From the NCBI GenBank assembly GCA_003645255.1, contig QNES01000024.1, positions 1 to 35,547 on the forward strand: a stretch of 35,547 nt of DNA. Reading direction: 5' to 3'. Under the pieces are notes generated by a model that worked only from the letters and a program-made list of their open reading frames with translations, made no database searches and was not told the DNA's origin. The DNA comes from Gammaproteobacteria bacterium (GTDB lineage: Bacteria; Pseudomonadota; Gammaproteobacteria; Beggiatoales; Beggiatoaceae). Shown here in pieces: positions 1 to 35,547 of this stretch. The position numbers were made by a program, and so were the translations under genes. Each line of letters opens with the position of its first letter. Positions within the stretch are counted from its first letter, which is position 1.

Positions 1-160
1 ATTGAGAAAAATTTGCAGTCCCATTTTTTGAGAGGTTGCAAATTCGAGCCAAAACGGTATTTTTTCATTAAAAATCAATTATTTATGAAATCTAGCCCGT
101 TGGATAGGTGGGACACACCCTTTATTCATCAGTAAAATATAAAACGGATAACTAACTAAA

Positions 161-2470
161 ATGTTAAAACGCTTTCTGATAACATTCTTAATGTTATTAT
201 TACCTATATTTTCCATCAGTGCCGTTATTTATTACCAAAGCGTCAATTATAACAAACTATTATTGGAAAAAAAATCCATAGCGAATTTAAATAAACAAAA
301 TGAACAAATTATCAACGAGTTCACTTATATCCTATCGGATTTAACATTCTTAGCTGAACAACGTCAATTGCAAGTATCTCTTGATAAAGATAACAAAGAA
401 CATTGGCAAATTTTAGCGGAAGAATATCGTCTGTTTATAACGCGAAAAAAGCTTTATGATCAGATTCGTTTTTTAAATGAAACGGGAATGGAAGTGGTGC
501 GCGTTAATTTTAATACGCCTGTTCCCAGCCAAAAACTTCAGCTTCAGTCCAAACGCTATTATTTTCGGGATACCTTTATTTTAGGGCGAGGCGAAATATT
601 TGTTTCACCGTTAGATTTAAACATTGAAAAAGGGGAAATAGAACGCCCAAAAAAGCCAGTCATTCGTTTTGGAACCCCCGTCTTTGATAGCAACGGGCAA
701 AAAAAAGGTATCTTATTACTGAACTATTTGGGAAGCAAGCTACTCAAAAAATGGGATCACAAAGGCGTAAATACTTCTAATCATATCGTGCTTCTTAATG
801 CGGCAGGGTTTTGGCTAAAGGGAATCGTTCCTGAAGATGAATGGGGTTTTATGTATAAAGATAGCAATAATAGAACTTTTGAAAATCGCTTTCCAGCAGA
901 ATGGCAACGCATTATTCAAAAGCAATCAGATCAATTTTATACCTCTAATGGTTTATTTACCTTTATTACCATTTATCCGCTTTCAGAAAGTCCAAAGCAG
1001 GGGACCCAAAACTATTATTGGAAAATGGTTTCTCATGCTTCCCCACAGACATTACAGGCAAAATCCAACCAGATTTTAAGAGACATGGCATTGCCATTTA
1101 TAGCATTAATCATATTAATGTTCATCGTTTCTACATTTTTAACCCGAATCAAAATTAAACATACTGAATTTTTACAAAATGTCATAGACTCGCTTGATCA
1201 TCCCTTCCATGTGATTAACACGAATAACTACCAGATTGAATTAGCCAATGCCGCTACACGAGCCTTGGGCATAAAGCCCCAGGTAACTTGTTATGCACTG
1301 ACACATAAAAGAAACGAACCTTGCACCGGGATAAAAGATCCTTGCCCCCTTAAAGAAGTGCTGAAAACCAAAGAACCGGTGATGGTGGAACATCTCCATT
1401 TTGATAAAGATGGCAAGCCCATCAATGTCGAAGTACATGGATTTCCTATTCATGATTCGGCAGGCAAAATTAATCAAATGATTGAATATGCTTTGGATAT
1501 CACAGAACGCAAACGCGCTGAAAAACAACTTCATAAACAAAATCAAGAACTCCAAGTTAAAAATGAACAACTAGATGCGCTGGCGAGTCAATTAAAAGTA
1601 CAACAAAACAAACTTTATCAAATTAACGCCGCTTATCAACGTTTTGTCCCTTGTGAATTTTTAAGCTTATTAGAAAAGCAAAGCATTCTGGATGTCCAAT
1701 TAGGAAACCAAATTAAAAAAGAAATGAGCATTTTATTTTGCGACATTCGTGATTTTACCGCCTTGTCAGAAAAAATCACCCCACAAGACAACTTTGACTT
1801 TATCAATGCCTTTTTAGGACGAATGGCACCGATTATTGATCAACATCATGGTGTGATTGATAAATATATTGGTGATGAAATTATGGCTCTGTTTCCAACT
1901 CATGCCGATGATGCGGTGCAAGCAGCGATTAACATGTTAAAAGCCCTCGCAGATTACAATCTCACGCGAGGTCGTCCAGAACGACCCAAACTCAAAATGG
2001 GTATTGGCATCAATACAGGTTTATTAATGTTGGGCATTGTTGGTGGGCAAAATCGCATGGATGGCACCGTGATTTCCGATGCCGTGAATTTAGCCTCTCG
2101 TGTCGAGGAAATGAATAAAAAATATGGTACCTCATTATTAATCACTACGGAAACTTATCAAAAATTAAAAGAGCCATCACAATATAAAATTCGCCTCATT
2201 GACACCGTCAAAGTCAAAGGAAAATCCAAAGTCGTCACCATTTATGAGGTATTTGACACTGATTCTCCCAGCATGATGGCTAACAAAAGCGAAACCCTAT
2301 CTGATTTTAAACAAGGCGTGATGCTCTATCACAAGACTGCCCTTAAAAAGGCAAAAATTTTCTTTGAAAGAGTTTTAAAAATAAACCCAGACGATAAAGT
2401 CGCACAAATTTATTTGAAACGCTGCGATCATTTTCAAAAAATCGGAATCCCAGACGATTGGGCACTTTAG
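161..2470 (+). CDS. Membrane class III adenylyl cyclase with extracellular sensor, PAS domain and C-terminal TPR-like tail
   Basis: The 769-residue protein should make cAMP from ATP in response to an extracytoplasmic signal. An N-terminal membrane segment lies at about residues 7-26 and a second at about 309-330; between them is a Cache-type sensor domain. A PAS domain follows (about 335-450) with an unusual cysteine cluster (CYALTHKRNEPC, then DPCPL), then a coiled coil, then the cyclase domain (about 515-690). Metal-binding D528 (FCDIRDFT) and D572 (KYIGDE) are present. Substrate-specifying K568 and T636 and transition-state N643 and R647 give the Lys/Thr pattern of class IIIb adenylyl cyclases, several of which respond to bicarbonate. 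The last 50 residues resemble one TPR unit. No Shine-Dalgarno is evident; a single TAACTAA unit lies at 149-155. The catalytic half is closely related to the cyclase at 12058-14286, and the sensor half to the kinase at 16246-18927. The ligand is unknown. Confidence 0.9.
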   Translation: MLKRFLITFLMLLLPIFSISAVIYYQSVNYNKLLLEKKSIANLNKQNEQIINEFTYILSDLTFLAEQRQLQVSLDKDNKEHWQILAEEYRLFITRKKLYDQIRFLNETGMEVVRVNFNTPVPSQKLQLQSKRYYFRDTFILGRGEIFVSPLDLNIEKGEIERPKKPVIRFGTPVFDSNGQKKGILLLNYLGSKLLKKWDHKGVNTSNHIVLLNAAGFWLKGIVPEDEWGFMYKDSNNRTFENRFPAEWQRIIQKQSDQFYTSNGLFTFITIYPLSESPKQGTQNYYWKMVSHASPQTLQAKSNQILRDMALPFIALIILMFIVSTFLTRIKIKHTEFLQNVIDSLDHPFHVINTNNYQIELANAATRALGIKPQVTCYALTHKRNEPCTGIKDPCPLKEVLKTKEPVMVEHLHFDKDGKPINVEVHGFPIHDSAGKINQMIEYALDITERKRAEKQLHKQNQELQVKNEQLDALASQLKVQQNKLYQINAAYQRFVPCEFLSLLEKQSILDVQLGNQIKKEMSILFCDIRDFTALSEKITPQDNFDFINAFLGRMAPIIDQHHGVIDKYIGDEIMALFPTHADDAVQAAINMLKALADYNLTRGRPERPKLKMGIGINTGLLMLGIVGGQNRMDGTVISDAVNLASRVEEMNKKYGTSLLITTETYQKLKEPSQYKIRLIDTVKVKGKSKVVTIYEVFDTDSPSMMANKSETLSDFKQGVMLYHKTALKKAKIFFERVLKINPDDKVAQIYLKRCDHFQKIGIPDDWAL

Positions 2471-2578
2471 ATTAAGGTCACACTCGTTAGGCAATTGGTT
2501 TAACTCTTACTTTCCCATATCAAAAAAATTTTCAACACACCATAAGAAGAAAAATGGCCTGTGTGTTTGCCTGCTCTT
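2471..2578. other. Convergent intergenic spacer with weak inverted repeat
   Basis: The spacer separates the cyclase (rightward) from the methyltransferase (leftward). It holds an imperfect inverted repeat near 2533-2563 (AACACACC pairing with a GTGTGTT-type arm), which may serve as a weak two-way terminator. No gene is visible. Confidence 0.3.
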
Positions 2579-3049
2579 TCACCTACAAATAATTAGTTTG
2601 CCCTGGCAAACCACACTTTTGAAATATTTTTTGAAAATCGGGATATAATCTTCCGTTTTCCAGTTGCGTTGCCAACAGCCCTTTTTTGAATGGCTACCAA
2701 TTCCCGATTTATTGCCCTCATATACCGTAAAATAACAGGGGACCCGGTAAGAGGCGCATAAAGCAATCAAATTTCGCATAGCTTGACCATCATCAATCAC
2801 ATTAAGTACATTATTGCAAACAATCGTATCCGGATGACAGGCTAAAGCTTGTACATTTTCAGCCTCAGAACGATTAAATTTATCATAAACATACAATGTG
2901 ACACCAAGCCCAGCGGCGTAGATTTTATTTGCGTCATATTTTCCACCCCCTATGTCAAGCACTGTATTGCCTGCAAGCTGAGGTAAAACGGTTTTAATGC
3001 CAGGATTGACTTGGTTAAGGCTGGTTGTCGCACTGCTGATTTGTTGCAT
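2579..3049 (-). CDS. Small class I SAM-dependent methyltransferase-like protein
   Basis: The 156-residue protein carries the SAM-binding motif I, VLDIGGGKYDANK (about residues 30-42), followed by an acidic strand end (YVYDKFNRSE) and a CNNVLNVI motif, as in short class I methyltransferases. Such proteins are often seen in phages and accessory regions. Substrate unknown. It is the last leftward gene after the exopolysaccharide genes, 136 bp downstream of the acetyltransferase with a hairpin (3154-3177) in the gap, so membership of that operon is uncertain. It is shorter than typical 200-250-residue methyltransferases and lacks an obvious substrate-recognition domain. I am fairly sure of the fold and unsure of the role. 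Confidence 0.7.
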   Translation of the reverse strand: MQQISSATTSLNQVNPGIKTVLPQLAGNTVLDIGGGKYDANKIYAAGLGVTLYVYDKFNRSEAENVQALACHPDTIVCNNVLNVIDDGQAMRNLIALCASYRVPCYFTVYEGNKSGIGSHSKKGCWQRNWKTEDYIPIFKKYFKSVVCQGKLIICR

Positions 3050-3153
3050 ATTAAAACAATTGGGTAGGATAAGCAGACTTTCCCCATCTGCTGTATTTTC
3101 GGTAGTTGAACCGGTTTTTACATAAGTTGATTGGAGTAAATCTGGTTTTTCTG

Positions 3154-3177
3154 GTTCCCACGCACCTGTGTGGGAAC
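3154..3177. repeat. Hairpin GTTCCCAC / GTGGGAAC
   Basis: Perfect 8-bp arms at 3154-3161 and 3170-3177 enclose an 8-nt loop. A run of A follows on the plus strand (T upstream on the minus strand). It lies between the acetyltransferase and methyltransferase genes. It could be a dispersed repeat or an intra-operon attenuating stem. Confidence 0.7.
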
Positions 3178-3185
3178 GAAAAAAA

Positions 3186-3683
3186 CTATCTCTGAATAAT
3201 TCTCGCTGGAATACCGACTGCTATGGAATGTGAAGGTATGTCTTTAATTACAACAGCATTGGCACCAATTGCTACATCATCGCCAATATGAATAGGTCCT
3301 AACAGTTTAGCACCGGCACCAATATCAACTCGGTTACCAATAGTAGGAGATCCACGCACACCTGTATGTTTTAATCCTACCGTGACACCATTGCGAATAA
3401 CCACATCATCACCAAAAACAGAATCTCCACTGACAATAATGCCACCAAAATGTTCAATAGTAAAACGTTTACCAACTTTAGCTTCGCAAGGTAGTTCAAT
3501 GCTGGTGATAATCTGAATAAACAGATATAAAGCTTTATATAAAAAAGAAAAAGGTAGGCGTATCCATCTTCTTTTAATTGTATAACGCCATCGTCCAAAG
3601 CGATAGACTAACATAACCCAAAGTCCTTGTCGGGTAATATCATGTTGATACGTTTGCCAATCTTCACGAATATTTTCAAACAC
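3186..3683 (-). CDS. Serine O-acetyltransferase-family hexapeptide transferase
   Basis: The 165-residue protein has a short helical N-terminus (about 1-70, with a hydrophobic stretch near 40-60) and a left-handed beta-helix built from hexapeptide repeats (VFGDDVVIRNGVTVG, IGNRVDIGAGAKLLG, IGDDVAIGANAVVIKDI). It ends in GIPARIIQR, typical of the CysE/EpsC acetyltransferase superfamily. The acetyl donor would be acetyl-CoA. The protein lacks the long N-terminal SATase domain of housekeeping CysE (about 270 residues). Together with its position behind a glycosyltransferase, this suggests acetylation of a sugar or polysaccharide precursor rather than cysteine synthesis. A serine acetyltransferase role cannot be excluded from sequence alone. 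Confidence 0.8.
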   Translation of the reverse strand: MFENIREDWQTYQHDITRQGLWVMLVYRFGRWRYTIKRRWIRLPFSFLYKALYLFIQIITSIELPCEAKVGKRFTIEHFGGIIVSGDSVFGDDVVIRNGVTVGLKHTGVRGSPTIGNRVDIGAGAKLLGPIHIGDDVAIGANAVVIKDIPSHSIAVGIPARIIQR

Positions 3684-3709
3684 TTTTTATCCTTATTTTA
3701 TTTATATTC

Positions 3710-3752
3710 GTAACTACTCAGGGCTTGAGTTGTGTTCGCCCTGAGTAGTTAC
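3710..3752. repeat. 15-bp-arm hairpin overlapping the glycosyltransferase stop codon
   Basis: Perfect inverted repeat: GTAACTACTCAGGGC at 3710-3724 and its reverse complement at 3738-3752, with a 13-nt loop. The right arm contains the stop codon of the leftward glycosyltransferase gene (3749-3751). It is probably a 3'-end stabilising or attenuating stem between two operon genes, or a dispersed palindrome that inserted at the end of the gene. Confidence 0.85.
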
Positions 3753-4750
3753 TTATATTCAATTAAACGTCGCCGTTGTCCCCGCCAACGGTGATAATAA
3801 TAGGACCATTGTCCAACGGCAATTGGAATATGTTGAAATTGCGAATGTAATCCATACAGAAATAAAGTGACGAGATTTTTTGATTTCCAACGCGCTCGCC
3901 ATGCACTACGCAGACTCAGTAATAAAAACAATAGTATACTGCCAAAAAAAGGCCATAGTGATTTTAACCCTAAGCTGATTATCAAGCCAACGATGAAAAT
4001 ACCTATCAAGATACTAGCATGTAACCCGTTTTTGCGTGACTCATGTTGCCATAATGGTGTTTTGGTATCACGCAATTGGCTAGATATTTCGGCATAGGCA
4101 TGTCCTCCCCGTATTGCCCGTTGCCAATATTGTGACCAATGATTTATAGCTAAATCATGTAAAGTCATCGGCTTATCTATATGTAAAATACTATAACCGC
4201 GAGTACGGATACGTTGACACATTTCTGGTTCTTCCCCAGCAATTAACTGTGGATTATAGCCACCGACTTGTTCCAATATATGATGATGTATCAACGCATC
4301 TCCGCCACAAAAATCTGAATGTCCAGGCGGATATATCCAATCCAAATCTAAAATCCGCTGATACCAAGAAGCATTAGGATATAATTCACGGCGATGTCCC
4401 CACACAATAGCCACTTTTGGCGAATTGTCTAAAGATTGTGTGGCTTCTTTGACGAAATCTGGGTGAAGAATCGTATCACCATCAAGGAATAAAATCAGTG
4501 GCGCTTTTGCTGCACGCCATCCGGCATTTCGCCCAATCGCAGCGGCTGGGCGTTCTGGATGTACAACTAACACTTTGGTACCTAACGCTTTGGCACGATC
4601 CACACTGCCATCGGTAGAATCGGAATCGACATAGATGATTTCCATCCCTGAAGGGGGATCATTCATGTTTTGTACTGAGCGGATACAATCAACGAGACGT
4701 TGCCCTTCATTGCGTCCAATGATAACGACTGATAATGGTGGTTTATTCAT
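3749..4750 (-). CDS. Family 2 glycosyltransferase, membrane-anchored
   Basis: The 333-residue GT-A enzyme should transfer a nucleotide-activated sugar to an exopolysaccharide intermediate at the cytoplasmic face of the inner membrane. Visible are the N-terminal VVIIGRNEG strand, YVDSDSTDGS (nucleotide binding), the FLDGDT metal-binding motif, a GEEPEMCQRI acceptor-site motif, and two C-terminal membrane segments (about 245-265 and 268-285). It lies between the Wzz/BY-kinase and acetyltransferase genes on the same strand, 41 bp after the former. That gap carries four heptamer repeats and no clear Shine-Dalgarno. Sugar specificity cannot be read from the sequence. Confidence 0.87.
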   Translation of the reverse strand: MNKPPLSVVIIGRNEGQRLVDCIRSVQNMNDPPSGMEIIYVDSDSTDGSVDRAKALGTKVLVVHPERPAAAIGRNAGWRAAKAPLILFLDGDTILHPDFVKEATQSLDNSPKVAIVWGHRRELYPNASWYQRILDLDWIYPPGHSDFCGGDALIHHHILEQVGGYNPQLIAGEEPEMCQRIRTRGYSILHIDKPMTLHDLAINHWSQYWQRAIRGGHAYAEISSQLRDTKTPLWQHESRKNGLHASILIGIFIVGLIISLGLKSLWPFFGSILLFLLLSLRSAWRARWKSKNLVTLFLYGLHSQFQHIPIAVGQWSYYYHRWRGQRRRLIEYK

Positions 4751-4757
4751 GAACTTA

Positions 4758-4785
4758 ATAGTTAGTGGTTAATGGTTAATGGTTA
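4758..4785 (-). repeat. Four tandem heptamers (TAACCAT type) upstream of the glycosyltransferase start
   Basis: Reading leftward toward the start codon at 4750, the units are TAACCAT, TAACCAT, TAACCAC and TAACTAT, ending 7 bp before the ATG. They match the TAACTGA-type leader repeats in front of dut and bioD in period and in the leading TAAC. They occupy the position of a ribosome-binding site. A single TAACCAT unit also lies at 8092-8098, upstream of the export-lipoprotein start. Confidence 0.85.
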
Positions 4786-4791
4786 ATTGAT

Positions 4792-6921
4792 TTAATGCCA
4801 TAAAAATCGTTTAATCCAGCCACGGCGTATTTTGCTGCCCTGCTCATATTCTTTCAAGAGCTTCGCAAAATAACCCCCCCCCCGGAATACTTTGACTCGA
4901 TTAAGCACAGAACCCACTACTGGCGGATTTAAACGTTCTAGTAATTGTGCCGCTCGCTTGAGTTCACCTGGGGTAATCGCTCCTGCTTCAACCACCAGTA
5001 AGACACCGCCTGCAATTTTACCTAATAACTCTGCATCAGATGACAATAACAGGGGCGGTGTATCCAAAAGGATTAAATCATAATGTGCATTCAGTTGCTC
5101 AATAACCGGTCGCAACTTACCATAAGTTGTAACATAACGCTTTGATGTTTCGCCAATGGGTAAACGATCCGGTAAATCTGCCGTGGCTGGAATAACCAAC
5201 GCTTCAGGTGAACTGAGTGGACTATCTTGATTTAATAAAGTTGTCAAACTATTGTAGGGGCTTGCTCCTTTATAACGATCATCATGTTTAAACGCATTAA
5301 GTTCCAAAGCCAAAGTACGCACTCCTAATTCACTTAAAAGGTTGGCGAGTTCTAAGATGAGTGTTGTTGTACCACCGCCTGGTTTAACCGAGGTTAGAAC
5401 AAAAGTGGTGGTTTTGTGGGAATGCCAATCACGTTCTAATGCTAATGCCATACGACGCAAATAATCATTGGCGAATTGTTCTGTCTTGAGATCGTGACGT
5501 TCCAAAATCCAAGCTAGCGGAGGGAAACCAAGCATTTTATGTACTTCACCTGGCGTATGTATGCGCCGATCTAACATATCTATTAAAATAGGTGTGCCGA
5601 TTCCTAAGCCAAGTGCCACAACAACAAGCATTAAAAGCATTTTTTGGCGTTTACCTTTGAGAGGAGAGGATGGTTGTTTAGCAGGCGTGTCCAAACGTAC
5701 AAATCCAGGCGCACTGGCTTCAGTATTTAAAAAGTCAATACGATTATAAATTTTTTCCAACTGTCGTTCAGATCGATTCATTTCTTGACTCAGCAACAGT
5801 GCTTTGTTATAGAGAGTCGCATAGTGGTTTGCTTGTTGACGCTGTGTTTTCAATTCGGCTGCTAATGCTTGTTCAATGCTTTGGGCTTGGTAAATTTCAG
5901 CTTTCGCTTTTTCTAACAAGCGATTATAGATTTCTTTAAATAGTTTATTGGTTGCTTGTTCAATATCTCGGTCAATTTTAGCCATTTCCTTTTCGGCACG
6001 ACGTCGGCTCGGGTGCTTGGGAGTTAATCCTAACATTTGGGTTAGTAATTCGGTACGCCGATCCGTCAGCTTTGTTTGAAAACTTCTTAGCACACTATCA
6101 TTGGCAACCATTTCATTGACAAGTATGTCCAACATCGTTTGTGACCCACTTTGTTTTTGAGTCAGTGTCGCTAAACGAGTTTCAGCTTCAACACGCTGGC
6201 GACGTGCCAGTGTATGCGCTTGCATCGTTTCAATGAGAATATTATCGTAAATGTTTGAGCTGTTTTCTTGAAAAGTGGTTACCCCTAGTTTTAAAGCAAT
6301 TTGAGTGCGGTGTTCCCGATTCTTGGAAATTAAACGTTCTAATTCATTTTTGCGTTGTTCCAATCTTTCAATTCGACCACTGCTATCATAAATATTTTCG
6401 GCTTGGGATTTTTTTAAATAAATATCTATAAGACCATTAAGTACGATGTCTAACCCTTTAGCTTTATTTCCGATGAGTGTGATAGTCATAAACGGGTCGC
6501 CGCGTTTATTTTTAATTGAAATAGCCTGTTTTAAGCGCATTTTACCCAGATTGAGTATTTCCCCAGGCAACAACCAATTATCCCGTACATTTGGCATTTC
6601 GAGTGCTTCTTGCAAAACATCGCTGCGCGTGATCAAGTTAACCTGTTGTTTGATATACAATTGATATTCTGTACGCTGTAGATCCATACCTCTTTCCGAA
6701 GCCAAATTAGGCGTAAATTTAGGTGATACCAGTAAAACGGCTGTTGTTGAGTAAACCGGTTTTTCTTCCTTAGAAAGCATAAGAAAACCGCTCATACTAA
6801 CCATAATAATAATAAACAACGCTAACCATTTATGTTTCAAGAGGCTAACGAGTGGTTTAAATTTACCGGTCGGAATAGATTGCTCTGAAGTAGTTGATGT
6901 TGTAGATATAGGAGTAGACAT
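4792..6921 (-). CDS. Wzz-type chain-length regulator fused to a degenerate BY-kinase domain
   Basis: The 709-residue protein has the layout of a polysaccharide co-polymerase/tyrosine autokinase. It has a membrane segment at about 32-50, a long periplasmic coiled-coil Wzz domain (about 60-425), a second membrane segment (about 428-450) and a cytoplasmic ATPase-like domain (about 490-690). The kinase motifs are eroded. The Walker A loop reads KPGGGTTT, with T518 where the ATP-binding lysine belongs. Walker A' has E540 and N542 in place of the two aspartates. Walker B (LILLDTPP, D620) is intact. The short tail has only two well-spaced tyrosines and no tyrosine cluster. I infer a structural or regulatory pseudokinase controlling chain length with the Wza-type partner encoded 9 bp upstream. 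A 10-G tract (minus strand) lies 28 codons before the stop. Confidence 0.87.
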   Translation of the reverse strand: MSTPISTTSTTSEQSIPTGKFKPLVSLLKHKWLALFIIIMVSMSGFLMLSKEEKPVYSTTAVLLVSPKFTPNLASERGMDLQRTEYQLYIKQQVNLITRSDVLQEALEMPNVRDNWLLPGEILNLGKMRLKQAISIKNKRGDPFMTITLIGNKAKGLDIVLNGLIDIYLKKSQAENIYDSSGRIERLEQRKNELERLISKNREHRTQIALKLGVTTFQENSSNIYDNILIETMQAHTLARRQRVEAETRLATLTQKQSGSQTMLDILVNEMVANDSVLRSFQTKLTDRRTELLTQMLGLTPKHPSRRRAEKEMAKIDRDIEQATNKLFKEIYNRLLEKAKAEIYQAQSIEQALAAELKTQRQQANHYATLYNKALLLSQEMNRSERQLEKIYNRIDFLNTEASAPGFVRLDTPAKQPSSPLKGKRQKMLLMLVVVALGLGIGTPILIDMLDRRIHTPGEVHKMLGFPPLAWILERHDLKTEQFANDYLRRMALALERDWHSHKTTTFVLTSVKPGGGTTTLILELANLLSELGVRTLALELNAFKHDDRYKGASPYNSLTTLLNQDSPLSSPEALVIPATADLPDRLPIGETSKRYVTTYGKLRPVIEQLNAHYDLILLDTPPLLLSSDAELLGKIAGGVLLVVEAGAITPGELKRAAQLLERLNPPVVGSVLNRVKVFRGGGYFAKLLKEYEQGSKIRRGWIKRFLWH
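4874..4883. repeat. Ten-base homopolymer (C10 plus strand, G10 in the gene)
   Basis: The tract encodes the Arg-Gly-Gly-Gly segment near the C-terminus of the Wzz/BY-kinase protein. In the sequence shown, losing or gaining one G brings an in-frame stop within about a dozen codons and removes the tail with both tyrosines. It may be a slippage site or a place of sequencing error. Confidence 0.9.
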
Positions 6922-6930
6922 AAAGTTTAG

Positions 6931-8079
6931 TTATTCCAAACCGGAACTGGCTTCAATTTCAGCTTCAACTTTTGCACGTTCCGCTTCTAGTTGTTCTTGT
7001 TGTTGGTTAAGCTTGCGAAGTTGAGTATTGGCACGAACAGATTCAATATTAGCATAAATACCTAACATGGTGCTGAAAGGATTTAAAAATTGTATCGCAT
7101 AATTAACTTTGGCAATGGTATTAGTAGGTACATAAACAATATCACCTTCAGTCAGTGCGACATTCACTTTTTGGTTGGGTGCGATTAATTGACTCAATGC
7201 CATAGGTTGATTGATACCCTGGGCAGGGCGAATCACGTTAATTCTATCCGGCGCGGCATCTCTGGTGGGTCCACCGGCTCTTGCTAGTAGTTCTATAAAA
7301 GACATATTAGGTGTTAGGCGAAAAACGCCTGGTCGATGAACTTCCCCCAGTACATAGACTAATTTTTCTTCTATATCTGGTATATAAACAATATCGTTAC
7401 GTTGTAATTTCAGATTGAGAGATAAATCTTTACCGGTTAACAATGGTTGAAGTTCAATCCATACAATTTGATCACGTCCTCGAAATATAGCACTGTGAGT
7501 GAAACGCAAACTTTGTGCATCTCCTTGTAAGCCACTCGCTTCAGCAAAACCACCTGCTAATGAAATGGCTTCAAGTAGGGTAGGGGCTGTCATGCCAAAT
7601 TTTATTTCCCCAGGATGAGCAACCCGCCCTAATACTAATATACGATTGGAGGCATAGCTATCTACCCGCACGGCAACGGATAAGTCCATATAAAAGGGGG
7701 TGAGTTTTTTCGTGATAGCTTGTGCGGCTTCTTCCCGAGATAATTCAGTTAGGCGTATGCTGCCCACTAATGGTAAAGTAATTCGACCGTCTGGACCAAC
7801 AATATGCTTGCCGGATAATTCTGGATATCCCCATACTGAAGCTGTGATTTCATCACCTGCCCCTAAATAGTAATTTTTTGCAACATCGACAACAGGTGCT
7901 TGAAATTTGGCTAACATTTCTGAAGGCGTGATGATAATTTCTTCACGGACTGTCGGTTGCACAAGATTTTCAGGGATTGGAACGACCTGGGTACAACTTA
8001 CCAAGAATCCCATTAATATTAGGGGCAACCAGTCAGTCTTGCCCCTACTAAAAAATTTAAATGCCAACAATAAAATCAT
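6931..8079 (-). CDS. Wza-type polysaccharide export outer-membrane lipoprotein
   Basis: The 382-residue protein has a lipoprotein signal ending in the lipobox LVSC (cysteine near residue 29). A polysaccharide export domain follows (YYLGAGDEITASVWGYPELS, then VGPDGRITLPLVG), then two SLBB-type repeats (ILVLGRVAHPGEIKFG and VYVLGEVHRPGVFRLT), each followed by an LL-A-GG motif. The C-terminus is a charged helical segment. It should form the outer-membrane exit channel for the polysaccharide and dock onto the Wzz protein encoded 9 bp downstream. It is the first gene of the leftward operon. Part of its signal peptide is encoded by a GGGGCAA/TTGCCCC palindrome (8020-8047), which makes the N-terminus unusual; the ATG at 8079 is nevertheless the only start that leaves a complete signal peptide. 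Confidence 0.9.
   Translation of the reverse strand: MILLLAFKFFSRGKTDWLPLILMGFLVSCTQVVPIPENLVQPTVREEIIITPSEMLAKFQAPVVDVAKNYYLGAGDEITASVWGYPELSGKHIVGPDGRITLPLVGSIRLTELSREEAAQAITKKLTPFYMDLSVAVRVDSYASNRILVLGRVAHPGEIKFGMTAPTLLEAISLAGGFAEASGLQGDAQSLRFTHSAIFRGRDQIVWIELQPLLTGKDLSLNLKLQRNDIVYIPDIEEKLVYVLGEVHRPGVFRLTPNMSFIELLARAGGPTRDAAPDRINVIRPAQGINQPMALSQLIAPNQKVNVALTEGDIVYVPTNTIAKVNYAIQFLNPFSTMLGIYANIESVRANTQLRKLNQQQEQLEAERAKVEAEIEASSGLE
8020..8047. repeat. TAGGGGCAA / TTGCCCCTA palindrome inside the export-lipoprotein gene
   Basis: Perfect 9-bp arms at 8020-8028 and 8039-8047 with a 10-nt loop. A second copy with the same loop length lies in the spacer at 35432-35458. Here the element is translated as part of the signal peptide (around Gly-Lys-Thr-Asp-Trp-Leu-Pro-Leu). 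Confidence 0.85.
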
Positions 8080-8092
8080 GGTTTTTATTTAA

Positions 8093-8428
8093 TGGTTAAT
8101 TTTGGGTTTATTAACAATAGAATTATAATCTTTAAGATTATCAAATATTAAAATTGGCTGTACACCTTTGTGGTTGCCCTAAAACTTTTATTCAGGCTAT
8201 ATTTTTTATGACAAAATGATTTGTCTTGATCTAATTTGACTGTTATGTGATAATTTTAACTTTGTTTAATAAATTAATTTAAATTATACTATGAACGGGT
8301 TAATATTGGATTTTCTGTTTTGTTTCGGAAAATTAGCGAATCAAATTCCAAAAACTAACAGTTCAGTTCTTACCCGTTTGAAGTATACCTAAAATGATTC
8401 TTTGTAGAAATCAGGAGATATAAAATAT
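8093..8428. other. Divergent AT-rich promoter region without a gene
   Basis: The 336-bp spacer lies between the leftward exopolysaccharide operon and the rightward amidase-like gene, so it should hold both promoters. I see an inverted AACGGGT/ACCCGTT pair at 8294-8300 and 8372-8378, a possible operator. No well-spaced -35/-10 pair is convincing. No ORF or RNA gene is visible. Confidence 0.5.
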
Positions 8429-9169
8429 ATGTATGATGTTCGCTTTTACAAAGGCAACTATAGTTGGCGGCAAAAACAGGCTAATCGAGATAAGTGTACC
8501 GCTTATGTGGAACACCATTTTAATGCCGCTGTCAATCCCAATTCAGGGTACTCTTTGGTAGTCACCGGTAAACTGGCTTCTGATACGAGTAAAAGCTGGG
8601 GACGTTTGTATGCTAAGCTAGTTGCTGAAGGATTTAAAGTACCATTAGGTGGTACAGGGGGAATATTGGTTGGGGGTTATAATGGTCGTGGAAATGGTAA
8701 TTTGAAGCATACTAAAATGCCTGCTATTTTGCTAGAACCATTGTTTGTTAGTAATCCACAACATGCTGAATGGGTTCGTAGCTCTGCGGGACAGGAAAAA
8801 CTGGCAAAAATCCTAGCCGATAGTATCATAGAAACCTTCGCTGATGGTAGCCGGATTGGTTTTAGCATTGGGCATAAATATAAGACATCTCGTCCTAGGG
8901 ATCGAGGTGCAGCCGTTAATGGTGGTGGTGCGGAAGCTGACTATGCAGAAATTGTAATGGAAAAGGCTAAGCATATCCTGGAAAATTATGATGCTTCAAA
9001 ACAGGCACCTCCACCAGTCGTCGATAATGAAGAAGATGTGCTGCCGGACAATGATATTCGCGTCATCAAAGATGGCAAAGAGTTGTGGTTGCATGTCGAT
9101 GTTGATGAAGATGATGATGTGGTGTGGGATGAAGAAAGCCGCATACTGAATATTACAACTACCCAATAA
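8429..9169 (+). CDS. Amidase_3-like protein with N-terminally shortened domain and acidic tail
   Basis: The 246-residue protein resembles the later part of N-acetylmuramoyl-L-alanine amidase domains. YVEHHFNAAVN (about 27-37) matches the zinc-ligand histidine segment, and AILLEPLFVSNPQHAEWV (about 98-115) matches the segment with the catalytic glutamate. The usual opening strand with the first zinc histidine (GHGG) is absent. An in-frame stop at 8405-8407 rules out an upstream extension, and AGGAG at 8413-8417 supports this start. There is no signal peptide. The C-terminal 70 residues are strongly acidic and end in a small beta-like module (KDGKELWLHVDVDEDDD). Activity is uncertain: it could be a divergent amidase using other ligands, or a cell-wall-binding relic. 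It is transcribed divergently from the polysaccharide export operon. Confidence 0.6.
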   Translation: MYDVRFYKGNYSWRQKQANRDKCTAYVEHHFNAAVNPNSGYSLVVTGKLASDTSKSWGRLYAKLVAEGFKVPLGGTGGILVGGYNGRGNGNLKHTKMPAILLEPLFVSNPQHAEWVRSSAGQEKLAKILADSIIETFADGSRIGFSIGHKYKTSRPRDRGAAVNGGGAEADYAEIVMEKAKHILENYDASKQAPPPVVDNEEDVLPDNDIRVIKDGKELWLHVDVDEDDDVVWDEESRILNITTTQ

Positions 9170-9177
9170 GCTAAGCA

Positions 9178-9210
9178 AGACCTGACAGGTTTTAGAAACC
9201 TGTCAGGTCT
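9178..9210. terminator. Palindrome AGACCTGACAGGTTT, bidirectional terminator-like
   Basis: Perfect 15-bp arms at 9178-9192 and 9196-9210 with a 3-nt loop. It lies between the convergent amidase-like and FKBP genes. Related copies are at 11959-11993 and 14821-14852. No long T-run follows, so it may be a dispersed palindrome used as a 3' end rather than a classical terminator. Confidence 0.75.
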
Positions 9211-9218
9211 GTCGAAAC

Positions 9219-9959
9219 TTATTCAGCAACGATTGAGATAAGTTCAATATCAAAAATTAAGGTGGCATTGGGACCAATTTTACCACCTGCACCTCGTTTT
9301 CCGTAAGCTAAATTGGCTGGAATAAACAACTGCCATTTAGCCCCTACCTTCATTAATTGCAAGGCTTCGGTCCAACCTGCAATAACACCTTTGACTGGAA
9401 AAGTAGCAGGTTGCCCCCGTTTATAGGAACTATCAAACTCAGTTCCATCAATTAAAGTGCCACGATAATGTGTAGTCACTTTATCAGTCGCTTTTGGAGC
9501 GTTGCCGGTACCAGGCGTTATTACTTGATACTGTAAGCCACTTTCCAACGTGACAACCCCTTCTTTTTTTGCATTTTCAACCAGAAAAGCTTCGCCTTCT
9601 TTGAGGTTTTTTGGAGCTTGTTGAGCATGTTTTGCTTGCTGTTGAGCGCGTTCTGCTTGCTGTTGTTCGCGAGCTGCTTTCATTTTAGCCTTCCTTTCTT
9701 CTTGAAAAGCATTCAAGACTTTTTCCCTTTCCGATTGGCTAAAAAGGGGTGGTTGTTGATTGGTAAAAACATCAGTAATAGCTTTAACAACTAATTCTTG
9801 GTTAAAGCCTATGTCTGATTTTTTAAGGTTTGTACCAATCTGGTACCCAATACTATAGCTGAGTTTATCAGCTTCGTTCATGGGCTTTTGCGTTTCTTCG
9901 GCAGATACTTGAGTCATTAATAAGCCCAATGTGAATAGGGCTATACTACGTGGTTTCAT
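9219..9959 (-). CDS. FKBP-type peptidyl-prolyl isomerase, exported (FkpA/Mip-like)
   Basis: The 246-residue protein begins with a signal peptide (about 1-20, cleavage after VSA). It has an N-terminal dimerisation/chaperone domain containing KLSYSIGYQIGTNLKK, and a charged Gln/Ala-rich helix with repeated QQQA units (about 95-118). A C-terminal FKBP domain follows (about 140-245) with VTTHYRGTLIDGTEFDSSY, VIAGWTEAL and FIPANLAYG. It should catalyse proline isomerisation and folding of periplasmic or outer-membrane proteins. AAAGGA lies six bases before the start, and TATAAT occurs on the minus strand at 9993-9998. The length and domain order match the Mip/FkpA family. Confidence 0.93.
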   Translation of the reverse strand: MKPRSIALFTLGLLMTQVSAEETQKPMNEADKLSYSIGYQIGTNLKKSDIGFNQELVVKAITDVFTNQQPPLFSQSEREKVLNAFQEERKAKMKAAREQQQAERAQQQAKHAQQAPKNLKEGEAFLVENAKKEGVVTLESGLQYQVITPGTGNAPKATDKVTTHYRGTLIDGTEFDSSYKRGQPATFPVKGVIAGWTEALQLMKVGAKWQLFIPANLAYGKRGAGGKIGPNATLIFDIELISIVAE

Positions 9960-9992
9960 TAATATTCCTTTAGTAAAATTAAGTAAAATAAT

Positions 9993-9998
9993 ATTATA
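9993..9998 (-). promoter_or_regulatory. Possible -10 box (TATAAT) of the FKBP gene
   Basis: A perfect TATAAT reads leftward about 34 bp before the start codon and is followed by AAAGGA near 9965-9970. I see no good -35 hexamer at 17 bp, so the call is weak. Confidence 0.35.
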
Positions 9999-10113
9999 CT
10001 ACATGTTGGCACAATTTAAACTTTTATGTACAAAAGCATTTTTTGTAAGTCAATCAGTTACAAATATAATTCCTATTTTGTTCTGTACAGAGCAAAAAAA
10101 TTAAAGATATCAA

Positions 10114-10137
10114 ATTAAGATTAAGATTAAGATTAAT
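10114..10137 (+). repeat. Tandem hexamer ATTAAG upstream of the GspE-type gene
   Basis: Three ATTAAG units and a terminal ATTAAT run from 10114 to 10137, eight bases before the ATG at 10146. They sit where a ribosome-binding site would be expected, as the heptamers do in front of dut and bioD, although period and sequence differ. Confidence 0.8.
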
Positions 10138-10145
10138 GACTAATT

Positions 10146-11882
10146 ATGTTGACAGAACACTTTATAAATGAATCCATTATTAAATATCAACCCCGTTTAG
10201 GTGAAATGCTTATTGAAGCAGGCTTTGTTAATGAGCAAGATGTTCAACGCGCTTTAGAATTTCAAGCCCGCCTTGGAGGGCTACTAGGTGCAGTTTTGAT
10301 TCGTCTAGGCGCGGTATCTGAAGATAATCTATTAAGCGTGTTATCTCAACAATTACAGTTGCCCGTGATGGAACGTAAAAATATCCCACCGGATGTGAAT
10401 ATTTTGCTGGATATGATTAAAGAATCGGGTATCGAAGAAGACTGGTGGCTAGATCAAGAAGTTGTGGCTTGGGAAGGTAGCGATGCGATTGTACATTGTC
10501 TGGCGCGTCATCCCCTATCTGATACAATTCATGAGATATTTTATAAAAATTTTCCAGAAAAAACAATAACTTGGTATTTAGCTCGCAATCAAGATTTAGA
10601 CTATCTGCTTGATTTATTGGCTAAAGCTAATACTGGGGATCAGTTTGGTGATAGTGATGATGTGAATACCTTACGCGAATTAGCTGAAGGCGCCCCGGTG
10701 GTTGAATTTGTTAATAATATGCTATCTCAGGCTATCGATCAACGCGCCTCAGATGTGCATATTGAGCCGGAAGAACACACTTTTTTTGTGCGTTATCGCA
10801 TTGACGGGGTTTTATATGAACGCCTTAATTTGCCTAAAGAACGTTTTAATGCCATTGCTTCCCGTATTAAATTGATTTCTGGACTTGATATTGCGGAACG
10901 CAGGTTGCCGCAAGATGGACGTTTAAATACCCGCGTGAGTGGTCAAGATTTAGATATTCGTGTATCCTGTTTGCCTGGGGTCCACGGTGAATCTATTGTT
11001 ATGCGCCTATTACCCAAAGAGCGTCAAACGAATCGCTTAGAAAAATTAGGTTTTGCTCCGGATCATTATCATTTATTTAATCAATGGATTAGTGAGCCAC
11101 ACGGTATTATTTTAGTGACCGGACCAACAGGTTCTGGTAAATCGACCACTTTATATGCTGCCCTTGATGCGGTTAATAACCGTACTCAAAAAATTATTAC
11201 CGTTGAGGATCCTGTGGAGTATCAACTAAAAGGCATTACCCAGGTTCAAGCACATAGTGAAATTGGCTACACTTTTGCAAATGCTTTACGATCAATTTTA
11301 CGGCAAGATCCGGACATTGTTATGATAGGTGAAATTCGTGATCGTGAAACTTCAGAAATTGCTATACAAGCTGCTTTGACCGGTCACATGGTGTTATCAA
11401 CTTTGCATACAAATAATGCGGTAAGTGCTTTTACCCGCTTGATTGATATGGGTGTAGAACCTTTTTTGGTATCAACCTCGGTACGTGCCGTGCAAGCTCA
11501 ACGTCTAGTGCGTCGTTTATGTCCAAACTGTGCTCAACCCATTACGCCAATGGCAGAAATACAAATACAAGTTAAAAGTCTAATGCCAAAAGAATTGGCA
11601 ACACAACCGCCCCAGTGGAAAAAAGCGGAAGGTTGTTCACAATGTCAAGGAACTGGTTATCAAGGGCGTATTGGTATTTACGAAATGGTATATATCACTC
11701 ATGAATTGCAAACCTTAATTTTAAAGCGGGCTCAAGCGACTGAAATGCAGCAACTGGCAAGCAGTCAAGGTTTCAGAACTTTGCGTGAAGATGGTTTGAT
11801 TAAAGCTTATCAAGGTATTACATGTATTGAAGAAGTACTTCGTGTGACTGAAGAACTGAAGAGTTTGAGTACAACGGATTAA
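10146..11882 (+). CDS. gspE: GspE/PilB-family secretion ATPase
   Basis: The 578-residue cytoplasmic hexameric ATPase should power type II secretion or a related pilus assembly machine. An N-terminal MshEN-like domain (about 15-150, RLGEMLIEAGFVNEQDV) precedes the catalytic domain. The latter contains Walker A GPTGSGKS (about 326-333), an Asp box (ITVEDPVEY), Walker B (DPDIVMIGEIRD) and a His box (TGHMVLSTLHTN). It also has a zinc-binding tetracysteine (CPNC and CSQC), characteristic of GspE and PilB. RAVQAQRLVRRLCPNC favours GspE. No other gsp or pil gene lies in the window, so it is separated from its partners or serves a different machine. Confidence 0.88.
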   Translation: MLTEHFINESIIKYQPRLGEMLIEAGFVNEQDVQRALEFQARLGGLLGAVLIRLGAVSEDNLLSVLSQQLQLPVMERKNIPPDVNILLDMIKESGIEEDWWLDQEVVAWEGSDAIVHCLARHPLSDTIHEIFYKNFPEKTITWYLARNQDLDYLLDLLAKANTGDQFGDSDDVNTLRELAEGAPVVEFVNNMLSQAIDQRASDVHIEPEEHTFFVRYRIDGVLYERLNLPKERFNAIASRIKLISGLDIAERRLPQDGRLNTRVSGQDLDIRVSCLPGVHGESIVMRLLPKERQTNRLEKLGFAPDHYHLFNQWISEPHGIILVTGPTGSGKSTTLYAALDAVNNRTQKIITVEDPVEYQLKGITQVQAHSEIGYTFANALRSILRQDPDIVMIGEIRDRETSEIAIQAALTGHMVLSTLHTNNAVSAFTRLIDMGVEPFLVSTSVRAVQAQRLVRRLCPNCAQPITPMAEIQIQVKSLMPKELATQPPQWKKAEGCSQCQGTGYQGRIGIYEMVYITHELQTLILKRAQATEMQQLASSQGFRTLREDGLIKAYQGITCIEEVLRVTEELKSLSTTD

Positions 11883-11958
11883 TAAGAAATGACTACGAAA
11901 TAACTTCCCGTTTTTGGCTTATACTAAGCACAGTCATAAATTAAGTTTTTCAATTGTT

Positions 11959-11993
11959 AAGACCTGCCAGGTTTTTTAAACCTGGCAGGTCTT
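11959..11993. terminator. Palindrome AAGACCTGCCAGGTTT after the GspE-type gene
   Basis: Perfect 16-bp arms at 11959-11974 and 11978-11993 with a TTT loop, followed by TTTC. It belongs to the same family as 9178-9210 and 14821-14852 but has C:G where the others have A:T at one paired position. It lies 77 bp after the stop and probably ends or stabilises the transcript. Confidence 0.78.
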
Positions 11994-12057
11994 TTCAAAG
12001 AAGTCCGCCCCTACAAATCAGGTGAATCCTGATTCTAACGATTAAAATTTTAAAACA

Positions 12058-14286
12058 ATGAATTTTTTTAAACGTTATTATTATACTATAATAGCTACAT
12101 TTTTTGTGGTTATTTTGTTTTTATCCGGGCTTTTCCATTTTGAAGCGATCAGTTGGGGGTTGTTAGTTTTGTTACTGATGCTTGCCCTAATACCGGTTAT
12201 GACTATTCGTCTGCTTCAAAAAGAATTTATTATTCCCACTACCCTTTTGCTCAAACAGATAGAAAATGAAAATAAGGGGATAGATGCCCCTATTCCAAAA
12301 GTTCCCCTGGGTTGGTATCCTTGGTTTAAAAAGGTTTCTAAAAGCTTTAAAGAAAACCGTCAATTAAGTCGCCAGTTAGAAATCTCATTAAGCCATTTCA
12401 AAGCGAAAAATGTTGGATTACAAAAAGAAAACCAGCTTCTGGAAGAACAAATCAGTCAATTCAAACTTCAAATTTCAAATTTCAAATCGCGTGAAGAAAA
12501 ATGGAAAGCTCAAAATCAGTTATCAAACGAGCTTGTGCAAACTAACGCTTGTATGCAGGGATTCCCTGAAAAAATACCTGTTAAAAATACCTTAAAACCA
12601 AAATCTCATAAAATTTTAGTGGTTGATGATGACAATATTAATCGCCGTGTACTTGTCAGCATGTTATCTTTAAAAAACTACACGACTATAGAAGCGAGTT
12701 CAGGTATCGAAACATTGACACTGATAGAAAATGGTTCTAAGCCAGATATAATATTAATGGATGTGATGATGCCTGATCTAACGGGCTTAGAAGTCACACG
12801 AAAACTTCGTGAAACTTGGCAAGCTGACGAGCTACCTATTTTATTAGTAACGGCTAACACTCAAGTAGCTAATATTGTGGAAGGCTTAGAAAGTGGTGCC
12901 AATGATTATATGAAAAAACCTGTTTTTAAAGACGAGTTGCTTGCAAAAGTTAAAACACACCTTTATATCAAGGAACTCAAAGCTTCAGTCAAAGAAAATG
13001 AAAAAAAATTAAGAAAATTCTTAGAAGCGGTACCCGTAGGAATAGGGGTGCTTGATGCCAGCGGCAAACCCTGCTATTTTAATCATAAAGCCCTACAATT
13101 ATTTGGGAAAGACATAGCACCCAATACCACCTCAGAACAACTTTCTGAGAGTTATAAAGCTTATCGTTCTGAAACGAATCAATTGTATCCGTCAGAAAAA
13201 TTACCTGTTGTGCGAGCATTACAAGGCGAAAGTACCAGTGTTGATGATATAGAAATTCATCAGAGCGATAAAACGATTCCTATAGAGGTTTGGGGAACGC
13301 CCATCTTTGATGAACATAACAATATTGCTTATGCCATTGCTGCCTTTCAAGATATTACAGAACGCAAGCGTGCTGAAAAAGAACGCATTCGTATGACTGA
13401 TGAACTTGCTAAGCTGAATGCGGCTTATGAGAGATTTGTTCCCCGGAAATTTTTAGCCCTATTAGATAAAAAGAGTGTTCTTGATGTTCAATTAGGCGAT
13501 CAAGTTGAAAAAGAAATCACTCTTTTATTTTGTGATATTCGGGAATTTACCTCAATATCGGAAGAAATGACTCCCCAAGATAATTTCAATTTTATTAATG
13601 CTTATTTGAGTCGAATGGAACCGATTATTACTCAACATCATGGCATGATTGATAAATATATAGGCGATTCCATTATGGCTCTATTCCCAACCCGTGTAGA
13701 TGATGCCGTACAAGCTGCCATTAATTTGTTAAAAAGATTATCTGAATACAATCTGACTCGAGGTCGCCCCAAACGACCTATTATTAAAATTGGCATTGGT
13801 TTGAATAGTGGCTTATTAATGTTAGGGACGGTTGGTGGCAAAAATCGCATGGATGGAACAGTGATTTCTGATGCGGTCAACTTAGCTTCCCGTGTTGAAG
13901 GGCTAACTAAAATTTATGGCGTTTCCCTTTTAATCACGGAATATACTTATGCAAAATTATCGAAACCCTTAGAATATCATATTCGAGTAATTGATGCCGT
14001 GAAAGTGAAAGGAAAATCTCAAGAGGTTACAATTTACGAAATTTTTGATGCAGATCAGCCTGAAATAATTACATTAAAAGAGCAAACCTTATCCCATTTT
14101 AAAGAAGGTTTTGTGCTTTACCATTGTGATGAATTCAATGATGCGCGACCTTTTTTTGAAAAAGTTTTACAAGTGAATAAAAATGATAAAGTGGCGCAAA
14201 TTTATCTGAAACGTTGTAAATATTTTCAAAAATACGGTGTATCTGATGATTGGGAAAACATTGAAGCTCTATTGAGAATTTTGTAA
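12058..14286 (+). CDS. Response-regulator/PAS class III adenylyl cyclase with N-terminal membrane hairpin
   Basis: The 742-residue protein has two membrane segments at the N-terminus (about 10-30 and 32-52) with almost nothing between them, then a coiled coil (about 85-155). A receiver domain follows (about 183-305, phosphoacceptor D235 in LMDVMMPD), then a PAS domain (about 315-440) and a class III cyclase domain (about 480-655), with a TPR-like tail. D493, K533, D537, T601, N608 and R612 give the same Lys/Thr adenylyl cyclase pattern as the gene at 161-2470. The two are clear paralogues from the RFVP motif onward. Phosphorylation by a partner kinase would tune cAMP output; the orphan kinases at 14989 and 16246 are candidates. 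A 4x heptamer lies in the coiled-coil coding region at 12460-12487. Confidence 0.9.
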   Translation: MNFFKRYYYTIIATFFVVILFLSGLFHFEAISWGLLVLLLMLALIPVMTIRLLQKEFIIPTTLLLKQIENENKGIDAPIPKVPLGWYPWFKKVSKSFKENRQLSRQLEISLSHFKAKNVGLQKENQLLEEQISQFKLQISNFKSREEKWKAQNQLSNELVQTNACMQGFPEKIPVKNTLKPKSHKILVVDDDNINRRVLVSMLSLKNYTTIEASSGIETLTLIENGSKPDIILMDVMMPDLTGLEVTRKLRETWQADELPILLVTANTQVANIVEGLESGANDYMKKPVFKDELLAKVKTHLYIKELKASVKENEKKLRKFLEAVPVGIGVLDASGKPCYFNHKALQLFGKDIAPNTTSEQLSESYKAYRSETNQLYPSEKLPVVRALQGESTSVDDIEIHQSDKTIPIEVWGTPIFDEHNNIAYAIAAFQDITERKRAEKERIRMTDELAKLNAAYERFVPRKFLALLDKKSVLDVQLGDQVEKEITLLFCDIREFTSISEEMTPQDNFNFINAYLSRMEPIITQHHGMIDKYIGDSIMALFPTRVDDAVQAAINLLKRLSEYNLTRGRPKRPIIKIGIGLNSGLLMLGTVGGKNRMDGTVISDAVNLASRVEGLTKIYGVSLLITEYTYAKLSKPLEYHIRVIDAVKVKGKSQEVTIYEIFDADQPEIITLKEQTLSHFKEGFVLYHCDEFNDARPFFEKVLQVNKNDKVAQIYLKRCKYFQKYGVSDDWENIEALLRIL
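12460..12487 (+). repeat. Heptamer array TTCAAA(C/T) x4 inside the cyclase gene
   Basis: One TTCAAAC and three TTCAAAT units are contiguous. They encode part of the coiled coil between the membrane hairpin and the receiver domain. A gain or loss of one 7-bp unit would shift the reading frame. Confidence 0.9.
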
Positions 14287-14319
14287 GGAACGCACAACTA
14301 GGGCTTGCCCTTAATTAAT

Positions 14320-14338
14320 ACTGATAACTGATAACTGA
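14320..14338 (+). repeat. TAACTGA heptamers running into the dut start codon
   Basis: ATACTGA (14318-14324, one mismatch), TAACTGA (14325-14331) and TAACTGA (14332-14338) are contiguous, and the final A is the first base of the dut ATG (14338-14340). No Shine-Dalgarno is present. TAACTGA direct repeats are, from memory, a described feature of marine Beggiatoaceae genomes. Confidence 0.92.
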
Positions 14339-14787
14339 TGCACACGATTGAAGCAAAAATTGTTAATCCTTTAATGGGTAAAGAAATTCCTTTACCCACA
14401 TACAGTACTATCGGTTCAGCCGGTATTGACTTGCGAGCTTGTATTAAAGAGCCCTTAACCATTCAAGCTAATGAAACTCAGCTTATTGGTAGTGGCATTG
14501 CTATTAATATTCATAATCCTAGCATGGCTGCGGTTTTGCTACCCCGTTCCGGTTTAGGTGTTAATTATGGTATTGTATTAGCTAATTTAGTGGGCTTAAT
14601 TGATTCCGATTATAGAAAAGAAGTTAAAATCGCCGTTTGGAATCGGAGCGATAAACCTTTTACCATTAATCCTGGAGAACGCATTTGCCAAATGGTATTT
14701 ATCCCAATTACCCAAGTCAACTTTAAATGGGTAAACGAACTAGAAGATAATGGACGTGATGGCTTTGGTTCAACCGGATTATCCTGA
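14338..14787 (+). CDS. dut: dUTP diphosphatase
   Basis: The 149-residue trimeric dUTPase hydrolyses dUTP to dUMP and pyrophosphate. This keeps uracil out of DNA and feeds dTMP synthesis. All five family motifs are visible in order: GSAGIDLRA (about 27-35), PRSGLGVNYG, GLIDSDYRKEV with the catalytic aspartate, GERICQMVF, and the C-terminal lid GRDGFGSTG. The length is normal. The start codon overlaps a TAACTGA repeat. The gene stands between two signalling genes and is followed by a nested palindrome at 14810-14881. Confidence 0.97.
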   Translation: MHTIEAKIVNPLMGKEIPLPTYSTIGSAGIDLRACIKEPLTIQANETQLIGSGIAINIHNPSMAAVLLPRSGLGVNYGIVLANLVGLIDSDYRKEVKIAVWNRSDKPFTINPGERICQMVFIPITQVNFKWVNELEDNGRDGFGSTGLS

Positions 14788-14809
14788 AAAGAAACTTTAT
14801 TATTTATTG

Positions 14810-14881
14810 TATAGCTTTTCAGACCTGACAGGTTTCCAAACCTGTCAGGTCTTTTACAAAATATTTATATGAAAAGCTATA
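14810..14881. repeat. Nested palindromes after dut
   Basis: The outer arms TATAGCTTTTCA (14810-14821) and its complement (14870-14881) enclose a perfect inner palindrome with 15-bp arms at 14821-14835 and 14838-14852 (AGACCTGACAGGTTT type, CC loop). It probably ends the dut transcript. Confidence 0.85.
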
Positions 14882-14988
14882 GATGTCCAGATAAATTTCA
14901 GCCGAGTTTTTAGCCGGGACAAAACTTTTCTGGATAACTACACCAATTTCCAATTACTTCATCACTGCATTTCCCAATCCCCAAATAA

Positions 14989-16179
14989 ATGATAAATAAA
15001 CCTTTAGTGCTCATCATTGATGATAGTCAAGTCAATTTGATGTTGTTGCATAACCTATTGGAACAACAAAATTTTAATGTGGTATCGGCAAAAAATGGTC
15101 AGGATGGTTTAAAACTGGCTCAACAACTTCATCCTAACATTATTCTATTAGATATTGTTATGATTGGTTGGGATGGATATGAAACTTGTCGCCGCATTAA
15201 AAACGAGGCTGATTTGGCGAAAATCCCTATCCTTTTTTTATCGGCACTCGGCGATACTAAAAATAAAGTTCGTGCGCTTGCCGCCGGTGGTGTTGATTAC
15301 GTTAGTAAACCTTTCCAAAAAGAAGAGTTATTAGCTCGGTTACAAACCCATCTTGAACTCGCTTATTTACGCCAAAACTTAGAACGTGAGGTTGCGAATC
15401 AAACTGAAAAAGTCCATACGTTATTTGAAGCCTTACAACTGTCTTATGATAAAGCTCAACAAGCCTCAATTTTAAAAACGGAATTTTTACGCAATATCAG
15501 TCACGAATTTCGCACCCCTATGAATATTGTTTTAGGGATGACTGAAATGTTAATAGAAGATACCGAATTGACTGAAGAACAGCGCGAATGTACTGATGCA
15601 GTAATGACAGCTAGCCAGCAATTAATGGATATTCTCACCAATATGCTGAATTTTTCCCAGCAATTTAAAGGGGAAATCAATCAAGTCATGTGTGATTTTC
15701 AGATTTCTGAAATGGTAAACGATGTTTTAAAAATATTTTTGTCAATCACCCCCGATAAAAATGTGCAAATCACCACTGAAATTGCTCCTTCTTTACATAA
15801 AACGCTACGAGGTTATCAAGAGGGGCTCTCCAAAGTGTTGAGTAAATTGCTCGATAATGCCATTAAGTTTACTAAACAGGGCAAAATTATTTTACGTGTG
15901 CAAGCGATTGAATCTTTTGATGACAAACAGTGGTTACAGTTTGAAGTTCAAGATACCGGTATTGGTATCGCTTCTGCTCAACAAGCCCATTTGTTTGATA
16001 TTTTTTTTCAAGTCGATGGTTCATCAACACGAGTCTACGAAGGTGTCGGTATGGGATTAGCAGTGGCGAAAATGTTTGTAGAAAATATGGGGGGAGAAAT
16101 TGGCGTAGATAGTCATGAAAACCAGGGGAGCACCTTTTGGTTTAAAGTGCCGTTAACTGAAATTCTTTTGAATGAGTAA
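14989..16179 (+). CDS. Receiver-histidine kinase hybrid, cytoplasmic
   Basis: The 396-residue protein has an N-terminal receiver domain (about 5-122; acidic pair IIDDS, phosphoacceptor D55, conserved Lys in SKPF) joined by a helix to a HisKA domain (H172 in NISHEFRTP). The HATPase domain has an intact N box (KLLDNAIKFT), G1 (DTGIGI) and G2 (GVGMGLAVAK). It has no membrane segment, so it must be driven by a partner or by phosphorylation of its own receiver. No cognate output regulator is adjacent. It is convergent with the 893-residue kinase, with a palindrome between them. The upstream sequence lacks a Shine-Dalgarno. Confidence 0.92.
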   Translation: MINKPLVLIIDDSQVNLMLLHNLLEQQNFNVVSAKNGQDGLKLAQQLHPNIILLDIVMIGWDGYETCRRIKNEADLAKIPILFLSALGDTKNKVRALAAGGVDYVSKPFQKEELLARLQTHLELAYLRQNLEREVANQTEKVHTLFEALQLSYDKAQQASILKTEFLRNISHEFRTPMNIVLGMTEMLIEDTELTEEQRECTDAVMTASQQLMDILTNMLNFSQQFKGEINQVMCDFQISEMVNDVLKIFLSITPDKNVQITTEIAPSLHKTLRGYQEGLSKVLSKLLDNAIKFTKQGKIILRVQAIESFDDKQWLQFEVQDTGIGIASAQQAHLFDIFFQVDGSSTRVYEGVGMGLAVAKMFVENMGGEIGVDSHENQGSTFWFKVPLTEILLNE

Positions 16180-16200
16180 AAAATACTAAAAGTGGATATA

Positions 16201-16233
16201 AGAAATCCGATTTTTTTCAAAAATCGGATTTCT
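16201..16233. terminator. Palindrome AGAAATCCGATTTTT between convergent kinases
   Basis: Perfect 15-bp arms at 16201-16215 and 16219-16233 with a 3-nt loop. T-rich on both strands, it can act as a terminator in both directions. Family members lie at 29630-29662 and 31813-31844. Confidence 0.8.
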
Positions 16234-16245
16234 CATACTAAAAAT

Positions 16246-18927
16246 TTATAACCCCATCGACGAATCAACGGTTAACAACTTATTTACCAGGGCAACTAAT
16301 TCATCACGACTGTATGAACCCTTCTGGAAAATACCAGCCACATGAGCTAAGCGCAGTCTATCTTCAACTGTAATATCCTTGGCACTCAGAATCACAATAG
16401 GAATGGAATCATCAAGTTGATGTAACTTGGCAGAAAACTCAAAGCCGTCTATTTCCTGCATTTGTAAATCTAATAAAACCAAATCTGGGCGTTTTTTCTG
16501 TATCGCATTTAACGCCACTCGTCCATCTTCAACCTTACAAACTCTGAAGCCTTCCTTTCGCAGCATACGAGCCACTAAATCCCGGTTAACGACATCATCA
16601 TCAATAGTCATGATGAGACGAGCCGACTCGTTATAAGAAAAATGGTATTTTTGTAAAACTTTTAACAGATTTTCACGAGTAACTGGCTTCGTCAAGTAAT
16701 CTGATGCACCCAATGAGTAAGCAACATTTTTTTCATCAATCATGGATAGCATAATGACGGGAATGCTGGCTAATTCAGGATCCGCTTTCAAATGAGATAA
16801 TACTTCCCAGCCATCCATTTTAGGCATCATCACATCTGAGGTAATGATATCAGGCAGTAATTTTTTCGCCAGTCTTAATCCTTCTTCACCACTGTCAGCC
16901 ACTTCGACTTGATATCCCAATTTGCTCAGGTAATTTTCTAGCACATACCGTACTTGTTGATCGTCATCAATCACCAATACCATGCTACCTTCCTCTAATA
17001 TTCCGATATCAGTAGATGCTCTTGATAAAGGAGGTTGAACAGATGGGGTGATAAAAGCCGGTAAACGAACAGTAAAAGTACTTCCCTTACCTAATTCACT
17101 TTCTATACAGATTGTTCCGCCCAGCATTTCAACAAAATGATGAATAATGACAAGCCCCCCATATTGCTCAATGCTAGATCGATCATGTTGGCTTAATAAT
17201 TGGAATAATTGCTGTTTTTGTTCATCGTTCATGCCAACACCGTGATCTTGTATTCTAAAAATAATCCACTCTTTTTCATCTTCGGTTTTTTCATTTAAGA
17301 CTTCTAAAAAAATGGTCTCACGGTGTTCATTAAATTTAGAGGCATTGCTCAACAACTTTAAGATAACTTGGCGCAATTTGATGAGATCGGTATGCATTTC
17401 TCCCAATCCTTCAGCATAATGGACTTCCAAGGTTTCCTGATTATTGGTCAGTAGCGGTTGTAAGGTTTGCACAATATTATCTACCATGTTAGGTAAATAA
17501 AACGTTTCAGTATAAAGTTCTATTTTACCGGCTTCAATTTTGGAAATATCTAAAATATCATTGATAGTATGCAATAAGTTTTTACCAGATAAATAAATTT
17601 TTTCAATATCACTACTCAGATCCGCTTTACCCAGTGCATCAATTTCTTCTTGTAACATTTCACCATAACCAATAATGGCATTTAATGGTGTACGTAGCTC
17701 GTGGCTCATACCGGCTAAAAACTGAATTTTCGCAAGACTAGCCGCTTTCGCTTCTTGTGTGCTTTTCTGCAATGCCTTTTCAGAGGCATTAATAACTTCT
17801 AACATGGCATTTAATTCTTTACCCAGGGTACCAAATTCATTCAGTTGTTCAACTTTGGCACGGGCTTGTCCATTACCAGCCGCGACTTGTTTAACGATAT
17901 GGCTAAGATGCTCAATAGGATTGGTAATTCGCCTACTCATAAATAAAGCGATGATTAGAGCAATGAGTAACACAACAACTAGAATCATGCCGAAGTTTAT
18001 ACGAAATGTATTAATTTTAGGTAGCATATCATCGTTAGAACGCTGTGTTATTAGGTACCAAAAACCCGATTTTTGGATTGAAACACGCAAAAAAGTGAAT
18101 ATGTTCTGCTCGGTGCTAATGAATCCCTTTGTTAATTCTGAGATCGTTGGCATTAAATTTGGGTAATCTTGAGCCAGGCTATAGCCACTGTTTAAATCCC
18201 GGGGGCTTCCCCACAGTTTATCACTTTCTGGATGGGCTAAATAATAACCATCTTGATCAACTAACCACGTATTTCCTAATGATGACAAAAATTGACTGGC
18301 ATCCACATTTATGATGACAATTCCCGCGGGTTGTCTATCAGGATAATAAACAGGAGTTGCGTAGCGAATGACTGGCTTATGAGGGACTTCTATTTTTCCA
18401 TTTTCCTGATTCAGTTCTAAAGGCGAAACCAAGATTTCCTTATCCAGAAGTTGCATAGTTTCTTGAAAATAATCACGATGGGCTTTATTTTGTAACTGTG
18501 CTGGCGCAATTACTTGTGAATTAAGCTCGTCTGCATCAATTCGCACTATTTCTTGCCCAGTTTCATCTAAATAGCGAATTTGATAATACCTGCCTTGACT
18601 ACGACGTGAAAAGACTAAAAATTCTTCTTCAACAGCTTGTCGTGCTTTTTCTAAGGTAGGTGAATTTTGAGAATGCCTACTCAAATAATAATTCAGTGGC
18701 TGAGATTGACTCAGAAAAACCAGATCATTTTGTGTAGAAGCAAAAAATGTTTCAAGATGACGATTAAAACTTTTGACAATACCCGCTTGAATATTTAATT
18801 CTTGCTTACGTAGCGCATCAGTGGTGGTTTGCGTGGCATAAATACCCATAATCGAGGCGGGTATTAAAGCCAATAAGCAAAAACTTAGGATAAGCTGGGT
18901 GCGAATAGGGGAGAAATTAATCTGCAT
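16246..18927 (-). CDS. Membrane sensor histidine kinase with Cache sensor, HAMP and two receiver domains
   Basis: The 893-residue protein has a membrane segment at about 10-30, a double-Cache extracellular sensor (about 35-300), a second segment (about 312-332) and a HAMP domain (about 333-390). HisKA follows (H409 in AGMSHELRTP), then HATPase (about 515-640) and two receiver domains with phosphoacceptors D698 (ITSDVMMPK) and D820 (VLLDLQMQ). The N box and G1 (DHGVGM) are present, but the G2 loop reads YGGLVI instead of the usual GxGLGL, so ATP-lid function may be altered. Its sensor half resembles that of the cyclase at 161-2470 (RFLNETG/RYLDETG, SPLDLN/SPLELN, KPVIR motifs). No DNA-binding output is present; signalling must pass to another protein. 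Confidence 0.92.
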   Translation of the reverse strand: MQINFSPIRTQLILSFCLLALIPASIMGIYATQTTTDALRKQELNIQAGIVKSFNRHLETFFASTQNDLVFLSQSQPLNYYLSRHSQNSPTLEKARQAVEEEFLVFSRRSQGRYYQIRYLDETGQEIVRIDADELNSQVIAPAQLQNKAHRDYFQETMQLLDKEILVSPLELNQENGKIEVPHKPVIRYATPVYYPDRQPAGIVIINVDASQFLSSLGNTWLVDQDGYYLAHPESDKLWGSPRDLNSGYSLAQDYPNLMPTISELTKGFISTEQNIFTFLRVSIQKSGFWYLITQRSNDDMLPKINTFRINFGMILVVVLLIALIIALFMSRRITNPIEHLSHIVKQVAAGNGQARAKVEQLNEFGTLGKELNAMLEVINASEKALQKSTQEAKAASLAKIQFLAGMSHELRTPLNAIIGYGEMLQEEIDALGKADLSSDIEKIYLSGKNLLHTINDILDISKIEAGKIELYTETFYLPNMVDNIVQTLQPLLTNNQETLEVHYAEGLGEMHTDLIKLRQVILKLLSNASKFNEHRETIFLEVLNEKTEDEKEWIIFRIQDHGVGMNDEQKQQLFQLLSQHDRSSIEQYGGLVIIHHFVEMLGGTICIESELGKGSTFTVRLPAFITPSVQPPLSRASTDIGILEEGSMVLVIDDDQQVRYVLENYLSKLGYQVEVADSGEEGLRLAKKLLPDIITSDVMMPKMDGWEVLSHLKADPELASIPVIMLSMIDEKNVAYSLGASDYLTKPVTRENLLKVLQKYHFSYNESARLIMTIDDDVVNRDLVARMLRKEGFRVCKVEDGRVALNAIQKKRPDLVLLDLQMQEIDGFEFSAKLHQLDDSIPIVILSAKDITVEDRLRLAHVAGIFQKGSYSRDELVALVNKLLTVDSSMGL

Positions 18928-19138
18928 TTTTTTTATTTTCTCTTAGGAATAAAGGGCCTCTTCATATTTCTACAAAAGAAAATTTATTCTGATGCTTTTT
19001 TCTAACTGTAAATGACTTTTGAAGGGTGCCGGAATGAGACTGATATAACTACTTAGCCTTGCGTGTTAAGTCTAAGAATTTTTGCTTTTTTTTTTTCAGA
19101 ATACGGCAATCTAAAATTCAACCGTTAGCAATATAAAT
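18928..19138. other. Spacer upstream of the sensor kinase, downstream of bioD
   Basis: The 211-bp AT-rich stretch should carry the leftward promoter of the sensor kinase and the 3' end of bioD. It contains a T13 run near 19085-19097. No hairpin or ORF is convincing. Confidence 0.35.
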
Positions 19139-19831
19139 TCAACCACCTAATGGCGAAATAAATTCGACATGAAGCACAATAGCATCAGCCAATTTTGAAA
19201 TTTGTTGAGAAGGTAAATAGGGCAGTTGAGCTAATAAAGGGACTTTTAACAATTTCAACAAGGTATCTATGGAACCCTGCGCGTTGAAATGTGGATCAAT
19301 TGGATTAGCCATCCAGCCAACTAATTGGCAACCATCATTTACAATAGTTTCTGCGCTTAATAAGGCATGATTAATACATCCTAAACGCAAGCCAACTACT
19401 AAAATGACTGGTACATTCATCGCTAATACTAAATCCTTTAAACTTTGCGTCGTATTAATGGGTACACGCCAACCGCCCACGCCTTCTATCACCACTACAT
19501 CAGCCAGGGCTGTTAAGCGATGATATTTATCAATAATCTTTTCTAAATCAATCACTTTCCCCACTTGATCCGCTGCTAAATGGGGGGCTATAGGGGGTTC
19601 AAAAGCATAAGGGTTGCTCCAATCATAAGGTACATTAAGATTGCTGAATTCTAAAATTTGTTTTGCATCACTGTTTCTAAAACCGGCTTTAGTACAATCA
19701 CAGCCAGAGGCAATGGGTTTCATTCCCGCCACTCGTAACCCCTGGTTTTTGAAATATTGAATTAATGCTAAAGTACACCAAGTTTTACCAATCTCAGTAT
19801 CAGTACCGGTTATAAAATAAGAAGAACTCAT
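19139..19831 (-). CDS. bioD: Dethiobiotin synthase
   Basis: The enzyme closes the ureido ring of biotin from 7,8-diaminopelargonate, CO2 and ATP. The Walker A loop reads GTDTEIGKTW near the N-terminus. The AGMKPIASGC substrate segment and the VVIEGVGGWRVPI motif are typical. The ATG at 19831 gives 230 residues beginning MSSSYFITGTDTE, the usual family start; an upstream TTG at 19846 lies inside the leader heptamers and is rejected. The gene is divergent from bioF with under 60 bp between starts. No bioA, bioB or bioC lies in the window. Confidence 0.95.
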   Translation of the reverse strand: MSSSYFITGTDTEIGKTWCTLALIQYFKNQGLRVAGMKPIASGCDCTKAGFRNSDAKQILEFSNLNVPYDWSNPYAFEPPIAPHLAADQVGKVIDLEKIIDKYHRLTALADVVVIEGVGGWRVPINTTQSLKDLVLAMNVPVILVVGLRLGCINHALLSAETIVNDGCQLVGWMANPIDPHFNAQGSIDTLLKLLKVPLLAQLPYLPSQQISKLADAIVLHVEFISPLGG

Positions 19832-19835
19832 ATTA

Positions 19836-19863
19836 TCAGTTATCAATTATTAGTTATCAGTTA
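19836..19863 (-). repeat. Four TAACTGA-type heptamers upstream of bioD
   Basis: Reading leftward toward the bioD ATG the units are TAACTGA (19857-19863), TAACTAA (19850-19856), TAATTGA (19843-19849) and TAACTGA (19836-19842), followed by AATATG. They fill much of the short bioD-bioF divergent spacer and leave no room for a normal ribosome-binding site. Confidence 0.93.
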
Positions 19864-19880
19864 CATCGTTTCACAATTTT

Positions 19881-21041
19881 TTGGATGATATGGATACTTT
19901 TCTCAATTCTTTCCGACAACAACGGGCAGAACTTTATCGAACTCGCCAAATACATGATAGTCCTCAAACACCTACATTATTAATAAATGGACAACCCTAT
20001 TTAACTTTTTGTAGTAATGATTATCTTGGTTTAGCCAGTCATCCCCGTTTAAAAACTGCCTGGCAACAAGGTGCTGAAAAATATGCCGTTGGAAGCGGTG
20101 CTTCGCACCTAGTGACAGGACACACTTTAGCACATCATAGCCTTGAAAAAGCATTAGCTGACTATACTAATCGTGAACAAGCTTTGTTATTTTCAACCGG
20201 CTATATGGCAAATTTAGGTGTCGTGACAGCCCTGGTTGGGCGACATGATGCCATCTTTTTGGATAAACTCAATCATGCTTCACTTGTCGATGCCGCTTTA
20301 TTATCACGGGCAAAAATTTATCGTTATCCCCATAATGATATACAAACTTTAGCACATTTATTAAAAAAATCGTCAGCTGCCCATAAATTAATTATCACTG
20401 ATGGCGTATTTAGCATGGATGGAGATCTGGCTAATTTGCCTGAAATGGTTAAATTAGCAAAAACCTATCAAGCTTGGATCATGGTAGATGATGCACATGG
20501 TTTAGGAGTATTGGGTGATACTGGGCGTGGTATATTAGAAGAGTACTGTTTAGGAACCGATGAGGTGCCAGTGTTAATGGGTACCTTGGGTAAAGCGTTT
20601 GGCGTATTTGGTGCTTTTGTAGCAGGGAGCGAATTATTAATTGACACTTTGATACAATCAGCACGTACTTATATTTATACCACCGCTCTGCCCCCAGCCC
20701 TGGCAGAAACTGTGCGAGCCAGTTTAGCTATCGCTGACGAAGAAGCCTGGCGACGGAAACGTTTACATGAACTTATCGCCTATTTTCGCGCCGCTGCTGA
20801 AAAACAGCAAATTCCTTTAATGGAATCTTTTACCCCAATACAACCTATTATATTGGGAGATTCTAAAAAAGCATTAGCTGTCAGTCAGGCACTCTATGAG
20901 CGGGGGATCATTATCACAGCGATTCGTCCCCCTACAGTGCCACAAGGAACAGCCCGTTTAAGGGTGACATTTTCAGCATTACATAATGAAGATCACATTG
21001 ATCAGTTAATAGATAGTTTAGTTGGCACCCTTCAAAAGTAG
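19881..21041 (+). CDS. bioF: 8-amino-7-oxononanoate synthase
   Basis: The 386-residue PLP enzyme condenses pimeloyl thioester with alanine in biotin synthesis. Characteristic are FCSNDYLGLASHP, GSGASHLVTGH, the PLP-contacting DDAHGLGVLG and the Schiff-base lysine in GTLGKAFG. The length is normal. The start could be 19881 or the second ATG at 19890; neither has a strong Shine-Dalgarno. ygfZ begins 8 bp after the stop, so the two are probably co-transcribed. Confidence 0.96.
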   Translation: MDDMDTFLNSFRQQRAELYRTRQIHDSPQTPTLLINGQPYLTFCSNDYLGLASHPRLKTAWQQGAEKYAVGSGASHLVTGHTLAHHSLEKALADYTNREQALLFSTGYMANLGVVTALVGRHDAIFLDKLNHASLVDAALLSRAKIYRYPHNDIQTLAHLLKKSSAAHKLIITDGVFSMDGDLANLPEMVKLAKTYQAWIMVDDAHGLGVLGDTGRGILEEYCLGTDEVPVLMGTLGKAFGVFGAFVAGSELLIDTLIQSARTYIYTTALPPALAETVRASLAIADEEAWRRKRLHELIAYFRAAAEKQQIPLMESFTPIQPIILGDSKKALAVSQALYERGIIITAIRPPTVPQGTARLRVTFSALHNEDHIDQLIDSLVGTLQK

Positions 21042-21049
21042 TTTAGGAT

Positions 21050-22048
21050 ATGAAGAGTGCCGTTTACTTAAAGTATTATAATATGAAAGAAGAATCACAA
21101 CAAACACCACAAGGTGATATAATCACTAATTTACCCCATTTGGGTTTAATTAAAGTCGCCGGCGATGATGCCGAAAAATTTTTGCAGGGACAATTTACTA
21201 ATGATGTGCGTAAAGTGACAGCAGAAAGCCATCAATTAACGGCTTGGTGTACGCATAAGGGACGCATTTTGGTCAGTTTTTGGCTATTTAAACGCGACGA
21301 TGCTTATTATCTGCTATTACCACAAGACAGTGTCGATTCCACCATAAAACGGCTACATAAGTATCAACTCCGCGCCGCCGTTAAACTGGAAAAAATGAGT
21401 GATAGCCTATCCCGTATCGGTATAGCCGGACCCAATAGTACACAAATATTGACAGATTGCTTAGGCGAAACACCCCCTTCAAACATAAACGCCAGCTTAA
21501 CCGTCAACGCAATCACGGTGCTACATATCCCCGGTACACTCCCACGTTATATAGTATTCACTGAAATACCACAAGCATTATGGCAATGTGCGAGTAAAAT
21601 AGCATATCCGGTAGAAGCCAATGCCTGGCAATTATTAGATATTCTTGCCGGCTTACCGCAAATACTCCCGGCAACTGCCGAAGCCTTTGTACCACAAATG
21701 GTAAACTTTCAGGCCATTGAAGGAGTCAGTTTTAAAAAAGGTTGCTACACAGGGCAAGAAGTCGTCGCACGTATGCGCTACCTTGGCACCCTGAAACGCC
21801 GCATGTACCTTGCTATAATTGACACCGATGTGATTCCACAACCCGGCGAGCTATTATATATCAGTGACAGCGATGAAAGTGTGGGTCAAATTCTCAATGC
21901 CGTCGCCTATCCTAAAGGCGGTGCTATCGTTTTAGCCGTCATTCAAATTAGCCATGCCCATAAAACTCATTGGCAAAGTCAGCAAGGTAAAGCTTTAAAA
22001 TTAATGGATTTACCTTATGTATTAGAAAACGAAGAAATTTCCAAATAG
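21050..22048 (+). CDS. ygfZ: YgfZ/GcvT-like folate-binding Fe-S maintenance protein
   Basis: The 332-residue protein matches YgfZ (IBA57 family), a tetrahydrofolate-dependent helper in maintaining certain 4Fe-4S enzymes. The signature KGCYTGQEV is present with the catalytic cysteine (about residue 227), and the N-terminal part has the family pattern GLIKVAGDDAEKFLQGQFTNDV. The ATG at 21050 is used here; the ATG at 21083 is also possible and closer to the usual N-terminus. It lies directly after bioF, which fits, since biotin synthase is a known Fe-S enzyme. Confidence 0.9.
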   Translation: MKSAVYLKYYNMKEESQQTPQGDIITNLPHLGLIKVAGDDAEKFLQGQFTNDVRKVTAESHQLTAWCTHKGRILVSFWLFKRDDAYYLLLPQDSVDSTIKRLHKYQLRAAVKLEKMSDSLSRIGIAGPNSTQILTDCLGETPPSNINASLTVNAITVLHIPGTLPRYIVFTEIPQALWQCASKIAYPVEANAWQLLDILAGLPQILPATAEAFVPQMVNFQAIEGVSFKKGCYTGQEVVARMRYLGTLKRRMYLAIIDTDVIPQPGELLYISDSDESVGQILNAVAYPKGGAIVLAVIQISHAHKTHWQSQQGKALKLMDLPYVLENEEISK

Positions 22049-22086
22049 TATTAATTGATCACTCACATTCACATTGAGACAACATT

Positions 22087-22851
22087 ATGAAACGTCGTAG
22101 TAAGAGTGCCGAAATTGGTTTTGGTCAACCTGTAAAATTAAGCTGGTTAGATTTTACAGTAGAACGTTTCTCAAAAGGAGAAACCATTACCGAAATTCGG
22201 GAAGCATTACTGGATTATTTAAGTGATAAGGTAGCAATCAATAGCACTGCTAAAAGTGGTGTTAGGCAAAAAGCCGTGAATATTTTATTAAAAATGTGGG
22301 TTAAGGTACCCGAATCCCAAGCAGCTTTCAGAAATGAAGGACTAGCACTGTACAAAAACTTGCCCGAAGAAAACCATGTTATGGTCCACTGGGGTATGGC
22401 GATGGCAATTTATCCTTTTTTTGCCACCGTCGCCGAACATGTTGGACGTTTATTACGTCTGCAAAAAACGGTCACCATGGCACAAATACAAAAGCGAGTG
22501 CAGGAAAAAATGGGGCAACGGGAGGGCGTAGCGACTGCAACCCAGAAATTAATACGCTGTTGGATTGACTGGGGTATTTTAAAGGATACCGGTAAGAGAG
22601 GTATCTATGCGGCGATGCCACAAAAAACGGTCAACGAGAATCAATTAACCAGTTGGTTATTAGAAGGTGCTCTCATTGCTGCTAAAGAAGCCTCAGCACC
22701 ACTTGATACTTTGGTGAATTATACTCCAACTTTATTTCCATTTAAGTTGTCATCAAGTTATTTTAGCCCTAATGAGCGATTAGAAACCTTTAATCAAGGG
22801 GTGAGTGAAGTGGGTATTACATTTGTTCGTTACCAGAGCGGTCAAGAATAG
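22087..22851 (+). CDS. Unrecognised protein with possible winged-helix segment
   Basis: I do not recognise this 254-residue soluble protein. It is basic at the N-terminus (MKRRSKSAEIGFG), rich in helix, and has a segment (about 135-180, TMAQIQKRVQEKMG through GILKDTGKRGIYAA) with the helix-helix-wing look of a winged helix. It has no signal peptide, membrane segment, cysteine motif or catalytic motif that I can name. A remote resemblance to helical proteins of phage-defence loci crossed my mind, but nothing in the sequence proves it. It lies 38 bp after ygfZ on the same strand, with no Shine-Dalgarno. Confidence 0.6.
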   Translation: MKRRSKSAEIGFGQPVKLSWLDFTVERFSKGETITEIREALLDYLSDKVAINSTAKSGVRQKAVNILLKMWVKVPESQAAFRNEGLALYKNLPEENHVMVHWGMAMAIYPFFATVAEHVGRLLRLQKTVTMAQIQKRVQEKMGQREGVATATQKLIRCWIDWGILKDTGKRGIYAAMPQKTVNENQLTSWLLEGALIAAKEASAPLDTLVNYTPTLFPFKLSSSYFSPNERLETFNQGVSEVGITFVRYQSGQE

Positions 22852-22863
22852 AATGTGTTGGGT

Positions 22864-22949
22864 TAAGGCTAACAGCTCAATTTGGCTAAAGCCAACTAAT
22901 GAAGATGGCATTTTTAGTCGGTTTTAACCGACTTGAACTATTAGCCTTA
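22864..22949. repeat. Compound palindrome cluster downstream of the unrecognised gene
   Basis: The outer arms TAAGGCTAA (22864-22872) and TTAGCCTTA (22941-22949) enclose two smaller hairpins. These are TTGGCT/AGCCAA at 22882-22895 and AGTCGGTT/AACCGACT at 22916-22933. A further CTAAGGCTAA copy follows at 22960. It lies between convergent genes and may terminate both. Confidence 0.75.
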
Positions 22950-23040
22950 GTAATTTATTCTAAGGCTAATGATGTGTGCATATTTAGATAAGCCATTGTT
23001 TTTGATTACATTCATTCACCCATTTTTCTGCGCTCAGTTT

Positions 23041-24447
23041 TCAACGACGAACCACCACTGGTCCTAAAAAACGCGCTTCTTCTGTTATCGTTAATTCTGG
23101 ATTATCTTGCGCCGTCAACTTGAATGTCACCATGGTACTGCGTTTAAGTAATTTATCTGAAACCACCAATAAACGTACAGGTACTGTTATGATACTGCCT
23201 GGTGCCACTTCAATTTCACGATCTTTAGCTAATGTGAGCAACTCAATCCCACTCGCCGTGACATCATAAACATGAGACTGTTTGTCCAGGTTCATCACTC
23301 GTAATTGGTACACATTTTCAATCATTCCGTTAGGCGTTTCCCTAAACAAACTATTACGATCACGAATCACATCCACTTCAACCAACGAGCGTGTCGCAAT
23401 ACCATAGCCTATCCCAATTAACACCGCCAATAAAATGCCCGCATAAACAAAAATTCGCGGTCGCAAAATATGGGTGGGTATGCCATTGAGCCTATTTTCA
23501 GTGGTATAACGAATCAAATCTTTAGGATAATCCATCTTATCCATGATCTCATTGCATACATCAACACAGGCGGAGCAACTAATACATTGATATTGCAAAC
23601 CATCACGGATATCAATGCCAGTAGGACAGACTTGTACACACATCGTGCAATTAATACACTCACCTAAACCTTGTGTATTATAATCCCCACTTTTTTTACG
23701 CGCCCCTCTCGGCTCGCCACGCTTTTCATCATAAGCGATAATCATCGTATTATGATCAAACATGGCACTTTGAAAGCGAGCATAAGGACACATATAAGTA
23801 CACACCTGTTCGCGTAGCCAACCTGCATTACCATAAATCGCTAGGCTATAAAACAATAACCAAAACGTTTCCCATTCACTGAGATTAAATAACATCACTC
23901 CTTGAGTCAGTTCACGGATAGGCGTGAAATAACCGACAAAACTAAAACCGGTAAATAGGGCAAAAATCAGCCATAAGCTATGTTTCGTTGCTTTAATGCG
24001 AATTTTATAGAATGACAATGGTGCATTGTCAAGCTTGATTTGTTTTGCCCTATCACCTTCAACTAAACGTTCCATCCATAAATAGGCATCGGTCCAAATT
24101 GTTTGTGGACAAGCAAACCCACACCATAACCGCCCTGCTAAACTGGTAAAGAAAAATAGCGAAAGAGCGGCAATCACCAACAACAAAGTGAGATAATAAA
24201 AATCCTGGGGCCAAAAAGTCAATCCAAATAAATGAAATTGACGGGCAGGCAGATCGAATAAAACCCCTTGCCGATCCCCCCATTGTATCCAAGGCAATAG
24301 GTAAAAAATACCTAATAAAACGATACCGCTTAAAGCTTTAAGGCGGGTAAAAAATCCTAGCACGATGCGAGGATAAATTTTTTCACGCGTGGCGTAAAGA
24401 CCTTGCGCTTGTTCTACCTTATTTGAATGATGTTTTGAAGATGCCAT
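23041..24447 (-). CDS. ccoG: Cytochrome c oxidase accessory protein CcoG (FixG/RdxA)
   Basis: The 468-residue inner-membrane Fe-S protein acts in copper handling for cbb3-type oxidase assembly. Several membrane segments occupy the N-terminal half (about 35-50, 85-105, 155-175, 195-215) with conserved GRLWCGFACPQTIWTD and VCTYMCPYARFQ. A bacterial ferredoxin pair follows (CINCTMCVQVCP and CISCSACVDVCN), then a further membrane segment (about 333-352) and the C-terminal Ig-like FixG domain. Length and order are normal. No ccoNOQP or ccoS/ccoI lies in the window, so it is apart from the oxidase genes here. Confidence 0.96.
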   Translation of the reverse strand: MASSKHHSNKVEQAQGLYATREKIYPRIVLGFFTRLKALSGIVLLGIFYLLPWIQWGDRQGVLFDLPARQFHLFGLTFWPQDFYYLTLLLVIAALSLFFFTSLAGRLWCGFACPQTIWTDAYLWMERLVEGDRAKQIKLDNAPLSFYKIRIKATKHSLWLIFALFTGFSFVGYFTPIRELTQGVMLFNLSEWETFWLLFYSLAIYGNAGWLREQVCTYMCPYARFQSAMFDHNTMIIAYDEKRGEPRGARKKSGDYNTQGLGECINCTMCVQVCPTGIDIRDGLQYQCISCSACVDVCNEIMDKMDYPKDLIRYTTENRLNGIPTHILRPRIFVYAGILLAVLIGIGYGIATRSLVEVDVIRDRNSLFRETPNGMIENVYQLRVMNLDKQSHVYDVTASGIELLTLAKDREIEVAPGSIITVPVRLLVVSDKLLKRSTMVTFKLTAQDNPELTITEEARFLGPVVVRR

Positions 24448-24772
24448 TACTACCTCTGACTAGTTAATCAATAGCGTATCCTGAATTAAACTCAATGTTC
24501 CAGTTAGAATTTTCTAATATACTAATATAACCCAAATTACGCCAAATTTCAATGATTGCAACAAATTAATGATAGAATGAAACCACGCTTTTAAATATTT
24601 TTGAGAATATTAATCTATTAACAAGTTCTTTTGCTTCACGTTTTGCAATCCAAAACATTTGATGCCCTTAGGAGTACCAAATATATTGAGATCGCATTTG
24701 TTTAGATTTCGAAAGGATTTTGTTAAATTCTCATTCCTAATTAAGAATTATAAAATGAATTTTTAATTCTTT
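24448..24772. other. Divergent spacer between ccoG and the outer-membrane barrel gene
   Basis: The 325-bp AT-rich region should contain both promoters. I found no convincing FNR-type TTGAT-N4-ATCAA site, hairpin or ORF. Confidence 0.4.
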
Positions 24773-25489
24773 ATGAAATCAATTAACAATTACTTGCTCC
24801 TGATAATTGTAAGTTTATCCGCACAAAGCAGTATGGCCCAGGATATTGTAATTATCCCTAATATCTTTGTGTCCTCAAGAAATTTTGAATATTCGGTTTA
24901 TAATGGCAATGTACGTGGGCAGATTAGCTCCTTAGGAGGCGGTGTCACCGGCATTTACCAACGTTTTTATATAGATTTAGCCGGCGAAAGAAATATTACC
25001 ACCGATGAAGAATCAATCATTGATAGTCTATCCAATACCATAGAATTTGAACGCACCGACTTTGCAGCATCTATAGGTTATGCGGTGAATGATTCTATTA
25101 GTACCTTTGTTGGCTATAAATATGGCAGTTCAACTCTTACCGAATTAGCACCTTCCCCCTTTGCAGGTGCTAAAAATACTTTAGAAGGGAAAGGATTATT
25201 TATTGGAGCTGGTGGTGGCTGGGCTGTTAAAAATTGGGGCACTTTTTCATTCAGTGCAGCATACGCTAAAATGGAAGCTTCATATAAATCTTTTTCCCTG
25301 GGTAGTACAAAAGGTGATGCTGATGGCACCAGTTTAGGCATTGAATGGAAAGCACCAATCACGCGAAATATTTATTATGATCTATCTTTGACTCGTCATG
25401 ATTATTATTATGAAGATTTTGATCAAATTGAATCCGATATTTCAGAACAAATTCTTTCGTTAAGGATTGGGGTTTCGTTTAGATTTTAA
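24773..25489 (+). CDS. Small outer-membrane beta-barrel protein
   Basis: The 238-residue protein has a signal peptide (about 1-22, cleavage near SMA-QD). A series of alternating amphipathic strands follows (for example FAASIGYAVND, STFVGYKYGSS, GLFIGAGGGWAV, TFSFSAAYAKM). It ends in RIGVSFRF; the terminal phenylalanine is the usual BAM recognition signal. The size suggests 8-10 strands. I cannot assign a substrate or family. It stands alone between ccoG and the hdr cluster, 252 bp before hdrC. Confidence 0.75.
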   Translation: MKSINNYLLLIIVSLSAQSSMAQDIVIIPNIFVSSRNFEYSVYNGNVRGQISSLGGGVTGIYQRFYIDLAGERNITTDEESIIDSLSNTIEFERTDFAASIGYAVNDSISTFVGYKYGSSTLTELAPSPFAGAKNTLEGKGLFIGAGGGWAVKNWGTFSFSAAYAKMEASYKSFSLGSTKGDADGTSLGIEWKAPITRNIYYDLSLTRHDYYYEDFDQIESDISEQILSLRIGVSFRF

Positions 25490-25527
25490 ATAGATTCTGA
25501 TTTTAACAAGTTTTTGTCACTTATGGC

Positions 25528-25541
25528 TTGATTTTCATCAT
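25528..25541 (+). promoter_or_regulatory. Possible FNR/ANR box upstream of hdrC
   Basis: TTGATTTTCATCAT matches TTGAT-N4-ATCAA at nine of ten fixed positions, about 200 bp upstream of the hdrC start. It would fit anaerobic induction of a reductase cluster. In AT-rich DNA a near match can arise by chance, and I see no well-placed -10 box. Confidence 0.3.
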
Positions 25542-25741
25542 AATGAATATTATAGATAACATATCCAAACAGAAGTCGAATTTTAAAATAAAATTCTAAA
25601 GTCAATTTTTATCTTAAATCTAAATTCATTTTAAGTGATTTATGATATTTTGAGTAATAGGTAAATGTTAAAGTCAATAAAAAATTTGAACGAACATTGA
25701 TTTTAATGTTTAGTTCATCATGATTATAATTGAGGTGAAGA

Positions 25742-26131
25742 ATGCAGATTCTTATGAAAAGCAACCAATCTGCGCTCAAAGAATTGGAACTAGCGACAGG
25801 CGAGATCGTTTCTGACTGCTATCAATGCGGTAAATGTACTGCCGGTTGTCCGGCTTCCATGGACCCTTCTCCAAGTGTACTGATTCATTATCTTAAACTT
25901 GGATTATTTGAAAAAGCCGTCAATTCTGAATCGATATGGTCCTGTATGGGCTGCCTGACTTGTTCAGAACGCTGCCCCAAAAATGTCAGCCCTGCTGCCA
26001 TTGTCGAAGGACTTAAACGGCTTCATTTGAATCGGATGAAACCACGGGTCATTCTCCATGCCCTTGGGCAGGAATTTTTGGCTAACTCGACTCAACAAGC
26101 CGTTGTCAGCGGTTTTAGAAAGTTCGTATAA
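25742..26131 (+). CDS. hdrC: Heterodisulfide reductase subunit C (ferredoxin-like)
   Basis: The 129-residue protein carries two 4Fe-4S motifs, C26-C29-C32-C36 (CYQCGKCTAGCP) and C68-C71-C74-C78 (CMGCLTCSERCP), in the HdrC arrangement. In Hdr complexes this subunit passes electrons from HdrA to HdrB. Like soluble HdrC and unlike HdrE/DsrM-linked forms, it has no membrane partner here. GAGGTGA lies 5-9 bp before the start. hdrB follows after 7 bp. It opens the nine-gene rightward cluster and should work with the SdhB-like and SdhA-like proteins encoded just downstream. Confidence 0.93.
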   Translation: MQILMKSNQSALKELELATGEIVSDCYQCGKCTAGCPASMDPSPSVLIHYLKLGLFEKAVNSESIWSCMGCLTCSERCPKNVSPAAIVEGLKRLHLNRMKPRVILHALGQEFLANSTQQAVVSGFRKFV

Positions 26132-26138
26132 GGAAGTT

Positions 26139-27074
26139 ATGTCTAAAAATCTTACTCATGTCCCCTATTATCCTGGCTGCTCTTTGAAAACAAAAGCACT
26201 AGGTTATGAACGCTCGGCGATGGATTGTGCCAAAGCGATTGGTTTTGAAATGCATGAAATTGCGACTTGGAATTGTTGTGGTGCTTCTTTTCCTCTGACC
26301 AAAGATAATTTGATGGGGCTGGCTGCGCCCGCCAATATTTTACTGGAAGCTGAACAGCATTGTCAGGAACGAGAGATCGATGCAAACCTCATTACGCTTT
26401 GCTCTTTTTGTTATAACACGCTCAAGCGCACTGATTTCGCTTTTCGGGAAGAACCCAAAAAGTTGGAAACTTTGAATGCTTTTTTGAAGCGTCAATATCA
26501 GGGCAGTATTAAGGTAGTGCATTATCTGGAATATTTGCGCGATGTCATTGGTTTTGATAATTTGGCAAAAATGGTCAAAAGAGATATGAGTAGCCTCCGG
26601 GTGGCTCCTTATTATGGTTGTCTCTTACTAAAACCACAAAAGGAAATGGCTTTAGATGATCCGGAAGAGCCGGTCATTCTCCATGATTTTCTTGAGGCTA
26701 TTGGTTGTCAAGTCGTTGATTTTCCTGGTCAAGTAGACTGTTGTGGCTCTTACCTGATCATGCGCGATCCAGAAAAGGTACTGGAACTTTCGCACAATAT
26801 TCTTCAGGAAGCGAATGATTACGGTGCGGATGCACTGGTGACAGCTTGTCCTCTTTGTCAATCTAATCTTGATCAGAGTGAAGGTGAAAGACGCGGTTCC
26901 GATCACTATATTGGTGTACAAGGAATGCCCATTTTTTATTTTACTCAATTACTGGCTGTCGCATTGGGTTTAGATACTGAGCCACATCAGTTTGAAAGGC
27001 ATTGCATTGATCCAACGTCTATTTTATCAGCCTGTTTAGAAGATGGAGCTAAACCAATTGAAGCGAAAAAATAA
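26139..27074 (+). CDS. hdrB: Heterodisulfide reductase subunit B
   Basis: The 311-residue protein contains two complete CCG modules, C14, C46-C47, C88, C91 and C161, C201-C202, C237, C240. This is the spacing of methanogen HdrB, where each module binds a non-cubane 4Fe-4S cluster that cleaves the heterodisulfide. All ten cysteines are intact, so a disulfide/dithiol reaction is chemically plausible; the natural thiol is unknown, as coenzymes M and B are not expected here. The start at 26139 (MSKNLTHVPYYPGC) follows AAGGAAG and sits 7 bp after hdrC; a start at 26058 would overlap hdrC and add a non-family N-terminus. Alternatively it may act as an electron conduit to the fumarate-reductase-like pair, as the HdrB-like half of methanogen TfrB does. 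Confidence 0.93.
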   Translation: MSKNLTHVPYYPGCSLKTKALGYERSAMDCAKAIGFEMHEIATWNCCGASFPLTKDNLMGLAAPANILLEAEQHCQEREIDANLITLCSFCYNTLKRTDFAFREEPKKLETLNAFLKRQYQGSIKVVHYLEYLRDVIGFDNLAKMVKRDMSSLRVAPYYGCLLLKPQKEMALDDPEEPVILHDFLEAIGCQVVDFPGQVDCCGSYLIMRDPEKVLELSHNILQEANDYGADALVTACPLCQSNLDQSEGERRGSDHYIGVQGMPIFYFTQLLAVALGLDTEPHQFERHCIDPTSILSACLEDGAKPIEAKK

Positions 27075-27091
27075 TCAGGAGTTATTATCTC

Positions 27092-27886
27092 ATGCCGAAT
27101 GAAAATAAGCAGATCAATCACGTTGCTATGGTAGGAGATCGGACTATACCGCCCAAAGATGCTAGGTTCATTGAAATCTATATCATGGGGCAAAGGTACA
27201 AAGTGCCGGAAACCTTAACCATTCTCAAAGCAATGGAATATGTAGGCTATCAATTTAAACGAAGTTGTGGATGCCGTGGTGGGATTTGTGGAGCTTGTGG
27301 TACTTTTTATCGTATTTTGGGTGACCATAGCATATATACCGGTTTGGCTTGTCAAACCGTGGTAGAACCGGGCATGATTTTGGCGCAAAGTCCCTTTTTT
27401 CCACCCAATCGAGCAGATCATATTGGCATTCTTGACAGTAAAATGCCTCCGGATGAGCATATTGCTACACTTTATCCGGAAATATTTCGTTGTGTAGGCT
27501 GTGGCACTTGCACACGGACCTGTCCGATGGGAATTGATGTGATGAACTATATTGCCTTGTTCAAGCGAGGTGATGTATTAGGGGGTGCCAAAGAGTCATT
27601 TGATTGCATTATGTGCGGACTTTGTGTGGTACGTTGTCCGGCTAATATTACCCAAATGAAAGTGGGTTTAGCCGGACGGCGCATTGCCGCAGCTCAGTTA
27701 ATTCCTAGATCAGAAGTGACCAAAAAACGAGCCGAACAGGTTCGCGCCGGTCGCTATGAAACGATGTTAGCTGAATTAGGTCAAATGGACAGAGAAAAAC
27801 TCAAGGAAATATATACCTCCCGGGAGCGGGAGCCTAATTTATCTGGACCCGGTGAATGGATGCCAAAAGATCAATCACACTTGTAA
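27092..27886 (+). CDS. SdhB/TfrB-like iron-sulfur subunit
   Basis: The 264-residue soluble protein has an N-terminal plant-type 2Fe-2S domain (CGCRGGICGAC with a distal LAC) and two 4Fe-4S motifs, CVGCGTCTRTCP (about 135-146) and CIMCGLCVVRCP (about 172-183). This is the layout of the N-terminal half of methanogen thiol:fumarate reductase subunit TfrB, and of SdhB without a membrane-anchor partner. The C-terminal 60 residues are charged and helical. It should bridge HdrB/HdrC and the flavoprotein encoded 12 bp downstream. AGGAG lies in the leader. The separate HdrB gene upstream plus this gene equal a split TfrB. Confidence 0.85.
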   Translation: MPNENKQINHVAMVGDRTIPPKDARFIEIYIMGQRYKVPETLTILKAMEYVGYQFKRSCGCRGGICGACGTFYRILGDHSIYTGLACQTVVEPGMILAQSPFFPPNRADHIGILDSKMPPDEHIATLYPEIFRCVGCGTCTRTCPMGIDVMNYIALFKRGDVLGGAKESFDCIMCGLCVVRCPANITQMKVGLAGRRIAAAQLIPRSEVTKKRAEQVRAGRYETMLAELGQMDREKLKEIYTSREREPNLSGPGEWMPKDQSHL

Positions 27887-27898
27887 GGAAGGAATATC

Positions 27899-29569
27899 AT
27901 GTCAGACGGTTATACTCCGGAAATGTTGGAACTTATTAAGCGGGTGGAGGCAAGTCGTCCTCAACGTCTTGCTCAGGCACGCGCCGGGAATGATTTTCCT
28001 GCCATGTCTCTTGAACAGCGTAAGGAAGTGCTAAATCAATTCCACCCTGATTATACGACTGAAGGACGGCGTGTGCTTGGAATTGGGCCTAACAAAGAAG
28101 AGGTCCTTCCAGAAGAATTGGTTGACCTATTAGAGTCACGCAGTATTATTGAATCAGTTAACCCTGATCTTTCTAAGCCCGATATGGAAACCGATGTTTT
28201 AGTTATCGGTGGTGGTGGTGCTGGCACAGCCGCAGCGCTTACTGCTATGCAGGAAGGTTGCAAAGTTATCATGGCAACAAAATTGCGTCAAGGTGATTCT
28301 AATACAGTGATGGCAGAGGGCGGTATTCAAGCAGCCGATCAAGAACCCGATTCGCCTTATTATCATTACCTAGATGTGATTGGGGGTGGGCATTTTACTA
28401 ATACTCACGAATTGGTAGCCGCAATGGCCAATGACGCGCCCATGATCATGGAATGGCTAGAAAGTTTAGGGGTCATGTTTGATAAACATCCCGATGGACG
28501 TATGAAAGTGCGTCATGGTGGTGGGACTTGTCGTAAGCGGATGCACTCTGCTGGTGACATGACCGGCGCAGAAATTATGCGGGTATTACGGGATGAAACC
28601 CGTAATCATAATGAGCAAATCAAACTTTTAGCATTTTCGCCTGCGATAGAATTGCTATTAGATAATGAAGGCAAGTGTGCCGGGGTCATCCTTCATAATA
28701 TGGAAACCAGGACCTATTTGGTCGTCAAAGCCAAAACGGTCATCATCGCTACAGGTGGCACAGGACGGCTTCATTATCGTGGTTTTGCCTGTACTAATCA
28801 TTATGGTGCCACTGGAGATGGACTCGTCATGGCTTATCGTGCGGGTGCAAAGCTTTGTTTTATGGATTCTGTTCAATATCATCCCACAGGTACTTCTTAT
28901 CCGGAACAAAATGTGGGTCTTTTGGTAACTGAAAAGGTACGTGGACTGGGTGCCCAATTAACCAATATTGAGGGCAACCAGTTTGTTTTTCCGCTAGAAC
29001 CGCGTGATGTCGAATCAGCAGCTATTATTCGCGAATGTCTTGGTTTAGAAAAAGGAATAACTACCCCGACTGGGCGACCAGGGGTTTGGCTGGATTCCCC
29101 AATGATTGATCTACTGCATGGCGAAGGCACGGTTAAACGGGAACTTCCTGCAAAACATATTCAATTTAAACGATTTGGAATTGATATTGCCAAATACCCG
29201 ATGTTGGTTTATCCCACTTTGCATTATCAAAATGGGGGTATTCAGATTGATGAACAATCAGGAACCGACATACCCAATTTGTTTGCTGCTGGAGAAACGA
29301 CCGGGGGTGTTCATGGACGTAATCGGTTGATGGGAAATTCTTTGCTAGACATTCTCGTTTTCGGGCGACGTGCCGGCAAAGCCGCTGCTAAAGCGGTTAA
29401 AGCTGGAATAAAACAGGGAACGCTATCTCTGGATCATCTGACCCAATATGGTCAAACGCTTAGTGAGACTGGATTAGATCGAGGGGTTAAAAGCCCTATG
29501 ATCCTTCCCAATTATGCTATTGATGAAGTTAATAGACGACGTTGGGATGTAAAGTCACCGATCATTTAA
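27899..29569 (+). CDS. SdhA/TfrA-like fumarate reductase-type flavoprotein
   Basis: The 556-residue FAD enzyme should interconvert fumarate and succinate. An unusual N-terminal extension of about 97 residues precedes the dinucleotide fold (VLVIGGGGAGTAAAL). Catalytic features of FrdA/SdhA are conserved: QYHPTG histidine and threonine, LVTEKVRG, the proton-shuttle arginine in PRDVESA, PTLHYQNGGI histidine, and GRNRLMGNSLLD arginine. Where classical SdhA has the FAD-linking histidine (SHT), this protein has S134-N135-T136, so FAD should be non-covalent. Only about 75 residues follow the NRLMGNS motif, so the usual C-terminal helical domain is missing. GGAAGG precedes the start. It lies 12 bp after the SdhB-like gene. 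A related activity such as another enoate reduction is possible. Confidence 0.88.
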   Translation: MSDGYTPEMLELIKRVEASRPQRLAQARAGNDFPAMSLEQRKEVLNQFHPDYTTEGRRVLGIGPNKEEVLPEELVDLLESRSIIESVNPDLSKPDMETDVLVIGGGGAGTAAALTAMQEGCKVIMATKLRQGDSNTVMAEGGIQAADQEPDSPYYHYLDVIGGGHFTNTHELVAAMANDAPMIMEWLESLGVMFDKHPDGRMKVRHGGGTCRKRMHSAGDMTGAEIMRVLRDETRNHNEQIKLLAFSPAIELLLDNEGKCAGVILHNMETRTYLVVKAKTVIIATGGTGRLHYRGFACTNHYGATGDGLVMAYRAGAKLCFMDSVQYHPTGTSYPEQNVGLLVTEKVRGLGAQLTNIEGNQFVFPLEPRDVESAAIIRECLGLEKGITTPTGRPGVWLDSPMIDLLHGEGTVKRELPAKHIQFKRFGIDIAKYPMLVYPTLHYQNGGIQIDEQSGTDIPNLFAAGETTGGVHGRNRLMGNSLLDILVFGRRAGKAAAKAVKAGIKQGTLSLDHLTQYGQTLSETGLDRGVKSPMILPNYAIDEVNRRRWDVKSPII

Positions 29570-29584
29570 TCGAATAAGATTCAC

Positions 29585-29693
29585 TCTGAATCGCGGATTT
29601 TAAGGTATGTATACCAGAAAAACACACTAAGAAATACTATTTTTCCAAAAAATAGTATTTCTGATTGGCAATCTGTAAAATTCGTGATCCAAA
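29585..29693. repeat. Nested inverted repeats between the flavoprotein gene and hdrA
   Basis: The outer, imperfect arms are TCTGAATCGCGGATTTTA (29585-29602) and TAAAATTCGTGATCCAAA (29676-29693). The inner palindrome is perfect: AGAAATACTATTTTT at 29630-29644 and its complement at 29648-29662. The inner unit differs from copies at 16201 and 31813 at two paired positions. It fills most of the 145-bp gap between cluster modules. Confidence 0.85.
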
Positions 29694-29714
29694 GATTGGA
29701 GGGGAGATTAAAGT

Positions 29715-31763
29715 ATGGCAAAAATAGGAGTCTTTGTCTGTCAGTGCGGTAATAACATTGCTCGTACTGTAGATACTGCCGATGTAGCTGAAAAAACGGG
29801 TGAACTTAGTGGTGTTGCTCATGTGGAAGATTATAAATTCATGTGTTCCGCGCCCGGTCAAGAAATGTTCAAAAAAGCCATCAAAGATAATAATTTAGAT
29901 GGTTGCATTGTTTCTGCCTGTAGCCCGAAAATGCACGAAGCCACTTTTAGAAAAGCGGCAGAAGATGCCGGGCTAAATCCTTTCAAAGTGGAAATTGCCA
30001 ATATCCGCGAACAATGTTCCTGGGTGCATGATGATAAAGAAATCGCGACGGCTAAATCCAAAGACATAACTAAAATGATGGTGAATCGGTTGAAATATAA
30101 CCGGCCATTAGAACGCTACAAGATGCCAGTCACCAAGCGGGCTTTGATTATCGGTGGCGGTATCGCAGGTATTCAGGCGGCTTTGGATTTAGCTAATGCC
30201 CAGATTCCTGTGTCGATTGTGGAACGCGAGCCTTCTTTGGGCGGTAATATGGCTAGATTGTCAGAAACCTTTCCCACCTTGGACTGTTCGCAATGTATTT
30301 TGACCCCAAGAATGGTAGAAGTTTCCAACCACCCGCTTATCAGCATTCATAGTTATGCTGAATTGGAAAAGTTGGATGGCTACATTGGTAATTTCCGTGC
30401 CACTATCCGCTTAAAAGCGAAAAGTGTGATAGAAAAAGATTGTACAGGTTGTGGAGAATGTTGGGAAAAATGTCCTTTCACGGTTGAAAATGAATTTGAT
30501 ATGGGTTTGAGTAAACGTAGCGTGATTTACATACCTTTTCCTCAAGCTGTCCCAACAGTGCCTGTGATTGACAGAGAAAATTGTCCCAAATTTATTAAAG
30601 ACAAATGTGGTTTATGCGCTAAAGTGTGTGGACAACAATGTATCGACTTCACCCAGCAAGATAGAGTGATTGAAGAAGAGTTCGGTGCAGTCATTGTGGC
30701 AACCGGTTTCAAACTGATGCCCAATGTCTATAAAGAATATGGTGGTTATCGCCCGCCACACATGACACCGAAAAAACTGACAGCCAAAATACGTAAAACG
30801 TTACCCCGTTCAACAGCAGGGCGATTGGTTGATGTCATTAATGGCTTAGAATTTGAACGTTTAGCTTCAGCTTCTGGTCCAACCGGGGGTGAAATTCGTC
30901 GCCCTTCAGATGGTAAAGTACCAGAAACTGTCGTGTTTATTGCCTGTGTTGGTTCGCGAGATTGCAACAAAGGTGTTGAGTATTGTTCTAAAATCTGTTG
31001 CATGTACACCGCTAAACATACCATGCTTTATCAACACAATGTCCATCATGGCAAATCCTATGTCTTTTATATGGATATTAGGGCCGGCGGTAAGGGCTAT
31101 GAAGAATTTATCAACCGGGCTCAATCTGAAAACGCGAATTATGTACGGGGACGCGTTTCCAGATTGTCCAAAAAAGGCGATAAGATTTTGGTTAAAGGGG
31201 CTGACACCTTTACCGGTCATGCTTTAGAAATTGAAGCGGATATGGTCGTGCTGGCGACGGCTATGGTGCCTCAAGAAGATGCGATGGGTGTCGCCAAAAA
31301 TTTAGGAATTAGCTACGATCAACATGGCTTTTTCTCCGAACAACATCCTAAATTGATGCCTGTCGATTCTTCCACGGGCGGTATTTATTTAGCAGGTGCC
31401 TGTCAGGGCGTTAAAGACATTCCGGAAACCGTTGCGCAAGCATCGGCGGCAGCTTCTAAAGTGATGCAACTCTTTTCTCGTGAAGAATTAGAGCGCGAAC
31501 CAGAAGTGGCAATAGTCGATGAAAAAAACTGCATGAATTGCTGGGATTGTGTCACAGTTTGCCCCTATAACGCGATTGACCGCACTGAAATCACCAATCG
31601 CCAAGGTCAATTTTTAAAATGGGCAGCCAAAGTCAACCCAGGGCTGTGTCAAGGATGTGGACTTTGCAATACCGTTTGCCGATCAAAAAGTATTGAACTT
31701 GAAGGTTACACCGATCAGCAGGTATATGCACAGATTACGGCTTTTGAGGGGGCTTTTGTCTAA
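29715..31763 (+). CDS. hdrA: Heterodisulfide reductase subunit A, full-length
   Basis: The 682-residue flavoprotein has all modules of methanogen HdrA. There is an N-terminal cysteine-rich domain (C9, C11, C44, C64, C69, C101) and a thioredoxin-reductase-like FAD fold (IIGGGIAG at about 145-152). C191 and C194 (LDCSQCILTP) follow, then an inserted ferredoxin (C243, C246, C249, C253, then C290-C309), the second part of the flavin domain, and a C-terminal double ferredoxin starting at C606. In methanogens this FAD bifurcates electrons between ferredoxin and heterodisulfide. The protein is about twice the size of sHdrA of sulfur oxidisers. A strong GGAGG leader precedes it. Together with FlxD and FlxA it suggests NAD(P)H as electron donor. 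QmoA/QmoB are alternatives, but QmoC is absent and HdrB/HdrC are present. Confidence 0.93.
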   Translation: MAKIGVFVCQCGNNIARTVDTADVAEKTGELSGVAHVEDYKFMCSAPGQEMFKKAIKDNNLDGCIVSACSPKMHEATFRKAAEDAGLNPFKVEIANIREQCSWVHDDKEIATAKSKDITKMMVNRLKYNRPLERYKMPVTKRALIIGGGIAGIQAALDLANAQIPVSIVEREPSLGGNMARLSETFPTLDCSQCILTPRMVEVSNHPLISIHSYAELEKLDGYIGNFRATIRLKAKSVIEKDCTGCGECWEKCPFTVENEFDMGLSKRSVIYIPFPQAVPTVPVIDRENCPKFIKDKCGLCAKVCGQQCIDFTQQDRVIEEEFGAVIVATGFKLMPNVYKEYGGYRPPHMTPKKLTAKIRKTLPRSTAGRLVDVINGLEFERLASASGPTGGEIRRPSDGKVPETVVFIACVGSRDCNKGVEYCSKICCMYTAKHTMLYQHNVHHGKSYVFYMDIRAGGKGYEEFINRAQSENANYVRGRVSRLSKKGDKILVKGADTFTGHALEIEADMVVLATAMVPQEDAMGVAKNLGISYDQHGFFSEQHPKLMPVDSSTGGIYLAGACQGVKDIPETVAQASAAASKVMQLFSREELEREPEVAIVDEKNCMNCWDCVTVCPYNAIDRTEITNRQGQFLKWAAKVNPGLCQGCGLCNTVCRSKSIELEGYTDQQVYAQITAFEGAFV

Positions 31764-31770
31764 ATTGTCT

Positions 31771-31870
31771 GTCTGAATCAGAATTTTAGAATTTTCAGAC
31801 TCAATTGAAAATAGAAATCCGATTTTTGAAAAAATCGGATTTCTTTCCGAAGTAAAATTCTGATTCAGAC
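31771..31870. repeat. Nested inverted repeats between hdrA and flxD
   Basis: The outer perfect 17-bp arms are GTCTGAATCAGAATTTT (31771-31787) and its complement (31854-31870). They enclose a perfect inner palindrome, AGAAATCCGATTTTT at 31813-31827 and 31830-31844. A similar outer arm recurs at 34382-34494. The stem ends 9 bp before the AGGAG of flxD's ribosome-binding site. Confidence 0.9.
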
Positions 31871-31892
31871 AAAAAGGAGAATTTCTCTAAAA

Positions 31893-32366
31893 ATGAGCAA
31901 AAAAATTACGCGCCATGATTTTGAACCCAAGATCATGGCTTTTGTTTGCAAATGGTGTACCTACTCAGGAGCGGATTTGGCTGGCACCAGTCGCATGGAT
32001 TATTCTCCCAATGTACGGATGGTACGCCTTCCCTGTTCAGGACGAATTGATCCGCAATTTTTGATTAAAGCCTTTGAACAAGGGGTGGACGGTGTCATTG
32101 TTTCTGGCTGTCACCCAGGCGATTGTCATTATAACGAAGGTAACTATTACGCCAGGCGACGTAACTTGGCTTTCAGGGAATTGTTAGATTTTCATGGCAT
32201 AGACTTAGCTCGACTTGAATTTTCCTGGATTTCAGCCGCTGAAGCCATTAAATGGACGAAGGTGATAGATGTCTTTACAGACAAAATTCGGGAATTAGGA
32301 CAACACCGTGAATATGCTGACATGACTGATCCTTATGCCCACTATTTAGTAAAGGAGGCGGCATGA
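31893..32366 (+). CDS. flxD: MvhD/FlxD-type 2Fe-2S electron-transfer subunit
   Basis: The 157-residue protein has the five conserved cysteines of the MvhD family: C19-C22 (FVCKWC), C48 (LPCSGRIDP) and C73/C78 (SGCHPGDC). In methanogens MvhD links a hydrogenase to HdrA; in sulfate reducers FlxD links the FlxABC NADH module to HdrA. No hydrogenase gene is present here, so the Flx role fits. AAAGGAG lies upstream. Its stop overlaps the next start by 4 bp (ATGA), indicating translational coupling. All five cysteines are ordinary Cys codons (no UGA/selenocysteine). Confidence 0.92.
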   Translation: MSKKITRHDFEPKIMAFVCKWCTYSGADLAGTSRMDYSPNVRMVRLPCSGRIDPQFLIKAFEQGVDGVIVSGCHPGDCHYNEGNYYARRRNLAFRELLDFHGIDLARLEFSWISAAEAIKWTKVIDVFTDKIRELGQHREYADMTDPYAHYLVKEAA

Positions 32367-33256
32367 TAGAAGCAATTCGCACCCAAGCGCATAACCTCTT
32401 GGAAAATAAAGAAATTGATGTAGTAATTGGTTATGGAAATGGCAGTGATCCGACTCGGACCACCCCGGTGTTTATTCGTAAACCGGAAGAGGTTAATCGA
32501 CTCATTTTTGATCCGCGTTGTATCAATTCGCTGCCCGTTTATCTGAATAAACGTCAGGGTTACCCCAAAAAAGGCTGGAAAAGGGTTGGAATAATCGGCA
32601 AGGGCTGCGATATTCGTGCGATTACACAACTTATTGCTGAAAATCAGTTAAGCCGTGATGAAGTCTATATTTTTGGCGTACCTTGTGATGGCGTAGTTTC
32701 CCACTTTAGCAAATGGGATGGCAGCTTACGCGATGATAATCGGGCTACTAAATGTTCTGAATGTGATGTTCATATACCTAACGACTGCGACTTTTTCCCT
32801 GGTGAACGACCAGAAGTTGACCGTTCAGGTCCTTATAAAGTTTCAGCACCCCAAGTGCTTAATCTATTTAATTTGAAGACTGATAAACGTTTTAAGTTCT
32901 GGGAAAAAGAATTTGAGCGTTGTTTCAAATGTTATGCATGTCGTGAGGTTTGTCCCCACTGCTCCTGCAATATTTGTATTACGGATCGAACGACGCCCAA
33001 CTGGATTGATCAAGCCCCCCATACAAAGGGCGTTTTTGGTTGGCATTTGACCAGAGCCTTACATCTGGTAGGTCGTTGTACCGGTTGTGGGGAATGTACT
33101 CGCGCTTGCCCGGTAGATATTCAAGTCGATCTCTTCAATCAGCGGATGAAAGATGTGGTACAAGGCTCTTTTGGTTATAAGTCAGGCTATTCAGAAACGG
33201 AAAAACCGCCGTTGATTACTTATATGACAGATGATAGCGAAAACTTTATCCAGTAG
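32363..33256 (+). CDS. Flx-type 4Fe-4S electron-transfer protein (297 aa)
   Basis: The N-terminal part (about 1-150) has a cysteine pattern reminiscent of the FrhB/FdhB family (KGCDIRAI, FGVPCDGV, CSECDVH). The C-terminal part carries two 4Fe-4S motifs, C187-C190-C193-C197 and C239-C242-C245-C249, with extra cysteines C200, C202 and C205. It lies between flxD and a HydB-like protein, which matches the FlxB/FlxC pair of sulfate-reducer flx-hdr clusters; I cannot say which of the two it is. An AAAGGAGG leader lies inside the end of flxD, and the start overlaps flxD by 4 bp. It should pass electrons from the NAD(P)H-oxidising FlxA toward FlxD. An extra flavin or F420-like site is possible but unproven. 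Confidence 0.8.
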   Translation: MIEAIRTQAHNLLENKEIDVVIGYGNGSDPTRTTPVFIRKPEEVNRLIFDPRCINSLPVYLNKRQGYPKKGWKRVGIIGKGCDIRAITQLIAENQLSRDEVYIFGVPCDGVVSHFSKWDGSLRDDNRATKCSECDVHIPNDCDFFPGERPEVDRSGPYKVSAPQVLNLFNLKTDKRFKFWEKEFERCFKCYACREVCPHCSCNICITDRTTPNWIDQAPHTKGVFGWHLTRALHLVGRCTGCGECTRACPVDIQVDLFNQRMKDVVQGSFGYKSGYSETEKPPLITYMTDDSENFIQ

Positions 33257-33268
33257 GCTTAACAATCA

Positions 33269-34375
33269 ATGAAAACAGCAACCTTAAATCAAACTGATAT
33301 TGGCAAATGTCTTGATCTTCTGCTCCAATCAGAATTTCGAGTCATTGCACCCCAACTGCGACCTCGACTGGAAAGCCCAGATGCCATTGATGTCATGATG
33401 CTCACCCAAATAGACTCGGGCGAAAATCATGCGGTTGGTCAAGGTGTTTTGCCCCTCAATGGCGTTAAAGAATTTTTATTTGTTAAAGATGAGCCCTTGT
33501 TTGCGTTTGAAAACAAGGGCAAAAAGGTATTGATGACGGAAGTGCATCATGATTATCCTAAAACCGTGATTTTTGGGGTGCGCCCCTGTGATGCGGCTTC
33601 GGTTAGTTCACAGAATGCCGTATTTTCTAAAGCGAATGCCGGGTTTGAGGATCCGTTTTTTACCAAGCGATTAGAAAATACGACCATTGTTACCTATTCT
33701 TGTACGAATCCAGATATGAGTTGTTTTTGTACCTCAGTGGGATTAGCACCTGATAGTGATCGCGGTTCGGATTTACATTTGACTGAAATCCCTGGCAATC
33801 GCTTACAGGTCGAACCCAAAACGCCTGCAGGTGAAATCGTCGCAAAAATATTAGAGCCTTTGTTTCAATGGCCCGGCGAACCGCAAGCCCGTACTCAAGC
33901 AGGAAAAGAAGCACAAGACAAAATCACCCGCATTCGTAACAGCCACCTGATAAAAGGTTGGTTAGATGAATTGAGCAACTTTGATGACGAATTGTGGGAA
34001 AGGCTAGGTGAAAAATGTATCGGATGCGGTGCATGTACCTTTATGTGTCCAACTTGTCATTGTTTCGATATTGTCGATGAAAATCGGGGTGGCAAAGGAT
34101 ATCGGATTAAATTCTGGGATTCATGTCAATTTGATCACTTCACCCTACATGCGTCCGGACATAATCCGCGTGATAGTCAATATAAACGCTATCGCAATCG
34201 TTTTTCGTGTAAGTTTAAGATTTACTTAGATAAATTTGATGCTCAGGGCTGTGTCGGTTGTGGACGTTGTATCCGCGACTGCCCCGTTAATTTAGACATT
34301 ACTGAATATATGAAAGAAGTGGATCTCAAAGCCTCTTTACCCAATGCTTTGCAACGGGATCCTGATTTTGAATAG
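33269..34375 (+). CDS. Flx/HydB-type 4Fe-4S subunit (368 aa)
   Basis: The protein resembles the beta subunit of sulfhydrogenase-type enzymes (HydB) and its FlxB/FlxC relatives. The N-terminal domain has FGVRPCDAAS and CTNPDMSCFCTS. The C-terminal half has two 4Fe-4S motifs, CIGCGACTFMCPTC (about 251-264) and CVGCGRCIRDCP (about 328-339). In HydB-HydG pairs this subunit receives electrons from the FAD/NAD(P)H subunit, here encoded 136 bp downstream. It lies 12 bp after the previous gene. It lacks a strong Shine-Dalgarno, unlike most genes in the cluster. The length is normal for the family. Confidence 0.85.
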   Translation: MKTATLNQTDIGKCLDLLLQSEFRVIAPQLRPRLESPDAIDVMMLTQIDSGENHAVGQGVLPLNGVKEFLFVKDEPLFAFENKGKKVLMTEVHHDYPKTVIFGVRPCDAASVSSQNAVFSKANAGFEDPFFTKRLENTTIVTYSCTNPDMSCFCTSVGLAPDSDRGSDLHLTEIPGNRLQVEPKTPAGEIVAKILEPLFQWPGEPQARTQAGKEAQDKITRIRNSHLIKGWLDELSNFDDELWERLGEKCIGCGACTFMCPTCHCFDIVDENRGGKGYRIKFWDSCQFDHFTLHASGHNPRDSQYKRYRNRFSCKFKIYLDKFDAQGCVGCGRCIRDCPVNLDITEYMKEVDLKASLPNALQRDPDFE

Positions 34376-34381
34376 ATTAAT

Positions 34382-34494
34382 TGTCTGAATCAGAATTTTC
34401 AGAATTTCAGAATTTTCAGAATAATAACTTTTGAATTCAACCATAAGCTTTTAATTCTGTCAATTCTAAAATTCTGAAAATTCTGATTCAGACA
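34382..34494. repeat. 26-bp-arm inverted repeat before flxA
   Basis: Perfect 26-bp arms at 34382-34407 and 34469-34494, beginning TGTCTGAATCAGAATTTTC, enclose a 61-bp loop with further TTCAGAATTT repeats. The outer sequence is the same element as at 31771-31870, but without an inner 15-bp palindrome. The right arm ends immediately before the AAAGGA ribosome-binding site of flxA. Confidence 0.92.
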
Positions 34495-34511
34495 TTAAAG
34501 GAAAAAGTATT

Positions 34512-35345
34512 GTGAACATTTATCAACCCCATCTAATGACCATCAACAAGGTTATCCAAGAAACATCGGATACCAAAACCTTTCATCTAACTTTCCAAGA
34601 CGATTCAGCACGCGAACAATTCAACTTTAAAGCCGGACAATTTGCAGAATATTCCGCTTTTGGCTTTGGAGAAAGCACTTTTTGTATTGCTTCCTCCCCA
34701 ACTCGGACGGACCATATTGAATGCTGTTTCAGGAATGTTGGTAAAAATACAGCAGGATTATTTGCCCTCACAGAAGGTGATACAATGGGCTTTCGTGGTC
34801 CTTACGGTAACACCTTCCCAATCGAACAGTTCAAAGGAAAGCATTTAATTTTCATTGGAGGTGGAATTGCGTTACCCCCATTGCGCTCCCTTATCTGGAA
34901 TGTTTTAGACTTGCGCGATCAATTTGCTGAAGTTTCCATTGTTTACGGCGCACGAACCGTAGATGATCTAGTTTATAAACGAGAATTAACAGAATGGGAA
35001 GAAATGTCAGATGTCACCCTCGTCAAAACGGTCGATCCCGGCGGTGAAACTTCAGACTGGAATGGACATGTCGGCTTCGTCCCCACCATCTTAGAAAAAG
35101 AATTTGTCCCCAGCCCGGATAATGCTATTGCCATCGTCTGTGGTCCCCCCATCATGATCAAATTTACTTTTGAAGCACTGGAGCGGCTCGGCTTTAAGCA
35201 AAATCAAATGATTACGACATTGGAAAATCGTATGAAATGTGGCTTAGGTAAATGTGGGCGATGTAATATAGGCTCCACTTATGTCTGTTTGGATGGACCG
35301 GTATTTTGGGCTTCTGAACTGGCGGCTTTGCCGCCTGAGTTTTAA
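34512..35345 (+). CDS. flxA: FlxA/HydG-type FAD-NAD(P)H oxidoreductase with 2Fe-2S tail
   Basis: The 277-residue protein belongs to the ferredoxin-NADP reductase fold. It has an FAD-binding barrel (FKAGQFAEYSAFGFGEST, about 40-57, then CIASSP), a NAD(P)-binding half (FIGGGIALPPLRSL, about 114-127; YGARTVDDLVYK) and a C-terminal four-cysteine 2Fe-2S motif (MKCGLGKCGRCNIG with a distal YVC). In Flx and sulfhydrogenase complexes it is the NAD(P)H entry point. It starts with GTG at 34512, preceded by AAAGGA. As last gene of the cluster, isolated by a long inverted repeat, it may be translated at a different level from the others. Confidence 0.9.
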   Translation: MNIYQPHLMTINKVIQETSDTKTFHLTFQDDSAREQFNFKAGQFAEYSAFGFGESTFCIASSPTRTDHIECCFRNVGKNTAGLFALTEGDTMGFRGPYGNTFPIEQFKGKHLIFIGGGIALPPLRSLIWNVLDLRDQFAEVSIVYGARTVDDLVYKRELTEWEEMSDVTLVKTVDPGGETSDWNGHVGFVPTILEKEFVPSPDNAIAIVCGPPIMIKFTFEALERLGFKQNQMITTLENRMKCGLGKCGRCNIGSTYVCLDGPVFWASELAALPPEF

Positions 35346-35359
35346 AATATAAAAACATT

Positions 35360-35536
35360 GCGGGGTTTGTAAACCCTTATCCCGAAAAAGGGCACAAGGG
35401 ATTGCTCCTACAATATTCAAGGGTAGACATGTAGGGGCAATCCTTTATGGTTGCCCCACCTCGGATTTTTTTAACGGAAATCGGGGGATAAATAATTGGC
35501 AAAACCAAGATTTAACACTCCAGTTGCAAACCCCGC
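35360..35536. repeat. Repeat-rich spacer bounded by GCGGGGTTTG / CAAACCCCGC
   Basis: Perfect 10-bp inverted ends at 35360-35369 and 35527-35536 bound a 177-bp stretch with no gene. Inside lies a GGGGCAA/TTGCCCC palindrome (35432-35440 and 35451-35458, 10-nt loop) of the same type as 8020-8047. It may be a small non-autonomous element or the 3' end of the hdr-flx transcript. The window ends 11 bp later. Confidence 0.6.
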
Positions 35537-35547
35537 CAAACAATCAA

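Follow-up and report, generated by a model that had tools for sequence, protein, structure and literature searches.

The 35,547-nucleotide stretch of DNA analysed here (the window) is the entire contig G000:C24, and between positions 25742 and 35345 it carries nine open frames on the (+) strand, in the order hdrC-hdrB-tfrB-tfrA-hdrA-flxD-flxC-flxB-flxA, with zero internal stops (Table 1). Because the window ends with the contig, 202 bases 3′ of flxA, any gene further downstream lies beyond view. The intergenic gaps, from hdrC to flxA in order, measure 7, 17, 12, 145, 129, −4, 12 and 136 bases; the negative value is a 4-base overlap of flxD and flxC, and the first gap is counted from the ATG at 26139, the likely hdrB start inferred from the preceding AAGGAAG. 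The dispersed element between hdrA and flxD encloses a second palindrome. Promoter-like matches were at chance level (22 compared with a shuffle mean of 21.8), and terminator-like matches, some of them inside genes, were above chance (17 compared with 9.9 in shuffles); it is thus the gene spacing that supports an operon structure. As the tfrA-hdrA gap contains a dispersed repeat, a misjoin may have arisen there in this 313-contig assembly, though the repeat is short.

Table 1. Genes and repeats of the cluster, in window positions
Feature	Position	Strand	Remark
hdrC-like	25742..26131	+	two 4Fe-4S clusters
hdrB-like	26139..27074	+	two CCG (non-cubane cluster) motifs
tfrB/sdhB-like	27092..27886	+	2Fe-2S and two 4Fe-4S, without a fused CCG domain
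tfrA/frdA-like flavoprotein	27899..29569	+	N-terminal extension of ~95 residues; C-terminal part of the TfrA model unmatched
hdrA, full-length	29715..31763	+	proposed bifurcating FAD
flxD/mvhD	31893..32366	+	family scan
flxC-like Fe-S protein	32363..33256	+	weak FrhB N-terminal match
flxB-like Fe-S protein	33269..34375	+	HydB/AsrA-like
flxA	34512..35345	+	FAD/NAD(P)-binding with 2Fe-2S domain; GTG start
dispersed palindrome	29630..29662		within the tfrA-hdrA gap
dispersed element, inverted ends TGTCTGAATCAGAATTTT	31770..31872		within the hdrA-flxD gap
element, inverted ends TGTCTGAATCAGAATTTT as in 31770..31872	34382..34494		within the flxB-flxA gap

The preliminary description had named nine same-strand genes from HdrC to FlxA, and the family scans agree with it on intact frames. 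Matches were obtained to TIGR03290 for the HdrC-like protein (62 bits), to PF02754 with two CCG stretches for HdrB, to PF00890 for the SdhA/FrdA-like flavoprotein TfrA (263 bits), to NF040770 for the full-length, 682-residue HdrA (741 bits), to PF02662 for MvhD/FlxD (172 bits), to PF17179 for the FlxB-like Fe-S protein and to PF00175 and PF10418 for FlxA, and homologues of all seven FlxABCD-HdrABC subunits are encoded together at the locus. Among the matches listed, up to 25 for each of the nine proteins, no NCBIfam match reached its curated cut-off, so the gene names used here denote kinship and not family membership. Read from the sequences by inspection, the cysteine motifs comprise two CxxCxxCx3C stretches in each of HdrC, FlxC and FlxB, C-x31-CC-x40-CxxC and C-x39-CC-x34-CxxC in HdrB, one 2Fe-2S motif and two CxxCxxCx3C in TfrB, and three CxxCxxCx3C with additional cysteines in HdrA. 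The key cysteines are thus intact, as had been claimed, and so are the FrdA catalytic residues, located by alignment. HdrA, placed by HMM and solved-structure scores, reached up to 644 bits with full-length HdrA chains of solved structures and 135 bits with the 349-residue chain 6tjr, which we take to be sHdrA. The sulfur-oxidation Hdr-like (sHdr) type was rejected because of the length of HdrA (that type has ~350 residues) and because its closest solved relatives are full-length HdrA chains, which leaves HdrA outside the sHdr type as first supposed. For HdrB, the SdhE anchor of 8-methylmenaquinol:fumarate reductase was likewise rejected (NF042965, 143 bits against a cut-off of 500).

The alignment located FrdA-type residues at H328, T344, E345, R369, H442 and R476 of TfrA, which, from their roles and E. 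coli partners, we take to be the fumarate site; all six are conserved in 41 of the 41 TfrA-type rows examined, and Asn135 occupies the position of the covalent-FAD histidine. TfrA scored 338.6 bits against the methanogen TfrA equivalog NF004900 (cut-off 718), with residues 95-502 aligned to model positions 5-406 of 546, and it fell below the cut-off for every model among the 25 listed. Its N-terminal extension is conserved, and this part of TfrA marks the TfrBA subfamily. The sub-cut-off scores, the conserved extension and the missing C-terminal match could indicate another dicarboxylate or an unsaturated acid as the substrate in place of fumarate; the six residues kept in every row, and the fumarase and succinyl-CoA ligase genes found beside TfrBA in relatives, make this very improbable. 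L-aspartate oxidase was rejected for TfrA, which gave 283 bits with TIGR00551 (cut-off 452.75) and has Gly at the Glu site. The active-site glutamate, presumably a marker of that enzyme, was absent from all 41 rows and present in the host genome's own NadB, which scored 642 bits, above the cut-off. An AlphaFold model of TfrA (six rows) was set aside at a mean pLDDT of 56.5. In methanogen TfrB, an HdrB-like and an SdhB-like part are fused in one chain; the first part of the corresponding model, NF004898 (cut-off 385), was matched by TfrB and the second by HdrB, at 35 bits each.

Elsewhere in the host genome, an AclA citrate-binding domain scored above its cut-off and an AclB-like gene adjoins it. 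The AclB-like protein matched CoA-binding and succinyl-CoA-ligase domains only, with no citrate synthase domain in the domain scan at 1e-5, and ATP-citrate lyase is probably present. KorA, above its cut-off, lies with a KorB-like neighbour on C21; PF01855 matches fell on C19, C9, C21 and C23 and none on C24. Pyruvate:ferredoxin oxidoreductase-like genes (a NifJ-like fragment and a fused PorAB-like protein) and a RuBisCO large-subunit family member were also found. This gene content points to a reductive TCA (rTCA) cycle, which we grade as probable because of the missing citrate synthase match. The role first envisaged for the cluster, an electron sink or a source of reduced ferredoxin under anoxia, is therefore too narrow. 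The host also encodes a B. subtilis-type SdhA, so fumarate reduction need not rely on the cluster. A 16S search of the genome gave no match; gene content and the genome sizes of relatives suggest a Beggiatoaceae-like host.

Further, we surveyed the neighbours of tfrA in other genomes. In seven Bacillota loci (L010, L011, L168 and L177-L180) the nine genes occur together on one strand, in gene orders that differ from that of the window; 4 changes of the nine-gene label are required on the TfrA tree. A 398-genome draw of Bacillota gave 40 TfrA matches. HdrB or HdrA lies near TfrA in 21 of the 40, and HdrC-HdrB stands beside TfrBA without HdrA in four. Near 19 of the 40, one of them with an HdrC-like match, an HdrA or HdrB match is absent; such absence counts are upper bounds, since the Bacillota sequence covered ran from ~13 kb upstream to 4.5 kb downstream of tfrA and several contigs stop short of this, the 3.3-kb contig of L007 being uninformative. 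Among 30 Pseudomonadota relatives besides the host genome itself, neighbours were examined in nine and family-scanned in two, and within the stretches read none of the nine, all outside the window's family, had a separate Hdr/Flx frame. With so many relatives lacking nearby Hdr or Flx genes, TfrBA seems able to work without the platform. At two Hdr-less loci, TfrBA occurs with malate dehydrogenase, fumarase and succinyl-CoA ligase beta (L091) or with succinyl-CoA ligase, KorA and a KorB-like gene (L094), neighbours that tie it to fumarate and succinate.

Among relatives in the window's own family, G008 has unrelated frames and no tfrA in the 1.8 kb upstream of hdrA, and tfrA is absent from the 323 bases before hdrA in G037. 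G007 (90% complete) has hdrCB-tfrBA, and a matching hdrA was not found in it; G037 (87% complete) has hdrA-flxDCBA, and a window-type tfrA was not found. The three frames before G008 hdrA and a 476-residue frame before G007 hdrC gave zero NCBIfam identification; two of the four were also scanned with Pfam, which identified neither. Four genomes have a paralogous TfrA of the family next to a NuoF-like gene. A pattern-based scan of the genome contigs returned five loci only. Overall, the supposed association of Tfr with Flx and Hdr genes turns up again in different phyla, yet it is loose inside the family to which the window belongs.

Alternatively, the locus might encode two enzymes that do not share electrons directly: Flx-HdrABC would use NADH and ferredoxin to reduce a disulfide, for example of a DsrC-like protein, and the resulting dithiol or another carrier would feed TfrAB. 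We consider this unlikely, given that TfrBA and Hdr genes are repeatedly joined, in several orders and in some cases as HdrC-HdrB without HdrA, which suggests direct contact of HdrB with TfrB, and given the fusion of the two parts in methanogen TfrB, whose model is split here over TfrB and HdrB. In favour of two enzymes, both CCG motifs are complete in HdrB, as in disulfide-reducing HdrB, many relatives have TfrBA without Hdr, and tfrA does not adjoin hdrA in G008; moreover, Endoriftia tfrAB has an expression pattern unlike that of the rest of its cluster, and, of the two models given in that work, one runs via reduced ferredoxin and a DsrC-like protein (PMC11636981).

As we read the sequences, it is somewhat more likely than not that the cluster encodes a soluble NADH:fumarate reductase for which Flx-HdrABC is the bifurcation platform and which feeds the rTCA cycle. 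The Endoriftia expression data, the gene arrangement in G008 and the many relatives with TfrBA but without nearby Hdr genes weigh against this reading. Of the linkage proposed in the preliminary description, between NAD(P)H, ferredoxin, a disulfide and fumarate, it is the one between NADH, ferredoxin and fumarate that the family scans, active-site conservation and recurrence support. FlxA would accept hydride from NADH, the presumed donor over NADPH, and within the putative complex electrons would pass through FlxB and FlxC to FlxD and on to the FAD of HdrA, the proposed bifurcation site. From there, one electron would go to ferredoxin, and the second would reach TfrB and TfrA by way of HdrC and HdrB with its non-cubane clusters; at TfrA, fumarate would be reduced to succinate. 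The potentials are −320 mV for NADH, −420 to −500 mV for ferredoxin and +33 mV for fumarate, and at such textbook values the net reaction, 2 NADH + fumarate + 2 Fd(ox) → 2 NAD+ + succinate + 2 Fd(red), would be favourable by ~30-50 kJ/mol. In the host, the complex may supply both the fumarate step and low-potential ferredoxin for OGOR and PFOR of the rTCA cycle.

Transfer from NADH to fumarate is also downhill without ferredoxin, and Hdr/Flx could be a mere wire from NADH to TfrA in a non-bifurcating reductase; the soluble NADH-dependent fumarate reductase of Hydrogenobacter, reportedly described by Miura in 2008, would be the model, and the TfrA paralogue beside the NuoF-like gene would be a simpler NADH wiring of this sort. 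A full-length HdrA with Fe-S motifs, akin to solved HdrA chains, would be needless for a wire, and PMC7282089 uses fermentation data to argue for ferredoxin coupling; such wiring is distinctly unlikely.

It is evenly balanced, in our view, whether the Hdr platform carries an exchangeable TfrBA, joined or kept in at least two phyla in varied orders, with the family paralogue joined to a NuoF-like NADH module. If it does, HdrA-based bifurcation would have fumarate as a further high-potential acceptor besides heterodisulfide and the proposed methylene-tetrahydrofolate, and two reductive rTCA steps would be fed by one enzyme. A ferredoxin-reducing fumarate reductase would cut the energy cost of the rTCA cycle and of succinate fermentation. 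The recurrence data suggest that tubeworm symbionts are not alone in having the link, and since three of the Bacillota loci with all nine genes are on contigs 2.8-3.2 million bases long, testable isolates may exist.

The FlxABCD-HdrABC of Desulfovibrio vulgaris, reportedly described by Ramos in 2015, shares all seven subunit kinds with the window, which adds the Tfr genes. Methanogen TfrAB, like the window, has a FAD_binding_2 subunit with the fumarate residues and without the covalent-FAD histidine, whereas the window's TfrB lacks the fused CCG part, HdrB being separate, and its TfrA has an extra N-terminal part. In Moorella, MetFV-HdrABC-MvhD is likewise an HdrABC-MvhD platform bearing a metabolic reductase and, as an analogous platform with another reductase, supports the bifurcating reading; however, that reductase is MetFV with no Tfr, its ferredoxin link carries a question mark in the source, and bifurcation itself is flagged there as uncertain (PMC5861303).

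The preliminary description, which knew of no characterised complex with exactly this composition, claimed too much novelty: the composition was published in 2019 (PMC6315080) and 2020 (PMC7282089), and the cluster is a clear further example of the described kind. Consistent with that description, no characterised complex of the same composition, and no purified Tfr-Flx-Hdr complex, was found in the literature searched, most subscription journals lying outside its scope. Tubeworm symbionts and Thioflavicoccus have rTCA clusters in which tfrAB is interspersed with flxABCD-hdrABC (Rubin-Blum 2019, PMC6315080): the clusters of the Escarpia and Riftia symbionts and of Thioflavicoccus mobilis bear the same nine gene names as the window, those genomes and the host's alike have RuBisCO and a probable ATP-citrate lyase, and the electron flow proposed there is the same as that proposed here. 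The tubeworm-symbiont clusters have korABCD between hdrA and hdrBC (PMC11636981), whereas the window has no POR/KOR gene. The 'succinate operon' of Pseudoclostridium thermosuccinogenes, originally proposed in a 2019 preprint, similarly combines Flx-Hdr and fumarate reductase genes in one operon, and its fumarate reductase is treated as coupled to ferredoxin reduction; according to PMC7282089, it contains fumarase and its host is fermentative. Inspection by eye of the window's frames, up to the contig end after flxA, recognised no fumarase. Compared with these precedents, new here are the seven nine-gene Bacillota loci in other gene orders, the retention of all six fumarate-site residues in every row despite a score well below the methanogen TfrA cut-off, and a host genome with a probable ATP-citrate lyase, KorAB, pyruvate:ferredoxin oxidoreductase-like genes and RuBisCO.

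We favor, at somewhat better than even odds, the reading that the product of the nine-gene cluster is a bifurcating NADH:fumarate/ferredoxin reductase. The cluster consists of nine stop-free frames on one strand, in the order hdrC, hdrB, tfrB, tfrA, hdrA, flxD, flxC, flxB and flxA, with gaps of 7 to 17 bases among the first four genes (hdrB taken to start at 26139) and an overlap or 12 bases between the genes of flxD-flxC-flxB. Three long gaps, of 145, 129 and 136 bases, each hold dispersed palindromic elements that are also found elsewhere in the source genome; they belong to two families, with further copies on several other contigs fetched from that genome and in its relative G037. The window is the entire contig, which ends 202 bases past flxA. 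Family scans agree with the nine gene names of the preliminary description, as kinships, all listed NCBIfam matches of the nine proteins being below their curated cut-offs, and the cysteine motifs for the expected Fe-S clusters, described there as intact, are complete.

Among solved structures, TfrA is closest to SDH/FRD flavoproteins, and its residues 99-482 match FAD_binding_2. In an alignment of TfrA-type rows (34 of the window type and 7 of a second, paralogous type), the six residues that we take to form the fumarate site are kept in 41/41 rows, which bears out the intact FrdA catalytic residues reported earlier; the presumed covalent-FAD histidine position is Asn in 41/41, and the glutamate that we assume to be typical of aspartate oxidase is absent in 41/41. 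The six kept residues count against a rival reading, in which TfrA would act on a different substrate. Against the methanogen TfrA (thiol:fumarate reductase) model, the window protein scores 338.6 bits (cut-off 718), the match stopping 140 positions short of the model end, and its N-terminal extension of ~95 residues is common to relatives from Nitrospirota, Chloroflexota and Bacillota. The window TfrA is its own subfamily of fumarate-reductase type, not methanogen TfrA; moreover, methanogen TfrB has a fused CCG part, whereas the window TfrB lacks it and the CCG part is the separate HdrB. With the HdrA2 model (cut-off 1100), whose end part is matched by the separate FlxD, the 682-residue HdrA gives 741 bits. 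Its scores are 552-644 bits with solved full-length HdrA chains but 135 bits with 6tjr, a chain of 349 residues that we take to be sHdrA; judged by these scores, the window HdrA is not of the sHdr type, and the sHdr placement that the preliminary description would have held against its own reading is thus not seen.

Among 42 genomes of the window's own order, window-type TfrA occurs in three (the source genome, G007 and G008), and the window kind of HdrA in the source genome, G037 and G008 (100, 92 and 89% identity). The run hdrC-hdrB-tfrB-tfrA extends to the contig end in both G007 and G008, and in G037 a stretch of 323 bases separates hdrA-flxD-flxC-flxB-flxA from a contig end. In G008, tfrA does not adjoin hdrA, because unrelated frames fill the 1.8 kb upstream of hdrA. 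A draw of 398 genomes from the own phylum gave 31 with window-type TfrA, the source genome included, and no separate Hdr/Flx frame was found near TfrA in the fetched stretch of the other relatives examined (9/9; some contigs are short). Neighbors were scanned in two relatives: TfrBA stands beside malate dehydrogenase, fumarase and succinyl-CoA ligase beta in one (L091) and beside succinyl-CoA ligase, KorA and a KorB-like gene in the other (L094), within apparent rTCA operons, with no Hdr in the stretch read. The non-adjacency in G008 and the many TfrBA without Hdr are main points against the bifurcating reading and speak for a rival, in which the genes share a locus with a disulfide relay.

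The co-occurrence check proposed earlier was also run in Bacillota, the phylum of the Defluviitaleaceae relative G442, where a 398-genome draw gave 40 matches to the window kind of TfrA in 39 genomes. All nine genes stand together on one strand in 6/40; L011, which was not part of the draw, is a seventh such locus and has FlxD and FlxC as a single frame, and small extra frames occur between some of the nine genes in L010 and L011. HdrA, FlxD and a FlxC-like protein without FlxA/FlxB accompany 11 matches (nine also with HdrC and HdrB; two cut by contig ends), HdrC and HdrB without HdrA accompany four, and the remaining 19 lack both HdrA and HdrB, a single one of these having an HdrC-like match. 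The Bacillota nine-gene loci are ordered TfrBA-HdrBCA-FlxDCBA, or HdrCBA- or HdrBCA-FlxDCBA-TfrBA, compared with HdrCB-TfrBA-HdrA-FlxDCBA in the window; that the content is kept while the order changes speaks for a functional link between the Tfr and Flx-Hdr genes beyond inherited gene order. A 43-row TfrA tree, built by a quick method with SH-aLRT as the sole support and with two outgroup branches that are very long, requires 4 changes of the nine-gene label; in it the window clusters with G007, a Nitrospirota row and nine Hdr-less Pseudomonadota rows (support 99). Separately, Bacillota loci L140-L145, L148, L158 and L159 carry a normal HdrA and a second HdrA-type frame of 1053-1489 residues before TfrBA; this frame matches HdrA, FlxD and a FlxC-like protein, FlxA/FlxB are absent, and electron input would differ from the FlxA/FlxB type.

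Elsewhere in the source genome, AclA has its citrate-binding domain above cut-off, and its AclB-like neighbor (915 residues) matches only CoA-binding and succinyl-CoA-ligase domains, with no citrate synthase match at 1e-5; a DNA cytosine methylase gene (PF00145) directly follows, and the next frame may encode its restriction enzyme. KorA is above its own cut-off with a KorB-like gene adjoining, and a NifJ-like fragment, a fused PorAB-like protein and a RuBisCO large-subunit family protein are present, as are NadB and a B. subtilis-type SdhA, both above cut-off. No SdhB or SdhC was recognized beside this SdhA gene; an SdhB-like gene on contig C82 (270-residue open frame) reaches 87 bits (cut-off 88). 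What looks like a second Hdr system comprises two HdrA-like genes resembling QmoA/QmoB by size and order, presumably Qmo, then HdrC- and HdrB-like genes. The paralogous TfrA, 46-47% identical to the window TfrA and present in genomes of the same family at L081, L083, L086 and L090, stands alone in the source genome, next to a gene whose product repeats the nine-residue unit NRGRFAFKA about eight times in tandem. The order is TfrB-like gene, paralogous TfrA, NuoF-like gene in the relatives G007, G037 and G038, and in G008 a NuoF-like gene follows the paralogous TfrA at the contig end. These NuoF-like proteins score below the NuoF cut-offs. The arrangement is a possible soluble NADH:fumarate reductase.

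Coordinates of features in the window and in fetched loci (L) on other contigs (C) of the source genome
Feature	Coordinates	Location
Nine-gene cluster	window 25742-35345	
Dispersed palindromic repeat	window 29630-29662	tfrA-hdrA gap
Dispersed palindromic repeat	window 31770-31872	hdrA-flxD gap
Dispersed palindromic repeat	window 34382-34494	flxB-flxA gap
ATP-citrate lyase genes, cytosine methylase	L025:1031-7244	C143
SdhA, B. subtilis type	L029:7023-8936	C50
Qmo-like, HdrC- and HdrB-like genes	L030:3244-8552	C74
Protein with nine-residue repeats	L033:3034-4119	C130
Paralogous TfrA	L033:4411-5976	C130

Direct observations on the cluster concern its gene set, its residues and its recurrence. The nine subunits would form a complex, which would bifurcate electrons along a route and in a direction that are likewise presumed. 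Related arrangements have been published: tfrAB and korABCD are interspersed with flxABCD-hdrABC in PMC6315080, which suggests a complex that feeds OGOR and fumarate reductase. According to PMC11636981, expression in Endoriftia, a tubeworm symbiont, is alike across that tfr-kor-flx-hdr cluster, tfrAB excepted; this separation is a further main point against bifurcation. Another rival is a non-bifurcating wire. PMC7282089 places fumarase, Flx-Hdr and fumarate reductase in one operon and, with reference to a 2019 preprint, regards this fumarate reductase as coupled to the reduction of ferredoxin. In PMC4914600, large sulfur bacteria are described as carrying frdA/sdhA next to hdrA and mvhD. No purified complex of this composition was found in the literature searched, a coverage that excludes most subscription journals. 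Overall, the observation and gene reading of the preliminary description were real and correct, but its novelty gives way to earlier reports (e.g. PMC6315080 and PMC7282089): the window cluster adds one more case of an arrangement that is already in print and apparently unpurified.
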